Shown: positions 1 to 64,000 of the stretch, one piece after another
How the letters are laid out: each line of letters opens with the position of its first letter
How positions within the stretch are numbered: the stretch's first letter is position 1
DNA from: Lutibacter flavus
GTDB taxonomy: Bacteria; Bacteroidota; Bacteroidia; Flavobacteriales; Flavobacteriaceae
Assembly (NCBI RefSeq): GCF_900188355.1
Contig: NZ_FZNX01000002.1
Location: 496,001 to 560,000 of the forward strand
Direction of reading: 5' to 3'
DNA length: 64,000 nucleotides
Program-made: the position numbers and the translations under genes
Notes under the pieces: model-generated
Told to the model about the DNA's origin: nothing
Databases searched by the model: none
The model's input: the letters and a program-made list of their open reading frames with translations, nothing else

Positions 1-605
1 TCTACAATAACATTTATGTTTTTTTCTTTAGCATAAGTAGCTAATTTTGAAAGGCCATCAGCAGCAGTTTTTTTCCAAACTTCAGGATCATTTGTTCCGA
101 ATAGGTTTACTCTTATTGAATGACAACCTAAAAACTGAGCCGCATCAACCCATTTTTTATGATTTTCTACAGCCTCATTTCTTTTTTCTTCTTCCATAGC
201 TGCTAAATCGCCCTCATTATCAACCATAATTAATAAATTTTGAACACCAAATGTTTCACTTTTTTCTTTTAAAGTGTTTAAAAGATCTGCCATAGCTGTT
301 TTTGAATCAGGATTCTTTTTTAATTCTTCGGTGTATAATTGACTCACATATTCAATTCCTTCAAAACCTAGTTCGCTTGCTTTTTGAGCAAAATCTAATG
401 GGCTCATTCTTCCTTCTAAAATTTCTTTATGGAGTGACCATTCAGCCAATGAGAGCTTAAAAAAAATTGAAGTATCTGCTTTTTTAATTTCTGAAACGTC
501 TTCTACCGGTTTATTTTTTTTTGAGCTATTACATGAATATAATCCAAGTATTGCAAAAATTACTATTATTAAGGTCGTTTTAAAGGGGAATTGTTTGCGT
601 ATCAT
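1..605 (-). CDS. Lipoprotein sugar phosphate isomerase/epimerase, 3' end outside window
   Basis: The reverse strand from the ATG at 605 is open to the left edge (201 codons seen). The protein begins with a basic, hydrophobic signal peptide ending in a lipobox (L-Y-S-C, lipidated Cys25), so it should be an envelope lipoprotein. The following sequence (LAEWSLHKEI, DFAQKASELGFEGIEYV, then a strand NLLIMVDNEGDL) has the pattern of AP-endonuclease-2-like TIM-barrel sugar isomerases/epimerases. It follows the AraC gene on the same strand and lies close to a second TIM-barrel isomerase at 4493, so it probably belongs to the same carbohydrate locus. The substrate cannot be told from sequence, and the C-terminal metal ligands are not visible. 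Confidence 0.8.
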   Translation of the reverse strand, partial: MIRKQFPFKTTLIIVIFAILGLYSCNSSKKNKPVEDVSEIKKADTSIFFKLSLAEWSLHKEILEGRMSPLDFAQKASELGFEGIEYVSQLYTEELKKNPDSKTAMADLLNTLKEKSETFGVQNLLIMVDNEGDLAAMEEEKRNEAVENHKKWVDAAQFLGCHSIRVNLFGTNDPEVWKKTAADGLSKLATYAKEKNINVIV

Positions 606-731
606 ATTTTATAAATTGAAGTGAATCTGTTATGTGAAAGTAAAAAATCAAATCTTGAGTTTTGTTTATTTTTATTCAGTGAAAAAATTTGAACAAAGTA
701 TGTTATTTAATTTTGATAAATTTATTGCAAG

Positions 732-1790
732 TTAAATGATTTTTTGCCTGAATTCCAAAGGGGTGCACTTTTCATGTCGTTTAAAAATAGTTGAAAAGTA
801 TTGACTTGTAGCGAATCCGCAACTATAGGCAACTTCAGCAATGCTTAAATTTTTATTTTCCATTAATATATTTTTAGCCATTTCAACTCGTTTCATACTA
901 AGATATCTCATTGGAGTTAGGTTAGTTAGTTGTTTGCAATGATGTGTAAACCTTGTGATTCCTACGCCTGCAGATTTAGCCATTAGTTCAATAGTCCAAG
1001 CTTCTGGAAGGTTGTTTTTTAATTCATTTAGAAATAATTTAACACTTCTGGAGCTATCTGTAAGTGATTCATTTAAAACGACTTCATTAGTATTTAATAA
1101 GTCTAGTAATAGTATTAGAAGATAATTAACTAGCAATCTGATTCTTGAAGAATTACTCCCTTCATTATCAGTATCAACGGCTTCTCCAATTCTTTTAAAG
1201 CAATCTCTAATTTTTTTATCAGCCTTCCAAAGCCATTTTTCATTTTGTCTTAAAATAGTAGTAAGTCTTAAAAGGTCATTTGGCGCAAGCATGATCCAAT
1301 CTGGCCAATCCCAATTTTGATGCGGTCTTCTTACATCTAAATCTATAATTACCCAATAAAATTTCCCCATTCCAATGGATGGATTCCCAACTTTATGTGC
1401 TTCCCATGGGCGAGTGATTGTTAGGTGGTTAGGTGATAATTCTAATTCTTTATTTTCTTGTGAATATGGCATTGTGCCTGATTCTAAAAAGTGAATTTCA
1501 ATTCCTTCATTTCTGTGCCAATCTAATCCCCAATCTTGTGGTTCATTTGCATCCCAATAGCCTACGCTATTTAGACCAAGCGTATCTTCATTTAATCGGT
1601 CACCAGGATATGTATATCGGGCAAGTGCTTTAAACTTTAATTTTTTTCTTTTAACTGCATCAACCAATGGTAAGCACGTGTCTGCATGGTACACAACTCC
1701 ATCGGCTTCATAAGGTTGAATTTTCTGTATATTTATTTTCACTGAAAAAATTTGAACATTATTAATATGCAAAATACATAATTTGGACAT
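732..1790 (-). CDS. AraC family transcriptional regulator
   Basis: 352 residues. Residues about 70-150 look like a cupin-type sensor domain (EIHFLESGTMPYS, LTITRPWEAHKVG). The C-terminal 100 residues are a typical AraC/XylS double helix-turn-helix: IELMAKSAGVGITRFTHHCK, then LSIAEVAYSCGFATSQYFST and FKRHEKCTPLEFRQK. It is divergent from the GMC oxidoreductase operon across a 237-bp gap and is the natural candidate for its activator, responding to a sugar or derivative. The gap contains palindromes that look more like LacI-family than AraC operators. The start is the first ATG. No better start is apparent, because the next Met is about 100 residues further in. Confidence 0.85.
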   Translation of the reverse strand: MSKLCILHINNVQIFSVKINIQKIQPYEADGVVYHADTCLPLVDAVKRKKLKFKALARYTYPGDRLNEDTLGLNSVGYWDANEPQDWGLDWHRNEGIEIHFLESGTMPYSQENKELELSPNHLTITRPWEAHKVGNPSIGMGKFYWVIIDLDVRRPHQNWDWPDWIMLAPNDLLRLTTILRQNEKWLWKADKKIRDCFKRIGEAVDTDNEGSNSSRIRLLVNYLLILLLDLLNTNEVVLNESLTDSSRSVKLFLNELKNNLPEAWTIELMAKSAGVGITRFTHHCKQLTNLTPMRYLSMKRVEMAKNILMENKNLSIAEVAYSCGFATSQYFSTIFKRHEKCTPLEFRQKII

Positions 1791-1876
1791 TAATAATATA
1801 TTCTTTCTTAAATTTATTTGATTATTTGGATTCGGATTTAAAAATTTAATTTAAAAAAATTGATGAAATTTCTTTT

Positions 1877-1911
1877 CGAAAACGTTTTCGCTTTTACCGA
1901 AAACGTTTTCG
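1877..1911. promoter_or_regulatory. Pair of identical 14-bp palindromic operators
   Basis: The perfect palindrome CGAAAACGTTTTCG occurs at 1877-1890 and again at 1898-1911. The centres are 21 bp apart, two helical turns, so two dimers would bind the same face. The CG-centred, A/T-armed form is typical of LacI/GalR-family operators. It sits about 120 bp before the GMC oxidoreductase start and 87 bp from the divergent AraC start. No LacI-type gene is in the window, so the regulator is unknown. Confidence 0.75.
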
Positions 1912-2027
1912 ATAGAAAAGAGACCAACTAAAGAAAGTTTTGTATGTACTTTAGAATATGGGAATTAGATATTTTTTATAGCAGTATTTGCTATCGTTTT
2001 TAACACTTTAATTTTTGAATATTTAAA

Positions 2028-3740
2028 ATGAATGAAAATTTAACAACAAATAGCATTGAAAGTTTTGATGCGATTGTAATTGGAACTGGAATTAGCGGCG
2101 GTTGGGCAGCAAAGGAACTCTGTGAAAACGGATTGAAGACATTGGTACTTGAACGAGGAAGAATGGTTAAACATATTGAGGATTATCCAACAATGAATAT
2201 GGATCCTTGGGATTTTGAACATAGAGGCAAAAAAAACCCAAAAGAACTTGAGCGTCAGCAAGTACAAAATAGATCGGGTTATACCACAAGACCTGATACC
2301 AAGCATTGGTTTGTTGATGACATTAAGCATCCTTATAGTGAAGAAAAAAGATTCGACTGGATGAGAGGATATCATGTAGGAGGTAGATCTATAATGTGGG
2401 GTAGACATTCTTATAGATGGAGTGATTTAGATTTTGAAGCCAATAAAAAGGATGGTCATGGTGTAGATTGGCCTATTCGCTATAATGATATTTCAAAATG
2501 GTACGATAAAGTAGAAGAATTTATTGGTGTATCAGGCGAGAATTTAGGACTTCCGCAATTACCTGATGGTAAATTATCAGAGCCAATGGAGTTAAATTGT
2601 GTTGAGCAAGATTTAAGAAAAAGTATGGCAGAAAATTTTGATGGTCGTGTTTTAACTATGGGTAGAATTGCACATAAAACTGGAAATGCAATTCACGAAG
2701 GAAGGTCTAATTGTCAATATAGAAATAGATGTATGAGAGGTTGTCCGTTTGGAGGTTACTTTAGTAGTAATTCTTCAACTTTACCAGCTGCAGACAGAAC
2801 TGGAAATATGACGCTTCGTCCAAATTCCATTGCTTATGAAATTGTTTATGATGATGAAACTGGTAAAGCTTCTGGAGTAAAAATAATAGATACACTTACA
2901 AAAGAGAAAATATTTTATAAAGCTTCGATTATTTTCTGTTGTGCTTCAGCAATGGCTTCATCGGGTATTTTATTGCAATCTAAGTCAAAAAGATTTCCAA
3001 ATGGACTTGGAAATGATAGCGGTGAATTAGGACATAACATTATGGATCATCATTTTAAAGTGGGTGCATCAGCAACGGTTGAGGGTTTTGATGATAAATA
3101 TTACAAGGGAAGAAGACCAGGAGGAATTTATATTCCACGTTTTAGAAACCTTGATGAAAAAAGTGAGCAAAAAGAATTTTTAAGAGGTTATGGTTATCAA
3201 GGTTCTGCAAGCCGGTCTAATTGGCAAAGAGCAGTTTCTGAAATGAGTTATGGAGAAGATTTAAAAGAGGAACTAACAAAGCCAGGACCTTGGACAATTG
3301 GACTAACTGCTTTTGGAGAATGTTTACCATACCATGAAAACAAAGTGACTTTAAATTATGATAAATTAGATGAATGGGGATTACCAACTTTACATTTTGA
3401 TGTTGAGTATAAGGAAAATGAAATGAAAATGAGAAAGGATATGCAAGAGCAGGCTGTTGCCATGTTAAATGCCGCAGGATTTAAAGACGTTCAGGGGTAT
3501 GATGCTCCTTGCCATCCAGGAATTGGTATTCATGAAATGGGAGGCGCAAGAATGGGACATGATCCAAAAACATCTATATTAAATAAGTACAATCAAATTC
3601 ATACGGTACCTAATGTATATGTAACAGATGGAGCTTGTATGACTTCAGCCGCTTGCCAAAATCCGTCATTAACATATATGGCATTAACAGCAAGAGCGGC
3701 AAATTATGCAGCTAAAGAATTTAATAAAAACAAGAAATAG
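2028..3740 (+). CDS. GMC family oxidoreductase, large subunit of a membrane-type sugar dehydrogenase
   Basis: 570 residues. An N-terminal FAD-binding Rossmann motif (VIGTGISGGWAAKEL, about residues 17-31) is followed by the acidic strand end LVLERGR. The C-terminal GMC signature contains the catalytic-region histidine and GGARMGHDP, then TDGACMTSAACQNPSLTYMALTARAA. A Cys cluster (CQYRNRCMRGCPFGGY, about residue 230) resembles that of gluconate 2-dehydrogenase and glucoside 3-dehydrogenase large subunits. There is no signal peptide, so export could depend on the Tat-like small subunit encoded 4 bp downstream. First gene of the operon behind the paired palindromes. Likely role: FAD-dependent oxidation of a sugar or glycoside hydroxyl to a ketone. 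The exact substrate is inference. Confidence 0.88.
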   Translation: MNENLTTNSIESFDAIVIGTGISGGWAAKELCENGLKTLVLERGRMVKHIEDYPTMNMDPWDFEHRGKKNPKELERQQVQNRSGYTTRPDTKHWFVDDIKHPYSEEKRFDWMRGYHVGGRSIMWGRHSYRWSDLDFEANKKDGHGVDWPIRYNDISKWYDKVEEFIGVSGENLGLPQLPDGKLSEPMELNCVEQDLRKSMAENFDGRVLTMGRIAHKTGNAIHEGRSNCQYRNRCMRGCPFGGYFSSNSSTLPAADRTGNMTLRPNSIAYEIVYDDETGKASGVKIIDTLTKEKIFYKASIIFCCASAMASSGILLQSKSKRFPNGLGNDSGELGHNIMDHHFKVGASATVEGFDDKYYKGRRPGGIYIPRFRNLDEKSEQKEFLRGYGYQGSASRSNWQRAVSEMSYGEDLKEELTKPGPWTIGLTAFGECLPYHENKVTLNYDKLDEWGLPTLHFDVEYKENEMKMRKDMQEQAVAMLNAAGFKDVQGYDAPCHPGIGIHEMGGARMGHDPKTSILNKYNQIHTVPNVYVTDGACMTSAACQNPSLTYMALTARAANYAAKEFNKNKK

Positions 3741-3744
3741 ACTT

Positions 3745-4368
3745 ATGAAACGTAGAACAGCACTTAAAAATTTGACATTAAGTATTGGATATGCAGTTGC
3801 AGCGCCAACTTTGTTTAATATGCTTTCATCTTGTACTGCTGAAGTAGAGACATGGAAACCCATATTTTTATCTTCAAATGAAAAACATTTGGTTACGCAT
3901 TTGGTTGATATTATTTTACCATCATCAAATATTCCCGGGGCATTAGATGTAAATGTGCCTCAATTTATTGATAAAATGTATAAAGACATTGAGTTAGAGC
4001 CAAAGCAGAAAATATTTCAACAGGGGGCAGCAATTTTTAGTAAAAAGTTTGAGGATAAATTTGGAAAAAGGATTTCAGAGGTATCAAAAGAAGATATTCA
4101 TACATTATTTGATTCTTATTTTAGATTAACCGAAGAAGAACAGAAACAAGTTATGAATGAACAACGGCAATCTGAAAATGAAATAAATGAAGGCAAAAAG
4201 GAATCTTTTTTAATGTATAAATTTTTGTTTTCAGTAAGATATTATACCTTGTTTGGATATTATTCATCTGAAAAAGTAGGAACGGAAGTATTAAATTATG
4301 ATCCTGTTCCAGGAGTGTACCAAGGATGTATACCGTTAGAAGATGTTGGAAATGCTTGGTCGCTATAA
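3745..4368 (+). CDS. Gluconate 2-dehydrogenase subunit 3 family protein
   Basis: 207 residues from the ATG at 3745, just after the GMC stop. An upstream in-frame start at 3706 would overlap the GMC gene and hide the signal sequence, so it is rejected. The N-terminus (MKRRTALKNLTLSIGYAVAAP) is Tat-like without a full twin-arginine consensus, and is followed by a possible lipobox LSSC. The middle (LVTHLVDIILPSSNIPGALDVNVPQF) is the pattern of gluconate 2-dehydrogenase subunit 3 (gamma). In this family the small subunit partners a GMC FAD subunit and assists its folding or export. The adjacency supports a two-subunit periplasmic sugar dehydrogenase. Confidence 0.85.
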   Translation: MKRRTALKNLTLSIGYAVAAPTLFNMLSSCTAEVETWKPIFLSSNEKHLVTHLVDIILPSSNIPGALDVNVPQFIDKMYKDIELEPKQKIFQQGAAIFSKKFEDKFGKRISEVSKEDIHTLFDSYFRLTEEEQKQVMNEQRQSENEINEGKKESFLMYKFLFSVRYYTLFGYYSSEKVGTEVLNYDPVPGVYQGCIPLEDVGNAWSL

Positions 4369-4492
4369 GTATTTGATTACTAAAAAAATATGAAATTAAA
4401 CTCAATTACAGTCTTAGAGAGCAGAGCTTTATTACAAAGAGATAAAATTATGTCTTATAACTAACATTCCTTCAAATATTTTACAATAAAGT

Positions 4493-5428
4493 ATGGAAAG
4501 AAGATCATTCATTAAAAAAACTACTGCTTTAGCATCAGTTGCAGGTTTGGGATCTGTTGGACTAAATGCAATGAGTCTTATTTCTGAAAAAAAAATAGAT
4601 TCAAAACCAGCATTTAATTTAAATTATGCTCCGCATATTGGAATGTTTAAAAATCATTCTGGAGAAAATCCTATAGATGAAATTAATTTTATGGCTAATC
4701 AGGGATTTACAGCGTTTGAAGATAATGAAATGCGAAACAGACCTGTTGAGTTACAGAAAAAAATGGGTGAGTGTTTGTTAAAGAACAATATAAAAATGGG
4801 TGTTTTTGTTGCTCATAAAATTTATTGGAACAAACCGAGTTTTGCTAGTGGAGATTCATCACATCGCAAAGAATTTTTAACGGATATTATAAACTCAGTT
4901 GAAGTAGCAAAAAGAGTAAATGCTACTTGGATGACAGTTGTTCCAGGGCATTTAGATTTAAGGTTAGATCTAAATTACCAAACAGCAAATGTTGTTGAAT
5001 CTTTAAAGTATGCTTCTGAAATATTAGAAAAAAATAATTTAGTAATGGTTCTGGAACCATTGAATTTTTACAATCATCCAGGTCTTTTTTTAACTGAAAG
5101 TCCGCAGGCATTTCAAATTTGTAAGTCTGTAAATAGCCCTTCTTGTAAAATCTTATTTGATATTTATCATCAACAAATTCAAGAAGGAAATTTATTACCT
5201 AATATTGAAAAAACTTGGGATGAAATTGCTTATTTTCAAATTGGAGACAATCCAGGGAGAAATGAGCCAACAACGGGAGAAATCAATTATAAAAATATTT
5301 TTAAGTTTATTCATTCAAAAGGGTATAAAGGTATTTTAGGAATGGAACATGGCAATTCACTACAAGGAAAAGAAGGCGAATTAGCTGTAATTGATGCTTA
5401 TATAAAGACAGATGATTTTTTAAATTAA
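4493..5428 (+). CDS. Secreted TIM-barrel sugar isomerase (hydroxypyruvate-isomerase-like)
   Basis: 311 residues. A Tat-like leader (MERRSFIKKTTALASVAGLG) precedes a sugar-isomerase/AP-endonuclease-2 barrel. Visible elements are FMANQGFTAFEDNEM, VPGHLDLR, VLEPLNFYNHPG (a metal-ligand Glu) and CKILFDIYHQQIQEGN (Asp/His ligands), ending with GYKGILGMEHGNS. The layout matches hydroxypyruvate isomerase-like members. It is 124 bp after the dehydrogenase small subunit and 6 bp before the Gfo/Idh/MocA gene, so co-transcription is likely. In related Bacteroidota loci such enzymes act on 3-keto-sugars or 3-keto-glycosides. That assignment here is inference. Confidence 0.83.
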   Translation: MERRSFIKKTTALASVAGLGSVGLNAMSLISEKKIDSKPAFNLNYAPHIGMFKNHSGENPIDEINFMANQGFTAFEDNEMRNRPVELQKKMGECLLKNNIKMGVFVAHKIYWNKPSFASGDSSHRKEFLTDIINSVEVAKRVNATWMTVVPGHLDLRLDLNYQTANVVESLKYASEILEKNNLVMVLEPLNFYNHPGLFLTESPQAFQICKSVNSPSCKILFDIYHQQIQEGNLLPNIEKTWDEIAYFQIGDNPGRNEPTTGEINYKNIFKFIHSKGYKGILGMEHGNSLQGKEGELAVIDAYIKTDDFLN

Positions 5429-5434
5429 AAAATT

Positions 5435-6874
5435 ATGAAATCTAATACAAATAAGGGTAGAAGAAAATTTATTAAAAAAACAGCAATTGTGGCTGCCGGA
5501 ATCTCAATAGTACCTAGAGCTGTTTTAGGACGTGGATTTATAGCACCAAGTGATAAATTAAATGTTGCTGTAATTGGTGGTGGAGGTAAAGGTTATAGTG
5601 ACGCTGTTAATGTTTGGAATAAAGGAGCTTCAAATATTGCGGCAATTTGTGATGTTGATTGGAAAAGAGCTGCAAATGCATTTGAAAAATTTCCGAAGGC
5701 AAAACGATATAAAGATTTTAGAAGGTTATTTGATGAAATGACTGATATTGATGCGGTAACAGTGTCAACACCAGATCATACACATGCAGTAATTACACAT
5801 ACAGCCATGCAAATGAATAAGCATGTGTATGTTCAAAAACCTTTAACGCATAGTATTCACGAAGCAAGATTTCTAACAGAGGCTGCAAATAGATATAATA
5901 TAGTAAGCCAAATGGGAAACCAGGGAGCTTCAGGTCAAGGCGTAAAAACCATGGAAAATTGGTTTAATGCCGGAACTATTGGAAAAGTTAGTGAAGTTCA
6001 TGTGTGGACAAACAGACCCGTTTGGCCACAAGGAATTCCAACCCCAACGGATAAACCAACAATGTTAAACGGTTTGGATTGGGATAATTGGGTTGGACCG
6101 GCAAAATGGGTAGATTATCATCCGTTGTATCATCCATTTAAATGGCGAGGTTGGTGGAATTTTGGAACAGGAGCATTAGGAGATATGGGATGTCATTTAA
6201 TAGACCCTCCATTTAGAGTTTTAGGATTAGGATATCCTACAGAAGTTGAAAGCAGTATTGGTGCAATTTATTCAAAGGATTGGGTACCAGATTATTTTCC
6301 AGAATCTTGTCCGCCTTCTTCGCGAACACAGCTCAAATTTCCGGCAAGTGAAAAAAATGCTTGTGAAGTCAAAATGAATTGGACAGATGGAGGCTTGAGA
6401 CCATTTCATCCGGAGTTAATTCCTGCGGATCACTCAATTGGTGATGATGATAGTTCAAATGGAGTTATTATGATAGGTAAAGAAGGAATTATTACCTGCG
6501 GAACTTACGGTAGAAATCCGAAATTATATTTAAATTCAGGTGAAATTATTGAAGGTGATTCAGAAAATGAGCTTGTGAATTTGCCAGAAAATGGACATCC
6601 AACTTTTTGGGTTGAAGCATGTAAAGATGGATTTGGAAGCTCTAAACATAGAGAATTAACATCTTCTTTTGATTTTGCAGGGCCATTAACGGAGTCTATT
6701 TTAATGGGGAATTTGGCAATTAGAAGTTATAATTTACGTGAGAAAAGAGGAAACGGTTATAGTTATCCAGGGCGTAAAAAATTATTATGGGACGGTGTTA
6801 ATATGAGAATAACTAATTTTGAGGATGCCAATCAATTTGTAAGAAGAGAATATAGAAAAGGTTGGACTTTATAA
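5435..6874 (+). CDS. Gfo/Idh/MocA family oxidoreductase with Tat-like signal
   Basis: 479 residues. The leader GRRKFIKKTAIVAAGISIVP contains the RRKFIKK twin-arginine motif, suggesting export. The NAD(P)-binding Rossmann motif follows (LNVAVIGGGGKGYSDAV), with AAICDVDWKRA at the second strand. The family Lys motif reads VQKPLTHS, with Gln in place of the usual Glu of EKP. The C-terminal substrate domain includes WRGWWNFGTGALGDMGCHLID, typical of the exported Bacteroidota subgroup. Members of this group oxidise or reduce sugars or glycosides at C3 using a tightly bound nucleotide. Last gene of the operon. It ends one base from the convergent lipoprotein gene. Confidence 0.88.
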   Translation: MKSNTNKGRRKFIKKTAIVAAGISIVPRAVLGRGFIAPSDKLNVAVIGGGGKGYSDAVNVWNKGASNIAAICDVDWKRAANAFEKFPKAKRYKDFRRLFDEMTDIDAVTVSTPDHTHAVITHTAMQMNKHVYVQKPLTHSIHEARFLTEAANRYNIVSQMGNQGASGQGVKTMENWFNAGTIGKVSEVHVWTNRPVWPQGIPTPTDKPTMLNGLDWDNWVGPAKWVDYHPLYHPFKWRGWWNFGTGALGDMGCHLIDPPFRVLGLGYPTEVESSIGAIYSKDWVPDYFPESCPPSSRTQLKFPASEKNACEVKMNWTDGGLRPFHPELIPADHSIGDDDSSNGVIMIGKEGIITCGTYGRNPKLYLNSGEIIEGDSENELVNLPENGHPTFWVEACKDGFGSSKHRELTSSFDFAGPLTESILMGNLAIRSYNLREKRGNGYSYPGRKKLLWDGVNMRITNFEDANQFVRREYRKGWTL

Positions 6875-6875
6875 A

Positions 6876-7265
6876 CTAAAAAATTGCGATACATTTTCCA
6901 TTAATACACTCAACATTCGAAGGAGGTGAAACAGCCATACAATCAGAAATAATATTCCATTTTATGTTGTATTCATTTTCAAGTTTATTATAAAAATTCA
7001 CTTTTTCTTTTAATAGAGCAACATTAATATTGCTGCTATAGACTAAATAACTCCAAGCACCGCCACAAGGTTTACTGCCAAATGCAATAAATTCGCAAGT
7101 AGTCGTTTCTGAACAATCTTCTGAATTTATAATTTGCTCAATTTCATTTTTTAAATTTAATAATTCAAGCTTTTCTTCTTCTTGACTAGGTTCAGAGTTT
7201 TTTGAACAACTAAAAACGATTGCCATAAAGACAATCGTTTTTATAATATGTTTAAATACTTTCAT
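6876..7265 (-). CDS. Small lipoprotein of unknown function
   Basis: 129 residues. The signal peptide ends in the lipobox V-F-S-C (Cys20). The mature part has a charged, helical stretch (EEEKLELLNLKNEIEQII), then a Cys-containing compact region: EDCSETTTCEFIAFGSKPCGGAW, SDCMAV and CINGKCIAIF. The even number of cysteines suggests disulfides in the periplasm or at the surface. I do not recognise a named family with confidence. It is followed at once by the convergent oxidoreductase gene, with one base between stop codons. No neighbour suggests a function. Confidence 0.75.
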   Translation of the reverse strand: MKVFKHIIKTIVFMAIVFSCSKNSEPSQEEEKLELLNLKNEIEQIINSEDCSETTTCEFIAFGSKPCGGAWSYLVYSSNINVALLKEKVNFYNKLENEYNIKWNIISDCMAVSPPSNVECINGKCIAIF

Positions 7266-7316
7266 AACCTTAATTTAAATAGTTTTGATATTTAACTATA
7301 AAATTAACAAAATATT

Positions 7317-7727
7317 TTAGCAATATTCGTCGTAAGCTGCAGCTAAATTAGATGCAATAACTTCAGCAGGTCTTCCTTCAATGTGATGACGTTCAAGCAT
7401 ATGAACTAATACTCCATCTTTAAATAAAGCAATTGCAGGGGATGAAGGAGGAAAAGGAACCATATGGTCACGGGCAGCAGTAGTAGCTTCAGTGTCAACT
7501 CCTGCAAAAACAGTTACTAAATTGGTTGGAACTTTATCAAATTGTAATGAAACTACTGCTCCTGGACGAGCAGTACCTGCGGCACAACCACAAACAGAAT
7601 TAACTACAACTAATGTAGTTCCTTCTTTTTTTAGGGCTTCTTCAACATCTTGTGCTGTATGTAATGATGTAAAACCTGCACTTTCTAATTCTTGCTGCAT
7701 TGGTTTTACTAATTCTGGTGGATACAT
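7317..7727 (-). CDS. BrxA/BrxB family bacilliredoxin
   Basis: 136 residues, starting [14 protein letters not shown]. The thioredoxin-like fold carries the characteristic C-G-C active site in [18 protein letters not shown] (Cys52 and Cys54 region), which defines the YphP/BrxA/BrxB (DUF1094) family. Bacilliredoxins of Firmicutes remove bacillithiol from protein thiols. Many Bacteroidota carry the same proteins, consistent with low-molecular-weight thiol chemistry in these organisms. The length fits the family and the protein is cytoplasmic. A Bacteroidota -7 box lies at 7766-7773 on the same strand. Confidence 0.9.
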
Positions 7728-7765
7728 ATATTTTATTTTTTTAGTTATACTTTATTATAATGGTG

Positions 7766-7773
7766 CAAATATA
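7766..7773 (-). promoter_or_regulatory. -7 promoter box of the bacilliredoxin gene
   Basis: The reverse strand reads TATATTTG, a perfect match to the Bacteroidota -7 consensus TAnnTTTG, 38 bp before the ATG. The -33 TTG element is not clear (TTTAG at about the right place). Confidence 0.55.
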
Positions 7774-7889
7774 ACGGATTAAATATGAAAAGACTAAACA
7801 GGAAATTTAATTATTGGAAACATAAAAAAGTTTATAAATATTTTAACAACTGTAACATTGCTAATTTTAGGGCGTACTAATAATTCAAT

Positions 7890-7897
7890 TATCTTTG
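7890..7897 (+). promoter_or_regulatory. -7 promoter box of the J-domain gene
   Basis: TATCTTTG matches TAnnTTTG and lies 17 bp before the ATG at 7915. The upstream element is only a T-rich stretch. Confidence 0.5.
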
Positions 7898-7914
7898 CAG
7901 CACTAAAATAAATT

Positions 7915-8655
7915 ATGGGAAATTTTGTAAAATGGCTTGGCGCTGGATTAGGATTTACTTTTGGAGGGCCAATTGGAAGTGTATTAGGATATGTAGTTGG
8001 TAGTTTTATTGATGGTTTTACCACAGAGGATGTTGAACGAGCAAGAACTTATAGAACATCAGGAAGTAATTCGCAATCTGGTGATTTTGAAATTAGCTTG
8101 CTGTTATTATCTGCTGTTATTATAAAAGCAGATGGTAAAATTGATCAACGGGAGTTGTCTTATGTACGAAATCATTTTAAAAATATGTATGGTGAAGAAA
8201 GGGCGAGCCATGCTTTTAAATTATTTAATGGTTTTATAAAAAACAACAACGTTTCTACAAGACAAATTTGCATGCAAATTCGTCAAAATATGACGCATGC
8301 TTCACGGTTACAATTGGTACATTTTCTTTTTGGAATTGCAAAAGCTGATGGTATTGTTAGCGTAACAGAAGTTCATTCTATTAAAACAATAGCAGGTTAT
8401 TTATATATAAGTCAGCAAGATTTTGAATCTATAAAAGCTATGTTTTATGATAGTTCAGATAGTTCCTATCGAATTTTAGAGATTGAAAAAACGGTATCTA
8501 ATGATGAGGTTAAAAAAGCCTATAGAAAAATGGTTAAAAAATACCACCCTGATAAATTGCAACATTTAGGTGAAGAGCATGTTAAAGGTGCCGAAGATAA
8601 ATTTAAACAAGTGCAAAAAGCATACGAACATATTCAAAAAGAAAGAGGAATGTAA
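7915..8655 (+). CDS. TerB/J-domain co-chaperone (DjlA-like)
   Basis: 246 residues. A glycine-rich hydrophobic N-terminus (LGAGLGFTFGGPIGSVLGYVVGSF, about 7-30) could insert in the membrane. A TerB-like helical domain follows (about 55-165, with two acidic motifs KADGKIDQRE and KADGIVSVTE). A C-terminal J domain (about 180-246) has the diagnostic HPDK tripeptide in KKYHPDKLQHLGEE. J domains stimulate the DnaK ATPase, and the order membrane segment-TerB-J matches DjlA. The gene is followed by two structured non-coding modules and a terminator. Confidence 0.87.
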   Translation: MGNFVKWLGAGLGFTFGGPIGSVLGYVVGSFIDGFTTEDVERARTYRTSGSNSQSGDFEISLLLLSAVIIKADGKIDQRELSYVRNHFKNMYGEERASHAFKLFNGFIKNNNVSTRQICMQIRQNMTHASRLQLVHFLFGIAKADGIVSVTEVHSIKTIAGYLYISQQDFESIKAMFYDSSDSSYRILEIEKTVSNDEVKKAYRKMVKKYHPDKLQHLGEEHVKGAEDKFKQVQKAYEHIQKERGM

Positions 8656-8669
8656 TTTTTTTATTTTTT

Positions 8670-8797
8670 TGTGACCAATTAAAAAATGTGGTGTCTTATT
8701 AATTGGTTAGTGATTAGTTAAAGGGATTATTTAAACCTCAAAGTTTAAATGTAGACCCCAAGATTAGTGAAGCGTCTCTCTTGAGGCGCTTTTTTTT
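8670..8797 (+). ncRNA. Candidate small RNA / structured module A
   Basis: A 128-bp non-coding stretch after the J-domain gene. It begins TGTGAC, has GTGTC at offset 21, a C-rich motif CCTC at offset 66 and CCCC at offset 86, and ends in an intrinsic terminator. The same marks recur at nearly the same offsets in module B, 155 bp further on. The shared architecture with two C-rich motifs before a terminator suggests a small RNA or a 3'-UTR-derived RNA. No clear promoter is seen, so it could also be processed from the upstream mRNA. Confidence 0.45.
8772..8797 (+). terminator. Intrinsic terminator at the end of module A
   Basis: The stem GCGTCTC (8772-8778) pairs with GAGGCGC (8783-8789), with one G-T pair and a four-base loop. 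Eight T follow. Confidence 0.8.
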
Positions 8798-8824
8798 GAC
8801 ATATTTTTAAAATATATTTAATAA

Positions 8825-8952
8825 TGTGACTTCATAAATAATTAAGTGTCATATTAATAGTTAGTTAATAATACTAGTATTAAATAGGTAAACCCCAAAT
8901 TATATTCAACCCCACAAGATTGTAAAAAACACCTTTTTTTAGGTGTTTTTTT
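8825..8952 (+). ncRNA. Candidate small RNA / structured module B, paralogue of A
   Basis: 128 bp with TGTGAC at the start, GTGTC at offset 21, CCCC at offsets 68 and 85, CAAGATT shortly after, and a terminal hairpin with a T run. Order, spacing and total length match module A, while the bases between the marks have diverged and the terminator stems differ in sequence. This is the pattern of a tandem duplication under structural selection. The C-rich motifs could be single-stranded seeds. Function unknown. Confidence 0.45.
8924..8951. terminator. Bidirectional terminator between module B and the phosphoesterase
   Basis: AAAAAACACC (8924-8933) pairs perfectly with GGTGTTTTTT (8942-8951) around an eight-base loop. 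It has T runs on both strands and touches the stop codon of the convergent phosphoesterase gene. Confidence 0.8.
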
Positions 8953-9841
8953 ATTTTAAATAGGATGCAATATCTTGAGGATCTTCTAAAACAGTTTTAA
9001 TTATTTGAAGTGTTCCATCTTCATTAGAAATAGTATGCCATTTAATTAATGAAATTTGCATATCAGCTATTTCAATTCCTGTAATTGATTGAGGATGTAC
9101 ACAACTTCCATCATTAAAATATGGTAATTCATTTGGTTCTGGAAATCTTGGTCTATGAGTATGTCCCGCAATAATCATTTGGTTGTTATTTGCTAAGATC
9201 CATTTTTTTAAACGCCTTTCAACTTTTATTAACTCTTTATAATTTTTTGCTGGACTTGTTGGATCCTTTATCCCAATAATTTGAAGAGGTTTCCATAAAA
9301 ACTGGACTAAAAACCGACTCCATTTCCATAAAACATAATTAAAAAAATCTGCTTGATGACCGTGTATGAGAAATATATTTTTATCAAAACCCTCAACATC
9401 CAAAATAATTCCTTCATTATAAGTCAATCCTTTTAGTAAATCCTTTTTAGTCGAATTTATTTCATCAAAATAGGAGCCTAAAAGTTTAGCTACTTTTTTA
9501 TCTTTTCTTAAAACCATATCATGGTTTCCCCATAACATGTGCAGTCTGTTTTTTAAATGAAATTCGCGCAACAATAAAAAATTATTTTTATGAGCTTTAA
9601 AAATTTCATTAAAATCGCTATTCTCCCATAATTCTATACCATCGCCTAGCTCAATATAGGTAAAATCATCGTTAAAATAATCTCGTAATGCGTGGTAATA
9701 AATAGTTCCGTTATGTGTAAAATCATCGGTATAACTGTTATCCCCTCTGTGGCAATCACTAAAAATAATAAATTTAGAATCACAATTTAAAGGAATTATT
9801 TTTGCTTTTTTGAAGGAGTTAGATATAATTTGTTGAACCAT
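8951..9841 (-). CDS. Metallophosphoesterase (calcineurin-like)
   Basis: 296 residues. All metallophosphoesterase metal motifs are present in order: FSDCHRGD (Asp29, His31), ELGDGIELW, MLWGNHDMV, LIHGHQAD and IAGHTHRP. The domain plan resembles LpxH-like UDP-diacylglucosamine pyrophosphatases and related phosphoesterases, but the substrate cannot be assigned. No signal peptide. It runs against the non-coding modules and shares their bidirectional terminator. It is divergent from ileS across 145 bp. Confidence 0.85.
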   Translation of the reverse strand: MVQQIISNSFKKAKIIPLNCDSKFIIFSDCHRGDNSYTDDFTHNGTIYYHALRDYFNDDFTYIELGDGIELWENSDFNEIFKAHKNNFLLLREFHLKNRLHMLWGNHDMVLRKDKKVAKLLGSYFDEINSTKKDLLKGLTYNEGIILDVEGFDKNIFLIHGHQADFFNYVLWKWSRFLVQFLWKPLQIIGIKDPTSPAKNYKELIKVERRLKKWILANNNQMIIAGHTHRPRFPEPNELPYFNDGSCVHPQSITGIEIADMQISLIKWHTISNEDGTLQIIKTVLEDPQDIASYLK

Positions 9842-9986
9842 ATTTCAATAAAAATAATTATAAATGTAAACTTAAAATAATTCTTCTGAATTCATTGGTT
9901 TTAAACTGTCATTTTTTTGCCTTTTATAACAATGATATTTTCAAGAAAATACGTAATTTCGCAAACTAATTGATTTAAGGGTAAAA

Positions 9987-12900
9987 ATGAGCAAAAAATT
10001 TAGAGAATATAAAGGATTGAATCTCACTAAAGTAGCAGAAGAGACTTTGACTTTTTGGGAGACTTCATCTATTTTCGAAAAAAGTATAACAACAAGAGAT
10101 GAAAATAAACCATTTATATTTTTTGAAGGTCCGCCTTCTGCAAATGGTTTGCCAGGTATTCATCATGTGATGGGACGTACAATTAAAGACATTTTTTGTA
10201 GATATAAAACGTTGCAAGGGTTCCAAGTTAAGCGTAAGGCAGGTTGGGATACACACGGATTACCAATTGAATTAGGTGTTGAAAAAGAACTGGGAATTAC
10301 CAAGGAAGATATTGGAAAAAAAATTACTATTGAAGAATATAATGACGCTTGTAGAAAAGCGGTAATGCGTTATACAGATGTTTGGAATGACTTAACAAAA
10401 CGTGTTGGTTACTGGGTTGATATGGAAGATCCTTATGTAACTTACAAGTCAAAATATATGGAGACAGTATGGTGGTTGTTAGCTCAAATGTATAAAAAAG
10501 GGCTAATTTATAAAGGGTATACAATTCAGCCTTACTCACCAAAAGCTGGAACAGGTCTTAGTTCTCACGAATTAAATCAACCTGGAACATACCAAGATGT
10601 TACAGATACAACGGCTGTTGCACAATTTAAAGCTATAAAAAATACATTACCAGATTTTTTACAAAATATAGATGGAGATATTCACTTTTTAGCTTGGACA
10701 ACAACTCCTTGGACTTTACCTTCAAATACGGCTTTAACTGTAGGGAAAAAGATAGCGTACGTTTTAGTTAAATCTTTTAATCAATACACTTTTGAACCAA
10801 TAAATGTAATTTTAGCTAAGAATTTAGTAGAAAAACAGTTCTCTAAAAAATTCTTTGCTGTTGAAGAAGAATCATTACTTTCTGAATATAAAGAAAGCAA
10901 TAAAAAAATTCCATTTATTGTAATTCAAGAATTTAAAGGAGTAGATATATTAGAGGCGAAATACGAACAATTATTGCCATATGCACTTCCGTATCAAAAT
11001 CCTGAAAATGCATTTAGAGTAATTGCAGGAGATTTTGTAACAACGGAAGATGGTACAGGAATTGTACATACTGCTCCAACTTTTGGTGCAGATGATGCAA
11101 TGGTTGCTAAACAAGCAAAACCTGAAGTTCCGCCAATGTTAGTTTTAGACGACAATGGAAATCCAGTTCCTTTGGTTGATTTACAAGGAAGATTCACCAA
11201 ACATATGGGTGAATATGCTGGTAAATATGTGAAGAATGAATATTACAATGAAGGAGAAGAGCCGGAGCGCTCAATGGATGTTGATATTGCAATTAAATTA
11301 AAAGAAGAAAACAAAGCTTTTCACGTAGAAAAATACCGACACAGTTATCCGCATTGTTGGAGAACAGATAAACCAATTTTATACTATCCGTTAGATTCTT
11401 GGTTTATTAAAGTGACTGATAAGCGTGATAGAATGTTCGATTTAAATAATACAATTAACTGGAAACCAAAATCAACCGGAGAAGGGCGTTTTGGAAATTG
11501 GTTAAAAAATGCAAACGATTGGAATTTATCGCGTTCTCGTTATTGGGGAATTCCTTTACCAATATGGAGAACAGAAGACGGTGCTGAAGAAATTATTTTA
11601 GGTTCTGTTGAAGAATTAAAAGCTGAGATGAAAAAATCAGTTGAAGCAGGATTCTTGGAAGCTGATATTTTTGCTGATTTTGAAGTTGGAAATATGAGTG
11701 AAGAAAACTATGATAAAATAGATCTTCATAAAAATATTGTAGATGCCATAACGTTAGTTTCACCAAAAGGTCAGCCGATGAAACGCGAAAGCGATTTAAT
11801 TGATGTTTGGTTTGATTCTGGTTCTATGCCATATGCACAATGGCATTATCCGTTTGAAAATAAAGAACTAATAGACGATAATAAATTTTTTCCAGCCGAT
11901 TTTATAGCTGAAGGAGTTGACCAAACTCGTGGATGGTTTTATACGTTACACGCAATTGCAACAATGGTTTTTGATTCTGTTGCCTATAAAAATGTGGTTT
12001 CTAATGGATTGGTGTTAGACAAGGAAGGTAAAAAAATGTCGAAACGTTTAGGGAACGCTGTTGATCCGTTTGAAACAATGGATAAATACGGAGCAGATGC
12101 CACGCGTTGGTATATGATTTCAAATGCAAATCCGTGGGACAATTTAAAATTTGATATTGAAGGTATTGATGAGGTTCGTCGTAAATTCTTCGGAACATTA
12201 TATAATACATATTCTTTCTTCGCATTATATGCCAATTTAGATAATTTCACATATGCTGAAGATGACATTGCAATTGAAGACAGACCAGAAATTGATCGCT
12301 GGGTGTTATCTGAATTAAATACATTGGTTAAAAATGTGGAAAAATTCTATGAAGAATATGAGCCTACAAAGGCGGCGCGTGCAATTCAGGACTATGTAGG
12401 TGAAAATTTAAGTAACTGGTTTGTGCGTTTAAGTAGAAGACGTTTTTGGAAAGGTGATTATCAGCATGATAAAATTTCAGCGTATCAAACTTTGTATACT
12501 TGTATGTTAACGGTTGCTAAATTAGGCTCTCCAATTGCGCCATTTTTTATGGACAATCTTTACAAAGATTTAACTTCAGTTTCCGGAAAAGAAAATTTTG
12601 AATCAATACATTTGGCCGAATTTCCAAAGTACGATGAAAGTATGGTTGATAGTAAGCTGGAGCATAAAATGCAACAAGCCCAAAAAATATCTTCAATGGT
12701 TTTATCATTACGTAAAAAAGAAATGATAAAAGTGCGCCAACCATTGCAGAGAATTATGATTCCAGTTCTTAATCAGGAAGATAGAGATGAGATTTTAGCT
12801 GTTGAAAACTTAATAAAATCGGAGGTAAATGTTAAAGAAATTGAGTTAATTGATGATGCTTCCGGGATATTGGTTAAAACAATAAAGCCTAATTTTAAAG

Positions 12901-13394
12901 TGCTTGGGCCTAAGTTTGGTAAGGATATGAGGTTTGTTTCTCAAGCAATTCAAAATCTAACTCAAGAAGATATAGCAAATGTTGAAAAACAAGGTGAAAT
13001 TTCTTTAAAAGTGAATGAAAAAACTGTAAATTTAACACTCAATGAAGTTGAAATCACTTCCCAAGATATTGAAGGTTGGTTAGTTGCTAATCAGGGTAGT
13101 TTAACAGTAGCATTAGATGTAACAATTACCGACGAATTAAGGAAAGAAGGGAATGCAAGAGAACTTATAAACAGGGTTCAAAATTTAAGAAAAGAGTCTG
13201 GTTTTGATGTTACTGACAAAATTAAGTTAATTATTCAAAAAAATGATATATTAGAGCGCTCAATTAAGGCAAATGAACAATATATAAAAACAGAAACGTT
13301 AACAAAAGAGTTGGTGTTTGAAGAAGTTTTAGAAAAAGGCACGGAAATTGCTTTTGACGATGTAAACACCAAAATTCTAATAGTAAAAATGTAA
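9987..13394 (+). CDS. ileS: Isoleucyl-tRNA synthetase, long form
   Basis: 1135 residues, clearly longer than the roughly 940 of the enterobacterial enzyme. It belongs to the longer eukaryote-like class that is usual in Bacteroidota and often less sensitive to mupirocin (family knowledge). The class I signature is at GPPSANGLPGIHHVMGR (about residues 49-65), with the KMSKR loop at about 680 (EGKKMSKRLGN). The CP1 editing insertion includes LAWTTTPWTLPSNTALTVG. A C-terminal tRNA-binding region follows. The enzyme charges tRNA-Ile in the cytoplasm. The next gene starts 4 bp after the stop, as commonly seen for the DksA-like and lspA genes in this group. Confidence 0.97.
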   Translation: MSKKFREYKGLNLTKVAEETLTFWETSSIFEKSITTRDENKPFIFFEGPPSANGLPGIHHVMGRTIKDIFCRYKTLQGFQVKRKAGWDTHGLPIELGVEKELGITKEDIGKKITIEEYNDACRKAVMRYTDVWNDLTKRVGYWVDMEDPYVTYKSKYMETVWWLLAQMYKKGLIYKGYTIQPYSPKAGTGLSSHELNQPGTYQDVTDTTAVAQFKAIKNTLPDFLQNIDGDIHFLAWTTTPWTLPSNTALTVGKKIAYVLVKSFNQYTFEPINVILAKNLVEKQFSKKFFAVEEESLLSEYKESNKKIPFIVIQEFKGVDILEAKYEQLLPYALPYQNPENAFRVIAGDFVTTEDGTGIVHTAPTFGADDAMVAKQAKPEVPPMLVLDDNGNPVPLVDLQGRFTKHMGEYAGKYVKNEYYNEGEEPERSMDVDIAIKLKEENKAFHVEKYRHSYPHCWRTDKPILYYPLDSWFIKVTDKRDRMFDLNNTINWKPKSTGEGRFGNWLKNANDWNLSRSRYWGIPLPIWRTEDGAEEIILGSVEELKAEMKKSVEAGFLEADIFADFEVGNMSEENYDKIDLHKNIVDAITLVSPKGQPMKRESDLIDVWFDSGSMPYAQWHYPFENKELIDDNKFFPADFIAEGVDQTRGWFYTLHAIATMVFDSVAYKNVVSNGLVLDKEGKKMSKRLGNAVDPFETMDKYGADATRWYMISNANPWDNLKFDIEGIDEVRRKFFGTLYNTYSFFALYANLDNFTYAEDDIAIEDRPEIDRWVLSELNTLVKNVEKFYEEYEPTKAARAIQDYVGENLSNWFVRLSRRRFWKGDYQHDKISAYQTLYTCMLTVAKLGSPIAPFFMDNLYKDLTSVSGKENFESIHLAEFPKYDESMVDSKLEHKMQQAQKISSMVLSLRKKEMIKVRQPLQRIMIPVLNQEDRDEILAVENLIKSEVNVKEIELIDDASGILVKTIKPNFKVLGPKFGKDMRFVSQAIQNLTQEDIANVEKQGEISLKVNEKTVNLTLNEVEITSQDIEGWLVANQGSLTVALDVTITDELRKEGNARELINRVQNLRKESGFDVTDKIKLIIQKNDILERSIKANEQYIKTETLTKELVFEEVLEKGTEIAFDDVNTKILIVKM

Positions 13395-13398
13395 GGTT

Positions 13399-13782
13399 AT
13401 GAACGATAATGAAAACAATAGATATTCTGACAAAGATTTAGCTGAATTTAAAGAACTTATTCTTAAAAAAATAGCATATGCAGAAGAAGATTTGGCATTA
13501 ATAAAAAGCGCGTTTAAAAACGATAGTAATAATGGTACGGATGATACATCTCCAACTTTTAAAGCTTTTGAAGAAGGTTCTGAAACAATGTCTAAAGAAG
13601 CTAATGTAGCTTTGGCAATTCGTCAGGAGAAGTTTATTAGAGATTTAAAAAATGCTTTAGTTCGTATAGAAAATAAAACCTATGGTATTTGTCGTGTAAC
13701 AGGAAAATTAATTGTTAAAGAACGATTAAAATTAGTTCCTCACGCAACATTAAGTATTGAGGCTAAGAATATGCAGCAGTAA
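13399..13782 (+). CDS. TraR/DksA family protein with degenerate zinc site
   Basis: 127 residues. The coiled-coil region (about 8-80) is followed by the DksA-type C-terminal module: RIENKTYGICRVTGKLIVKERL, then PHATLSIEAK. A canonical DksA zinc finger has two CxxC pairs. Here only one Cys remains (ICRVTGK), and the second pair is replaced by VPHATLS, so zinc binding is unlikely. DksA proteins act in the RNA polymerase secondary channel with ppGpp. The tip residues needed for that are not obvious here. Directly between ileS and lspA. Confidence 0.85.
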   Translation: MNDNENNRYSDKDLAEFKELILKKIAYAEEDLALIKSAFKNDSNNGTDDTSPTFKAFEEGSETMSKEANVALAIRQEKFIRDLKNALVRIENKTYGICRVTGKLIVKERLKLVPHATLSIEAKNMQQ

Positions 13783-13857
13783 TAATTATACCTTTAAGTA
13801 AATTGAAGTTTAGTTATTTGGCTTCATTTTGTAATACACCTTAGAAAAAAATTAAAT

Positions 13858-14451
13858 TTGAAGAAAGCTATATTTATTATTATTACTGTATTATTAATAG
13901 ATCAAATTAGTAAAATATATATAAAAACTAATTTTTTATATGGTGAAGAAGTAGTTGTTTTTGACTGGTTTAGAATCCATTTTATTGAAAATAATGGAAT
14001 GGCCTGGGGCGCTGAGTTAGGAGGGAAAACAGGTAAATTATTCCTAACGATTTTTAGGTTGTTTGCAATAGTTGGTATAGGTTATTGGCTTTATTCTTCA
14101 GTTAAGAAAAATGCCCATACTATTTTAATTGTTGCCATTTCACTTATTTTTGCAGGTGCAATGGGTAATATTATAGACTCTGTTTTTTATGGAGTTATTT
14201 TTGATACGCCAAGAAATGCAACTGCAACCTTATTTGCAAGTGAGCCTTATGGAGAATTACTATATGGTAAGGTAGTTGACATGCTTTATTTCCCAATTTG
14301 GAGTGGAGATTTACCAAGTTGGTTGCCAATTTGGGGAGGTAAACCTTTTACTTTTTTTAATGCAATTTTTAATGTTGCCGACACTGCAATTTCTACTGCA
14401 GTTGGTTTGTTGATTGTCTTTAATAAAAAGGCATTTCCAAAACACGATTAA
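13858..14451 (+). CDS. lspA: Lipoprotein signal peptidase (signal peptidase II)
   Basis: 197 residues, starting at a TTG (13858) directly before the hydrophobic first helix. Catalytic-region motifs are IENNGMAWGAELGG, GAMGNIIDSVFYG (first Asp) and FNAIFNVADTAISTAVG (second Asp). Four membrane segments are visible. There is an extra periplasmic stretch between the two Asp motifs, as in Bacteroidota homologues. The enzyme removes signal peptides from prolipoproteins at the inner membrane. The window itself encodes several substrates. The non-ATG start is supported by absence of an earlier ATG in frame. Confidence 0.94.
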   Translation: MKKAIFIIITVLLIDQISKIYIKTNFLYGEEVVVFDWFRIHFIENNGMAWGAELGGKTGKLFLTIFRLFAIVGIGYWLYSSVKKNAHTILIVAISLIFAGAMGNIIDSVFYGVIFDTPRNATATLFASEPYGELLYGKVVDMLYFPIWSGDLPSWLPIWGGKPFTFFNAIFNVADTAISTAVGLLIVFNKKAFPKHD

Positions 14452-14497
14452 TTTATAATTAAGAAATTAAAATTGATAGTTTTAAATAATTATATTA

Positions 14498-14513
14498 ATC
14501 GTACATTTGCGAT
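14498..14513 (+). promoter_or_regulatory. -7 box TACATTTG inside a short palindrome; candidate ArsR operator
   Basis: TACATTTG (14502-14509) is a consensus -7 box, 10 bp before the arsR start. It is enclosed by ATCG at 14498-14501 and CGAT at 14510-14513, giving a 16-bp partial palindrome over the core promoter. A repressor bound here would block RNA polymerase. The box call is good. The operator call is inference. Confidence 0.5.
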
Positions 14514-14519
14514 GAACTT

Positions 14520-14852
14520 ATGAAAAGAACAAAAGAAAATATAGTATATCAAGTGGAAACAGAGGAAATCGCAAAATTTGCGAAAGCTTTGGGGCATCCA
14601 ACTCGTATTAAAATATTAAATCATTTAGACGATGCTAGTTGTTGTTATACAGGTGATTTACTAGAGGTTTTACCTTTGGCTCAATCTACAATTTCACAGC
14701 ATTTAAAAGAGTTGAAAGACGCTGGATTGATCCAAGGAACTGTAGATCCTCCAAAAATTAAATACTGTATAAATCAAGAAAATTGGATAAAAGCAAAGGC
14801 GTTATTCAATGAGTTTTTCAGTAAAAATATGAATGAAATTTCGTGTAAATAA
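14520..14852 (+). CDS. arsR: ArsR family metalloregulatory repressor
   Basis: 110 residues with a winged helix-turn-helix: EEIAKFAKALGHPTRIKILNHL, then LPLAQSTISQHLKELKDAGLI. A vicinal Cys pair (Cys41-Cys42, in DDASCCYTGDL) just before the recognition helix, with Cys83 and Cys109 further on, could form the arsenite-binding site. Such repressors leave DNA when As(III) binds. First gene of a seven-gene arsenic operon. The promoter immediately upstream contains a small palindrome over its -7 box. Confidence 0.93.
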   Translation: MKRTKENIVYQVETEEIAKFAKALGHPTRIKILNHLDDASCCYTGDLLEVLPLAQSTISQHLKELKDAGLIQGTVDPPKIKYCINQENWIKAKALFNEFFSKNMNEISCK

Positions 14853-14871
14853 GAATATTAAATTATAGAAT

Positions 14872-15192
14872 ATGAAAATAATTAAAGTATTAGGTACAGG
14901 TTGTCCAAGCTGTGTAAGTGCAGAAAAAGTGGTAGCCGATGTTGTAAACGAATTAAATATTGACGCTCAAATAATTAAAGTAACAGAAATTATGGATATC
15001 ATGATGTACGATGTTATGAATACACCTGCGATTGTTATTGATGAAAAAGTTGTGATAAAAGGGAGAGTGCCAAATAAAGATGAAATGAAAGCATTTTTAG
15101 TAGATAATTTTGCTAATAATGCTTGTTGTTCAGATGAAGATATAGAATCCGGTTGCTGTTCTACAGAGGAAAAAGAATCTGGTTGTTGTTAA
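14872..15192 (+). CDS. Small thioredoxin-fold protein, ArsE-like, with Cys-rich tail
   Basis: 106 residues. The N-terminal beta strand is followed by a C-P-S-C redox motif (Cys11, Cys14, in GTGCPSCVSAEKV), and by MNTPAIVIDEKVVIKGRVP with the cis-Pro of thioredoxin folds. The last 25 residues are unusual: three Cys-Cys pairs between acidic linkers (ACCSDED, GCCSTEE, SGCC-end). Similar small redox proteins accompany ArsF and ArsG in organoarsenical operons. ArsE and ArsF together support reduction of nitrophenylarsenicals, while the Cys-pair tail could bind As(III). Both points are inference for this protein. Confidence 0.78.
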   Translation: MKIIKVLGTGCPSCVSAEKVVADVVNELNIDAQIIKVTEIMDIMMYDVMNTPAIVIDEKVVIKGRVPNKDEMKAFLVDNFANNACCSDEDIESGCCSTEEKESGCC

Positions 15193-15205
15193 GAAAAGTT
15201 AATTT

Positions 15206-15820
15206 ATGGTATTTCAAAAAATAGAAGATAAAATTGATTCATTGATAAAAATTGATTCAATCTCAAACGGAAGAAAGGGAGAATTAAAACCGTTAATAGA
15301 TTTTATTCAATCTAAGGTTTCAAGTAATAAGAATGTAAATCTTAATTTTATTTGTACGCATAATTCCAGAAGAAGTCATTTGTCGCAAGTTTGGGCTCAA
15401 ACAGCTGCGCATTATTTTAAGGTAAAAAATGTGCATTGTTATTCTGGAGGAACAGAAGCTACGGCTTTGTTTCCAATGGCTGCTCAAACATTATCTTCAG
15501 CTGGTTTTCAAATTGTGAAATTGTCAAAAGAAATCAATCCAGTTTATAGTATTAAATATGCCGAAAATGAACCTTCTATTATTGGGTTTTCTAAAACTTA
15601 CGATGATCAATTCAATCCAAAAAGTGAGTTTGCAGCTATTATGACTTGCAATAATGCTGATGTTGGATGCCCTTTTATACCTGGAGCGGATAAGCGAATT
15701 CCTGTAAAATACGATGATCCCAAAGCCTTTGATAATACGCCTCAACAGGAAGAAAAATACGAAGAAAGAAGTAATCAAATAGCTTCAGAAATGTTATATG
15801 TTTTTTCTCAAATTAGATAA
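15206..15820 (+). CDS. Arsenate reductase / low-molecular-weight phosphatase-like protein
   Basis: 204 residues. The active-site loop Cys50-THNSRRS (C-x5-R type, in LNFICTHNSRRSHLSQVWAQ) is that of the low-molecular-weight tyrosine phosphatase fold used by thioredoxin-linked arsenate reductases. Further cysteines occur in IMTCNNADVGCPF, suitable for relay of the disulfide. In this family arsenate is reduced to arsenite for export. It lies 13 bp after the thioredoxin-fold gene and 5 bp before the exporter. It is longer than B. subtilis ArsC (about 140), with extra N-terminal and central segments common in Bacteroidota. Confidence 0.87.
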   Translation: MVFQKIEDKIDSLIKIDSISNGRKGELKPLIDFIQSKVSSNKNVNLNFICTHNSRRSHLSQVWAQTAAHYFKVKNVHCYSGGTEATALFPMAAQTLSSAGFQIVKLSKEINPVYSIKYAENEPSIIGFSKTYDDQFNPKSEFAAIMTCNNADVGCPFIPGADKRIPVKYDDPKAFDNTPQQEEKYEERSNQIASEMLYVFSQIR

Positions 15821-15825
15821 ATTAA

Positions 15826-16857
15826 ATGAAAACAAGACTTAAATTTTTAGACCGGTTTTTAACATTATGGATATTTTTAGCAATGGCCATTGGTGTTGGA
15901 CTTGGTTATTTATTCCCTCAGATAGGAACTATAACTGATTCACTTTCGGTAGGGACTACAAATATTCCGTTGGCAATCGGCTTAATTTTAATGATGTATC
16001 CACCATTGGCTAAAGTTGATTATAGTTTGATTCCAACAGTTTTTAAAGACACTAAACTAATGTCAATGTCTTTATTTTTAAACTGGATTGTTGGACCAAT
16101 TTTAATGTTTGCACTTGCAATTATCTTTTTAAGAGACGAACCAGGATATATGTCGGGTTTAATTTTAATTGGATTAGCGAGATGCATTGCAATGGTTATT
16201 GTTTGGAACGATTTAGCCGGTGCAAGTAGAGAATATGGAGCAACTCTAATTGCATTAAATAGTGTTTTTCAAATTTTGACCTATAGTTTTTATGCTTGGT
16301 TATTTATAACCGTTTTACCTGCCTATTTTGGATTAGAAGGTTTTGACGTGGATATTTCAATTTATGAAGTAGCAAAAAGCGTTGCAATTTATTTAGGAAT
16401 TCCATTTTTAGCAGGGTTTTTAAGTAGAAAATATTTGGTAAAATATAAAGGAGAAGATTGGTATAACCGTAAATTTATTCCAAAAATTTCACCAATTACA
16501 TTAATTGCCTTATTGGGAACCATTGTTTTAATGTTTAGTTTAAAAGGCGACTTAATTGTTGAAATTCCTTTTGATGTATTAAAGATTGCAGTGCCTTTAG
16601 TAATTTATTTTGTACTTATGTTTTTTGTCAGTTTCTTTACTGGAAAGGCTATGGGTATTGATTATAAACGTAATGCAGCTGTTGCTTTTACAGCTACTGG
16701 AAATAATTTTGAATTAGCAATTGCTGTAGCTATTGCAGTTTTTGGAATCAATTCTCAACAAGCTTTTACAGGAGTTATTGGACCTTTAGTTGAAGTTCCT
16801 GTTTTAATTCTTTTGGTAAAAGTTTCGTTATGGCTTAAGAAAAAATATTATAATTAA
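15826..16857 (+). CDS. acr3: ACR3 family arsenite efflux transporter
   Basis: 343 residues with about ten membrane helices. The key family motif is [16 protein letters not shown], containing the essential Cys of the fourth helix (Cys120). The second half has [22 protein letters not shown], typical of ACR3. It exports As(III) across the inner membrane by proton antiport. It sits directly downstream of the arsenate reductase, the expected order. Confidence 0.95.
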
Positions 16858-16860
16858 AAT

Positions 16861-17838
16861 ATGTTTGATTGGATTGAACATTTAGCTGATTGGTTAGTTT
16901 TTGATGTTTTTAATTTAGAAAAAGGAAAGCATTTAACAGAAGCATTGCATTTTTTTATTTTTGATTCTGTAAAAATATTATTACTGGTTTTTATAGTTAT
17001 TTTTTTTATGGGAATTGTAAATAGCTATTTCCCAGTTGAAAAAGTTAGAAACTATCTATCACGTAAAAAGCTTTATGGTTTTGAATATTTAATGGCTTCA
17101 TTATTTGGAACAGTTACACCATTTTGCTCATGTTCATCCGTACCTTTATTTATAGGCTTTGTAAAAGGAGGTATTCCTTTGGGAGTTACATTTTCTTTTT
17201 TAGTTACTTCACCTTTAGTAAATGAAGTTGCAATTGGTTTGTTTATTGGCTTGTTCGGTTTAAAAACAACTATAATTTATGTAATTAGTGGAGTCTTGTT
17301 GGGAACAATTTCTGGGGTAATCCTTCAAAAATTAAAACTCGAAAAATACTTATCTCCTTGGGTGCAACAAGTATTGGAAAATAGTCAAAAAGAAACGGAA
17401 AAATTTGAAATTGAACATACTACTTTTAAAAATCGTTTACCCTCAATTTGGAATGAAACCAAAACTATTTTAAAAGGGATTTTACCTTATGTAATTATAG
17501 GAATAGCTATTGGAGGATTAATGCACGGTTATATTCCTGAAGGTTTTTTTGAACAATATTTAAGTAAGGACAATTGGTTTGCAGTACCAATAGCAACTTT
17601 ATTAGCAGTACCAATGTATTCTGGAGCTTCTGGAGTGCTACCCGTTGTACAAGTATTGGTTGCAAAAGGAATACCACTTGGAACTGCAATTGCCTTTATG
17701 ATGGGTGTTGTTGGTCTTTCTTTACCTGAAGCAATGTTATTAAAAAAAGTAATGACACTAAAACTAATAGGAATATTTTTTTCTGTTGTAACTTTATGCA
17801 TTATAATTTCAGGTTATGTTTTTAATATAATTTTTTAA
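16861..17838 (+). CDS. Permease, ArsP/YraQ (DUF318) family
   Basis: 325 residues, about eight membrane helices. The conserved TPFCSCSSVPLFIGF motif (Cys89, Cys91) and SFLVTSPLVNEVA in the first half are repeated in form in the second half (VPMYSGASGVLPVVQ), as in ArsP/YraQ permeases. ArsP members export trivalent organoarsenicals such as methyl- or aromatic arsenicals. It starts 3 bp after acr3 and before the ArsF/ArsG pair, which supports an organoarsenical role. A general metal or thiol permease role cannot be excluded. Confidence 0.85.
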   Translation: MFDWIEHLADWLVFDVFNLEKGKHLTEALHFFIFDSVKILLLVFIVIFFMGIVNSYFPVEKVRNYLSRKKLYGFEYLMASLFGTVTPFCSCSSVPLFIGFVKGGIPLGVTFSFLVTSPLVNEVAIGLFIGLFGLKTTIIYVISGVLLGTISGVILQKLKLEKYLSPWVQQVLENSQKETEKFEIEHTTFKNRLPSIWNETKTILKGILPYVIIGIAIGGLMHGYIPEGFFEQYLSKDNWFAVPIATLLAVPMYSGASGVLPVVQVLVAKGIPLGTAIAFMMGVVGLSLPEAMLLKKVMTLKLIGIFFSVVTLCIIISGYVFNIIF

Positions 17839-17856
17839 ATCTATAAAATTCACAAA

Positions 17857-18258
17857 ATGAAAAATTTACAGTTAGTAGTAATATGTTGTTTGCTTTTTGT
17901 TTCAGCCTATGGACAATCGGTTAACAAAATTGAAGTAATTGATTTTCACTCAACACACCGATGTATTACTTGCAAAGCAATTGAATCAAATACTAAATTA
18001 GTGTTAGAAACAAATTTTGCAAAAGAATTAAAAGATGGTGTCATTAGCTTTCAAATAGTAAATGTTGATGATGAAAATAATTATAAGCTTGCCGAAAAAT
18101 TTCAAGCAACTGGTACTGGATTATTTTTAAATGTAATTTCTAATGGAGAGGAAAAACAAATAGATTTAACGCAGTTTGGTTTTATGTACGGAAAAAATAC
18201 AGCGGAATTTACAAAAAGATTGAAGAGTAGAATTGAAAAACAACTGAGTAAAATTTAA
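17857..18258 (+). CDS. ArsF-like thioredoxin-fold lipid/periplasmic protein
   Basis: 133 residues. A cleavable signal peptide (to about residue 19) is followed by a strand and the motif HSTHRCITCKAIE (Cys36-I-T-Cys39), the pattern of ArsF-type subunits of nitrophenyl compound reduction. The remainder is a thioredoxin-like fold (VNVDDENNYKLAEKF). It overlaps the ArsG-like permease gene by one base (TAATG), a strong sign of translational coupling. With the ArsE-like protein it would supply reducing power for aromatic arsenicals. The biochemical role is inferred from operon type. Confidence 0.82.
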   Translation: MKNLQLVVICCLLFVSAYGQSVNKIEVIDFHSTHRCITCKAIESNTKLVLETNFAKELKDGVISFQIVNVDDENNYKLAEKFQATGTGLFLNVISNGEEKQIDLTQFGFMYGKNTAEFTKRLKSRIEKQLSKI

Positions 18259-18968
18259 TGGAGTTTTTACAGGAACTACTTGAATCTTATAATATTCCAA
18301 TACTATCGGCTTTCCTATTGGGATTAATGACTTCAATTAGTCCCTGCCCTTTAGCTACAAACATTACTGCAACTGCCTTTATTTCAAAAAATATATCTAA
18401 TAAAAAAAAGGTTTTTTTAAGTGGAATTATTTATTCTTTAGGAAGAGCATTCAGTTATACAACAATTGGATTGATTTTATTTTTTGGAGCAAGTAAGTTT
18501 CATGTGGCCCGTTTTTTTCAGCAAAATGGCGAAAAATATTTAGGTCCACTGTTAATTATTATTGGTTTAATAATGCTAAATGTTATTCGATTAAATTTTT
18601 TAGGTAAAATTAATTTCACCCAAAAACTAGCTGAAAAATTGGCAACAAAAGGAATGTGGGGCTCTTTTTTGATAGGGGTTTTATTTGCCTTGGCTTTTTG
18701 CCCATATAGCGGAGCTTTGTATTTTGGAATGTTAATTCCTATGACTATTTCTAGTATTGATGGCTTGTATTTACCAATTATTTTTGCTTTTGGAACTGGA
18801 CTTCCAGTTATTTTATTTACTTATTTATTAGCATTTGCTGCAGGAAACATTAGCGCTTTTTACAATAAAATTTCAAAAGTTGAAAAATGGATGCGTACAA
18901 TTGCAGGAGTTGTTTTTTTACTAACTGGAATTTATTATGTGTTAATATTTACTAATTTAATTTTTTAA
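18258..18968 (+). CDS. ArsG-like efflux permease (CcdA/DsbD fold)
   Basis: 236 residues, six membrane helices. Paired Cys-Pro motifs sit in helix 1 (SISPCPLAT, Cys30) and helix 4 (ALAFCPYSGALYFG), the hallmark of the CcdA/DsbD transmembrane fold. The combination with an ArsF-like gene, one base overlap, identifies the ArsG branch linked to aromatic arsenical export. It could instead move electrons to the periplasmic ArsF-like protein. It ends inside the 3' end of the convergent decarboxylase gene (17-bp overlap). Confidence 0.82.
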   Translation: MEFLQELLESYNIPILSAFLLGLMTSISPCPLATNITATAFISKNISNKKKVFLSGIIYSLGRAFSYTTIGLILFFGASKFHVARFFQQNGEKYLGPLLIIIGLIMLNVIRLNFLGKINFTQKLAEKLATKGMWGSFLIGVLFALAFCPYSGALYFGMLIPMTISSIDGLYLPIIFAFGTGLPVILFTYLLAFAAGNISAFYNKISKVEKWMRTIAGVVFLLTGIYYVLIFTNLIF

Positions 18969-20184
18969 GTTCATCAACAAACTTTAATAAATCATCAATT
19001 TCAACATGATCCATTATAATAACTTTATACCAGCTATTTTTCCCACTATGGGTATCAGGTACTAAACCATACTTTTGTGCTAAATGTTTAGGAACATATT
19101 GAGACTTAAGGGTTACAATATTAAGAAATGGATTTCTAAAATATTCAATATTTAATTCGTCCAATTGTGTGCAAAACCATTCGGTACGTAATAAGAGTTT
19201 ACTTATTTTTTCAAACCAACCATAATAACCATAACTAAATAAAATCATCCAAACTGCAATTGCATTGGCGCCAGAACGGCTACCTACAATGGTTAAATCC
19301 ATTCCGTCTACATATTGAGCCTCTTTGGTAAGTACATTTTCAATCAAGCCCTTTCTGCACAAAAATATACCAGTTCCATAAGGAGCTTGTAACATTTTAT
19401 GAGCGTCAATTGTTATTGAAGATATGTTCGGGTTTTGGAAATTAACCGTTGAATTTCTATTGGAGATTGGATAAATAAATCCACCAAAAGCGCAATCAAT
19501 ATGAATTTTAAATTCAACATTATATTTGGTTAAAATTTCAGCATATAGATCTGGATCATCAACTGATCCAAACATAGTTGTAGCCATGTTTGAAATCACC
19601 ATAAAATATTTTTTACCTTCAGAGATTAACTTTTTTACAATTAATTCTAATTCTTCGGCAATAATTTCTCGGGAATTAAAATCTATAGGAATACTAACCG
19701 TGTCAACACTTAATAGATTTGAACCTTTATGTACAGAATAATGTGTGTCTTCCGAAGATAAAATTACCATCTCATCTAAAGTAGCGTTAAAATCTTTTTT
19801 GAACTTATTTCTATAAATCCAAAGCGCTTGAATATTAGCTTCTGTTCCACCAGTAGCAATATAACCGTCATAAGATTCTTCTTCAGCTCTAAAAATATCT
19901 ATAGCTAAAACTTTAATCACTTCTACTTCAAGTTCTTGGGATCCTTTAAATGCTTCTTCACTTTTCCCTAAAGTATGGCAGCCAATATTATTTGGATTTG
20001 CTATAAAGGATTTTAATAAAGGAGAATCGTTTAGAAAAGCACCACTTGTGTTAAAAACATTTTCATCTAGTTTAGAAACAGGGTATCCTAAATAATTACT
20101 ATTTTGAAAATCTACCGTTGATTCTAAAGCTAAATCAATTCGTTTAATCAGTTTTTCTTTTGAATATTTTTTCCAATATTTCAT
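18952..20184 (-). CDS. Group II PLP-dependent decarboxylase
   Basis: 410 residues. The PLP lysine lies in ITIDAHKMLQAPYGTGIFL, with the upstream aspartate in KIHIDCAFGGFIYP and the ring-stacking His region in SSEDTHYSVHKGSN, the arrangement of glutamate/histidine/tyrosine-type decarboxylases. GYIATGGTEANIQALW is the phosphate-binding Gly/Thr segment. The substrate could be histidine, glutamate, aspartate or an aromatic amino acid. Nothing in the neighbourhood decides. Transcribed toward the arsenic operon, overlapping its last gene by 17 bp, so the two transcripts interfere or share termination. Confidence 0.86.
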   Translation of the reverse strand: MKYWKKYSKEKLIKRIDLALESTVDFQNSNYLGYPVSKLDENVFNTSGAFLNDSPLLKSFIANPNNIGCHTLGKSEEAFKGSQELEVEVIKVLAIDIFRAEEESYDGYIATGGTEANIQALWIYRNKFKKDFNATLDEMVILSSEDTHYSVHKGSNLLSVDTVSIPIDFNSREIIAEELELIVKKLISEGKKYFMVISNMATTMFGSVDDPDLYAEILTKYNVEFKIHIDCAFGGFIYPISNRNSTVNFQNPNISSITIDAHKMLQAPYGTGIFLCRKGLIENVLTKEAQYVDGMDLTIVGSRSGANAIAVWMILFSYGYYGWFEKISKLLLRTEWFCTQLDELNIEYFRNPFLNIVTLKSQYVPKHLAQKYGLVPDTHSGKNSWYKVIIMDHVEIDDLLKFVDELKKLN

Positions 20185-20357
20185 TTCAGTGTAAATTATG
20201 AATTATTTAAAAAATGATTAAATATTTCAGCTAATTTTAATATTTCGCAAAAATATAGAAATAATTTGTATATAAATTAAATTACTATAGATTTTTGCAA
20301 GAAAACTGAAATCTATATAAAAAGTAGTACTTTTATTTTTCAAATCATTTAATCTTT

Positions 20358-22151
20358 TTGGAACTAGAAATTCAAATAAAATCGCTACCAAATCAGCCTG
20401 GAGTTTATCAATATTATGATAAAAATGGGACTATTTTATACATAGGAAAAGCTAAAAATTTAAAAAAAAGAGTTGCTTCCTATTTTAATAAAAATCATGA
20501 TTACGGTAAAACTAAAGTATTGGTTAAAAAAATTGCCGATATAGAGCACATTGTGGTTAATACAGAAACGGATGCGTTGTTATTAGAGAATAATTTAATA
20601 AAAAAATACCAACCAAGATACAATGTAATGCTGAAGGATGATAAAACATATCCTTGGATTTGTATAAAAAAAGAACGTTTTCCACGAATATTTTTAACTA
20701 GAAATATTATTAAAGATGGTTCTGAATATTATGGCCCTTATACTTCAGTAAGAACAGCAAAAGCATTATTAGACCTTATCAAGGAGCTGTATCAACTGCG
20801 CTCGTGTAATTATGATTTAAGCGAAAGAAATGTTGAAACAAAAAAATATAAGGTGTGCTTAGATTTTCATATTGGAAATTGTAAAGGCGCTTGTGAAGGT
20901 TTGCAAGCCGAGGAGGATTACGATAGGGATATTTCAGCTATTAGAAATATTGTAAAAGGTAATTTTAAAGAAGCTATTGTATCCTTTGAAGATTTAATGA
21001 TGTATTATGCAGGAGAAATGGAGTTTGAAGAGGCTCAAAAAATCAAAGAAAAAATTGATTTATTGGCCAATTATCAGGCGAAATCTACTGTGGTAAACCC
21101 ATCAATTACAAATGTTGATGTTTTTTCAATTGTTTCTGATGAGAGTTATAGTTATGTGAATTTTTTCAAAATTTCTAACGGGGCAATTATTCAGTCTCAT
21201 ACTTCTGAAATTAAAAAGAAATTAAATGAAACTGATAAAGAATTATTGGAGCTTGCAATTGTAGAACTTCACCAACGATTTAATTCGCAATCAAAGGAAA
21301 TTTATGTGCCTTTTGACGTTGATGTAGGTGAGAATTTAAAAGTAACTGTTCCTAAATTAGGTGATAAATTACGAATCGTAGAGCTGAGTATTAGAAATGC
21401 TAAATACTTTAGACAAGATAAATTAAAGCAAATTAAAATTATTGACCCTGATAGACATGTAAATCGAATTATGGAACAAATGAAAAAGGATTTGCGTTTA
21501 TCAAAAGAACCAAGACATATTGAATGTTTTGATAATTCTAATATTCAAGGAACCAATCCAGTTGCAGCTTGTGTAGTTTTTAAAGATGGAAAACCCAGTA
21601 AAAAAGATTATCGTAATTTTAATATAAAAACGGTTGAGGGGCCAGATGATTTTGCGTCTATGGAAGAGGTTGTTTTTAGGCGATATAAAAGATTAAAAGA
21701 CGAGGGACAGGCATTGCCACAATTAATTGTAATTGATGGAGGAAAAGGGCAATTATCATCAGCATTAAAAAGTTTAGATGTTTTAGGGTTAAGAAATAAA
21801 ATTGCAATTATCGGAATAGCAAAACGTTTAGAAGAAATATATTATCCAGAAGATCCTGTTCCAATGTATTTAGATAAAAAATCTGAAACTTTAAAAATAA
21901 TTCAACAACTAAGAAATGAGGCACATAGATTTGGAATAACACACCATAGAAATAAGAGAAGTAAAAGTGCTATTACAAATGAATTAGAGCATATTTCTGG
22001 AATTGGAAAGCAAACTATTGTATCTTTATTAAGTCATTTTAAATCGGTAAAAAGAGTGGGTTTAGCTTCTCTTGAAGAGATAGAAAGTGTAGTAGGAAAA
22101 GACAAAGGGAAGAAAGTATTTAATCATTACCAAAAAAAATCAAAAAAGTGA
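20358..22151 (+). CDS. uvrC: Excinuclease ABC subunit C
   Basis: 597 residues, as usual for UvrC, from a TTG start at 20358. The N-terminal GIY-YIG nuclease is at NQPGVYQYYDKNGTILYIGKAKNLKKR. Cys residues in CNYDLSERN, CLDFHIGNCKGACEG belong to the Cys-rich region. The UVR helix pair (about 200-235) includes MEFEEAQKIKEKIDLL. The C-terminal nuclease (HIECFDNSNIQGTNPVAACVVF, VIDGGKGQL) and a helix-hairpin-helix (LEHISGIGKQTIVSLL) follow. It makes the two incisions of nucleotide excision repair. The stop overlaps the start of the next gene by four bases. Confidence 0.96.
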   Translation: MELEIQIKSLPNQPGVYQYYDKNGTILYIGKAKNLKKRVASYFNKNHDYGKTKVLVKKIADIEHIVVNTETDALLLENNLIKKYQPRYNVMLKDDKTYPWICIKKERFPRIFLTRNIIKDGSEYYGPYTSVRTAKALLDLIKELYQLRSCNYDLSERNVETKKYKVCLDFHIGNCKGACEGLQAEEDYDRDISAIRNIVKGNFKEAIVSFEDLMMYYAGEMEFEEAQKIKEKIDLLANYQAKSTVVNPSITNVDVFSIVSDESYSYVNFFKISNGAIIQSHTSEIKKKLNETDKELLELAIVELHQRFNSQSKEIYVPFDVDVGENLKVTVPKLGDKLRIVELSIRNAKYFRQDKLKQIKIIDPDRHVNRIMEQMKKDLRLSKEPRHIECFDNSNIQGTNPVAACVVFKDGKPSKKDYRNFNIKTVEGPDDFASMEEVVFRRYKRLKDEGQALPQLIVIDGGKGQLSSALKSLDVLGLRNKIAIIGIAKRLEEIYYPEDPVPMYLDKKSETLKIIQQLRNEAHRFGITHHRNKRSKSAITNELEHISGIGKQTIVSLLSHFKSVKRVGLASLEEIESVVGKDKGKKVFNHYQKKSKK

Positions 22152-24358
22152 GAAAAATTATAATTTTGATGTTTTTATTTTCTGTAGCAATTTCTTTTTC
22201 ACAAGAAGTTTCTGAAAAGAAAGATGTTAAAGTGGGTCTGGTTTTAAGTGGTGGTGGAGCAAAAGGATTGGCACATGTAGCTGTATTAAAAGTCTTAGAA
22301 GAAGCAGGCATTAGAGTAGATTATATTGGAGGCACAAGTATGGGAGCTATCGTAGGTGCATTATATGCGTCTGGTTATAGTGCTTCTCAATTGGATTCAA
22401 TAGTAAGAAAAATAGATTTTAATAGAATATTAACCGACCAAACACCAAGAAAATCGAAACCCTTCTATGAAAAAGAAAGTGGTGAAAAATATGCGCTAAC
22501 ATTACCAATTATTTATAAAAAAGTTGGAATTCCAAAAGCAATTTCTGAAGGTCAAAATGTATTAAACTTACTTACAAAACTAACTGAACATGTTGGTGAT
22601 ATTACTAACTTTAATGAGTTGCCAATTCCGTTTGTTTGTATTGCAACAAACTTAGAAACAGGAAAACAAGTAATATTAGATAAAGGGTTTTTACCTGAGG
22701 CGGTTAAGGCAAGTGGATCTTTTCCAACGTTATTAGCTCCTGTTGAAATTGATGGAAAATTATTAACTGATGGTGGAATTGTAAATAATTTCCCAGTAGA
22801 TGAAGTTAAAGCAATGGGTGCGGATATAATTATCGGTGTAGATATTCAAAGTGGTTTAGATAAAAAGGAAAATTTAGACTCGGCAGTTAAAATATTAAAT
22901 CAAATTGTTGGGTTTCAAATGTATAAAACTCTAGAGTCTAAATATCAGAATGTAGATGTACTCATTAAACCAGATTTAACAGATTATAATGTAGTTTCCT
23001 TCGATAAAGTATCTGAAATAATGATTGAAGGTGACAGATCTTCTCGTGAAAAATTTGATCAACTTAAAGCTATTGCAAAAAATCAAATATCACATAGATC
23101 TTCAATAATAAAAACAAATCAAATTCAAAAATATCATATTAAAAACATAAGTATAGAAGGAAATCAGAACTATACTAGAGCATATATTTTAGGAAAACTT
23201 AATTTAAAAAAACAAGATACAACTAGTTATAATAGATTAATTGAAAGTATAAATAACTTATTTGCAACTGGTAATTTTGAAAATATTCAATACAAAATGT
23301 TGGATAGTAATGTTTTAAGTTTGAAAGTAAAGGAGCATAGAATAGCCAATTATCTTCAGTTAGGAGCTCATTTTGATGATTTATATAAAACGGGAATACT
23401 AATTAATTCTACATCAAAACACCTTTTAAATAAAAATGATGTGTTATCAGCAGATTTAATTTTAGGGGACAATATTAGATATAATTTTAATTATTTTATT
23501 GATAATGGTTTTTATACAAGTTTTGGAATAAAATCGAGGTATAATAGTTTTAATTCTAATGTTAATTTTGATGATGCCAACGTAAATAAAATAAATTTAG
23601 TTTATGAAGATTTTACAAATCAAATCTATTTTCAAACGGTATTCAGTAGAAAATTTGCAATTGGAATTGGTGGAGAACATAAACATTTAAAAGCTTTTAC
23701 CGAAACAATTTCATCTCTTGATAATACTAATATAACTGCTAGTCGCAATAAAAGATTGAATTTTGACAATTCGGATTACCTAAATTTGATAGCTTATTTA
23801 AAACTTGACACTTATAACAAAAAGTATTTTCAAAAAAATGGCGCTTTTTTAGATGTTGATTTCAGGTGGTTTTTGAGCTCATCAGATTATAATAATAATT
23901 TTAATTCTTTTTCTCAATTAAAAGGTAAAGCTGGATTTGCGCACACTTTTTTTAATGCATTAACTGCACACTTTAATACAGAAGCTGGAATTACTATAGG
24001 TGAAAATGAAAATAGAGCGTTGGATTATAATGTTGGAGGTTATGGAGAAAATTTTATTAATACATTTATACCTTTTTATGGCTATGATTTTGCAGAATTA
24101 AATGCGAATTCTTTTTTAAAATCAGGATTAACTTTAAGATTTGAGTTTTTGCCAAAAAATTATTTTTCGGCAACAGCTAATTTTGCAAGAGTTGGAAAGG
24201 ATTTGTTTAATAAAGGAAAGATTTTTGAAAATACCAAAACAGGTTATATGTTAGGCTATGGGTTGGATACTTTCTTAGGCCCAGTTGAAATCAACTACAC
24301 TTGGTCACCTGATCATAATTTGAAATATTGGTATTTTAATGTTGGGTATTGGTTTTAA
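22148..24358 (+). CDS. Patatin-like phospholipase with Omp85 C-terminal barrel
   Basis: 736 residues from a GTG that overlaps the uvrC stop (GTGA). Signal peptide to about residue 19. The patatin domain (about 29-220) has the oxyanion loop GGGAKG, nucleophile elbow GGTSMGAIVG and the DGG motif in LLTDGGIVNNFPV. A POTRA-like segment (KNISIEGNQNYTRAYILGKL, about 330-395) follows, then a 16-strand-type barrel ending in aromatic WYFNVGYWF. This is the PlpD-like patatin/Omp85 architecture of the outer membrane, with lipase activity on the periplasmic or exported domain. Confidence 0.92.
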   Translation: MRKIIILMFLFSVAISFSQEVSEKKDVKVGLVLSGGGAKGLAHVAVLKVLEEAGIRVDYIGGTSMGAIVGALYASGYSASQLDSIVRKIDFNRILTDQTPRKSKPFYEKESGEKYALTLPIIYKKVGIPKAISEGQNVLNLLTKLTEHVGDITNFNELPIPFVCIATNLETGKQVILDKGFLPEAVKASGSFPTLLAPVEIDGKLLTDGGIVNNFPVDEVKAMGADIIIGVDIQSGLDKKENLDSAVKILNQIVGFQMYKTLESKYQNVDVLIKPDLTDYNVVSFDKVSEIMIEGDRSSREKFDQLKAIAKNQISHRSSIIKTNQIQKYHIKNISIEGNQNYTRAYILGKLNLKKQDTTSYNRLIESINNLFATGNFENIQYKMLDSNVLSLKVKEHRIANYLQLGAHFDDLYKTGILINSTSKHLLNKNDVLSADLILGDNIRYNFNYFIDNGFYTSFGIKSRYNSFNSNVNFDDANVNKINLVYEDFTNQIYFQTVFSRKFAIGIGGEHKHLKAFTETISSLDNTNITASRNKRLNFDNSDYLNLIAYLKLDTYNKKYFQKNGAFLDVDFRWFLSSSDYNNNFNSFSQLKGKAGFAHTFFNALTAHFNTEAGITIGENENRALDYNVGGYGENFINTFIPFYGYDFAELNANSFLKSGLTLRFEFLPKNYFSATANFARVGKDLFNKGKIFENTKTGYMLGYGLDTFLGPVEINYTWSPDHNLKYWYFNVGYWF

Positions 24359-24390
24359 AAAAAGCCCTGCTTTTAAACAGGACTTTATAG
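24353..24390 (-). terminator. Terminator of the RNase G gene
   Basis: On the reverse strand AAAGTCCTG pairs with CAGGGCTTT (24378-24386 with 24361-24369), one G-T pair, followed by a run of T. On the forward strand the same hairpin has a mismatch, so it serves mainly the leftward gene. Confidence 0.65.
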
Positions 24391-24409
24391 ATATTGTATG
24401 AGCCTTAAT

Positions 24410-25960
24410 TTAATTAATTGGTTCACCAGTATTATTGGTGAATTCAAAATTTAAATATTGGTATGCATCTCTTGGTAAAATTTTAATCCACTTTTTGTAT
24501 TTTGTAAACCATCTATGTTGTATCGATGGAATTCCTTTTTTTAAGTATGCAGCAATAAAAGGATGTACATTAAGTAGTATCTTTTTATGCTCTTTTAAAG
24601 TAATAAGTTTGTCAAGTTCAGCTTCAATTTTATCAATTATTACAATTGGAGCTTCTACTTCTCCTAAACCACTTGGATTAGGTTCTTGTGTTTTTATTAC
24701 TAATTCAGGTCTAACTCTTTGTCTTGTAATTTGAACTAAGCCAAATTTACTTGGAGGCAATATTTTGTGTTTTGTTCTATCGAATGCCATCTCCTTTCTT
24801 AAATGATCATAGAGTTTTTGTCTATGTTCTGGAGTGTGCATATCAATAAAATCTACAACAATAATTCCACCCATATCGCGCAATTGCAACTGTCTAGCAA
24901 TCTCTGATGCCGCTATTAAATTAACTTCCAGCGCGGTATCTGCTTGAGACATTGCTTTATTTGATCTGTTACCACTATTTACGTCAATAACATGAAGCGC
25001 TTCTGTGTGTTCAATTACTAAATAAGCTCCTTTACTCATAGATACTGTACGTCCAAAAGAAGTTTTAATTTGGCGTTCAATACCAAACTTCTCAAAAATG
25101 GGAAGTTTAGATCTATATAAGGATACAATAGATTCTTTTTCTGGCGCAATTTCTTGAAGATATTCTTTTGTTTCTAAATACATTGTTTCATCATTTGTTA
25201 CAATGCTTGTAAAAGAATCGTTAAAAATATCTCTTAAAATTGAGGAAGCTCTGTTTAATTCGCTTAGTACTTTTATTGGTGTTTGTTGTGCCTTAGATTG
25301 TCTAATCTTTTTACACATTACCACCCATCTTTCTAAAGAGTTTTGTAGGTCTTTATCTAATTCTGCTACTTTTTTGTTTTCGGCAACAGTTCTAATAATA
25401 ACTCCAAATCCTTTAGGTTTAATGCTTTTTATAAGCCTTTTTAATCGTTCTTTTTCCAAAGGATCCATAATTTTTTGTGATACGGATACGCGATCAGAGA
25501 AAGGAACTAAAACTAAATATCTACCAGCAATTGAAATCTCAGAACTCATTCGAGGTCCTTTGGTAGAAATAGGTTCTTTTACAATTTGTACTAATGAACT
25601 TTGACCTGATTTTAATACATCAACTATACTTCCATTTTTATCAATGTCTTTTTCTAGTTGAAAGTTTTTTAAAGTGTAATCTTTAATTTTACCTGTTTTG
25701 ATACCATTTATAAATTTATTTAATGATTTTAACTGTGCTCCTAAGTCATGATAATGTAAAAAACCGTCTTTTTCATAACCTACGTTAACAAACGAGGCGT
25801 TTAATCCGGAAAGTACTTTACCAATTTTAGCTAAAAATACATCACCAACGGAAAATTTATTTTCGTTAGATTCATTATTTAATGCAGTTAATCTACCATC
25901 TTTTAATAAGGCAAAATCAATATCAGAGGAATTTGATCGTATAATTAATTCTGTTTTCAC
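24410..25960 (-). CDS. rng: Ribonuclease E/G family protein
   Basis: 516 residues, the size of RNase G rather than full RNase E. The S1 RNA-binding domain lies at about 35-120 (VGDVFLAKIGKVLSGLNASFVNVG). The catalytic part has the magnesium-binding aspartates in HVIDVNSGNRS and GGIIVVDFIDMH, and ITRQRVRPELV near the end of the catalytic core. It cleaves single-stranded A/U-rich RNA in rRNA processing and mRNA decay. No C-terminal degradosome scaffold is present. Transcribed downstream of the small basic protein and HU genes. Confidence 0.93.
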   Translation of the reverse strand: MKTELIIRSNSSDIDFALLKDGRLTALNNESNENKFSVGDVFLAKIGKVLSGLNASFVNVGYEKDGFLHYHDLGAQLKSLNKFINGIKTGKIKDYTLKNFQLEKDIDKNGSIVDVLKSGQSSLVQIVKEPISTKGPRMSSEISIAGRYLVLVPFSDRVSVSQKIMDPLEKERLKRLIKSIKPKGFGVIIRTVAENKKVAELDKDLQNSLERWVVMCKKIRQSKAQQTPIKVLSELNRASSILRDIFNDSFTSIVTNDETMYLETKEYLQEIAPEKESIVSLYRSKLPIFEKFGIERQIKTSFGRTVSMSKGAYLVIEHTEALHVIDVNSGNRSNKAMSQADTALEVNLIAASEIARQLQLRDMGGIIVVDFIDMHTPEHRQKLYDHLRKEMAFDRTKHKILPPSKFGLVQITRQRVRPELVIKTQEPNPSGLGEVEAPIVIIDKIEAELDKLITLKEHKKILLNVHPFIAAYLKKGIPSIQHRWFTKYKKWIKILPRDAYQYLNFEFTNNTGEPIN

Positions 25961-26080
25961 TCTGAATTGTTTTTGTGTTCAAATAAAAAATTTGAACGAT
26001 TTATAATAAGTTGTACAGGAATGTTTACCCAACAATATTTGCATTTTGCAAATATCTATTTCAATGAACTTTTTAAAGTT

Positions 26081-26111
26081 AAAGAAAAAAGTAAGCTTAG
26101 CTTACTTTTTC
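26081..26111 (-). terminator. Terminator overlapping the stop of the 30-residue basic protein
   Basis: GTAAGC (26091-26096) pairs with GCTTAC (26100-26105) around a three-base loop, extended by A/T pairs. On the reverse strand it is followed by six T. The stem includes the stop codon of the small gene. Confidence 0.75.
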
Positions 26112-26194
26112 TTTTTGTGTCTGTTAGCTCTAGCTCTCTTTTTACGTTTGTGAGTAGAGATTTTAGCTCTTTTTCTTTTTTTACCACTTGGCAT
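26102..26194 (-). CDS. 30-residue highly basic protein, probable ribosome-associated peptide
   Basis: The reverse strand encodes 30 residues from the ATG at 26194, starting MPSGKKRKRAKISTHKRKKR and ending in four Lys. More than half of the residues are Lys or Arg and there is no acidic residue. Very similar short proteins are widely conserved in Bacteroidota. The composition suggests rRNA binding, like the small 30S protein THX (bTHX) or another Bacteroidota ribosomal peptide. I cannot tell which. It has its own terminator and lies between the HU and RNase G genes. It is too short for many gene finders. Confidence 0.8.
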   Translation of the reverse strand: MPSGKKRKRAKISTHKRKKRARANRHKKKK

Positions 26195-26231
26195 AATAAA
26201 ATGTTGTTTTGTGTTAATAATTTCTTTTAAA

Positions 26232-26522
26232 CTAAGCTACTTTCACTTTGCTTTTTACACCCTCTACAAATACTTTTGCAGGTTTAAATGCAGGAATGTT
26301 GTGAGCTGGTATTTTAATTGTAGTATTTTTAGAAATGTTTCTTCCAGTTTTTTCGGCTCTAGTTTTAATAATAAAACTTCCAAATCCTCTTAAGTAAACA
26401 TTGTCTCCTTTTTCTAAAGAATTCTTTACCTCGTCCATAAACGCTTCTACAGTTGCTAAAACATCTGCTTTTTCTATTCCAGATTTATCTGAAATATTTG
26501 ATACGATTTCTGCTTTCGTCAT
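26232..26522 (-). CDS. HU/IHF family DNA-binding protein
   Basis: 96 residues from the ATG at 26522 (MTKAEIVSNISDKSGIEKAD). An upstream in-frame start at 26591 is rejected because it lies in the promoter's TTG element. The family signature is GRNISKNTTIKIPAHNIPAFKPAK, with the DNA-intercalating arm, and VYLRGFGSFIIKTR before it. It bends and packages DNA. Gene order HU (divergent)-mutY-ssb-gldE-gldD matches the Flavobacterium gliding locus. Confidence 0.94.
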   Translation of the reverse strand: MTKAEIVSNISDKSGIEKADVLATVEAFMDEVKNSLEKGDNVYLRGFGSFIIKTRAEKTGRNISKNTTIKIPAHNIPAFKPAKVFVEGVKSKVKVA

Positions 26523-26562
26523 TTTTAATATAGTTATATATGTTATTATAAAATTAAGACGG

Positions 26563-26591
26563 CAAATATAAGATATAATAATCAAAATCAA
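26563..26591 (-). promoter_or_regulatory. Promoter of the HU gene
   Basis: The reverse strand has TTG (26591-26589), an 18-bp spacer, then TATATTTG (26570-26563): a full match to the Bacteroidota housekeeping promoter. It is 40 bp before the ATG at 26522. Confidence 0.8.
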
Positions 26592-26654
26592 AAAGTTAAT
26601 TCATTAAAATTTAATCAATTAAAAGATGTATTATTGCGTTTTACGAAAAAACGG

Positions 26655-27695
26655 ATGAATTTTTCTAAACAACTCATATACTGGTATTTAATTAATAAAA
26701 GAGATTTGCCTTGGCGCACCACAGATAATCCATATTATATTTGGTTGTCAGAAATTATTTTACAGCAAACCAGAGTAGACCAAGGAATGGCATATTATTT
26801 CAAGTTTGTTGAGAATTTTCCAACTATAAAAGATTTGGCTGATGCTCAGGAAGAACATGTTTTAAAACTGTGGCAAGGGCTTGGTTATTATTCAAGAGCT
26901 AGATATTTACATTTTTCTGCAAAATACATTGTTAATGAGCATAATTGTATTTTTCCTTCTTCATATAATACTATACTAAAATTAAAAGGTGTAGGGGATT
27001 ATACCGCTTCAGCAATTGCTTCAATTTGTTTTAATGAACCAACAGCTGTTGTTGATGGAAATGTATACAGAGTGTTGTCTCGTTATTTTGGAATTTTTAC
27101 TCCTATTAATAGTACTAATGGAATTAAGGAATTTAAAAAATTAGCCCAGCAATTAATTGATGTAAAAAAACCAGGAATACATAACCAGGCGGTTATGGAA
27201 TTTGGCGCTAGAATGTGCAAGCCTCAAAATCCTGACTGTAACAATTGTCCGTTAAACGATAGTTGTTTTGCATTATCCAAAAATAGTATAAAAGAGTTGC
27301 CTGTTAAAGTGAAAAAATTAAAAATTAAAAATAGGTATTTCAATTATTTAGTAATTCATTCAAAAAGCAATACAACAAAAATGGTTAAAAGAGAAAAAGG
27401 TATTTGGCTTAATCTCTATGAATTTCCATTAATTGAAACTTCGGAACCTATTGATAAAAATCAGTTAATAAAGCACGAAATTTTTAATGATTTATTTGAT
27501 TCAAAAGAATTAAATGTAAAACTTTTCACTAGAGAAGAAAAGCCTCATAAACTTTCACATCAACATATTTTCACTAAGTTTTGGATTGTAAAAACTCGTG
27601 ATTCCAAAAATTTTAATAATTCTTGGGATGATATTGAAAAATTACCTGTTCCAGCTTTAATAGATAATTTTTTAACCCAGTATAAAAGCAACTAA
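26655..27695 (+). CDS. mutY: A/G-specific adenine glycosylase
   Basis: 346 residues from the ATG at 26655. A TTG 21 bp upstream is possible but adds only MRFTKKR. The catalytic Glu is in WLSEIILQQTRVDQG. The helix-hairpin-helix and catalytic Asp are in LKGVGDYTASAIASICF and AVVDGNVYRVL. The [4Fe-4S] loop has spacing C-x6-C-x2-C-x5-C (CKPQNPDCNNCPLNDSC). The C-terminal NUDIX-like domain recognises 8-oxoG. It removes adenine mispaired with 8-oxoguanine. Confidence 0.95.
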   Translation: MNFSKQLIYWYLINKRDLPWRTTDNPYYIWLSEIILQQTRVDQGMAYYFKFVENFPTIKDLADAQEEHVLKLWQGLGYYSRARYLHFSAKYIVNEHNCIFPSSYNTILKLKGVGDYTASAIASICFNEPTAVVDGNVYRVLSRYFGIFTPINSTNGIKEFKKLAQQLIDVKKPGIHNQAVMEFGARMCKPQNPDCNNCPLNDSCFALSKNSIKELPVKVKKLKIKNRYFNYLVIHSKSNTTKMVKREKGIWLNLYEFPLIETSEPIDKNQLIKHEIFNDLFDSKELNVKLFTREEKPHKLSHQHIFTKFWIVKTRDSKNFNNSWDDIEKLPVPALIDNFLTQYKSN

Positions 27696-27704
27696 ATTTT
27701 TTAG

Positions 27705-27712
27705 TACTTTTG
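27705..27712 (+). promoter_or_regulatory. -7 promoter box of ssb
   Basis: TACTTTTG matches TAnnTTTG, 24 bp before the ssb ATG and just after the mutY stop. Suggests that ssb has its own promoter inside the gene cluster. Confidence 0.5.
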
Positions 27713-27736
27713 ATTATTAAATAATACCTTAAAAAA

Positions 27737-28180
27737 ATGGCTGGAACAGTAAATAAAGTAATTCTTATTGGGCATTTAGGAGACGAAGTTAAAATGCATT
27801 ATTTTGATGGAGGAAATTCTATTGGTCGTTTTCCTATAGCCACAAACGAAACTTACACAAATAAGCAAACGGGTGAAAAAGTAACCACAACAGAATGGCA
27901 TAACATTGTGGTTAGAAATAAATTAGCAGAAATTTGTGAAAAATATTTGAATAAAGGGGATAAAGTGTATTGTGAGGGAAGAATAAAAACTCGCCAATGG
28001 GAAGGAGAGGATGGTTCTAAAAGATATACAACAGAAATTCATGTTACAGATATGACTTTTTTAACAACTAAAAGTGAATTAAATTCACAAGCTCCAAATG
28101 CTGTGCCTGAAAAAGCTGAAACACCAAAAAAAGAAATTTCCCATAAAGAAAAAGAAGTAGATGATGATTTACCTTTTTAA
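27737..28180 (+). CDS. ssb: Single-stranded DNA-binding protein
   Basis: 147 residues. The OB fold begins MAGTVNKVILIGHLGDEVKMHY and includes TEWHNIVVRNKLAEICEKYLNKGDKVYCEGRI. A flexible acidic linker leads to the conserved tail DDDLPF, which recruits repair and replication partners. Length and both ends are typical, so the gene is intact. Between mutY and gldE. Confidence 0.96.
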   Translation: MAGTVNKVILIGHLGDEVKMHYFDGGNSIGRFPIATNETYTNKQTGEKVTTTEWHNIVVRNKLAEICEKYLNKGDKVYCEGRIKTRQWEGEDGSKRYTTEIHVTDMTFLTTKSELNSQAPNAVPEKAETPKKEISHKEKEVDDDLPF

Positions 28181-28201
28181 GTTTAATTAAATTGAAAATA
28201 A

Positions 28202-29509
28202 TTGGATCCTGAACCCGAATTTTTATTAATTAATTTAGCGGAAAGTTTTAATCCGTGGCTCATTCTTAGCGTTTTAATGTTAGTTATGTTGCTAATTCTT
28301 TCAGCATTAATTTCTGGTGCTGAAGTGGCGTTCTTTTCCTTATCACAAAAAGCGATAACAAAAGCTTCAGAATCTAATTCCAATAATCAAAAAGCAGTGG
28401 TAGAATTATTAGAAAAACCACAGAAACTTTTAGCGACTATTTTAATTTCAAATAATTTCATAAATATTTTAATAGTATTAATCTTTGCTTTCATAGGCGA
28501 AATTGTATTTAGTAATATTTCATCGGAAATTTTAAAGTTTTTGATTGAAGTTGTTTTGGTAACCTTTTTGATTTTACTTTTTGGAGAGGTTTTACCTAAA
28601 GTATATGCAACAAGAAATTCGTTAAAGTTTGCTGTATTTATGGTGCTGCCAATTAAAATTTTAAACTCTCTTCTAACAGTAGTAAGCTTGCCATTAATGA
28701 GTTTAACTTCTGTTATTGAAAATAGATTGAGAAAAAAACAATCTAATTTATCTGTTGAAAAATTATCTCAAGCCCTAGAATTAACCTCAGATGAGGCGAC
28801 AACAAAAGACGAGCAAAAAATATTGCAAGGAATTGTAAATTTTGGGAATACCGAAACCGGTCAAATAATGACACCTCGTATAGATGTTTTTGCAATTTCT
28901 AATAGTGAATCATATGAAGAAGTTATTGATAAAATTGTAAAAAAAGGGTATTCTAGAAATCCAGTTTATAGCGAAAGTACAGATGATATAATTGGAGTAT
29001 TATACGCTAAAGATTTATTGCCGCACTTAAATAAGAAAAATTTTAAATGGCAGGATATAATTAGAGAACCTTATTTTGTTCCGGAAAATAAAAAATTGGA
29101 TGATTTATTGAAAGAATTTCAGGAAAAGAAAAATCATTTGGCAATTGTGGTTGATGAATATGGAGGAACAAGCGGTGTTATTTCCCTTGAAGATGTTATT
29201 GAAGAAATAGTAGGAGATATTAATGATGAATTTGATGATGATGATATTTCATATTCAAAATTAGATGCCAATAATTATTTATTTGATGGTAAAACCAACT
29301 TAAAGGACTTTTACAAAATTTTAGAAATTCAAGATACAGAGTTGTTTGATAAAAAAAAGGGAGAATCTGAAACTATTGCGGGATTTCTTTTAGAGATTCA
29401 TGGTAAGTTTCCAAAGAAAAACGAAGTAATAATTTTTAAGCCTTATACGTTTAAAATAGAATCGATGGATGTTCGAAGAATAAAACAAATTAAAGTTACA
29501 ATTAATTGA
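28202..29509 (+). CDS. gldE: Gliding motility-associated protein GldE
   Basis: 435 residues from a TTG start. The N-terminal CNNM/DUF21 membrane domain (about 15-190; ALISGAEVAFFSLS) is followed by two CBS domains (ARNPVYSEST-type and VVDEYGGTSGVISLEDVIEEIVGDI) and a C-terminal CorC/HlyC-type transporter-associated domain. The position directly before gldD identifies GldE. In Flavobacterium it supports gliding and type IX secretion and can partly replace GldD function when overproduced. Biochemically it resembles divalent-cation transport proteins. Confidence 0.93.
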   Translation: MDPEPEFLLINLAESFNPWLILSVLMLVMLLILSALISGAEVAFFSLSQKAITKASESNSNNQKAVVELLEKPQKLLATILISNNFINILIVLIFAFIGEIVFSNISSEILKFLIEVVLVTFLILLFGEVLPKVYATRNSLKFAVFMVLPIKILNSLLTVVSLPLMSLTSVIENRLRKKQSNLSVEKLSQALELTSDEATTKDEQKILQGIVNFGNTETGQIMTPRIDVFAISNSESYEEVIDKIVKKGYSRNPVYSESTDDIIGVLYAKDLLPHLNKKNFKWQDIIREPYFVPENKKLDDLLKEFQEKKNHLAIVVDEYGGTSGVISLEDVIEEIVGDINDEFDDDDISYSKLDANNYLFDGKTNLKDFYKILEIQDTELFDKKKGESETIAGFLLEIHGKFPKKNEVIIFKPYTFKIESMDVRRIKQIKVTIN

Positions 29510-29526
29510 AAAACAGATTATAGTTA

Positions 29527-30078
29527 ATGAAAAATTTTATTTTACTAATACTCTTTATTTCAATATTAAATTCTTGTGGAAGTGATTCTTTACCAAAACC
29601 AAAACCATATTTAAAACTTCAGTATCCAGAAGCTTCATATATAAAAGTTAGTCCTGATTGCCCTTATAATTTCGAAGTTTCAGAATTAGCAACTATTAAT
29701 TTTAAAGATAAATGCTGGTCAACAATTGCATATCCAGAGTTAAAAGCGACTATACATATTACGTATAGGCCCGTTAATAATAATTTGGATGAGATTTTAA
29801 AAGAAACGGAAAAATTAACCTATGAACATACAATAAAAGCGGATGCCATTAATATGATTCCTTATGAAAATTTTGAAAAAAAGGTTTTTGGGAAGTTATT
29901 TAATGTTGAGGGTAATGTTGCTACAAATATTCAGTTTCAGGTTACTGATAGTGTAAAACACGTGTTGGCTGGAGCATTATATTTTTATACAAAACCAAAT
30001 TATGATTCAATAATACCAGCCATAAAATATATTGAAAAAGATATTATTCATTTGGTTGAAACATTAGAATGGGAATAA
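29527..30078 (+). CDS. gldD: Gliding motility lipoprotein GldD
   Basis: 183 residues. A signal peptide ends in the lipobox L-N-S-C (Cys17), followed by the GldD-type sequence PKPKPYLKLQYPEASYIKV and DCPYNFEVSE. GldD is an envelope lipoprotein needed for gliding and for type IX secretion in Flavobacterium. The giant protein at 48932 has a type IX sorting signal and would be a client of that machinery. 17 bp after gldE and ending one base before the heme A synthase gene. Confidence 0.94.
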   Translation: MKNFILLILFISILNSCGSDSLPKPKPYLKLQYPEASYIKVSPDCPYNFEVSELATINFKDKCWSTIAYPELKATIHITYRPVNNNLDEILKETEKLTYEHTIKADAINMIPYENFEKKVFGKLFNVEGNVATNIQFQVTDSVKHVLAGALYFYTKPNYDSIIPAIKYIEKDIIHLVETLEWE

Positions 30079-31134
30079 ATGAGAAGTAAAAGTTTTAAAT
30101 ACACAAAGGTAATTAGATATTGGCTATTGCTAGGTTTAGTAATGTTAATAGGTCAAGTGATTTTAGGAGGGATAACACGACTAACTGGTTCTGGGCTGTC
30201 GATTACGCGTTGGGATGTAATTACTGGTGTTATACCCCCATTAAATGCAGAAGAATGGATTGAAGCTTTTGAATTATACAAAGCTACACCTCAGTATCAT
30301 AAAATCAACTCTACTTTTAATATTGCAGATTTTAAATTTATTTATTTTTGGGAATATTTTCATAGGCTTTGGGTTCGTTCACTAGGCTTTATTTTTTTAA
30401 TCCCCTTTGTATTTTTTCTTGCTAAAAAGAAAATTAATTTTTATTTAGTTAAGCGATTAGGGTTGGTGGTTTTACTAACAATATTAACAGCTTCAGCTGG
30501 TTGGATAATGGTACAAAGCGGATTGGTAGATAGACCTTGGGTAAATGCATACAAACTTACAATTCATTTTATTTTAGCAATTTTAGTAATTGCAGCAATG
30601 GTTAAAACTGTTGCGGATGTTTATAATTATGGAGGTGAGAAGATTTTAATTTCGACAAAATTAGTACCAATAATTATTCTTATAACTTTTGTTCAAATGA
30701 TATTTGCCGGATTAATGTCTGGTATGCGAGCGGGTTTATATTATCCAAGTTGGCCAGATATGAACGGGGAATTTATTCCAGATGTTTTGTGTATTTCTGA
30801 AAATTGGACTTGGGGCAATATGATTAATTACGATAGTTATTTATTTGCTCCTGCTTTTATTCAATTTTCACATAGAATGTTAGCCTACCTTTTGTTTGTA
30901 TTAACCATTTATATGTTTTTTAATTTAAAGAGTATAGTTCAAAATAGAGGTGGTATCTGGCTAAAGTCATCTCTTTGGTTGTTAATTGTTCAGGTAGTTC
31001 TTGGGGTTTTAACAGTATTAAATGTACAAGGTAAAATTCCTTTGTTTCTTGGAGTAAGTCATCAACTAGTGGGAGTATTATATTTTATAAGTTTATTATT
31101 TTTGTATTATTCATTAAGAAAACAAAAAGCATAA
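30079..31134 (+). CDS. ctaA: Heme A synthase (COX15/CtaA)
   Basis: 351 residues with eight membrane helices in two similar halves. Heme-ligand histidines are visible in WEYFHRLWVRSLGF and in IQFSHRMLAYLLF, with KLTIHFILA and VSHQLVGVLYF. The motif GGITRLTGSGLSITRWDVITG near the N-terminus is characteristic of the COX15 type 1 branch. It oxidises heme O to heme A for cytochrome oxidase. It is one base from the gldD stop, an operon arrangement common in this family. Confidence 0.93.
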   Translation: MRSKSFKYTKVIRYWLLLGLVMLIGQVILGGITRLTGSGLSITRWDVITGVIPPLNAEEWIEAFELYKATPQYHKINSTFNIADFKFIYFWEYFHRLWVRSLGFIFLIPFVFFLAKKKINFYLVKRLGLVVLLTILTASAGWIMVQSGLVDRPWVNAYKLTIHFILAILVIAAMVKTVADVYNYGGEKILISTKLVPIIILITFVQMIFAGLMSGMRAGLYYPSWPDMNGEFIPDVLCISENWTWGNMINYDSYLFAPAFIQFSHRMLAYLLFVLTIYMFFNLKSIVQNRGGIWLKSSLWLLIVQVVLGVLTVLNVQGKIPLFLGVSHQLVGVLYFISLLFLYYSLRKQKA

Positions 31135-31165
31135 AAAAAACTCCAATTATTAATTGGAGTTTTTA
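31133..31165. terminator. Bidirectional terminator between ctaA and the Ala-rich lipoprotein gene
   Basis: CTCCAATT (31141-31148) pairs with AATTGGAG (31152-31159) around a three-base loop, flanked by eight A and five T so that both strands have a T run. Confidence 0.85.
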
Positions 31166-31186
31166 AAATGTGTTTAAAATTAAATC

Positions 31187-31531
31187 TTACTGTTTTGTAA
31201 CATCTTTTACAGCGTCAACACCAGCTTTAACTTCTTTTTTTACAGCTTCAGCTCCATCTTTTACAGCTTCAGCACCTTCTTCTAATTTTTTCTTAGCAGC
31301 TTCAGCAGCATCTTTTGCGTCAGCAGATAATGAATCTACAGCTTTTTCTACACCTTCAACAACACCTTCAGCAGCTTCAGTTGCATCACCAGCAGCTTCT
31401 TCTACAGCATCTTTTGCAGCTTCTACTTCAGTAGATATAGCATCCTTAACTTCTTCTTTTTTAGTTTCTTTACAAGAAACAGCAATTACACTAATTAATG
31501 CAATAGCAATTAATAATTTGATTGATTTCAT
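31187..31531 (-). CDS. Ala/Lys/Glu-rich lipoprotein with amphipathic repeats
   Basis: 114 residues. The signal peptide ends in the lipobox I-A-V-S-C (Cys20). The mature part is nearly free of aromatic residues and consists of degenerate 7/11-residue motifs such as AKDAVEEAAGDATEAAEGV and EGAEAVKDGAEAVKKEV. The pattern resembles late-embryogenesis-abundant-like or apolipoprotein-like amphipathic helices. It probably forms long helices on a membrane or a stress-protective coil. Function unknown. The opposite strand is also open over this length, but that is a by-product of the Ala-rich composition. Confidence 0.75.
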   Translation of the reverse strand: MKSIKLLIAIALISVIAVSCKETKKEEVKDAISTEVEAAKDAVEEAAGDATEAAEGVVEGVEKAVDSLSADAKDAAEAAKKKLEEGAEAVKDGAEAVKKEVKAGVDAVKDVTKQ

Positions 31532-31595
31532 AATTTAGATTGATTTTTTATTATAACTACAAAGGAACCACTTTTTTACCTTTTTTAACAAAAAT

Positions 31596-32003
31596 TTATT
31601 CATTTATTTCAATAATTGGGTCAATTTTTGCTGTTTTTTCAATAATTTCATCTAATTCTTTGGTTTTTGTAACAGAATACAAATCTCCACCAGCTATTTT
31701 ACTAATATTTTTAACGATATCTTTTTTGCTTAATTTGTCAGAATCAAATGTAAATATGCCTTTTTTAGATTCAAAATCAACATTTGTGTATGTTACGCCT
31801 TCAACTTTTGATAATTTGGATTGAATTAATCGAGCACATCCAATTTCGCAAGTCATTCCTTCAATATCCACTTCAATACTTTTAAAGCTTGTAGCAACTT
31901 CTTGTGTTTTTGTTGCAGGGCTTTCAATTAAGTCCTTTTTTTTAGACTCGTTGCAAGCTGAGGAGATAAAAACAATAAATAATAATGTTACTATTTTTTT
32001 CAT
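31596..32003 (-). CDS. Lipoprotein with heavy-metal-associated domain, unusual CxxxC motif
   Basis: 135 residues. Signal peptide with lipobox S-S-A-C (Cys17), then a short linker and an HMA-like ferredoxin fold (about 42-110). The metal loop reads GMTCEIGCA, so two Cys are separated by three residues rather than the usual two (GMTCxxC). Strand VEGVTYTNVDFESKKGIFTF is typical of the fold. Probably a periplasmic metal chaperone or sensor. Geometry of metal binding should differ from copper chaperones. Monocistronic, upstream of the Ala-rich gene on the same strand. Confidence 0.78.
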   Translation of the reverse strand: MKKIVTLLFIVFISSACNESKKKDLIESPATKTQEVATSFKSIEVDIEGMTCEIGCARLIQSKLSKVEGVTYTNVDFESKKGIFTFDSDKLSKKDIVKNISKIAGGDLYSVTKTKELDEIIEKTAKIDPIIEINE

Positions 32004-32093
32004 AATTGGTTCCTAATTAATAATTTATGCGAATTTATAAACTATAAACTATAAAACCGAATATTTAACCGAATTTTGCATTTTATTAAGAAA

Positions 32094-32966
32094 ATGGAAA
32101 AAGGAAAATTACGTTGGATATATTTAGTAATTCTTTCATTAATTTGGGGGAGCTCATTTATTTTAATGAAAAGAGCTTTATTAGGTTTATCACCAATACA
32201 AGTTGGAGCTTTAAGAACATTATTTACAGCTATATTTTTAATTATAATTGGAGGTAAAAAAATATTTAAAATTAAAAGGAAACATTGGTATTATTTAACC
32301 TTAAATGGATTTGTAGGCACTTTTTTTCCTGCTTTTTTGTTTGCCTTTGCCATTGATAAAATTGACAGTTCTATTGCTTCAATTTTAAATTCTTTAACAC
32401 CACTAAATACGTTAATTTTTGGTGCTTTAGTTTTTGGGTTTAGTTTTAGAAAACGACAATTAATAGGTGTTTTAATTGGCCTAATTGGTACATTAATGCT
32501 TATTTTAAAAGGAGCTGAGGTAAATCCGAATCAAGATTATTTTTATGCAAGTTTTATTTTAATAGCTTCAATAGGCTACGCTTTAAATGTTAATATATTA
32601 AAAAAATATTTGTACGATTTAGACGCTTTAAGTATTACAGTAGCTAATTTTGTATTGCTTATAATACCTACGTTAATTGTATTGTGGTTCACAAACTTTT
32701 TTGAAACTTTTGAACTTAATCAATCCACTAAGTCAGGAATGTTTTATTTAGCAATATTAGCTGTTTTTGGAACTGGTTTGGCTAAAATTATGTTTAATAG
32801 GTTAATTCAAATATCTACTCCTATATTTTCTTCATCAGTAACTTATTTAATTCCTATTGTTGCAATAACCTGGGGTATTCTTGATGGTGAAAGAATAACC
32901 TTATTTCAGGTTGTTTCTGGTGCTATTATTATGTTTGGGGTTTATTTAGTTAATAAAACTAAATAA
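32094..32966 (+). CDS. EamA/DMT family transporter
   Basis: 290 residues from the ATG at 32094 (a TTG at 32076 is less likely). Ten membrane helices in two EamA repeats. The first contains IWGSSFILMKRALLGLSPIQVGALR and the second GYALNVNILKKYLY, ending in VSGAIIMFGVYLVNK. Drug/metabolite exporters of this kind move amino acids or other small molecules. The substrate cannot be read from sequence. Single gene between convergent and divergent neighbours. Confidence 0.88.
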   Translation: MEKGKLRWIYLVILSLIWGSSFILMKRALLGLSPIQVGALRTLFTAIFLIIIGGKKIFKIKRKHWYYLTLNGFVGTFFPAFLFAFAIDKIDSSIASILNSLTPLNTLIFGALVFGFSFRKRQLIGVLIGLIGTLMLILKGAEVNPNQDYFYASFILIASIGYALNVNILKKYLYDLDALSITVANFVLLIIPTLIVLWFTNFFETFELNQSTKSGMFYLAILAVFGTGLAKIMFNRLIQISTPIFSSSVTYLIPIVAITWGILDGERITLFQVVSGAIIMFGVYLVNKTK

Positions 32967-32994
32967 AAACGACTCAATTTCTTGAGCCGTTTTA
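32965..32994. terminator. Bidirectional terminator between DMT transporter and M16 peptidase genes
   Basis: ACGACTCAA (32969-32977) faces TTGAGCCGT (32982-32990) with a four-base loop. It has one A-C mismatch on the forward strand, which becomes a G-T pair on the reverse strand. T runs occur on both sides. Confidence 0.75.
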
Positions 32995-33014
32995 TTACCT
33001 TATTAAGGTGATAG

Positions 33015-35087
33015 TTATTGAAAGTCAACTTCTGTAACTCCTTCATTTATTTTTACTTCCTTAACTTCAAAAGTAAATTGTTGAGGACCAACTGACATTC
33101 CCATAGTGTGTGGAATTTTTATTCCATTTACTTCTTTATAATTACTAAAAGTTAATGCTTGCTCCATAGTTTGTCCCATTGCTTTTAACACAGTTACTTG
33201 TTTTGTTTTTAAACCAGTTGTTGTGTCATAATATACTGTAATATCCTCGCCAACTTTTACTACATAAGAGTCACGGCCATCCATTGGTTCTATTTTTTCA
33301 AGAGTAACTTTATCATCAGTTTTATAACCCATTTCTACAAAAGGTACTGTTGATGATTTAGATTTCTCCAATTCGGCTCCTTCTAATTCTTTTTTCATTC
33401 CTTGTTGTTCAGAATAACCTTTTTCACCATCAAATTTCATTTTAGATAAAACCATTCCCATACCTGAAACTTGAACGGATTGTTTGTTAGGTATCATAGA
33501 TTTAGATTCCATTGTTAACGCCATCCCTTGCATTGTTGCTTCCGCTTTTGTGAATGTGGTTTTAATAGCATTAACCCTATCTAAACCACCAATTGCCTTA
33601 AGGTAATTATTAAATACAATTTCCTTTGTAATATCTGCAGGAATTGGTTTTGTCATTTCTGGTTTTGATGTTTTTGTAGCTTCTTTATCAAAATAAGAAA
33701 TACCATATGGTAATTTTTCTAGATTTGGCAATACATCCAAAGCTTTTCCAACAATTACAACTCTTGCATTATCTGCACTAAAATATTTTTGAGCAACACG
33801 TTGAATATCATCAACAGTTACGGCATTTAGTTTTTGTAAGTAAGTTTCATAAAAGTCCTCAGGTAAGTTTTTAGTTACAATATTTAAAGCGTAACTAGCT
33901 GCTGTTGATGGCCTTTCTAGAGCCATTACAAAGTTACCAACATAGGCGGCTTTAGCATTTTTCAACTCCTCTTCAGTTACTTTTGTTTCTCTGAAATTTT
34001 TGATTTCTTTGATAAATTCAACAACTGAACTATCTGTAACCATATTTCTTACACTAGCTGATGATTTAAATTTAGAAGAAGTTCTTTCGTTTGTGCCTAA
34101 ACTTGAGTAGGCGCCGTAAGTATATCCCTTATCTTCACGTAAGTTTAAGAAAAGTCTACCTTCTCCACCACCACCAAATATTTTATTTGCTAATCTAGTT
34201 GCAAAATAATCTGGGTGTCCCATTTTTAAATCAACAGTATTTACAACAGCAACACTAGATTGAACAGCATTTGGCATGTTAACAAAATTGATTTCAGTTT
34301 TTGCAACATTATTTACAGTTGGAATCGTATATGCTGGTAAATCTCCTTTTTTCCATTTACCGAATTGTTTCTTTACAAGCTTTTTAACATCCTTAAAATT
34401 AACATCTCCAATAATTACTAAATAAGCATTATTAGGTTTAAAGTATGTACTATAGAAATCCTTGACGTCAGCTATTGTAACATTTTTAACTGTAGTTTCA
34501 GTTTCAAATTCTCCATAAGGATGGTTTTTACCATAAACTAATGCACCTTCAACTTTACCCGCAATTTCTCCAACACTGTTTTCCCCGGATTTGATTCCTT
34601 CAAGAAGTTGTGCTTGTTGTTTTTCGAATTCTTCTTGTGTTAATAATGGATTTTGAATTGCATCAGCCATTAAAGTTAAAATTCGAGGGAAATATTTAGA
34701 TAAGGTATTAAAACTTGCGTTTTGGCTACCAATGTTAAGCGAAGCACCTAAAAAATCAATTTCTTCAACAAAAACATCTTTAGGCATTGATGTTGTTCCA
34801 TTTCCCATCATTCCAGCAGTGATACTAGAAACTCCAGCTTTTTCGCCTTCAAAAATAGGTCCATTATCTAAAATTAAACTAGCTGTTACTTTTGGTAATT
34901 TATGATTTTCTACAACCATAACTTTTAATCCGTTTTTAAGATCAAATGTTTGAGGTTTCCCTAAATTAATTTTAGGTGCTGGTCCGGCAACTGGTTGTTT
35001 TGTTCTATCTATTTGTGCTGTTACTCCTAAAGAAAGAAGAAACAATGCAATTAATGTTGTTATTTTAGTTCTCATATGTTTTTTCAT
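33015..35087 (-). CDS. M16 family peptidase, catalytically incomplete subunit
   Basis: 690 residues with a signal peptide (to about residue 25). Two M16 (mitochondrial processing peptidase-like) domains occupy about 45-460. The zinc motif HxxEH is absent (the position reads AGVSSITAGMMGNG), while the Arg/Tyr loop of the partner type is present (NLREDKGYTYGAYS). An extra domain of about 200 residues (about 490-690) resembles outer-membrane lipoprotein-sorting-like beta folds. It most likely pairs with the active subunit encoded 8 bp upstream. Periplasmic. Confidence 0.86.
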   Translation of the reverse strand: MKKHMRTKITTLIALFLLSLGVTAQIDRTKQPVAGPAPKINLGKPQTFDLKNGLKVMVVENHKLPKVTASLILDNGPIFEGEKAGVSSITAGMMGNGTTSMPKDVFVEEIDFLGASLNIGSQNASFNTLSKYFPRILTLMADAIQNPLLTQEEFEKQQAQLLEGIKSGENSVGEIAGKVEGALVYGKNHPYGEFETETTVKNVTIADVKDFYSTYFKPNNAYLVIIGDVNFKDVKKLVKKQFGKWKKGDLPAYTIPTVNNVAKTEINFVNMPNAVQSSVAVVNTVDLKMGHPDYFATRLANKIFGGGGEGRLFLNLREDKGYTYGAYSSLGTNERTSSKFKSSASVRNMVTDSSVVEFIKEIKNFRETKVTEEELKNAKAAYVGNFVMALERPSTAASYALNIVTKNLPEDFYETYLQKLNAVTVDDIQRVAQKYFSADNARVVIVGKALDVLPNLEKLPYGISYFDKEATKTSKPEMTKPIPADITKEIVFNNYLKAIGGLDRVNAIKTTFTKAEATMQGMALTMESKSMIPNKQSVQVSGMGMVLSKMKFDGEKGYSEQQGMKKELEGAELEKSKSSTVPFVEMGYKTDDKVTLEKIEPMDGRDSYVVKVGEDITVYYDTTTGLKTKQVTVLKAMGQTMEQALTFSNYKEVNGIKIPHTMGMSVGPQQFTFEVKEVKINEGVTEVDFQ

Positions 35088-35095
35088 CTTTAAAA

Positions 35096-36415
35096 TTATT
35101 CACTTTTAGTTTTTAAGTAGTCCATTTCAACGCGTTTATTTTTGTTTAAATATTCAGTTGCAACACGTTTGATGTCTTCTCTTGTAATTGAACGATAAAT
35201 ATTAATTTCGTCGTTAATTAATTTGGTATTTCCTTTAAGTGTATAATTTGCAGCTAGTGTATTTGCTATATTTTGAACTCCGGAATTTGAATTCACAAAA
35301 TTATTTTCAAATTTGTTTTGCAATTTTTGATATTCTTTTTCAGAAATTAATTCTGTTTGAAGTTTTGTGATTTCATCATCCATTTCTTTTGCTAAATCAT
35401 CTAAAGAAGTTTCACCCATAGGTAAAGCACCCATAATATATGTGCCATAATCTTCTTGCGAGTCATTAAAAGCTAAAACTTGAAGCGCCTTTTTTTCTTC
35501 AACTAACTTTTTATACATTCTAGAACTTTTTCCACTTGTTAAAATAGAAGAAACCATATCCAAAGTATAAGCATCTTTGTCTTTATTAGAAGGAGTTCTA
35601 AAAATAAATAATTTAATAGGTATTTGAATGTTAGAGTCAAACTCCGTTACTTTTACAGAAGCTGTAATTGGGTCTTCTTTTATATTAACTCTTGTAACTT
35701 CTTCTCCTTTTGGAATATCACCAAAATAATCTTGAATCATTTTTTTGGTTTCTGAAGTTTTAAAATCCCCTGCTACAACAAGTACTGCATTATTAGGAGC
35801 ATAGAATTTTTTATGAAATGCTAAAAACTCATCTAACTGAGCGGCATCTAAATCTTCCATACTTCCAATTACGGAATTTTTGTATGGATGTTTTTTAAAG
35901 ATGTGTTGGTTAATACCTGTTCTATAAATAATTTTACCATAAGGAGCATTATCTATTCTTGCTCTTTTTTCCTCCTTTACAACTTCATTTTGAGTATCAA
36001 CACCATCTTGATTTATTACAGGGTGAAGCATACGTTCTGACTCTAACCATAATCCAAGTGCTAAATTGTTAGATGGAAAAGTTTCATAATAGAAAGTTCT
36101 GTCTTGTGTAGTGTTGGCGTTATTACTTCCTCCATTGGCAGATACAATTTTAAAAAATTCACCTTTAGGAATATTTTCAGTTCCTTCAAATAATAGATGC
36201 TCAAAAAAGTGAGCAAATCCGGTTCTTCCTTTTACCTCATCCTTTGCCCCAACATGATACATTACTGCAGTGGTAACAACTGGTGCCGCGTTATCTTGGT
36301 GTAAGATAACATGCAGGCCATTGCTTAAATCGTACTCTTCAAATTCTACTTTTTGCGCAAAAATACTTACACTTAAAAATAGTGCTAAAAAGCCTGAATA
36401 ATAAATTTTTCTCAT
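35096..36415 (-). CDS. M16 family zinc peptidase, active subunit
   Basis: 439 residues with a signal peptide (to about residue 20). The inverted zinc motif HFFEH (in GFAHFFEHLLFEGTEN, about residue 70) and the downstream Glu in NEVVKEEKRAR complete the M16 active site. The second domain carries the substrate-binding region. Together with the following incomplete subunit it forms an active/inactive pair like PqqL- or MPP-type enzymes, degrading peptides in the periplasm. First gene of a two-gene operon. Confidence 0.9.
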   Translation of the reverse strand: MRKIYYSGFLALFLSVSIFAQKVEFEEYDLSNGLHVILHQDNAAPVVTTAVMYHVGAKDEVKGRTGFAHFFEHLLFEGTENIPKGEFFKIVSANGGSNNANTTQDRTFYYETFPSNNLALGLWLESERMLHPVINQDGVDTQNEVVKEEKRARIDNAPYGKIIYRTGINQHIFKKHPYKNSVIGSMEDLDAAQLDEFLAFHKKFYAPNNAVLVVAGDFKTSETKKMIQDYFGDIPKGEEVTRVNIKEDPITASVKVTEFDSNIQIPIKLFIFRTPSNKDKDAYTLDMVSSILTSGKSSRMYKKLVEEKKALQVLAFNDSQEDYGTYIMGALPMGETSLDDLAKEMDDEITKLQTELISEKEYQKLQNKFENNFVNSNSGVQNIANTLAANYTLKGNTKLINDEINIYRSITREDIKRVATEYLNKNKRVEMDYLKTKSE

Positions 36416-36748
36416 AGTTATTAATGTGTTTTAATTGAAATGAATAATACATACTTGTCGCATGTTATTGTGTAATGTTACAATTTTAAAATGAAAATTA
36501 AAAAATGAATATTAATTAATTGTTTTCTCATAGCAAGATTGATAGCCAAATTTAACAAACGATTATGTTATTAAAAAGAATCTAAAAGGAAATTAACGAA
36601 ACATTAATATAAATTTTATAAGTAGCTAAAAATGAGTATTTTCTTTATGAAAATTTTGTTTTGTTGAATGAGAAAAAATCTATATATTTGCACCCGCCTT
36701 AATAGAAAAGGTAATTATTTATTAATAAAGCGAATAAAAACTATACGT
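36416..36748. other. 333-bp gene-free region with the rplU promoter
   Basis: Divergent region between the M16 operon and rplU. Apart from the promoter at 36661-36690 and a 58-nt leader, I see no open frame, strong hairpin or repeat. The sequence is very A+T-rich. Confidence 0.6.
36661..36690 (+). promoter_or_regulatory. Strong promoter of rplU-rpmA
   Basis: TTG (36661-36663), exactly 19 bp, then TATATTTG (36683-36690): a perfect Bacteroidota promoter. It overlaps the earliest in-frame start of the L21 frame (36668), which proves that the true start is further down, at 36749. Confidence 0.88.
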
Positions 36749-37414
36749 ATGTATGCAATTGTAGAGATAGCAGGGCAGCAGTTTAAAGTTGCAAAAGACC
36801 AAAAAGTTTTTGTACATCGTTTACAAGAAGAAGAAGGATCAAAAGTTTCTTTTGATAAAGTTCTTCTTTTAGATAACGAAGGTGCAGTAACAGTTGGCGC
36901 CCCAGCTATAGAAGGAGCCGAAGTAACGGCCAAAATCTTAAGTCACTTACAAGGTGATAAAGTAATCGTTTTCAAAAAGAAACGTAGAAAAGGATACAGA
37001 AAAAAGAATGGTCATCGTCAGGCTTTAACTGAAATTCAAGTTGAAAGTATTGCCGCAAGTGGTGCTAAGAAAAAAGCTCCAGCTAAAAAAGCAGCTCCTA
37101 AAAAGGAGGAAGCTCCAAAAGTAGCAGTAAAAGCTCCAGCTAAAAAATCAGCAGCAAAAGCCGATGATTTAAAGAAAATTGAAGGTGTTGGACCTAAAGC
37201 TGCAGAAGCAATGGTAAATGCAGGTTTAGAAACTTTTGCTAAAGTAGCAAAAGCTGATCCAGCAAAATTAAGTGAAATTTTAACTGAAGCAAGTTCAAGA
37301 TTAGCACATTTAGTTACAGACACTTGGCCAAAACAAGCTGGTTTAGCTGCAGATGGTAAGTGGGATGAATTAAAAGAATTACAAGATAGATTAGACGGAG
37401 GCGTTGAAAAATAA
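36749..37414 (+). CDS. rplU: 50S ribosomal protein L21 with C-terminal helix-hairpin-helix extension
   Basis: 221 residues from the ATG at 36749. Residues 1-100 are a complete L21 ([37 protein letters not shown]). They are followed by a Lys/Ala/Pro-rich linker (about 110-140) and a folded extension of about 75 residues. The extension contains [30 protein letters not shown], a helix-hairpin-helix of the type that binds nucleic acid. Ordinary L21 is about 103 residues, so the protein is doubled in length. Extended L21 occurs in other Flavobacteriia. The tail may reach out from the 50S subunit to contact RNA. Cotranscribed with rpmA. Confidence 0.93.
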
Positions 37415-37449
37415 ATCTGTAAAGTTTAACAAAATAAAACCATAACATC

Positions 37450-37710
37450 ATGGCACATAAAAAAGGAGTAGGTAGTTCGAAGAATGGTAGAGAATCAGAA
37501 TCGAAACGTCTTGGAGTAAAAATATTTGGTGGACAAGCTGCAATTGCAGGAAATATTATTATCCGTCAAAGAGGTACTTCACACCATCCTGGTGAAAACG
37601 TATATATGGGAAAAGATCATACTTTACACGCAAAAGTGGACGGTTTGGTGAAATTCCAAAAGAAAAGAGATAATAGATCTTACGTTTCTATTGAGCCTTT
37701 CGACGCTTAA
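37450..37710 (+). CDS. rpmA: 50S ribosomal protein L27
   Basis: 86 residues starting [22 protein letters not shown]. The N-terminal tail reaches the peptidyl-transferase centre and has no Firmicutes-type cleavable leader. [21 protein letters not shown] is the family core. Second gene of the rplU-rpmA operon, ended by a very strong terminator. Confidence 0.97.
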
Positions 37711-37731
37711 GAAACGAATCTTTTAAAATTT

Positions 37732-37766
37732 AAACTCCCAAACTGAAAAGTTTGGGAGTTTTTTTA
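37732..37766 (+). terminator. Terminator of rplU-rpmA
   Basis: A perfect 13-bp stem (37732-37744 with 37749-37761) around the GAAA tetraloop, followed by a T run. Confidence 0.93.
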
Positions 37767-37779
37767 TTAGCTTATTTTG

Positions 37780-37787
37780 TACATTTG
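37780..37787 (+). promoter_or_regulatory. -7 promoter box of waaA
   Basis: TACATTTG fits TAnnTTTG and ends 7 bp before the ATG at 37795, implying a very short or absent leader. It overlaps an in-frame TTG at 37777, which therefore cannot be the start. Confidence 0.65.
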
Positions 37788-37794
37788 TGCTCTT

Positions 37795-39027
37795 ATGTAT
37801 TTTTTATATAGCATACTCGTTTTTAAGGTTAGTTTAGGGTTAAAAATAATTACACTTTTCAATAAAAAAATTAGACTTTTTGTTGAAGGAAGAAAACAAT
37901 CTTTTTCGAAACTACAAGAAGTGATTTCTGAAAAAGATTCGGTTATTTGGATGCATTGTGCCTCACTTGGGGAGTTTGAGCAAGGAAGACCAATATTAGA
38001 AAAATTAAGAGAGAAGTATCCGGCAAAAAAAATAGTGTTAACTTTTTTCTCTCCTTCTGGCTATGAAATTAGAAAGAATTATGAAATTGCGGATGTTGTT
38101 TGTTACCTACCTATAGATTCTATTAAAAATGCTAAAAAATTTCTTAATTTAGTCAATCCAGAAACTGCTATTTTCGTTAAATATGAATTTTGGCCTAATC
38201 TATTGAATGAACTCAATAACAGAAAGATTGATACAATTTTAGTTTCTGGAATTTTTAGAAAAAATCAACTGTTTTTTAAATGGTATGGGGGCTGGATGCA
38301 AAATTCTTTAAAAGCATTTTCTCATTTTTTTATTCAAGATGAAATTTCTAAAAGTTTATTAAAGAGTATTGATTTTACGAATGTTACGGTTTGTGGAGAT
38401 ACACGATTTGACCGTGTTTATGAGATTACAAAGCAAAATAATCAATTAGATTTTATTTCAGAATTTAAAAATGATTCACTTACATTAGTTGCTGGTAGTA
38501 CTTGGAAAGAAGATGAGGATTTATTGGTAAATTATATTAATAACCACGCTACAAGCGATCAAAAATTTATAATTGCTCCACATAATATCATTGCTAAGGA
38601 TATTGAAGTATTAAAAAATTCAATATCAAAAAGTGTTGTTTTATATTCAGAAATAGGAGCTAAAAATTTAAAAGATTTTCAAGTGTTTATTATAGATACA
38701 ATTGGAATTCTTACAAAAATATATAGTTATGCCGATATTGCTTATGTTGGTGGAGGTTATACAAAATCGGGAGTTCACAATGTCCTAGAACCAGCAACAT
38801 TTGGTGTGCCAATTATAATTGGTCCTAATTTTCATAAATTTAATGAAGTTATTGACTTAGTTAAAAAGGAGGCCTGTTTTGTTGTTGATGATTCTCAAAA
38901 ATTATCCGTACTTTTATCAGAGCTTTTTAATGAAAATCAAAAAAGACAAAAAGCAGGTTCAAGTGCGTTGAATTATGTAAAAAATAAAACAGGAGCTACT
39001 ACTAAAATTATAAATTACTTAAAATGA
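37795..39027 (+). CDS. waaA: 3-deoxy-D-manno-octulosonic acid (Kdo) transferase
   Basis: 410 residues from the ATG at 37795. A membrane-anchoring N-terminus precedes the acceptor domain with VIWMHCASLGEFEQGRPILEKL (catalytic Glu region). The CMP-Kdo-binding GT-B domain has VAGSTWKEDEDLL and AYVGGGYTKSGVHNVLEPATFGVP. It adds Kdo to lipid A precursor at the cytoplasmic face of the inner membrane. The last four bases overlap the start of the Crp/Fnr gene (ATGA). Confidence 0.93.
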   Translation: MYFLYSILVFKVSLGLKIITLFNKKIRLFVEGRKQSFSKLQEVISEKDSVIWMHCASLGEFEQGRPILEKLREKYPAKKIVLTFFSPSGYEIRKNYEIADVVCYLPIDSIKNAKKFLNLVNPETAIFVKYEFWPNLLNELNNRKIDTILVSGIFRKNQLFFKWYGGWMQNSLKAFSHFFIQDEISKSLLKSIDFTNVTVCGDTRFDRVYEITKQNNQLDFISEFKNDSLTLVAGSTWKEDEDLLVNYINNHATSDQKFIIAPHNIIAKDIEVLKNSISKSVVLYSEIGAKNLKDFQVFIIDTIGILTKIYSYADIAYVGGGYTKSGVHNVLEPATFGVPIIIGPNFHKFNEVIDLVKKEACFVVDDSQKLSVLLSELFNENQKRQKAGSSALNYVKNKTGATTKIINYLK

Positions 39028-39659
39028 TTAGAGAAAAATTAGATAACTTTTATTCATACGTTTTTGAAAAAGAATTATTAGATGAAATTGAGCAAGTTGG
39101 TGTTTATAAAAAACTTCGAGAAAATGAATTATTAGTTGATTTAGGTGATCAAATGAAAGGGGTTCCGTTGTTATTAGATGGAGCAATAAAAATTGTTAGA
39201 GAAGATAAAAAAGGGGAAGAAATATTATTGTATTTTTTAGAAAAAGGAGATACTTGTGCAAGTTCATTTGCAAGTGCTATTTCTAATGGAAAATGTGGAA
39301 TTAGAGCTATAGCAGAAAAAGAATCAGAAATAATTTTTCTTCCAAAAGAAAAGCTAGATGAATGGTTAGTAAAATATAAATCATGGAGAAATTTTGTAAT
39401 TGATAGTTACAATATTCGTTTAAACGAAATGATGGAAACTATTGACACTTTGGCTTTTATGAGGATGGATGAGCGTTTGTATAAATACTTGACGGATAAA
39501 GCTCAAATAATGCGAGAGACGTCATTAAATACTACTCATCAAGACATTGCATATGATATGCATACATCACGAGTTGTTATTTCTAGATTATTAAAACAAC
39601 TTGAGAATGAAGGGAAAATTAAGTTACACAGAAATAAAATTGAGATTTTAGAATTTTAG
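39024..39659 (+). CDS. Crp/Fnr family transcriptional regulator (copy 1)
   Basis: 211 residues. A cyclic-nucleotide-binding-type beta roll (about 25-115; GDQMKGVPLLLDGAIKIVRED) precedes a dimer helix and a Crp-type helix-turn-helix (TTHQDIAYDMHTSRVVISRLLKQLENEGKIKL). It lacks the N-terminal Cys cluster of FNR. Cys78 and Cys91 lie in the sensor. It is clearly a paralogue of the regulator at 40731 (shared KYKSWR motif and helix-turn-helix). A perfect TGTAAC-N4-GTTACA palindrome lies 4 bp after its stop, before the YeeE gene, and is the likely target of one of the two. Confidence 0.9.
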   Translation: MIREKLDNFYSYVFEKELLDEIEQVGVYKKLRENELLVDLGDQMKGVPLLLDGAIKIVREDKKGEEILLYFLEKGDTCASSFASAISNGKCGIRAIAEKESEIIFLPKEKLDEWLVKYKSWRNFVIDSYNIRLNEMMETIDTLAFMRMDERLYKYLTDKAQIMRETSLNTTHQDIAYDMHTSRVVISRLLKQLENEGKIKLHRNKIEILEF

Positions 39660-39662
39660 TTC

Positions 39663-39680
39663 CTGTAACATTTGTTACAG
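39663..39680 (+). promoter_or_regulatory. Perfect Crp/Fnr-type operator before the YeeE gene
   Basis: CTGTAAC-ATTT-GTTACAG, 7-bp arms, fitting the Crp/Fnr half-site form TGTnA-N6-TnACA. The centre (39671.5) is 28.5 bp before the first base of the -7 box TACTTTTA (39700-39707), which puts it near -40, a class II activator position. The same geometry occurs at 59946. Confidence 0.8.
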
Positions 39681-39731
39681 AGTAGCATAATTTATACGAT
39701 ACTTTTATAGTTCTAACTAATAAAATAAATT

Positions 39732-40289
39732 ATGGAATTTATTTCTCAACCTTGGGCTTGGTATGTTGCCGGGCCTGTTATTGCGTTTGTCATGTTTTTA
39801 TTATACTACTTTGGCGAACGATTTGGACTTTCTTCAAATTTAGAAACGTTTTGCTCTATTGCAGGAGCTGGAAAATTTGTTGACTATTTTAAAATAGATT
39901 GGAAACAGAATTCTTGGAATCTGGTTTTTGTTGCTGGTGGAATTACAGGGGGTTTTATTGCTTCACAATGGTTATCACCTACAGATATGGTTGCTCTAAA
40001 CCCACAAACTATTCAAGATTTGGCTGATATTGGAATTCAAAATGCAGGAGCTTCTTATCTCCCTGATGAAATTTTTAGTATAGAAACCATGTTAAGTGTA
40101 AAAGGCTTTTTCATTCTATTAATTGCTGGTGTTATGGTTGGTTTTGGAGCCCGTTGGGCGGGCGGCTGTACATCTGGCCATGCAATTGTTGGTTTAAGCA
40201 ATTTGGAGCTTCCATCATTAATTTCTGTTATTGGGTTTTTTATTGGAGGTTTAATTATGACCTGGTTTATTTTACCACTAATTTTTTAA
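39732..40289 (+). CDS. YeeE/YedE family sulfur transporter, first half
   Basis: 185 residues with about five membrane helices. The conserved Cys motif is in GFGARWAGGCTSGHAIVGLSN. In YeeE (TsuA) such Cys residues pass thiosulfate across the membrane. In many bacteria the protein is split in two genes (PmpA/PmpB-like), as here with the next gene. Preceded by a Crp/Fnr palindrome. Transport of a reduced sulfur species is likely. Which one is not determined. Confidence 0.88.
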   Translation: MEFISQPWAWYVAGPVIAFVMFLLYYFGERFGLSSNLETFCSIAGAGKFVDYFKIDWKQNSWNLVFVAGGITGGFIASQWLSPTDMVALNPQTIQDLADIGIQNAGASYLPDEIFSIETMLSVKGFFILLIAGVMVGFGARWAGGCTSGHAIVGLSNLELPSLISVIGFFIGGLIMTWFILPLIF

Positions 40290-40299
40290 TTGAAGAGAT

Positions 40300-40713
40300 A
40301 TGAAATATATAAAATTTTTTTTAGTAGGAATTCTCTTCGGAATAGTGATGAGTAAAGCTGAGATTATTTCGTGGTTTAGAATCTATGAAATGTTCAAATT
40401 TCAATCTTTTCACATGTATGGAATTATTGGTTCAGCGGTTATGATTGGAATGGTAAGTATGTTGTTGTTCAGAAAAAAAGTTGTTAAAACATTTGAAGGT
40501 CAAGAAATTCACATACCACCTAAAAAAAGCGGTTTGTATCGTAATTTGTTGGGAGGAATTTTATTTGGTTTAGGTTGGGCCTTAGCAGGTGCTTGTCCAG
40601 GACCAATGTTTGTATTGTTAGGTAAAGGAGTTGTCTCTATTTTGGTTGTAATATTTGGAGCATCATTGGGGGCCTTTTTATATGGAACTTTTAAAGATAA
40701 ATTGCCACATTAA
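40300..40713 (+). CDS. YeeE/YedE family sulfur transporter, second half (DUF6691-like)
   Basis: 137 residues, about four membrane helices. The Cys motif GLGWALAGACPGPMFVLLGKG is the second-half signature of YeeE. It lies 10 bp after the first half, so the two probably form one channel. The protein is followed 17 bp later by the second Crp/Fnr regulator. Confidence 0.87.
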   Translation: MKYIKFFLVGILFGIVMSKAEIISWFRIYEMFKFQSFHMYGIIGSAVMIGMVSMLLFRKKVVKTFEGQEIHIPPKKSGLYRNLLGGILFGLGWALAGACPGPMFVLLGKGVVSILVVIFGASLGAFLYGTFKDKLPH

Positions 40714-40730
40714 CAACAACTTTCTCTTAA

Positions 40731-41363
40731 ATGAAAATAGATGAAATAGTTGATGAATATTTTTTAAATATTTTTGAGAAAAATTTACGAAATGAAATTT
40801 GTAAATATGCTGTATTAAAACATGCAGAACCGGATAAAATAATTTTAGAAATAAGAAGGGAAATAAAGTTTATCCCATTAATAATTTCTGGAGTTGCAAA
40901 AGTAATGCGACGAGATGGAAAAGGAAATGGTATTCTTCTACATTATTTAGCTGCAAAACAAACAAGTGCAATAGCAATAACTTACGCTATAGAGAATAAA
41001 AATAGTGAAATAAGAATTAAAGCTGAAAGCAATATTTCTTACATTGCAATACCCTCAAAAGTAGTAAATTCGTGGTTTGAAAAATACAAATCTTGGCGAG
41101 ACTTTTATTTAAAAGAAAATCAAAAACAAACATCTCTTTTAATTGAAAAGATTAATAATATTGCTTTTGAAAATCTGGAATTTCGAGTGTTAAAATATTT
41201 AGAATATACGAGTTTAACACATAAAGATAAAACTATTAATCGGAAACATTTCGATATAGCTAGAGATTTAAAAGTTTCAAGAGAAGCAATTTCAAGAGTA
41301 TTAAAAAAGTTGGAGAAAGAAGAAATGTTATCTTTAGGAAGAAATAAAATCACCCTCAATTAA
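40731..41363 (+). CDS. Crp/Fnr family transcriptional regulator (copy 2)
   Basis: 210 residues. Paralogue of the regulator at 39024: WFEKYKSWRDFYLKE corresponds to WLVKYKSWRNF in copy 1, and the helix-turn-helix (FDIARDLKVSREAISRVLKKLEKEEML) aligns directly. No FNR-type Cys cluster; only Cys24 near the N-terminus. It overlaps the moaA start by one base (TAATG), so it is translated with the molybdopterin genes. Tandem paralogues around the sulfur transporter suggest two inputs to one set of promoters. Confidence 0.88.
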   Translation: MKIDEIVDEYFLNIFEKNLRNEICKYAVLKHAEPDKIILEIRREIKFIPLIISGVAKVMRRDGKGNGILLHYLAAKQTSAIAITYAIENKNSEIRIKAESNISYIAIPSKVVNSWFEKYKSWRDFYLKENQKQTSLLIEKINNIAFENLEFRVLKYLEYTSLTHKDKTINRKHFDIARDLKVSREAISRVLKKLEKEEMLSLGRNKITLN

Positions 41364-42349
41364 TGGAGTTAAGAGATAAGTTTGGAAGAAAAATTTCGTA
41401 TTTACGATTAGCTATAACAGATCGATGTAATTTACGTTGTCAATACTGTATGCCTGCCCAAGGTATTAATATTGTGGATAGAACAGATTTACTTTCATAC
41501 AAGGAGATGTATCGTATTGCACGGGTACTTTCTGAGCTTGGCGTTAATAAAGTGAGACTAACAGGAGGAGAGCCATTTGTTAGAAAAGATTTTATTAATT
41601 TTTTAGAATCGCTTTCATTTAATGATAAACTAGATGAAATTAATATTACTACCAACGGAGCTTTAATTTCAAATCACATAGATAAATTAGAAGAATTAAA
41701 AATAAATTCAATTAATCTTAGTATAGATAGTCTTCAAAGAGAAAAATTTGCTCAAATTACAAGAAGAGATGTTTTTGAAAATGTGTATGATACCTTTGAA
41801 AAATTAGAAAAAAGCAACTTAAATTTAAAGCTAAATATAGTTGTTCAATCTGGGTTTAATACCGATGAGATTATTGATTTTGTAGAGCTTTCAAAAAACA
41901 AGAATATTGCTGTTCGTTTTATTGAAGAAATGCCTTTTAATGGGAAAGGGCAAAGAGATATGAAAGAAGAGTGGAATTATAAAAAAATAATAAAACATAT
42001 TAGAGATTATTATCCGGAAATAGAAACACTTATTTCTGAAAAATCATCAACTTCAAAAAACTTTAAAATACCAAATTATAAAGGTAATTTTGGTATTATA
42101 CCTGCTTTTACAAGAACTATTTGTAACGATTGTAATAGAATTAGAATTACTGCAACCGGTATGTTTAAAAACTGTTTATTTGATGGTGGTGTTTTTAATG
42201 TAAGAGATTTTATTAGAAATGGTGCGAGTGATGAAGAATTGAAACAATTATTTATTTCAACGGTACATCATAAACCTGAAAATGGGTTTGTAGCTGAAGC
42301 TTCTCGCGGAAATGATGTCTCTGAAAGTATGTCTACAATTGGAGGGTAA
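41363..42349 (+). CDS. moaA: GTP 3',8-cyclase MoaA
   Basis: 328 residues. Radical-SAM motif CNLRCQYC (Cys22, 26, 29, in AITDRCNLRCQYCMPAQG). The second cluster is at CNDCNRIRITATGMFKNC. The C-terminus ends in the conserved double Gly (STIGG) needed for activity. Catalyses the first step of molybdenum cofactor synthesis from GTP, together with MoaC. First of the contiguous Moco genes and coupled to the Crp/Fnr gene upstream. Confidence 0.96.
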   Translation: MELRDKFGRKISYLRLAITDRCNLRCQYCMPAQGINIVDRTDLLSYKEMYRIARVLSELGVNKVRLTGGEPFVRKDFINFLESLSFNDKLDEINITTNGALISNHIDKLEELKINSINLSIDSLQREKFAQITRRDVFENVYDTFEKLEKSNLNLKLNIVVQSGFNTDEIIDFVELSKNKNIAVRFIEEMPFNGKGQRDMKEEWNYKKIIKHIRDYYPEIETLISEKSSTSKNFKIPNYKGNFGIIPAFTRTICNDCNRIRITATGMFKNCLFDGGVFNVRDFIRNGASDEELKQLFISTVHHKPENGFVAEASRGNDVSESMSTIGG

Positions 42350-42396
42350 TCTTAAATAACTTAAATATTATTTCTGTGAAGACAGAAAACTTAAAT

Positions 42397-43590
42397 ATGA
42401 ATTTAACTACGGTACAAGAAGCGCTGGAAATTATTTTAAATAGTTCTGAAAACTTCGGAACTGAAGAAGTGGATTTTATAAATTCTGTTGGAAGAGTTTT
42501 AAAAGAAGATATAGTTGCAGACCTAGATTTTCCACCATTTAACCGTGTTAGTATGGATGGAATTGCAATTGCTGCTGAAGCTTTTAATAAAGGTATAAGG
42601 GAATTTAAAATAGAAGATATTCAAGCAGCTGGAAGTCCACAATTAACACTTCAAAATACTAATAATTGTATTGAGGCAATGACCGGTGCAATGCTTCCTA
42701 AAAATGCGAATGTGGTGATTCAATATGAATTATTAGATATTCAAGATGGAGTAGCTAGGGTAAATTTAGAAACTGTTAGAGACTTTCAAAATATTCACTT
42801 AAAAGGATTGGATAGAATTAAGGGTGATATTTTAATTGAAAAAAATAAGATGATTTCTTCTGCTGAAATTGGTGTGTTTGCAACCATAGGAAAATCAAAA
42901 ATTAAAGTTGCAAAACAACCAAAAGTAATGATTGTTTCTACAGGAAATGAATTGGTTAAAGTTACGGAAACACCGGCCGAACACCAAATTAGACGAAGCA
43001 ATGTTTATACCTTAGTTTCATTATTAGAAAGGTTGCATGTTAAAGCAAAAACAGCTCATATTTTAGACGATAAAGAAGTTCTAAAATCTAAAATTGAAGG
43101 CTTTTTAAATGAATATGATGTGTTAATTTTTAGTGGAGCAGTTTCTAAAGGGAAATTCGATTTTATTCCTGAAGTACTTGATGAACTGGGTGTTGAGAAA
43201 CTTTTTCATAAAGTAAAACAGCGTCCTGGAAAACCATTTTGGTTTGGAAAAAAAGCAAACAAAACAGTTTTTGCTTTTCCTGGAAATCCAGTTTCAACTT
43301 TTGTAAGTTGTTTAAAATATTTTTATCCTTGGTATAGTAAAACAATGAGTACTTCTGAAGAATTAAATCAAGCTATTTTATCAGAAGACTTCTTTTTTAA
43401 ACCAGATTTGACCTATTTTTTACAAGTAAAACTTACTCAAAAAGAGGGCAAAATATATGCGACTCCAATAGCAGGAAAAGGTTCAGGTGATTTAGCTAAT
43501 TTGGTAGATTCTGATGCTTTTTTGGAATTACCAGATGATAGAAGTAATTTTACCAAAGGAGAAGTATTTCCTTTAATCACTTTTAGATAA
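42397..43590 (+). CDS. moeA: Molybdopterin molybdotransferase MoeA
   Basis: 397 residues from the ATG at 42397. A GTG at 42376 would add seven residues and cannot be excluded. Signature PPFNRVSMDGIAI lies near the N-terminus. The MoCF-fold domain has VMIVSTGNELVK and VLIFSGAVSKGKFDF, with KQRPGKPFWFGKK and VFAFPGNPVST. Inserts molybdate into adenylated molybdopterin. Confidence 0.94.
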   Translation: MNLTTVQEALEIILNSSENFGTEEVDFINSVGRVLKEDIVADLDFPPFNRVSMDGIAIAAEAFNKGIREFKIEDIQAAGSPQLTLQNTNNCIEAMTGAMLPKNANVVIQYELLDIQDGVARVNLETVRDFQNIHLKGLDRIKGDILIEKNKMISSAEIGVFATIGKSKIKVAKQPKVMIVSTGNELVKVTETPAEHQIRRSNVYTLVSLLERLHVKAKTAHILDDKEVLKSKIEGFLNEYDVLIFSGAVSKGKFDFIPEVLDELGVEKLFHKVKQRPGKPFWFGKKANKTVFAFPGNPVSTFVSCLKYFYPWYSKTMSTSEELNQAILSEDFFFKPDLTYFLQVKLTQKEGKIYATPIAGKGSGDLANLVDSDAFLELPDDRSNFTKGEVFPLITFR

Positions 43591-43628
43591 AACTACGTCA
43601 TTCTCAACTTGATTCAGAATCGTTACTT

Positions 43629-44108
43629 ATGGAAAACAAATTCACGCATATAGGAGAAAAAAACCAACCTAAAATGGTAAATGTTGGTGATAAAAAAATC
43701 ACCAAGCGCCAGGCAACTGCAAAAGCATTGATGTTTTTGGGTTCTGAAATAATTTCTCATTTTAATAATGAAGAATTGGTAACTAAAAAAGGACCAGTTT
43801 TTCAAACGGCTATTATTGCCGGCATTCAGGCGGTTAAAAAAACTTCAGAATTAATCCCAATGTGTCATCCACTTTTAATAAATGGAGTTGATATTGATAT
43901 TGACATTTTAGATAAGGAGCATATTGAAATTTTATGTACAGTTTCAATAGAAGGAAAAACAGGGGTAGAAATGGAAGCTTTAACTGGAGCAAATATTGCT
44001 GCATTAACGGTGTATGATATGTGCAAAAGCATTTCACAAAAAATGGTGATTAAAGAAGTGAAGTTATTAGAAAAATCTGGGGGTAAAAGCGATATTAAAA
44101 ATGGGTAA
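43629..44108 (+). CDS. moaC: Cyclic pyranopterin monophosphate synthase MoaC
   Basis: 159 residues. Conserved motifs are VGDKKITKRQATAKA, SELIPMCHPLLINGVDIDI (active-site Cys-His), and GVEMEALTGANIAALTVYDMCKS. Converts the MoaA product to cPMP. Its stop overlaps the next gene by eight bases. Confidence 0.96.
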   Translation: MENKFTHIGEKNQPKMVNVGDKKITKRQATAKALMFLGSEIISHFNNEELVTKKGPVFQTAIIAGIQAVKKTSELIPMCHPLLINGVDIDIDILDKEHIEILCTVSIEGKTGVEMEALTGANIAALTVYDMCKSISQKMVIKEVKLLEKSGGKSDIKNG

Positions 44109-45213
44109 ACATCAAAAACACGCAAAGCTACACTTAAGAGATAATGATAATTTTGCACCTAATGAAGTTTCATTTGTTGGAACAAAATGCGATGTTATTT
44201 CTAATTTAGTAAGTAAAATTTCACAAGAACTAGCGCAATATAAATTGGCTTATTTTGATGCTTCTCATAATGATTCAATAGCATCTGAAACTTTAGAAAA
44301 GTTTGTATTTCATCATAAAGGAACTGTAAAAATTGAAATGAATTCAAGCGTAAATAAATTCAATCAGCGTGTTCAATTTTCGCAATATGATCTTTTATTT
44401 ATTAATGGAAACCATTATCAAGGTGCTAAACAGATTTTAATTTTAGATAATCAAAAAGAAGCTTCAGTTTTAAAACGACTAGATCAGTTAAATAATATAC
44501 AATTTGTTATAAAATTAACAGAAGATTCCAAATATTTCGACTTTTTAGAGCAACACAATCCTCAAATAAAAAACTTAATCTGTTATCATATTGACGAGGT
44601 TGCTGAAATTTCAAAACATATAGAAAATTTAATCAAAGAAAAAATTGCTCCAGTACAGGGGTTGGTATTAGCTGGTGGGAAAAGCACACGAATGGGTACC
44701 GACAAAGGAACCTTAAACTTCTATGGAAAAAACCAGAGAGATGTTGTAATTGAATTACTTGAAAAGCATAATTTAAAGACGTTTTTATCAGTAAGAGAGG
44801 AACAGGAGATTGGAATAGAAAATAAAATAACCGACAAATTTTTTGGATTAGGTCCGTTTGGTGCAATTTGTTCGGCGTTTCAGGAAAATCCAGATGTAGC
44901 CTGGTTGGTAATTGCTACAGATCTACCATTTGTAAATGATGATGTAATTCAATTGCTGTTAAAACATAGAAATCCTTCAAAAGCAGCAACCACAATTAAA
45001 GGAAAAAACAAACAATTTCCAGAGCCTTTAATTGCCATTTGGGAGCCAAAAAGTTATACTTTATTATTAAATTATTTAGCTCAAGGATATTCTTGTCCGC
45101 GCAAAGTTTTAATTAATTCTGATGTTGAAATTGTTGAAATAGACGATGACTTCATTAGAAATATTAATACTCCCGAAGAATTTAAGGATGCTCACAAAGA
45201 AATAAATGGATAA
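44101..45213 (+). CDS. mobA: MobB-like/MobA fusion, molybdenum cofactor guanylyltransferase
   Basis: 370 residues. The C-terminal part (about 180-370) is MobA: QGLVLAGGKSTRMGTDKG binds GTP and IATDLPFVNDDV carries the metal-binding Asp. The N-terminal part (about 1-175) has a strand-loop-helix start, VSFVGTKCDVISNLVSK, at the place of a MobB P-loop. The GKT/S of a Walker A motif is missing, so it looks like a MobB relic that may only bind molybdopterin. MobA makes the guanine dinucleotide form of the cofactor, as used by DMSO-reductase-family enzymes such as that at 61652. Confidence 0.85.
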   Translation: MGKHQKHAKLHLRDNDNFAPNEVSFVGTKCDVISNLVSKISQELAQYKLAYFDASHNDSIASETLEKFVFHHKGTVKIEMNSSVNKFNQRVQFSQYDLLFINGNHYQGAKQILILDNQKEASVLKRLDQLNNIQFVIKLTEDSKYFDFLEQHNPQIKNLICYHIDEVAEISKHIENLIKEKIAPVQGLVLAGGKSTRMGTDKGTLNFYGKNQRDVVIELLEKHNLKTFLSVREEQEIGIENKITDKFFGLGPFGAICSAFQENPDVAWLVIATDLPFVNDDVIQLLLKHRNPSKAATTIKGKNKQFPEPLIAIWEPKSYTLLLNYLAQGYSCPRKVLINSDVEIVEIDDDFIRNINTPEEFKDAHKEING

Positions 45214-46054
45214 CATAATTCATATACTTAATGGAGATAGTACTTTACCAATTTTAGAACAATCCGGAATAAAAGGGGATGTTGTTGTATGGAGAGAAAT
45301 GTTATGTGAAGGACGGCTCAGTATTGATTTTGCGAGTGATGAATTCTGGAATAATAGATATACTTATTTTGAAACTGAAATTGGAGTTAAAAGACTAGAT
45401 TATTTTGATAAAACAATAAAAGAAATTCTAAAATTAAAAGATTTATCTGATTATAATGAAGTGGTTTTATGGTTCGAATTCGATTTGTTTTGCCAGATTA
45501 ATTTATTAGCAGCTTGTACTTATTTATTAGATAATTATGTGAAAAAAGCAAACTATTATTTGGTTTGTACAGGCAAGGAAAAAGGAAAAGAAGGCTTACA
45601 ATCTTTATCAAATTATTCGCCTAAAGATTTTAAAAAATTGTATGCGAATAAATCACCTTTAAGTAAAGCTAATTTGATGTTTGCTAAGGGTTGTTGGAAT
45701 GTTTATGTAGAAAATGATTTTGAAAAGTTAAAAGCATACAATTTTAATCAAAGTGCAAAGTTTGAGTATTTGGAATTAGCAATAAATCAACATTTAAAGC
45801 TGTTTCCAGGAACAAACGGATTAAATCATATAGAAAATAAAATACTGGAAATAATTAATTCATCAGCTTTAGCTGAAAATGAAATAATTAGGGCATTACT
45901 TATTTGGCAAAGCACAGAAACCGTTTATGGTTTTGGAGATCTACAGTATTTTCAATATTTAAAAAAGTTGAATAAATATTATAAAATAGAAGATTCGAAA
46001 TATTATTTAAATAACTTTGGGAAAACTATTTTAATTTTTGATGAAAACAAGTAG
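45206..46054 (+). CDS. DUF1835 domain-containing protein
   Basis: 282 residues. The start NIIHILNGDSTLPILEQSGIKGDVVVWREMLCEG is the DUF1835 signature. The family is uncharacterised, and the remaining helical part has no motif I can assign. It overlaps the mobA gene by eight bases and the MoeB-like gene by 14, so it is translationally embedded in the molybdopterin operon. A role linked to the cofactor is possible from position alone. Elsewhere DUF1835 genes occur without Moco genes. Confidence 0.75.
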   Translation: MDNIIHILNGDSTLPILEQSGIKGDVVVWREMLCEGRLSIDFASDEFWNNRYTYFETEIGVKRLDYFDKTIKEILKLKDLSDYNEVVLWFEFDLFCQINLLAACTYLLDNYVKKANYYLVCTGKEKGKEGLQSLSNYSPKDFKKLYANKSPLSKANLMFAKGCWNVYVENDFEKLKAYNFNQSAKFEYLELAINQHLKLFPGTNGLNHIENKILEIINSSALAENEIIRALLIWQSTETVYGFGDLQYFQYLKKLNKYYKIEDSKYYLNNFGKTILIFDENK

Positions 46055-47120
46055 CCAAGAATATTTTAAAAGACAAACTACTTTATCTGAAATAGGTTTG
46101 GAGGGACAAGAAAAGCTTCAAAAAGCCAAAGTTTTAGTAATTGGGTGTGGAGGTTTAGGAAGCCCCGTGGCTGTTTATTTAGCTACAAGTGGAATTGGAA
46201 ATTTACATTTAGTTGATTTTGATACAGTTTCAATTTCTAATTTACATCGTCAGGTTTTTTATAAAGTTGAGGATGTTGATAAACCAAAAGCTGCCGTTCT
46301 AGCTCAAGTTATTAAAGAAAGAGCACCATTTACAAAAGTTTCATTTTCAACTAATGCTGTTGATAAAAGTTCAATATTAGAATTAATTTCAGATTTTGAT
46401 GTTGTGGTTGATGGCACTGATAATTTACAAATTAAATACTTAATTAATGATGCTTGTGTGCTGTCTAAAAAACCGCTGGTTTATGGATCTTTATACAAGT
46501 TTGATGGGTATGTTGCTACTTTTAATGTGTTAAATGGAGAAGGTGATTATACAAGTAATTTGCGTGATGCATTTCCTAAAATTGCTACAAACATTCCAAA
46601 TTGTGAGGAAGCGGGAACATTAAATCCTATTGTGGGAATAATTGCTTTATTACAAGTTAATGAGGTGATTAAATTAATTACAAAAATTGGGAAACCTTTA
46701 TTAAATCAGCTTTTAATATATAATTCACTTGATAATTCACAATTAAAAGTAAAGATAAAACGAAATAAGTCGTTGATATTTAAAGATATTTTTAATGATT
46801 CTACTTATTTGAGTGAACAATGCGAAACACAGGATAGTTCACTTTTAATCACTTGTGATGAATTAAAAAGTAGGTTAATTGATGAAAATATTAAAATTGT
46901 GAGTGTTGTAAACGATATTAATGCTACACTTCCCTTTGAAGTAGATCAAAAAATACCTTACACAACATTTAATGTAGATGATTTTATTCCGGATTTTAAA
47001 AAATACTATGTTATTGTTTGTAACAAAGGAATTACAAGTTACGATGTTACTTTAAAATTAAAAGAAAAATACCCTTTGCTATCCATTTTTAGCTTATCAG
47101 AAGGAATAGACAATTATTAA
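46041..47120 (+). CDS. moeB: MoeB/ThiF family adenylyltransferase with rhodanese-like tail
   Basis: 359 residues from the ATG at 46041 (a TTG one codon earlier is ignored). The ATP-binding loop is VIGCGGLGSPVAVYLATSGIG, with NLHRQVFY and VDGTDNLQIKYLIND downstream. The catalytic Cys is in NCEEAGTLNP. The CxxC zinc pairs usual in MoeB (as in CYRCLFP) are replaced (GDYTSNLRDAFPK). A C-terminal rhodanese-like domain (about 265-359) has the loop VIVCNKGITSYDV. It should adenylate the C-terminal Gly-Gly of MoaD and pass sulfur to it. Confidence 0.87.
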   Translation: MKTSSQEYFKRQTTLSEIGLEGQEKLQKAKVLVIGCGGLGSPVAVYLATSGIGNLHLVDFDTVSISNLHRQVFYKVEDVDKPKAAVLAQVIKERAPFTKVSFSTNAVDKSSILELISDFDVVVDGTDNLQIKYLINDACVLSKKPLVYGSLYKFDGYVATFNVLNGEGDYTSNLRDAFPKIATNIPNCEEAGTLNPIVGIIALLQVNEVIKLITKIGKPLLNQLLIYNSLDNSQLKVKIKRNKSLIFKDIFNDSTYLSEQCETQDSSLLITCDELKSRLIDENIKIVSVVNDINATLPFEVDQKIPYTTFNVDDFIPDFKKYYVIVCNKGITSYDVTLKLKEKYPLLSIFSLSEGIDNY

Positions 47121-48890
47121 ATGCAACAACCATTAGAATTTTATACGAATCAAAAATTAATTTTTGAATTAGAATTATCTAAATTAAAAAAGAAATTATC
47201 AGTTTCAAGTGTCTTGAGATTGCTTACTTTTTCAGCTATAATTTTAGGGGTTTATTTATTTTTTGGAAACCTTCCAGCCATTTTTTCAATAATAGGAGTT
47301 GGGGTTATTTTATTTCTATATTTATTATTTAGACATAGTAATTTACAGTACAAATACAATCTAAACAAAGCATTAATTGAAATAAACAACATAGAAATTA
47401 AAGTTTTAAATAGAGATTATCTTCATTTAGATGATGGAAGTGAATTTATAAATCCAAAACATCCTTTTAGTTATGATATTGATTTGTTTGGAAAAGGCTC
47501 TTTTTTTCAATACTGTAATAGAACTGTAACTTTTGAAGGTAAAAATGAGTTGTTTTCTGAATTAACTTCAAACACTATTTTATCTATTGAAAACAAACAA
47601 AAAGGAATTAAAGAATTAAGCGAGAAACCTAAATGGAGACAACATTTTTCAGCAATTGCAAGTTTGGTGAAAGTGGAGCATTCAGCAAAAGAAATTGTTA
47701 ATTGGATTCATAATTATAAGTCTAATTTCCCTAAATACTTTTCTTATTTACCAAAGGTGTTTTCTTTAATATCATTAACATTGATGGTACTTTTAGGACT
47801 GCAAATTATTCCTGAAATTGTGTTGTTGCTATGGTTTTTTATTGGTTTAGGGATTTCGGGTTCTTACCTTAAAAAAGTAAATGAATTGTATGAAAATTCG
47901 GGTAACGCTAAAGACACGTTTAAACAAAACCACAAATTATTAAATGAAATAGAAACAACTTCTTTTTCATCAGGTGTTTTGAAGAATAAACAGTTAGAAA
48001 TTAAAAATGAAAATGAAAAAGCATCCATAATTTTTAAGAAGTTCTCTAAATTATTAGATGCTTTGGATCAACGAAATAATTTAATAATTGGCGTTATAGG
48101 AAATGGTTTTTTTCTTCGGGATTTACAGTTAGTTTATAATATAGAGAATTGGATAGGTAGTTATAAAAATAACGTTGAGAATTGGTTTAAAGTTATTGCG
48201 TTTTTTGATGCTCAAAATTCGTTGGCCAACTATGCGTTTAATCATCCTAATTATAATTTTCCTAAAATTAATAAGGATAAAAATGTAATTTCTGCTAACA
48301 AATTAGGACATCCTTTATTGAAAGAGAAACAACGAATTGATAACGATTTTACAATTGAAAATCAGCAATTTTTCATTATTACCGGAGCCAATATGGCTGG
48401 AAAAAGTACTTTTTTAAGAACTGTTTCCCTATCAATTGTGATGGCAAATATGGGATTGCCGGTTTGTGCCAAAAGCTTTGAATATGCTCCAATTAAATTG
48501 ATTACAAGTATGAGAACATCGGACTCTTTGGCGGATGATGAATCGTATTTCTTTTCGGAATTAAAAAGGTTGAAGTTTATTGTTGATGAAATAGAAAGTG
48601 ATGATTATTTTATCATTTTAGATGAAATATTAAAAGGTACAAATAGTACAGATAAGGCAATTGGATCTAAGAAATTTGTTCAAAAATTAGTAGCTTCTAA
48701 TTCTACTGGAATTATAGCTACACACGATTTAAGTTTGTGCGAAATTGAAAAAGAATTAACAGAAGTTAAAAATTTCTATTTTGATGCAGAAATTATAAAT
48801 GATGAATTACATTTCGACTATCAGTTAAAAAATGGAATTTGTAAAAATATGAACGCATCTTTTTTATTAAAAAAAATGAAGATAGTTTAA
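47121..48890 (+). CDS. Membrane-anchored MutS-like ATPase
   Basis: 589 residues. Two pairs of membrane helices are visible, at about 35-75 and about 205-255. A MutS lever/ATPase region follows. The Walker A GANMAGKSTFLRT (about residue 420), DDESYFFSELKRL, and Walker B YFIILDEILKGTNSTDK with GIIATHDLSL are all intact. It lacks the mismatch-recognition domain, so it is not MutS1. It belongs to a membrane MutS-like group common in Bacteroidota, of unknown role. Its last codons form the left arm of a terminator and lie in the direct repeat that flanks the giant gene. Confidence 0.86.
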   Translation: MQQPLEFYTNQKLIFELELSKLKKKLSVSSVLRLLTFSAIILGVYLFFGNLPAIFSIIGVGVILFLYLLFRHSNLQYKYNLNKALIEINNIEIKVLNRDYLHLDDGSEFINPKHPFSYDIDLFGKGSFFQYCNRTVTFEGKNELFSELTSNTILSIENKQKGIKELSEKPKWRQHFSAIASLVKVEHSAKEIVNWIHNYKSNFPKYFSYLPKVFSLISLTLMVLLGLQIIPEIVLLLWFFIGLGISGSYLKKVNELYENSGNAKDTFKQNHKLLNEIETTSFSSGVLKNKQLEIKNENEKASIIFKKFSKLLDALDQRNNLIIGVIGNGFFLRDLQLVYNIENWIGSYKNNVENWFKVIAFFDAQNSLANYAFNHPNYNFPKINKDKNVISANKLGHPLLKEKQRIDNDFTIENQQFFIITGANMAGKSTFLRTVSLSIVMANMGLPVCAKSFEYAPIKLITSMRTSDSLADDESYFFSELKRLKFIVDEIESDDYFIILDEILKGTNSTDKAIGSKKFVQKLVASNSTGIIATHDLSLCEIEKELTEVKNFYFDAEIINDELHFDYQLKNGICKNMNASFLLKKMKIV

Positions 48891-48904
48891 GGATGCGAAT
48901 TCAC
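48870..48904. repeat. Left copy of 35-bp direct repeat flanking the giant gene
   Basis: Seven A, then TGAAGATAGTTTAAGGATG, one variable base (C), and GAATTCAC. The same occurs at 58837-58871 with T as the only difference. This copy holds the true 3' end of the MutS-like gene. On the reverse strand it also reads GVNSHP-stop, a relic of the moaE C-terminus. Confidence 0.92.
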
Positions 48905-48928
48905 TCCTAAACTATCTTCATTTTAAAA
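48873..48928. terminator. Long hairpin terminator between the MutS-like and giant genes
   Basis: A 17-bp perfect stem (48873-48889 with 48908-48924), extended by GGA/TCC after one bulged A, with an 11-base loop. T and A runs on both sides allow termination in both directions. The right arm is an inverted copy of the MutS-like 3' end. Confidence 0.85.
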
Positions 48929-48931
48929 TAT

Positions 48932-51900
48932 CTACTCTTTTATAATTTTAACGGAAACAGGATTCTCTAAATGCACTTTTATTAGATATACTGCATTAGG
49001 TTTATTTCGAATATCTAATTGTACTTTTCCATTAATTACTTGATAAACTTCAGAAGAAATAAGTTGTGAGTTTAAAGTAAACAAATCAATTTTTACTTCT
49101 TTTAATGATAATGGTAAGGCTACTTCAAAAATCCCTTTTGTAGGATTTGGGAAAACTACAATTTCTTCAAATAAGTTTATAGTTTTTGAGAAAATACCTT
49201 CACAACTAATTGCTGTTTTTATTTCAATTAAATCTCCATGTTTATTATTTAAATCAAATGTTGAAGACATTGTTTTAAATACTAATTGTCCGTTTACGAT
49301 TACATCAAAAGGAGCAGTTCCTTTTTCAATTACAATAGCTGTTTTATTTGCGGTTGTACTCGCTTTTCCAGAAACTGTTTCACCTTCTGCTATTTCAATG
49401 GTATAACATTGTTTAGAAGTTACGTTAGGAACAGTTATGCAAATATCATAAGTCCCGGGTTCTAAATTTTCAATTGTTAAATCATTGGTTAAATTGTATT
49501 CACTGTCATTTATAGTTACTAAATAATCATATGTAATTGTTGAAGCTATTTTAATTTGACCATTGTTTTTATTTGGACAAGTTTCATTAATAGTTTCAAT
49601 TTTAAAATTGTTTGAAGGCAATACTATACACCCGTTAAAATTAACAATTTCTCCTTCTGGAGTTTCTGGGCATAGATCTTTATCATTCATTACACCATCA
49701 TTATCATCATCTAATTGACTTTGAGAACAACCATTTTCGTTTACGGTTTCTCCTTCTGGAGTTTCTGGGCATAAATCATTTTCATTTAAAATTCCATCTC
49801 CATCGATATCAATACTTGAACAATCTTCAGAAAAGATAGTAAGAGTGTCTTTATACCATTCTTTGTAATTACCTTCTTTATTGTTAGCCGCTGTTTCATT
49901 AGCGACTTGAATACACCCTAAACTAGAATTCCCTCTAGAATCCATATTTATTAATTCAAAATTATAGCTTAAATCTAAATTGGTTAAGTAATTATTAAAA
50001 CCATAAAACTGTTCTAGTTTACTATTCGCAGTTAAATTAAGAGTCTCAAGTAGATTGTCATTTAAAATAATTCTTACCAATTTTAAGTTTTTACTCAAAT
50101 CTAAATTAGTTAATTGATTACCATATAGATATAGGTATTCGAGTTTTGAATTTTCAGTAATATCTATACTTGTTAGTTGATTGCCATAACAAAATAAAGA
50201 TATTAAATTCAAATGTGCACTTATATCTATACTTGATAAACTATTAATGCCACAATCTAAAAATTGCAACTCTATGTTATTATCTACATCTAATTCTGTT
50301 AGTTGATTCCAGGTACAATCCAGATGTAACAATTTAGAATTTTTGCTTAGGTCTAAGTTTGTCAAACTATTTTCTCGACAAACTAATATTTCCAAATTTA
50401 TATTATTATCTAAATCTAATTTTGTTAGTTGATTCCTAGAGCAATGTAATTGTGACAATTTAGTGTTTTTGTTTACATCTAAGTTTGTTAGTTGATTATC
50501 ATTACAATTAAGCAAACCTAAATTCTCATTTTGACTTATATCTAAGCTTGATATCAGATTTCCATAACAGTTAAGGTTTTCTAACTCTGAATGCTGACTG
50601 ACATTTAAATTTTGTAACTCATTTTTAGAGCAATTGAGTTCTGTTAAATTTTTAAAGGCCTCTATTCCTGTTAAATCTTTAATTTCTTTTTCTGATACAT
50701 TTAAATTACTTACTTTTAAAGCATCTTCATTGTTTATTTGTTTATTTATAATTCCATCACTATCAATCCCTAAATCTATTAATGCCTGTTCAAAATTAGC
50801 ATCTGGTATGTAAACAATTTGATTAACTGAACAACCATTTTCATCAACGGATTCACCTATTGGTGTTTCTGGGCAAAAATCATTCTCATTTAAAACACCA
50901 TCACCATCAAAATCTGTATTTGAACAATTTTCAGAATAAAAAGTAAAAGAATCTTTATACCATTCATTATAATTATCTACTCCATTATTAGCATTTACCT
51001 CATTGTCTACTTGAATACAAAATAAATTAGGATTATTCACAGAATTAAAATAATTTAACTCAAGATTATTACTTAAATCTAAAGAAGTTAGCTGATTATT
51101 TTTACAGCTAAAACTAGCTAAGTGCTTATTATATTGTAGGTCTATATTAATAAGTTGATTATTATCGCAATAAAAATACAATAATTGCACATTATTACTC
51201 ACATCCAAGCTATTTAGCGGATTATTATAGCATAGAAAATTGGTTAAATTAATATTGTTGCTAACATCTAAACTACTTATTTGATTATTAAAACATTGAA
51301 AATTAGTTAAATTAATATTATTACTAACATCTAAATTTACCAATTGATTCGTATGACAAAACAAATCCTCTAATTCAATGTTTTCTCTAACATTTAATTC
51401 AGAGAATTGATTATTATAACACCAAAATGAACGTAGTTTAGTATTTTTACTTACATCTAATTTGGCTATTTGATTGTCATTACACCATAAAGTATGTAAT
51501 TTAGTATTTTTACTTACATCTAAATTTGTTAACTCATTAGTATGGCAAACAAAACTTTTTAATTTAGTGTTTTTACTTACATCAATATTTGCCAAATTAT
51601 TATTAGAACAATGAAAATATTCTAGATTTATATTGTTACTAATATCTATACTGGTTAGTTGATTATTACCACCATAATAATAAGTCAGCTGAATATTATT
51701 GCTTAAATCTATACTAGTTAATTCATTGTCTGAGCATGAAAGTGTTCTTAGATAATTACTTTTACTAACATTTAAGCTACTTAATTGATTAAGAGTACAA
51801 TTAACTCCAATTAGTTGTTTGTTTTTACTTAAATCTAAATTTGTTAATTCGTTAGAGCCACAATATAAATATTGTAAATTTTCAAAGGCTTCTATTCCTG

Positions 51901-54900
51901 TTAAATCTTTAATTTCTTTTTCTGAAACGTTTAAACTATTTACATTTAAAGCATCAATCTTAGAAATTTGTTTATTAATAATTCCATCACTATCAATTCC
52001 TAAATCTATTAATGCCTGTTCAAAATTAGCATCTGGAATTACTACAATTTGATTGACTGAACAACCATTTTCATCTACAGTTTCACCTGAAGGTGTGTCT
52101 GGGCAAATATCAATGTTATTTAATACACCATCATCATCAAAATCTGTATTTGAACAATTTTCAGAATAGATAGTGAAAGTATCTTTTTGCCATTCTTTAT
52201 AATTACCTTCTTTATTATTAGCAGCTGTTTCGTTTCCTACTTCAATACAAAATAAATTAGGGTTGTTAGAAGAATTAAATTCAACTAATTCAAGATTGTT
52301 TTTCAAATTTAAATTTGATAATTCATTATCAGATATGTTTACTTCTTCAAGATTTGAATTAAAGCTAAAATCAATATTTTTAAACTGGTTAGATTTACCT
52401 AGAAAAACTCTTAAGGCTACATTTTGACTTAAATCTAAACTCTCTAATTTGTTTTCACTACAATAAATAACGGCTAAGTCTTTTTGGTTAGATAAATTTA
52501 ATTCTGTAATATTATTTCCAATACAATTAAACCCAGTTATTTTTTTATTTTGAGAAATATCAATTGAAGTAAACTGATTATATTCTATTTGGAGTCCTGT
52601 TAACTCTGTGTTTTTACTAACATCCAAATTATTTAATTGATTTGCAGAACAGTCTAAATTTATTAATTTTATATTATTACTTACGTTTAGACTTGTTAGA
52701 TTATTTATTTGAACATGTAAATATTCTAAATTTTTAAAGGCTTCTATTCCTGATAAATCAGCTATATTTTTTTCAATTAAAATCAATTCACCAACATTTA
52801 CGGCATCATATAGAAACATCTCTCCATTTATTTTGCCATCGCTATCAATCCCTAAATCAATTAGTGCTTGTTCAAAATTAGGATCTGGTATATAAACAAT
52901 TTGATTAACGGAACAACCATTTGCATCAACCGAATCACCTAAAGGAGTATTAGGGCAAATATCATTTTCGTTCAAGACTCCATCATCATCAAAATCTGGA
53001 TTGGAACAGTTTTCTGAATAAAATGCTGATGAATCTTTATACCATTCTTTATAATTACCTACTCCTTCATTCGCTGCCGCCTCATTTAAAACTTGAATAC
53101 AACTTAAATCTAAATTGTTTGTAGAATTAAATTTTCCCAAATCAATACAGCTACTTATATCTAGATTTGTAAGTTGATTGTTGTAACAATGAAAACGAGT
53201 TAACTTACTATTTTTTATTAAAACAAGACTTGTTAGTTGGTTATTTGAACAATCAAAATTTTCTAACTTACCATTTTCACTAACATCTAAACTCGTTAAT
53301 TTATTATTATTACAAATGAGCTGAATCAATTGATTATTATTTTTTACATCTAGTAGTTGAAGAAAATTCTTCCAACAATAAAATAAACTTAATTTAGTGT
53401 TTTTACTAACATCAATACTAGTAAGGTTATTGTTGTAACAATAAAAATCGATTAATTTTGTGTTTTTAGTTACATCTAATTCTGTAAGGAGATTATCATA
53501 ACAGTATATAGAAGTTAAATTTGTATTATTAGTAACATCCAAATTTTCTAATAAGTTTTTTGAGCAATTAAGTAAAACTAACTGTCCATTAATACTTAAG
53601 TTAAGGTTAACTAACAAATTGTTTTCACAATGAAGGAAATTTAATTTATAGTTTTGATTTGTATTTAATAATGAAAGTTGATTATTGGAACAACTTAATT
53701 GAATTAAGTTACTTAACATAGTTACGTCTAATTCTGTAAGCAAATTGACTGAACAACCCAGATCAACAATTTCCTTATTTTGACTTAAATCTAAACTTGA
53801 TAATTGATTATTATAACAATTTAATTCTAATAGCTTTAAATTCTTGCTTACATCTAAACTTTTCAAGTTATTAGAAAAACAGGTTAATTCTAATAAGTTT
53901 TCAAATCCTTCAATGCCTACTAAGCTTTCAATTTCTTTTTCTGAAACGTTTAAATTATTAACATTTAAAGCATCAACCTTAGATATTTGTTTGTTAATAA
54001 TTCCGTCACTATCAATTCCTAAATCTATTAATGCCTGTTCAAAATTAGCATCTGGTATGTTAATTTTTGAATTTGACAAAGTACAACCAACATCATTAAC
54101 CGCTTCTCCTAATGGAGTTCCTGAGCATTGATCTATGTCATTTGTTACACCATCACTATCATCATCTAGTTGACTTTGTGAACAGCCATTTTCATCTACG
54201 GTTTTTCCACTTAGTGTATCTGGACATAAATCTATTCCGTTTAAAACTCCGTCATTATCATCATCCAACTGACTTTCTGAGCAACCATTAGCATCTACAG
54301 ATTCTCCAATTGGTGTATTTGAACATTGATCTGCATCATTCAAAACACCATCTCCATCATCATCTAACTGACTTTCTGAGCATCCTGATGCATCTACAGT
54401 TTCTCCTGTTGGTGTATTTGAACATTGATCTGCATCATTTGTTACTCCATCATTATCATCGTCTAACTGGTTATCTGCACACCCATTCTCATTTACAGTT
54501 TTTCCACTTAGTGTATCTGGACATAAATCTATTCCATTCAAAACGCCATCACTATCATCATCTAATTGACTTTGTGAACAGCCATTTTCATCTACCGTTT
54601 CTCCTGTTGGTGTATTTAAGCATTGATCTGCATCATTCATAACACCATCGTTATCATCATCTAACTGACTCTCTGAGCATCCTAATGCATTTACAGCTTC
54701 CCCAGTTGGTGTATTTGGGCAAATATCAATATCATTCATAATACCATCTAAATCATCGTCTAAAAGTTGACTTTGTGAACAACCATTAGCATCTACAGAT
54801 TCTCCAATTGGTGTATTTGGACATTGATCATTATCGTTTATAACGCCATCTCCATCATTATCTCCATTTGAACAATATACTGAATAAATAGAAAACGTAT

Positions 54901-57900
54901 CTTTATTCCAATTACTGTAATTACCTTCACCATTATTAGCCTCTATTTCATTCGCTACTTGAATACAAACTAAATCGGGATTATCAGTAGTATTTAAATG
55001 TTTTAAACTTAAGTTATTGCTTAAATCTAAACTTGTTAAATTATTGTCATGACAATATAAACTTGTTAATTGAATATTCTTTCTAACATTTAATTCTTTT
55101 ATTAAATTAAAATAACAAGAGATAAAAATTAACTTAGGGTTATTAGTAATATCTATAACTTGTAATTGATTACTATTGCACACGAAGCTAGTTAATTCTT
55201 CGTTTTCACTTACATCTATACTTGTTATCTTATTAAAGCCACATTGAAATGAAGATAGTTTTAAATTTCTACTAACATCTAAACTTTTAAACTCGTTGCT
55301 CGTACATAACAAAACCCTTAAGTTTAGATTCTTACTAGTATCTAGGTTGGTTAACTCATTTGAACCACAGTCAAAATAATCTAATTCAAAATTATGAGTA
55401 ATATCAATACTTTTTAATTGATTATTACTACAATTAAGACTTTTCAATTCACTATTTTTACTTAAGTCTATACTTGTTAGTTCATTGCTATTACAATAAA
55501 TTGATAATAAATTTTTAAAACCTTCTATTCCTGTTAAATCTTTAATTCCATAACGGGAAACATCTAATCTATCAACTAATAATGCATCATCCTTTAGAAT
55601 TTGCTTATTAATAATTCCATCACTATCAAAACCTAAGTCAATTAAAGCTTGTTCAAAATATGTATCGGGAATTATAATTATTTCATTTAAAGAACAGCCA
55701 TGTTCATTTACCTCATCTCCAAAAGGTGTATTTATACAAATATCAATATCATTCATCACTCCATCTTTATCGTCATCTAATAGTTGGCTTTCTGAACACC
55801 CAACAGTATTTACTTCTTCTGCAGAAGGAGTATTCGGACAAATATCAATATCATTCATCACACCATCTTCATCGTCATCTAATTGACTTTCGGAACAACC
55901 ATTTGAATCTACTATCTCTCCTAAAGGAGTATTAGGACATTTATCAATTAAATTTAAAACTCCGTCTCCATCCAAATCATCTTCACTATTATCTGAAGTC
56001 ATATTACTTGGTGTTGTAACATATAATTCAGAACCGCTTTTACTATTGCTAGCTCTAAAATAGATTTTATCACCACTTACTCCAAGTGATTCTATTCCAT
56101 TATAATTATCAAAGTATTGATTATTTTCAGTTTGAATATTAACTTTATATAGTTCATTTTGCTTCCCACTTGTCATCCAAAAGTTTAAATTAGGAGTTGT
56201 TTTAAAAATTAAATTATCTTTAAATGGAAGCATTTGGTAAATTTTATCACCTATTTCACTCTCATCTGTAATTTTAATAGTTCCATCAACAGTTCCATCC
56301 GTTCTCCATAGTTCATCACTTGGAGCGGTGTAATTTGTTGATGTTGTTTGAAGACCAAAGTAAACATATTCTCCAGAAGCTACTATATCTTCAATATCAA
56401 GTGATGGAATAGAATGAGTGGATGCATCAAATAATAAAATAGTTCCTTCAACAGTACCATTGGTTTTGTATAGACCTCTTCGATATTTTTCGGGATCTTG
56501 TGCAACAAAATATAATTCATCATTTAAATTTAAAAAACCAGTAATGCCAGAAAAACTATCGTTAAACGTTTTAATAAAGTAGGTTCCCTCAACTGTCCCA
56601 TCGGATGCCCATAAATCATTAGAACCATAAGATGAATTTGATGTGTTTGCAAAAAAGATTAACTTCTCATTAGCTACATTTAACCTCTCAGGATATTTAA
56701 TATCTATTATTTTTAAAGTACCCGAATAAGTGCCGTCGGTTGTCCATAAAGCTCCTCCATTAGCTTCGTAAGCAGTAAAATAAATTTTTTCATTAAGAAT
56801 CACAAGATTACTTCCTCCACCACTATTTGCCCCTTGCCTTATATCTTTAATCATATAGGTTCCTGATTCTGTTCCACTACTTCTCCATAACTCAAAACCA
56901 TTTATACCGTTGTCAGCTTTAAAATAGAGAATGTCGTTAATTACTGTGAACGACTGTTTTTCATTATAATTCCTCATACTACTTCCTGCACCCGGTTTAA
57001 TATCTTTAACCATGTATGTACCATCTTCCGTTCCATCGCTTCTCCATAATTCATATCCATGATTACTACTTGAGGCACTAAAATATAGAATACCATTGAT
57101 GTCTCTCATATCAGTTTTATCATCAATATATATATTAGATTTTATCTTTTTAGTACCATTAATTGTACCATCACTTTTATATAATGATTCATTGGCTCTA
57201 AAAAAAAGTTCTCCATTAACATCTTTAAATCTTGCAGGATAGCTTCCTTTTGAATGAACTAAATCTAAAAAAAGCGTTGTTCCAGAAATCGTTCCGTCAG
57301 TAATCCATAATTCATTTCCATACGTATCATCTTCACCTGTAATAATTGTATTGTTATTAATACTGACAAAACTTTCTTCTAATCCAGAACTGTTACTATC
57401 TTTAATATTTGATAATTCAAATGTTCCTGTAGAGGACCCATCACTAATCCATAAAGTTTTATTAGAAGAATTTGTACTAGTTGAAAAAAATAAAAGCTTA
57501 TTATTTACTTCATCTACATGAAATTTATCTATCCATACTCCAGCATTTCCTATATTAATATCTTTTAATAATTCTGTTCCATTTGAAGTTCCATCAGTTT
57601 TCCATATTTCATCTCCGTCAATACCATTATTAGCAACGAAGTATATAAAATTATTAAATTTCACAAACTTACTATTATAAGAAATACTATTGAAATTTGT
57701 GTTGTTTATGTCCTTAATCATAGTTGTTCCAGACTCAGTTCCATCACTTTTCCATATTTCTGTTCCATTTATTCCGTCATTTGCTTCAAAAATTATTATG
57801 TTGTTAAGAACACTCCCTTTTAATGCATTTGCACTGGAGTTGTTGCCAACCATTATATCTTTCATTATGCTTGTGCCTATTTCAGTTCCATCACTTTTCC

Positions 57901-58699
57901 ATAATTCTGTGCCATTTATTCCATTATTAGCGAAAAAATAAAAGTGATTATTCATTATTAAGAACTGATTTCCACTATTCAATCCTGAATAGTTAGGGTT
58001 AATGTCTTTAATCAATTTTGTTCCAGATTCAGTTCCATCACTTTTCCATAATTCTGCCCCAATTATTCCATCATCAGCAATAAAATATAGCTCATTATTA
58101 AAAACAAATAGATCTCTTGGAGAACTACTTGCTTCATTTGGATTGATATCTTTGACTAGCCTCGTACCGGACTCGGTTCCATCACTTACCCATAATTCAA
58201 TTCCATTTATACCATCAGTAGCAGTAAAATATAATTTATCATTAAAGCTGACAAAATTATTAGGGCCGTTGTATGCATTTGTGCTATTTGGATTTATGTC
58301 TTTAACCATGTTTGTACCAGCCTCAGTCCCATTACTTGTCCATAATTCTACACCGTTTAAACCGTTATTTGCTGTAAAAAATAGATTACCACCTATTATT
58401 ACAAGATTTTTAGGGTTAGAAGAATTCTTTCCTGAATAAATGTCTTTTATTAATGAAGTGCCTTCTGGAGTACCATCTGAATACCACAACTCCCTACCAA
58501 TAGGTCCTGAGTAGTCATCATCTGTGGCTGTGAAATAAAATCCTGATTGATTGAGTGTAAAATCCTGTGGATTACTATCTGCATGGAAATTTAATTCTAT
58601 TAAAGTAGCTTTTAAAACTGCATTTTGAGCAATCGTAAATTTAAAACTTAATAAAAAAAATAAAAAGATTAAAACTCCATGGGTATGAATTTTTTTCAT
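48932..58699 (-). CDS. Giant secreted repeat protein: ELWxSDGT repeats, TSP3 repeats, five LRR blocks, type IX sorting signal
   Basis: 3255 residues. Signal peptide to about residue 25. Residues about 45-890 contain many copies of a roughly 45-residue repeat with the core ELWKSDGTESGT, probably a beta-propeller-like region. Next come calcium-binding thrombospondin type-3 repeats (DDDxDGVxNDxDxCPNTP) at about 905-1000, about 1278-1540, and singly before each later block. Five leucine-rich blocks follow (about 1008-1256, 1546-1875, 1936-2158, 2218-2568, 2629-2938). Each opens with PDxxFEQALIDLGxDSDGxIN and continues as 21-22-residue LRRs (LTxLDVSKNxxLxxLxCxxN). The end (PNPTKGIFEVALPLSLKEVK to IIKE) is a type A sorting signal for the type IX system. 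Probably a surface adhesin. It has its own -7 box at 58720-58727. Confidence 0.93.
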   Translation of the reverse strand: MKKIHTHGVLIFLFFLLSFKFTIAQNAVLKATLIELNFHADSNPQDFTLNQSGFYFTATDDDYSGPIGRELWYSDGTPEGTSLIKDIYSGKNSSNPKNLVIIGGNLFFTANNGLNGVELWTSNGTEAGTNMVKDINPNSTNAYNGPNNFVSFNDKLYFTATDGINGIELWVSDGTESGTRLVKDINPNEASSSPRDLFVFNNELYFIADDGIIGAELWKSDGTESGTKLIKDINPNYSGLNSGNQFLIMNNHFYFFANNGINGTELWKSDGTEIGTSIMKDIMVGNNSSANALKGSVLNNIIIFEANDGINGTEIWKSDGTESGTTMIKDINNTNFNSISYNSKFVKFNNFIYFVANNGIDGDEIWKTDGTSNGTELLKDINIGNAGVWIDKFHVDEVNNKLLFFSTSTNSSNKTLWISDGSSTGTFELSNIKDSNSSGLEESFVSINNNTIITGEDDTYGNELWITDGTISGTTLFLDLVHSKGSYPARFKDVNGELFFRANESLYKSDGTINGTKKIKSNIYIDDKTDMRDINGILYFSASSSNHGYELWRSDGTEDGTYMVKDIKPGAGSSMRNYNEKQSFTVINDILYFKADNGINGFELWRSSGTESGTYMIKDIRQGANSGGGSNLVILNEKIYFTAYEANGGALWTTDGTYSGTLKIIDIKYPERLNVANEKLIFFANTSNSSYGSNDLWASDGTVEGTYFIKTFNDSFSGITGFLNLNDELYFVAQDPEKYRRGLYKTNGTVEGTILLFDASTHSIPSLDIEDIVASGEYVYFGLQTTSTNYTAPSDELWRTDGTVDGTIKITDESEIGDKIYQMLPFKDNLIFKTTPNLNFWMTSGKQNELYKVNIQTENNQYFDNYNGIESLGVSGDKIYFRASNSKSGSELYVTTPSNMTSDNSEDDLDGDGVLNLIDKCPNTPLGEIVDSNGCSESQLDDDEDGVMNDIDICPNTPSAEEVNTVGCSESQLLDDDKDGVMNDIDICINTPFGDEVNEHGCSLNEIIIIPDTYFEQALIDLGFDSDGIINKQILKDDALLVDRLDVSRYGIKDLTGIEGFKNLLSIYCNSNELTSIDLSKNSELKSLNCSNNQLKSIDITHNFELDYFDCGSNELTNLDTSKNLNLRVLLCTSNEFKSLDVSRNLKLSSFQCGFNKITSIDVSENEELTSFVCNSNQLQVIDITNNPKLIFISCYFNLIKELNVRKNIQLTSLYCHDNNLTSLDLSNNLSLKHLNTTDNPDLVCIQVANEIEANNGEGNYSNWNKDTFSIYSVYCSNGDNDGDGVINDNDQCPNTPIGESVDANGCSQSQLLDDDLDGIMNDIDICPNTPTGEAVNALGCSESQLDDDNDGVMNDADQCLNTPTGETVDENGCSQSQLDDDSDGVLNGIDLCPDTLSGKTVNENGCADNQLDDDNDGVTNDADQCSNTPTGETVDASGCSESQLDDDGDGVLNDADQCSNTPIGESVDANGCSESQLDDDNDGVLNGIDLCPDTLSGKTVDENGCSQSQLDDDSDGVTNDIDQCSGTPLGEAVNDVGCTLSNSKINIPDANFEQALIDLGIDSDGIINKQISKVDALNVNNLNVSEKEIESLVGIEGFENLLELTCFSNNLKSLDVSKNLKLLELNCYNNQLSSLDLSQNKEIVDLGCSVNLLTELDVTMLSNLIQLSCSNNQLSLLNTNQNYKLNFLHCENNLLVNLNLSINGQLVLLNCSKNLLENLDVTNNTNLTSIYCYDNLLTELDVTKNTKLIDFYCYNNNLTSIDVSKNTKLSLFYCWKNFLQLLDVKNNNQLIQLICNNNKLTSLDVSENGKLENFDCSNNQLTSLVLIKNSKLTRFHCYNNQLTNLDISSCIDLGKFNSTNNLDLSCIQVLNEAAANEGVGNYKEWYKDSSAFYSENCSNPDFDDDGVLNENDICPNTPLGDSVDANGCSVNQIVYIPDPNFEQALIDLGIDSDGKINGEMFLYDAVNVGELILIEKNIADLSGIEAFKNLEYLHVQINNLTSLNVSNNIKLINLDCSANQLNNLDVSKNTELTGLQIEYNQFTSIDISQNKKITGFNCIGNNITELNLSNQKDLAVIYCSENKLESLDLSQNVALRVFLGKSNQFKNIDFSFNSNLEEVNISDNELSNLNLKNNLELVEFNSSNNPNLFCIEVGNETAANNKEGNYKEWQKDTFTIYSENCSNTDFDDDGVLNNIDICPDTPSGETVDENGCSVNQIVVIPDANFEQALIDLGIDSDGIINKQISKIDALNVNSLNVSEKEIKDLTGIEAFENLQYLYCGSNELTNLDLSKNKQLIGVNCTLNQLSSLNVSKSNYLRTLSCSDNELTSIDLSNNIQLTYYYGGNNQLTSIDISNNINLEYFHCSNNNLANIDVSKNTKLKSFVCHTNELTNLDVSKNTKLHTLWCNDNQIAKLDVSKNTKLRSFWCYNNQFSELNVRENIELEDLFCHTNQLVNLDVSNNINLTNFQCFNNQISSLDVSNNINLTNFLCYNNPLNSLDVSNNVQLLYFYCDNNQLINIDLQYNKHLASFSCKNNQLTSLDLSNNLELNYFNSVNNPNLFCIQVDNEVNANNGVDNYNEWYKDSFTFYSENCSNTDFDGDGVLNENDFCPETPIGESVDENGCSVNQIVYIPDANFEQALIDLGIDSDGIINKQINNEDALKVSNLNVSEKEIKDLTGIEAFKNLTELNCSKNELQNLNVSQHSELENLNCYGNLISSLDISQNENLGLLNCNDNQLTNLDVNKNTKLSQLHCSRNQLTKLDLDNNINLEILVCRENSLTNLDLSKNSKLLHLDCTWNQLTELDVDNNIELQFLDCGINSLSSIDISAHLNLISLFCYGNQLTSIDITENSKLEYLYLYGNQLTNLDLSKNLKLVRIILNDNLLETLNLTANSKLEQFYGFNNYLTNLDLSYNFELINMDSRGNSSLGCIQVANETAANNKEGNYKEWYKDTLTIFSEDCSSIDIDGDGILNENDLCPETPEGETVNENGCSQSQLDDDNDGVMNDKDLCPETPEGEIVNFNGCIVLPSNNFKIETINETCPNKNNGQIKIASTITYDYLVTINDSEYNLTNDLTIENLEPGTYDICITVPNVTSKQCYTIEIAEGETVSGKASTTANKTAIVIEKGTAPFDVIVNGQLVFKTMSSTFDLNNKHGDLIEIKTAISCEGIFSKTINLFEEIVVFPNPTKGIFEVALPLSLKEVKIDLFTLNSQLISSEVYQVINGKVQLDIRNKPNAVYLIKVHLENPVSVKIIKE
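49885..55676 (-). repeat. Five LRR blocks duplicated within the giant gene
   Basis: The blocks lie at about 54930-55676, 53075-54062, 52225-52893, 50995-52045 and 49885-50813. Each begins with nearly the same 70-bp DNA segment (encoding FEQALIDLGIDSDGIINK) and ends with a conserved CIQVxNExxAN module and one TSP3 repeat. The DNA similarity of the leading segments shows recent internal duplication or gene conversion. The number of LRR units differs between blocks. Confidence 0.88.
54078..54866 (-). repeat. Tandem 99-bp TSP3 array (about eight units)
   Basis: Eight units of 33 residues (DDDxDGVxNDxDQCxNTPxGExVDxNGCSxSQL). A variant unit with LCPDTLSGKTV occurs twice, three units apart, suggesting duplication of a three-unit block. 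Each unit can bind calcium. The region is coding, not a CRISPR or satellite. Confidence 0.9.
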
Positions 58700-58719
58700 A
58701 GTATAGCAATTTTCAACCT

Positions 58720-58727
58720 CAAATATA
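58720..58727 (-). promoter_or_regulatory. -7 promoter box of the giant gene
   Basis: The reverse strand reads TATATTTG, 20 bp before the ATG at 58699. It lies inside the inserted segment, so the gene carries its own promoter. A clear -33 TTG is not seen. Confidence 0.55.
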
Positions 58728-58836
58728 ATTATATTATTGTTGGTGTTGGATGACTTATATCAATTTACTTGAAAAGCAGTTTATTAAAATGTAAAAACAA
58801 GAGCTAAAACTGCTTGTTCAGAGATAGAGGATTGTT

Positions 58837-58871
58837 AAAAAAATGAAGATAGTTTAAGGATGTGAATTCAC
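58837..58871. repeat. Right copy of 35-bp direct repeat flanking the giant gene
   Basis: Same sequence as 48870-48904 with one base changed. This copy holds the true 3' end of moaE (VNSHP-stop on the reverse strand). On the forward strand it keeps KKMKIV-stop, the C-terminus of the MutS-like protein, although no gene leads into it. Confidence 0.92.
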
Positions 58872-59279
58872 CCAAACTTCACCATCTTCAAAATGTTCTT
58901 TTTTCCAGATTGGTACAGTTTCTTTTAGGGTGTCAATAGCAAATTCACAAGCTTCAAAAGCGGCTTTTCTATGTGCAGAAGAAACAGCAATTATTACTGG
59001 AATTTCACCAATTTTAAGTTCACCAAGTGCATGGTGAATTGCAATTTTGTGAATGTCGAATTTTACCATAGCTAAGTCAGCAATTTTTTGCATTTCTTTA
59101 ATTGCCATTGGTTCGTAACCGCTAAAATCTAATAAGGTCACTTCTTTATTTTTTGTTGCATTTCTAACGGTGCCAACAAATAAAGAAATCCCTCCACAAG
59201 ATGCATCTTGCACAAAACTGTAACAATCTTGTAAATTTAATTTTTCTGATGTTATTTTAATAGAGGTATTTATTGTCAT
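58854..59279 (-). CDS. moaE: Molybdopterin synthase catalytic subunit MoaE
   Basis: 141 residues from the ATG at 59279; a TTG at 59300 is rejected. Motifs: CGGISLFVGTVRNATKNKEV, LDFSGYEPMA, IHHALGELKIGE, SSAHRKAAFEACEFAID, and the active-site Lys in VPIWKKEHFEDGEVW. With MoaD it inserts dithiolene sulfur into cPMP. Its 3' end lies in the right direct repeat. Separated from the forward moa genes by the giant gene. Confidence 0.94.
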   Translation of the reverse strand: MTINTSIKITSEKLNLQDCYSFVQDASCGGISLFVGTVRNATKNKEVTLLDFSGYEPMAIKEMQKIADLAMVKFDIHKIAIHHALGELKIGEIPVIIAVSSAHRKAAFEACEFAIDTLKETVPIWKKEHFEDGEVWVNSHP

Positions 59280-59353
59280 TTTTAACAAGATTTTCAGCAA
59301 ATTTAAGAAATATAAACAGTATTTTCGCCAAACTACTATTAACTATAGAACAA

Positions 59354-59629
59354 ATGAAAAATACCTTTAGAATTGTAAGTGTACTTGAAGGAGTTTCTTA
59401 CTTATTATTGCTATTTATTGCAACACCAATTAAGTACTTATTAGGAATTGATACCTATGTGAAAATGTTGGGAATGCCACACGGAATTTTATTTATAGGA
59501 TATGTTATTTTGGCATTTATGTTGAAGTCTGAATTGGAATGGAAATCTAAAACAACTTTAATTGTGCTCTTAGCTTCAGTTATTCCGTTTGGAACATTTT
59601 ATATTGATAAAAAATATTTAAGAGATTAA
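59354..59629 (+). CDS. DUF3817 family membrane protein
   Basis: 91 residues from the ATG at 59354 (MKNTFRIVSVLEGVSYLLLL). Three membrane helices with the family pattern EGVSYLLLL, KMLGMPHGILFI and IPFGTFYIDKKY. Function unknown; such proteins are often fused or linked to transporters. It lies between moaE and moaD on the opposite strand, overlapping the moaD stop by four bases. An upstream in-frame start at 59273 would overlap moaE and is rejected. Confidence 0.82.
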   Translation: MKNTFRIVSVLEGVSYLLLLFIATPIKYLLGIDTYVKMLGMPHGILFIGYVILAFMLKSELEWKSKTTLIVLLASVIPFGTFYIDKKYLRD

Positions 59630-59868
59630 CCGCCACTAACTGGTGGAATTATAGCCACAACATCCCCATTAGTTATAATTAAATCATCATCAGCATATTC
59701 TTCGTTTACAGCTATTGCAAATTCATTAATATTTTTTAATTCTGAAAAATTAGAGATGAGCGAATTTTTCAATTCAGCAATAGTTGTGTTTTCTTCAATT
59801 GTATAAGGCAGCGAGTTTTCACCAACCAAATCTGTAGCAATTCCAAAAAATAAGAGTTGAATTTCCAT
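59626..59868 (-). CDS. moaD: Molybdopterin synthase sulfur carrier subunit MoaD
   Basis: 80 residues with a ubiquitin-like fold (IQLLFFGIATDLVGENSL) and the essential C-terminal Gly-Gly (IIPPVSGG), which is thiocarboxylated after adenylation by the MoeB-like protein. It starts leftward from the divergent region that also holds the Crp/Fnr site for the FeS/NrfD operon. Confidence 0.94.
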   Translation of the reverse strand: MEIQLLFFGIATDLVGENSLPYTIEENTTIAELKNSLISNFSELKNINEFAIAVNEEYADDDLIITNGDVVAIIPPVSGG

Positions 59869-59888
59869 TATAATTATTCAATTTTCAA

Positions 59889-59896
59889 CAAAAGTA
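59889..59896 (-). promoter_or_regulatory. -7 promoter box of moaD
   Basis: The reverse strand reads TACTTTTG, 20 bp before the moaD ATG. The Crp/Fnr-type site at 59946-59961 is centred 57.5 bp upstream of this box and could also act on it. Confidence 0.55.
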
Positions 59897-59945
59897 CATG
59901 ATTTCTATTTAGAATCATTTTAAATAAATTTTAACAGCCGTGTTA

Positions 59946-59961
59946 TGTGAGCTAAGTTACA
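59946..59961 (+). promoter_or_regulatory. Crp/Fnr-type operator before the FeS/NrfD gene
   Basis: TGTGA-GCTAAG-TTACA, one mismatch between the arms. Its centre (59953.5) is 28.5 bp before the -7 box TAACTTTG (59982-59989), exactly the same distance as at the YeeE promoter (39663). It sits between divergent moaD and the FeS/NrfD-Mo enzyme operon. Confidence 0.7.
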
Positions 59962-59981
59962 AAACTAATATTTCTATTCCC

Positions 59982-59989
59982 TAACTTTG
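59982..59989 (+). promoter_or_regulatory. -7 promoter box of the FeS/NrfD operon
   Basis: TAACTTTG, a full match to TAnnTTTG, 27 bp before the ATG at 60017. There is no clear -33 TTG, as expected for an activator-dependent promoter. Confidence 0.65.
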
Positions 59990-60016
59990 ATAGAAGTTCA
60001 AAATATTTTATAAAAA

Positions 60017-61633
60017 ATGAAGTATGGTTTTATAATTGACAATCGTAAATGTATAGGTTGTCACGCTTGTACAACGGCCTGTAAATCGGAACATGATGTT
60101 CCAGTTGGAGTAAACAGGACCTATGTTAAACAAGTTGAAAAGGGAGAATTCCCTGATACTCGAAGAATTTTTTCTGTAATGCGTTGCAATCATTGTACGG
60201 ATGCACCTTGTGTGGAAATTTGTCCGGTTGAAGCACTTTATACTCGTGAAGACGGGATCGTTGATTTTGATAACAATCGTTGTATTGGTTGTAAGTCTTG
60301 TATGCAAGCCTGTCCTTATGATGCTTTGTATATTGATCCTGATAATAATACAGCTGCAAAATGTAATTACTGTGCACACAGAGTAGATGTTGGTCGCGAG
60401 CCAGCATGTGTAACTGTTTGTCCGGAACATGCAATTATTGCTGGTGATATGGAAAATCCATTAACAGAGATTTCACAATTGTTAGCGCGTCAGGCTGTTA
60501 AAGTTCGTAAGCCTGAAAAAGGAACCAATCCTAATTTGTTTTATATAGATGGAGATGATGCTTCTTTAGTGCCTGAAGCAACAGATAAATCTGGTCCTGG
60601 TTTATGGAATTCACAAGCACGTGGTGTAGGTCATTTTGCGAAAGCTGCTGAAAAAATGATGCATACGAATGATGATGTAGATTTACTTCAAATGACAATA
60701 GATAATGATATTGAGGCTGCGTATCAAAGAAAAGATACTGAAAACCCAAATTATATAGATGTGTTATCTGGAAAAGCTCGTAGAGTTTATGATACACCAG
60801 ATAAAGGAATATTATGGGGATGGGAAGTTTCCGCATATGTGTTTACAAAAGCAATTTCTGCCGGTGCATTTTTAATTCCATTTTTAGCAATTATGTTGGG
60901 TTACGAAGTTTCACCAACAGCTAAATTATGGTCAGCTGGTATTTCGCTAGTATTTTTAGCTTTAACTGGATTATTTTTGGTGATGGATTTAGATAGACCT
61001 GATAGATTCTTAAATGTTTTATTACGTCCGCAATGGAAGTCTTGGTTAGTAAAAGGTGGCTATACTATAACTGTTTTTGGATTGTTAGTAACAATTTGGG
61101 GAGCAATGACATTTTTTGAAATACAAGCTGGGGAAACCATTTTACTTTGGATAACTGCTGCATTTGCAATATTATTAGCAATTTATACGGCATTCTTATT
61201 TGCACAGGCAAAAGGTCGCGATTTTTGGCAAAGCCCAACGTTACCATTACATATGTTAGTGCATAGTGTTATGGCAGGAGTTTCAATTTTTGTGTTAGCT
61301 GCGTTAATATTTGGACAAGAAGATTGGATGAGTATTTTAAAAAACACACTAATTATTGCATTGGTTGTAAACTTATTTACATTAATAACTGAGTTGACAA
61401 TTACACATCCAACTACTTCAGCAAAAACTGTGGTAAAAATGATAACTAAAGGAAGATATAAAAATCTATTTTGGTTTGTAACTGTATTAATAGGAAACAT
61501 TATTCCATTAGCACTGTTATATTTTGGAAATGGAGAAATGTTAGCAGTTGTTTCAGGAATTTGTGTATTAGTTGGAATAGTAATTACGGAGAAAATTTGG
61601 GTGGAAGCACCACAAAGAATTCCATTAGCTTAA
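60017..61633 (+). CDS. Fused four-cluster ferredoxin and NrfD-type membrane subunit
   Basis: 538 residues. The N-terminal part (about 1-180) is a PsrB/DmsB-like ferredoxin with four Cys clusters: CIGCHACTTAC, CNHCTDAPCVEIC, CIGCKSCMQAC and CNYCAHR with PACVTVC. After a linker (about 180-265) the C-terminal part has eight membrane helices of the NrfD/PsrC type (WGWEVSAYVFTKAISAGAFLIPF). In most bacteria these are two proteins; here they are one. It would pass electrons between the quinone pool and the Mo enzyme encoded 18 bp downstream. No signal sequence precedes the clusters, so they probably lie in the cytoplasm. Confidence 0.9.
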   Translation: MKYGFIIDNRKCIGCHACTTACKSEHDVPVGVNRTYVKQVEKGEFPDTRRIFSVMRCNHCTDAPCVEICPVEALYTREDGIVDFDNNRCIGCKSCMQACPYDALYIDPDNNTAAKCNYCAHRVDVGREPACVTVCPEHAIIAGDMENPLTEISQLLARQAVKVRKPEKGTNPNLFYIDGDDASLVPEATDKSGPGLWNSQARGVGHFAKAAEKMMHTNDDVDLLQMTIDNDIEAAYQRKDTENPNYIDVLSGKARRVYDTPDKGILWGWEVSAYVFTKAISAGAFLIPFLAIMLGYEVSPTAKLWSAGISLVFLALTGLFLVMDLDRPDRFLNVLLRPQWKSWLVKGGYTITVFGLLVTIWGAMTFFEIQAGETILLWITAAFAILLAIYTAFLFAQAKGRDFWQSPTLPLHMLVHSVMAGVSIFVLAALIFGQEDWMSILKNTLIIALVVNLFTLITELTITHPTTSAKTVVKMITKGRYKNLFWFVTVLIGNIIPLALLYFGNGEMLAVVSGICVLVGIVITEKIWVEAPQRIPLA

Positions 61634-61651
61634 TTTAAATTATAGAAAGTC

Positions 61652-64000
61652 ATGGGATATAAAAAACCATCATTTATAGAAGGAATAGCAGAAAAATTAG
61701 GAATTATTCCAAATTTACATAAAGAAGGTTATCAAGAATTTGATAATGATATGCGCCATTTTACGGATGAAGAAGTGGCTCAAATGTATGAGAATTTTCC
61801 TCCACCAGAAAAATGGGATAATTGGGTTGAATACGACCCAAAAGTTTGGCCTAAAAAAGAGAAAAAAACCTATCAGATTGTTCCAACAACTTGCTTTAAT
61901 TGTGAAAGTGCTTGTGGATTAACAGCATTTATAGATAAAGAAACTCAAGAAGTTAAAAAGTTTGAAGGGAATCCATACCACCCGGGAAGTAGAGGTAGAA
62001 ACTGTGCAAAAGGTCCTGCAACAATCAATCAAATTACAGATCCAGATCGTATTTTATTTCCTTTAAAAAGAAAAGGAAAAAGAGGTGACGGTGAGTGGGA
62101 ACGAATTTCTTGGGACGATGCATTAGATACCATTGCTACAAGAATTAGAAAAGCAATTTTAGAAGATAGACATAATGAGATAGCTTACCACGTTGGAAGA
62201 CCAGGGAATGAAAAATTCATGAACTGGATTTTGCAAGGTTGGGGAATAGATGGGCATAATTCGCATACTAATATTTGTTCTTCAGGAGCACGTTTTGGAT
62301 ATAATTTATGGTATGGTTACGATAGACCATCACCAGACCACGCTGAAGCAAAATTTATTTTGTTGGTTTCGGCACATTTAGAATCGGGCCATTATTTCAA
62401 CCCTCATGCACAACGTATTATTGAAGGTAAAATGAAAGGAGCAAAATTGGCTACAATGGATCCTAGATTATCTAATACGGCAAGTATGTCTGATTATTGG
62501 TTGCCTTCTTATCCGGGAACAGAAGCTGCCGTTTTATTGGCAATGGCCTTAATTATTTTACAGGAAGGTTTATATAATCGTAAGTATTTAGAAAATTGGA
62601 CAAATTGGCAAGAATATTTAAGAGCAAGACATTCAGATAAAGAAATCACATTTGAGAATTATATTGCTGCAATGATTGAGGAATATAAAGAATTTACCCC
62701 AGAATTTGCAGAAAAAGAATCAGGTGTAAAAGCTGAAATGATTGTTGAAATAGCACACAAAATTGGTGAAGCAGGAGAGCGTTTCGCTTCTCATAACTGG
62801 CGTGCTGCAGGAGCTTCAAACCTTGGTGGTTGGGCAGTAGCTCGTTGTTTACATTTTTTAACTGCTTTAACTGGAGCAGTTGGAGCAAAAGGAGGAACAT
62901 CTCCAAATAGTTGGAATAAATTCAAGCCTACACAACCAAATCCACCAAAACCACAAAAGAAATGGAATGAATTACATTTTCCAAAAGAATATCCTTTAGC
63001 ATTTTTTGAAATGAGTCAGTTATTGCCACATTTCTTAAAAGCAGGAAGAGGAAAAATGGATGTTTATTTTTCACGAGTATTCAATCCAGTTTGGACCTAT
63101 CCTGATGGATTTACTTGGATGGAAATGTATTCTGACGAAACAAAATTTGGATTACATGCGGCTTTAACACCAACTTGGAACGAAACAGCTTTTTATGCAG
63201 ATTTTGTGCTACCGATGGGATTAGCATCTGAACGACACGATTTAAATAGTTATGCTACACATGGTGGAACTTGGATTGCTTTTCGTCAGCCAGTTTTAAG
63301 AGAAGCAGCTCGTAGAAATGGGAAACCAGTAAAATTAACGTATGAAGCGAACCCAGGGGAAGTTTGGGAAGAAGATGAATTCTTTATAGAACTATCATGG
63401 AGAATTGATCCAGATGGAAGTATGGGAATTCGTAAACATTTTGAATCTCCATACAGACCAGGAGAAAAAATTACAATAGACGAATATTACCAATATATTT
63501 TTGAAAGAGTAAAAGGATTACCTGAAACTGCTAAAAAAGAAGGATTGACCGAATTGCAGTATATGCAAAAATATGGTGCCTTCGAAATTGAAAAAGGAGA
63601 TTCATATAAAATGAATGAAAAACTTCTTTCAGAAGAACAGTTGAAAGGCTCCAAAGTGGATCCTGTAAATGAAGTGATTTCTAAAGATGGAAAAGCAATA
63701 GGTGTTATGGTAAATGGAAAAGCCTGTGTTGGTTTTCCAACACCATCACGAAAAAATGAGTTTTATTCACAAACCATGGTCGATTGGAAATGGCCTGAAT
63801 ATGCAACACCAGCTTATATAAAAAGTCATATTCATAATGATAATTTAGATAAATCAAAAGGCGAATATGTATTGGTTCCTACTTTTAGATTACCAACATT
63901 AATTCATACACGTTCTGGAAATTCAAAATGGTTGATTGAAATTTCAAATAGGAATCCAATTTGGATGCATCCTGATGATGCTAAAAAATGGGGATTTCAA
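61652..64000 (+). CDS. Molybdopterin oxidoreductase, DMSO reductase family, 3' end outside window
   Basis: 783 codons seen, open at the right edge. The [4Fe-4S] site is Cys81, Cys84, Cys88 and Cys118 (CFNCESACGLTAF, RGRNCAKG). Molybdopterin-binding regions follow: HVGRPGNEKFMNW, NICSSGARFGYN (Cys209, the likely Mo ligand, or one of the next two Ser) and TMDPRLSNTASMSDYWLPSYPGTEAAVLLAMA. There is no Tat signal, so the enzyme should stay in the cytoplasm, like SoeA-type sulfite dehydrogenases and unlike periplasmic PsrA/PhsA. The partner is the fused FeS/NrfD protein. Sulfur chemistry is suggested by shared regulation with the YeeE genes. The substrate is inference. Confidence 0.9.
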   Translation, partial: MGYKKPSFIEGIAEKLGIIPNLHKEGYQEFDNDMRHFTDEEVAQMYENFPPPEKWDNWVEYDPKVWPKKEKKTYQIVPTTCFNCESACGLTAFIDKETQEVKKFEGNPYHPGSRGRNCAKGPATINQITDPDRILFPLKRKGKRGDGEWERISWDDALDTIATRIRKAILEDRHNEIAYHVGRPGNEKFMNWILQGWGIDGHNSHTNICSSGARFGYNLWYGYDRPSPDHAEAKFILLVSAHLESGHYFNPHAQRIIEGKMKGAKLATMDPRLSNTASMSDYWLPSYPGTEAAVLLAMALIILQEGLYNRKYLENWTNWQEYLRARHSDKEITFENYIAAMIEEYKEFTPEFAEKESGVKAEMIVEIAHKIGEAGERFASHNWRAAGASNLGGWAVARCLHFLTALTGAVGAKGGTSPNSWNKFKPTQPNPPKPQKKWNELHFPKEYPLAFFEMSQLLPHFLKAGRGKMDVYFSRVFNPVWTYPDGFTWMEMYSDETKFGLHAALTPTWNETAFYADFVLPMGLASERHDLNSYATHGGTWIAFRQPVLREAARRNGKPVKLTYEANPGEVWEEDEFFIELSWRIDPDGSMGIRKHFESPYRPGEKITIDEYYQYIFERVKGLPETAKKEGLTELQYMQKYGAFEIEKGDSYKMNEKLLSEEQLKGSKVDPVNEVISKDGKAIGVMVNGKACVGFPTPSRKNEFYSQTMVDWKWPEYATPAYIKSHIHNDNLDKSKGEYVLVPTFRLPTLIHTRSGNSKWLIEISNRNPIWMHPDDAKKWGFQ

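Follow-up and report, generated by a model that had tools for sequence, protein, structure and literature searches.

Islands that tyrosine integrases place at the 3' ends of genes combine insertion at a 3' end, a restored gene end and flanking direct repeats. In the portion of the literature drawn on here, they are exemplified by the 10K island in tRNA-Arg of R. anatipestifer, with direct repeats of 53 bp (PMC6764341), and Lutibacter itself has such islands at tRNA-Asp. The locus in Lutibacter flavus described here resembles them in each of these respects but differs in that the insert is one gene with no recognised integrase, the target is moaE, and the flank of the islands is absent. Islands may likewise integrate into protein-coding genes such as dusA, and as far as the part of PMC4482086 considered here extends, those at dusA are inserted at the 5' end and encode an integrase, in contrast to this insert. 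Replication template switching is reported, in the part of PMC8794818 that concerns us, to create or repair hairpins, and it shares with the insert an inverse copy of a neighbouring stretch that gives a near-perfect hairpin; the copying of a 10-kb gene in the same event, as envisaged here, is not described in that part. Surface-protein domain exchange in Porphyromonas gingivalis, according to the relevant portion of PMC5266723, likewise yields domain variants, distributed as a mosaic that does not follow the strain tree; in the present case two species differ in the entire N-terminal head and keep the promoter region and C-terminus. Our literature search found nothing on this locus in work on Lutibacter islands and no paper on template-switch insertions.

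The window, that is, the whole 64-kb stretch of L. flavus DNA that was analysed, contains a giant gene lying between a MutS-like gene and moaE (Table 1). The giant protein carries a Por_Secre_tail domain (28.2 bits, against a Pfam cut-off of 27), the C-terminal sorting domain by which a type IX secreted surface protein is recognised. A Pfam scan of the giant protein itself, as distinct from the small antisense ORFs inside the gene, recognised no integrase or transposase domain. Among the marks of an island or integrative element, direct repeats matching the end of the target gene and an uninterrupted site in relatives are therefore accompanied by no internal integrase, and the transposase that would mark the insert as a transposon is missing by the same scan. 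As to terminal inverted repeats, there are 71 inverted pairs, and the 25 longest include none that connects the two ends of the insert. As the preliminary description of this DNA had proposed, the segment has its own -7-like box on the minus strand, a motif that we take to be the Bacteroidota promoter box and that is found in the related genome G007 too.

Table 1. Positions, within the window, of the giant gene, its neighbours, the repeat copies and the hairpins.
Feature	Coordinates	Strand	Evidence
MutS-like gene, MutS domain V, left convergent neighbour, intact	47121..48890	+	ORF; Pfam MutS_V 103 bits
Left copy of 35-bp repeat: MutS-like gene end and relic of moaE end	48870..48904	.	sequence comparison
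Near-perfect hairpin; arms are the MutS-like tail and an inverse copy of it	48873..48925	-	fold -25.8 kcal/mol, z -8
Giant gene for a protein of 3255 aa with repeat head, LRR, TSP3 and C-terminal sorting domain	48932..58699	-	ORF; Pfam
C-terminal domain, 236 aa, query for the family	48935..49642	-	matches in 36/38 genomes
N-terminal repeat head, ELWxSDGT-type repeats (labelled by reading the sequence)	56090..58609	-	ORF translation
Promoter/5' region of giant gene, alike in G007	58700..58836	-	-7-like TATATTTG at 58720-58727
Right copy of 35-bp repeat: moaE end and relic of MutS-like tail	58837..58871	.	sequence comparison
Weaker hairpin at moaE end	58843..58893	-	fold -17.8 kcal/mol, z -2.3, 4/200 shuffles as good
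moaE, right neighbour, intact	58854..59276	-	ORF; Pfam MoaE 134 bits

The preliminary description had also reported a near-perfect 35-bp direct repeat around the gene, with relics of both neighbours in it, and both observations hold. The two copies, offset by 9,967 bp, are identical at 34 of 35 bases with a longest exact run of 26, and local alignment of one flank of the giant gene with the other scores 70, where the maximum over 100 shuffles is 29. Of the 15 longest exact direct repeats in the window that lie more than 100 bp apart, all but this one are inside the giant gene. The reading frames are those claimed: GVNSHP-stop on the minus strand of the left copy, and in the right copy WVNSHP-stop, the end of moaE, together with KKMKIV-stop on the forward strand. 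When gaps are allowed, the two junction copies can be aligned over 58-60 bp, the moaE end included. The right copy starts in an A-tract common to the MutS-like tail and carries the synonymous form of L. flavus's own MutS-like tail, a form found in 3 of the 29 tails read in the genus. That the repeat might be a common dispersed element, named in advance as a refutation, was rejected: a search of the L. flavus genome for its first 26 bases, allowing up to 3 mismatches, recovers the two copies and no other place, and a 24-base junction pattern at the same tolerance occurs at six places in 5 of 38 genomes, each of which, judged by its coordinates, is a moaE end or one of the two copies in the window. 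A plasmid search with the 35 bases gave no match, as expected for a query so short. The full 35-bp duplication is known from one genome only, that of L. flavus.

Junctions in relatives were read next to moaE, which is present in 34 of 38 Lutibacter genomes; with G035 (a weak match of 39%) and G034 (locus at a contig end) removed, 32 readable junctions were counted, second moaE copies in G020 and G029 being left out. In 14 of these the convergent MutS-like gene and moaE lie no more than 50 bp apart, eight with overlapping stops, and in seven they are spaced by 80-230 bp; thiF replaces the MutS-like gene in seven, a large gene lies between the two neighbours in G037 (kinase and receiver domains) and G008, and the giant gene occupies the junction in L. 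flavus and G007. Because the MutS-like gene and moaE meet directly in relatives, the giant gene is an insertion, with duplication of the joined ends of the two genes, and insertion into this junction is the simple reading of the comparison. The uninterrupted site thus bears out the earlier proposal of insertion into a compact convergent junction with duplication of that junction; the finding named as fatal to it, a giant gene in this position in every relative and no repeat, did not materialise, as the gene is there in 2 of 32 and G007 is without the repeat as such. Further moaE loci came from named records, of which 32 of 80 were examined, about ten being the same genomes again. At these 32 loci neither the giant protein nor its C-terminus gave a BLAST match, and inspection by eye of the starts of the next three downstream ORFs, where present, revealed no integrase.

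G007 is the nearest relative at the locus (moaE 92%, moaD 86%, thiF 87.5%), and its giant gene, encoding 1474 aa, adjoins moaE. The promoter regions of the two giant genes align with a score of 109 (shuffle maximum 32), their 3' flanks with a score of 66 (shuffle 35), and their C-termini are 80% identical over the final 296 residues aligned. The two moaE-linked genes also form a sister pair (100/98) in a tree of 88 C-terminal domains. This comparison supports an insertion that predates the species, placed in the common ancestor of L. flavus and G007. The flank of the G007 giant gene reads like the moaE end and then the inverse of the MutS-like tail, the latter as CCTAAACAATTTTCATTTT, which inverts the form of the tail found in G005. 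Against this, the alignment of the two moaE-like ends within G007 is not clearly better than that of shuffles (28 against a shuffle maximum of 36, and 35 against 33 in a second comparison, at another place), and the search for a MutS-like relic to the right of the giant gene, a longer relic included, found none, with scores at shuffle level. The G007 genome has just two distant MutS matches of about 30% identity (best 5.9e-17), and the MutS-like gene has therefore been lost there.

The window and G007 giant genes have different N-terminal heads. The G007 moaE-linked gene has a reprolysin-like head, as do three family members in tRNA-Asp islands; this head has 36-46% identity with the island heads and 44% with the head of a reprolysin-like gene elsewhere in the L. 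flavus genome, so that head likeness does not single out the islands. The repeat head of the window gene had no match in the 37 other Lutibacter genomes (E up to 1e-10) and matches in 26 other genomes among 299 of the family (E up to 1e-20), and for this reason the window gene is the likelier of the two to have exchanged its head, a direction that we infer from these distributions.

The preliminary description, right about the repeat and the relics, had overlooked three things: the hairpin, the presence of a giant gene at this position in G007, and the islands that carry some of the gene's relatives. The left copy of the repeat forms one arm of the near-perfect hairpin, whose inverse copies lie at 48873-48893 and 48905-48925. 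The last codons of the MutS-like gene make up the first arm, and their inverse copy, adjoining the stop of the giant gene, makes up the second; this hairpin is likely to be the terminator of the giant gene. The weaker hairpin is a possible terminator of moaE, and the natural junction seems to hold a moaE terminator within the last codons of the MutS-like gene. Duplication leaves moaE with one hairpin and the giant gene with a stronger one, each as a putative terminator.

Our main reading, to which we assign a probability of about one half, is that, in an ancestor shared by L. flavus and G007, a single giant gene for a secreted surface protein entered the compact junction at which the MutS-like gene and moaE converge, that the joined gene ends were duplicated, with replication template switching as the best-fitting mechanism, and that G007 later lost its MutS-like gene. 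The duplication kept both neighbours intact and left hairpins at the end of moaE and at that of the giant gene. A strand copying from the MutS-like tail into the moaE end would fold back and copy the tail in inverse, creating the hairpin arm, then move to a giant-gene template and copy the giant gene, and finally return at the A-tract of the MutS-like tail and continue into moaE, thereby creating the second junction copy. Loss of the MutS-like gene in G007 and exchange of the N-terminal head in one lineage, probably L. flavus, would have followed. Template switching is tentatively favoured over site-specific integration because one such event accounts for the inverse arm, for the second direct copy and for the A-tract boundary. 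The probability is no higher because the missing right copy in G007 also allows a two-step history, in which the duplication may have been a second event. No donor template with the flanks of the insert was found, and the carriage of relatives in islands favours integration.

Site-specific integration, which we consider unlikely, would make the giant gene the cargo of an element whose attachment site matched the moaE end and its hairpin, with moaE restored and two attachment copies left upon entry and the integrase lost later. It accounts for the restored moaE and the repeats, and it gains from three genes of the same C-terminal subfamily in islands at tRNA-Asp of G007, G025 and G026. The G007 island holds nothing but the giant gene and about 0.5 kb besides, with tRNA-Asp on one side and, on the other, a repeat of the last 14 bases of this tRNA together with a hairpin, and there too the gene is co-directional with the target gene and adjoins the distal copy. 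In the G025 island the giant gene lies beside the distal copy, accompanied by AbiEii and restriction genes and a stop-broken integrase-like frame (by eye); the G026 island combines an integrase and a giant gene with a mutated distal copy, and the tRNA-Asp island of L. flavus has an integrase and no giant gene. Among the three island giant genes, the 3' flanks resemble one another (scores of 81-120, with shuffle maxima of 35-39) and the 5' flanks do not (23-36). Against integration, the absence of a recognised integrase extends from the insert to the ORFs downstream of moaE described above, and the island 3' flank is absent at the moaE-linked giant genes of L. flavus and G007 (18-25, within shuffles; 21-25 against maxima of 30-35 at the distal end of the giant gene). 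The C-terminal tree places the moaE-linked pair, the three island genes and six other genes in an 11-row clade (98/95), in which the island genes are not one branch and the row nearest to the pair is L069, an L. flavus gene not at tRNA-Asp. The uncommon tail form in the right copy, belonging to L. flavus's own lineage, likewise tells against integration.

Repeats close by were also considered as a general habit of giant genes and ruled out. We compared 800 bp upstream with 500 bp downstream of 89 gene ends of the C-terminal family (3 more were cut), a set in which a few ORFs are mis-delimited, e.g. one of 28 aa, and in which the larger G025 and G026 islands exceed the range and were found by context. 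The window gene scored 70, the G007 tRNA-Asp gene 66 and all others at most 36, and among the 16 best of the 89 the other gene ends were at most 2 above their own shuffle maximum. A mechanism that makes long target duplications, suggested earlier, is thus not supported as a regular one in the family, with close repeats on both sides in 2 of 89 gene ends. Same-strand tails of tRNAs (25 isoacceptors) were found downstream in 2 of 89 gene ends, the mutated tail in G026 being read by eye. A borderline repeat was observed at a gene of L071 (40, shuffle maximum 36). A conjecture that we consider improbable is that giant genes of this subfamily move as one-gene units that encode no recombinase and take the 3' end and hairpin of a host gene (moaE, tRNA-Asp) for their boundary, either by being moved in trans or by fold-back template switching at the hairpins of gene ends.

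Two further histories appear improbable, and we rate them alike. A circle from a related strain, carrying the giant gene and a single copy of the junction, might have entered by one crossover within 35-60 bp of common sequence, which would place a direct copy on either side and need no recombinase gene; it requires that such a circle with the junction already existed, of which none was seen, and 35-60 bp is short homology for homologous recombination. Insertion without duplication of the MutS-like tail, followed by rightward copying of the tail through gene conversion in the L. flavus lineage, would fit a G007 that has the giant gene and no right-hand MutS-like relic, but it requires two events, and G007 may have lost the relic after the loss of its MutS-like gene. 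Chance likeness of two terminator-like sequences, to which the position of both copies within hairpins with T-runs might point, is refuted by the near-identity across codons of two genes and by an alignment score far beyond the shuffles.

The locus is a well-bounded case in which a very large surface-protein gene entered a core metabolic locus and left its neighbours undamaged, with uninterrupted relatives and a sister species for comparison. With one hairpin arm made of the neighbour's coding sequence, it also offers a clean case for the origin of a terminator at overlapping gene ends. The link of the C-terminal subfamily to tRNA-Asp islands provides a testable route by which adhesin-like and protease genes may spread in Bacteroidota.

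Inspection of the meeting point of the MutS-like gene and moaE reveals that a different large gene lies between the two in G037 (locus L034) and G008 (L038), which represent two species. The junction gene of G037 encodes a kinase with a receiver domain, and no duplicated junction was seen by eye around the large gene of either genome. In genomes G026 (L041), G025 (L042) and G024 (L044), the MutS-like stop codon is followed on its 3' side by a stretch resembling a decayed moaE end; a moaE search of the 38 genus genomes found none in these three. Seven further genomes carry 80-230 bp at the junction (L008, L010, L012, L015, L016, L018 and L019), where a stretch near CCCTTTCC-AAGGAAAGGG recurs that is perhaps a dispersed small repeat.

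The repeat head of the giant gene has relatives in 26 of 299 family genomes, with the L. flavus genome itself not counted among the 26, and no relative in any other Lutibacter genome searched. A near relative of the giant gene in G033 adjoins genes whose sequences, on reading, resemble those of a type I restriction cluster. The tRNA-Asp of the L. flavus genome bears an island of ~6 kb, where the tRNA-Asp tail is present in a second copy; the island encodes an integrase and also carries a gene with an AAA domain.

Coordinates of the repeat head and of the loci carrying the G033 relative and the tRNA-Asp island
Feature	Sequence	Position	Strand
Repeat head	window	56090-58609	-
Giant-gene relative locus (L268)	within L268, on G033 contig C72	7691-18030	
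tRNA-Asp locus (L272)	L. flavus, contig C4	234000-250000	
tRNA-Asp island	within L272	1091-7520
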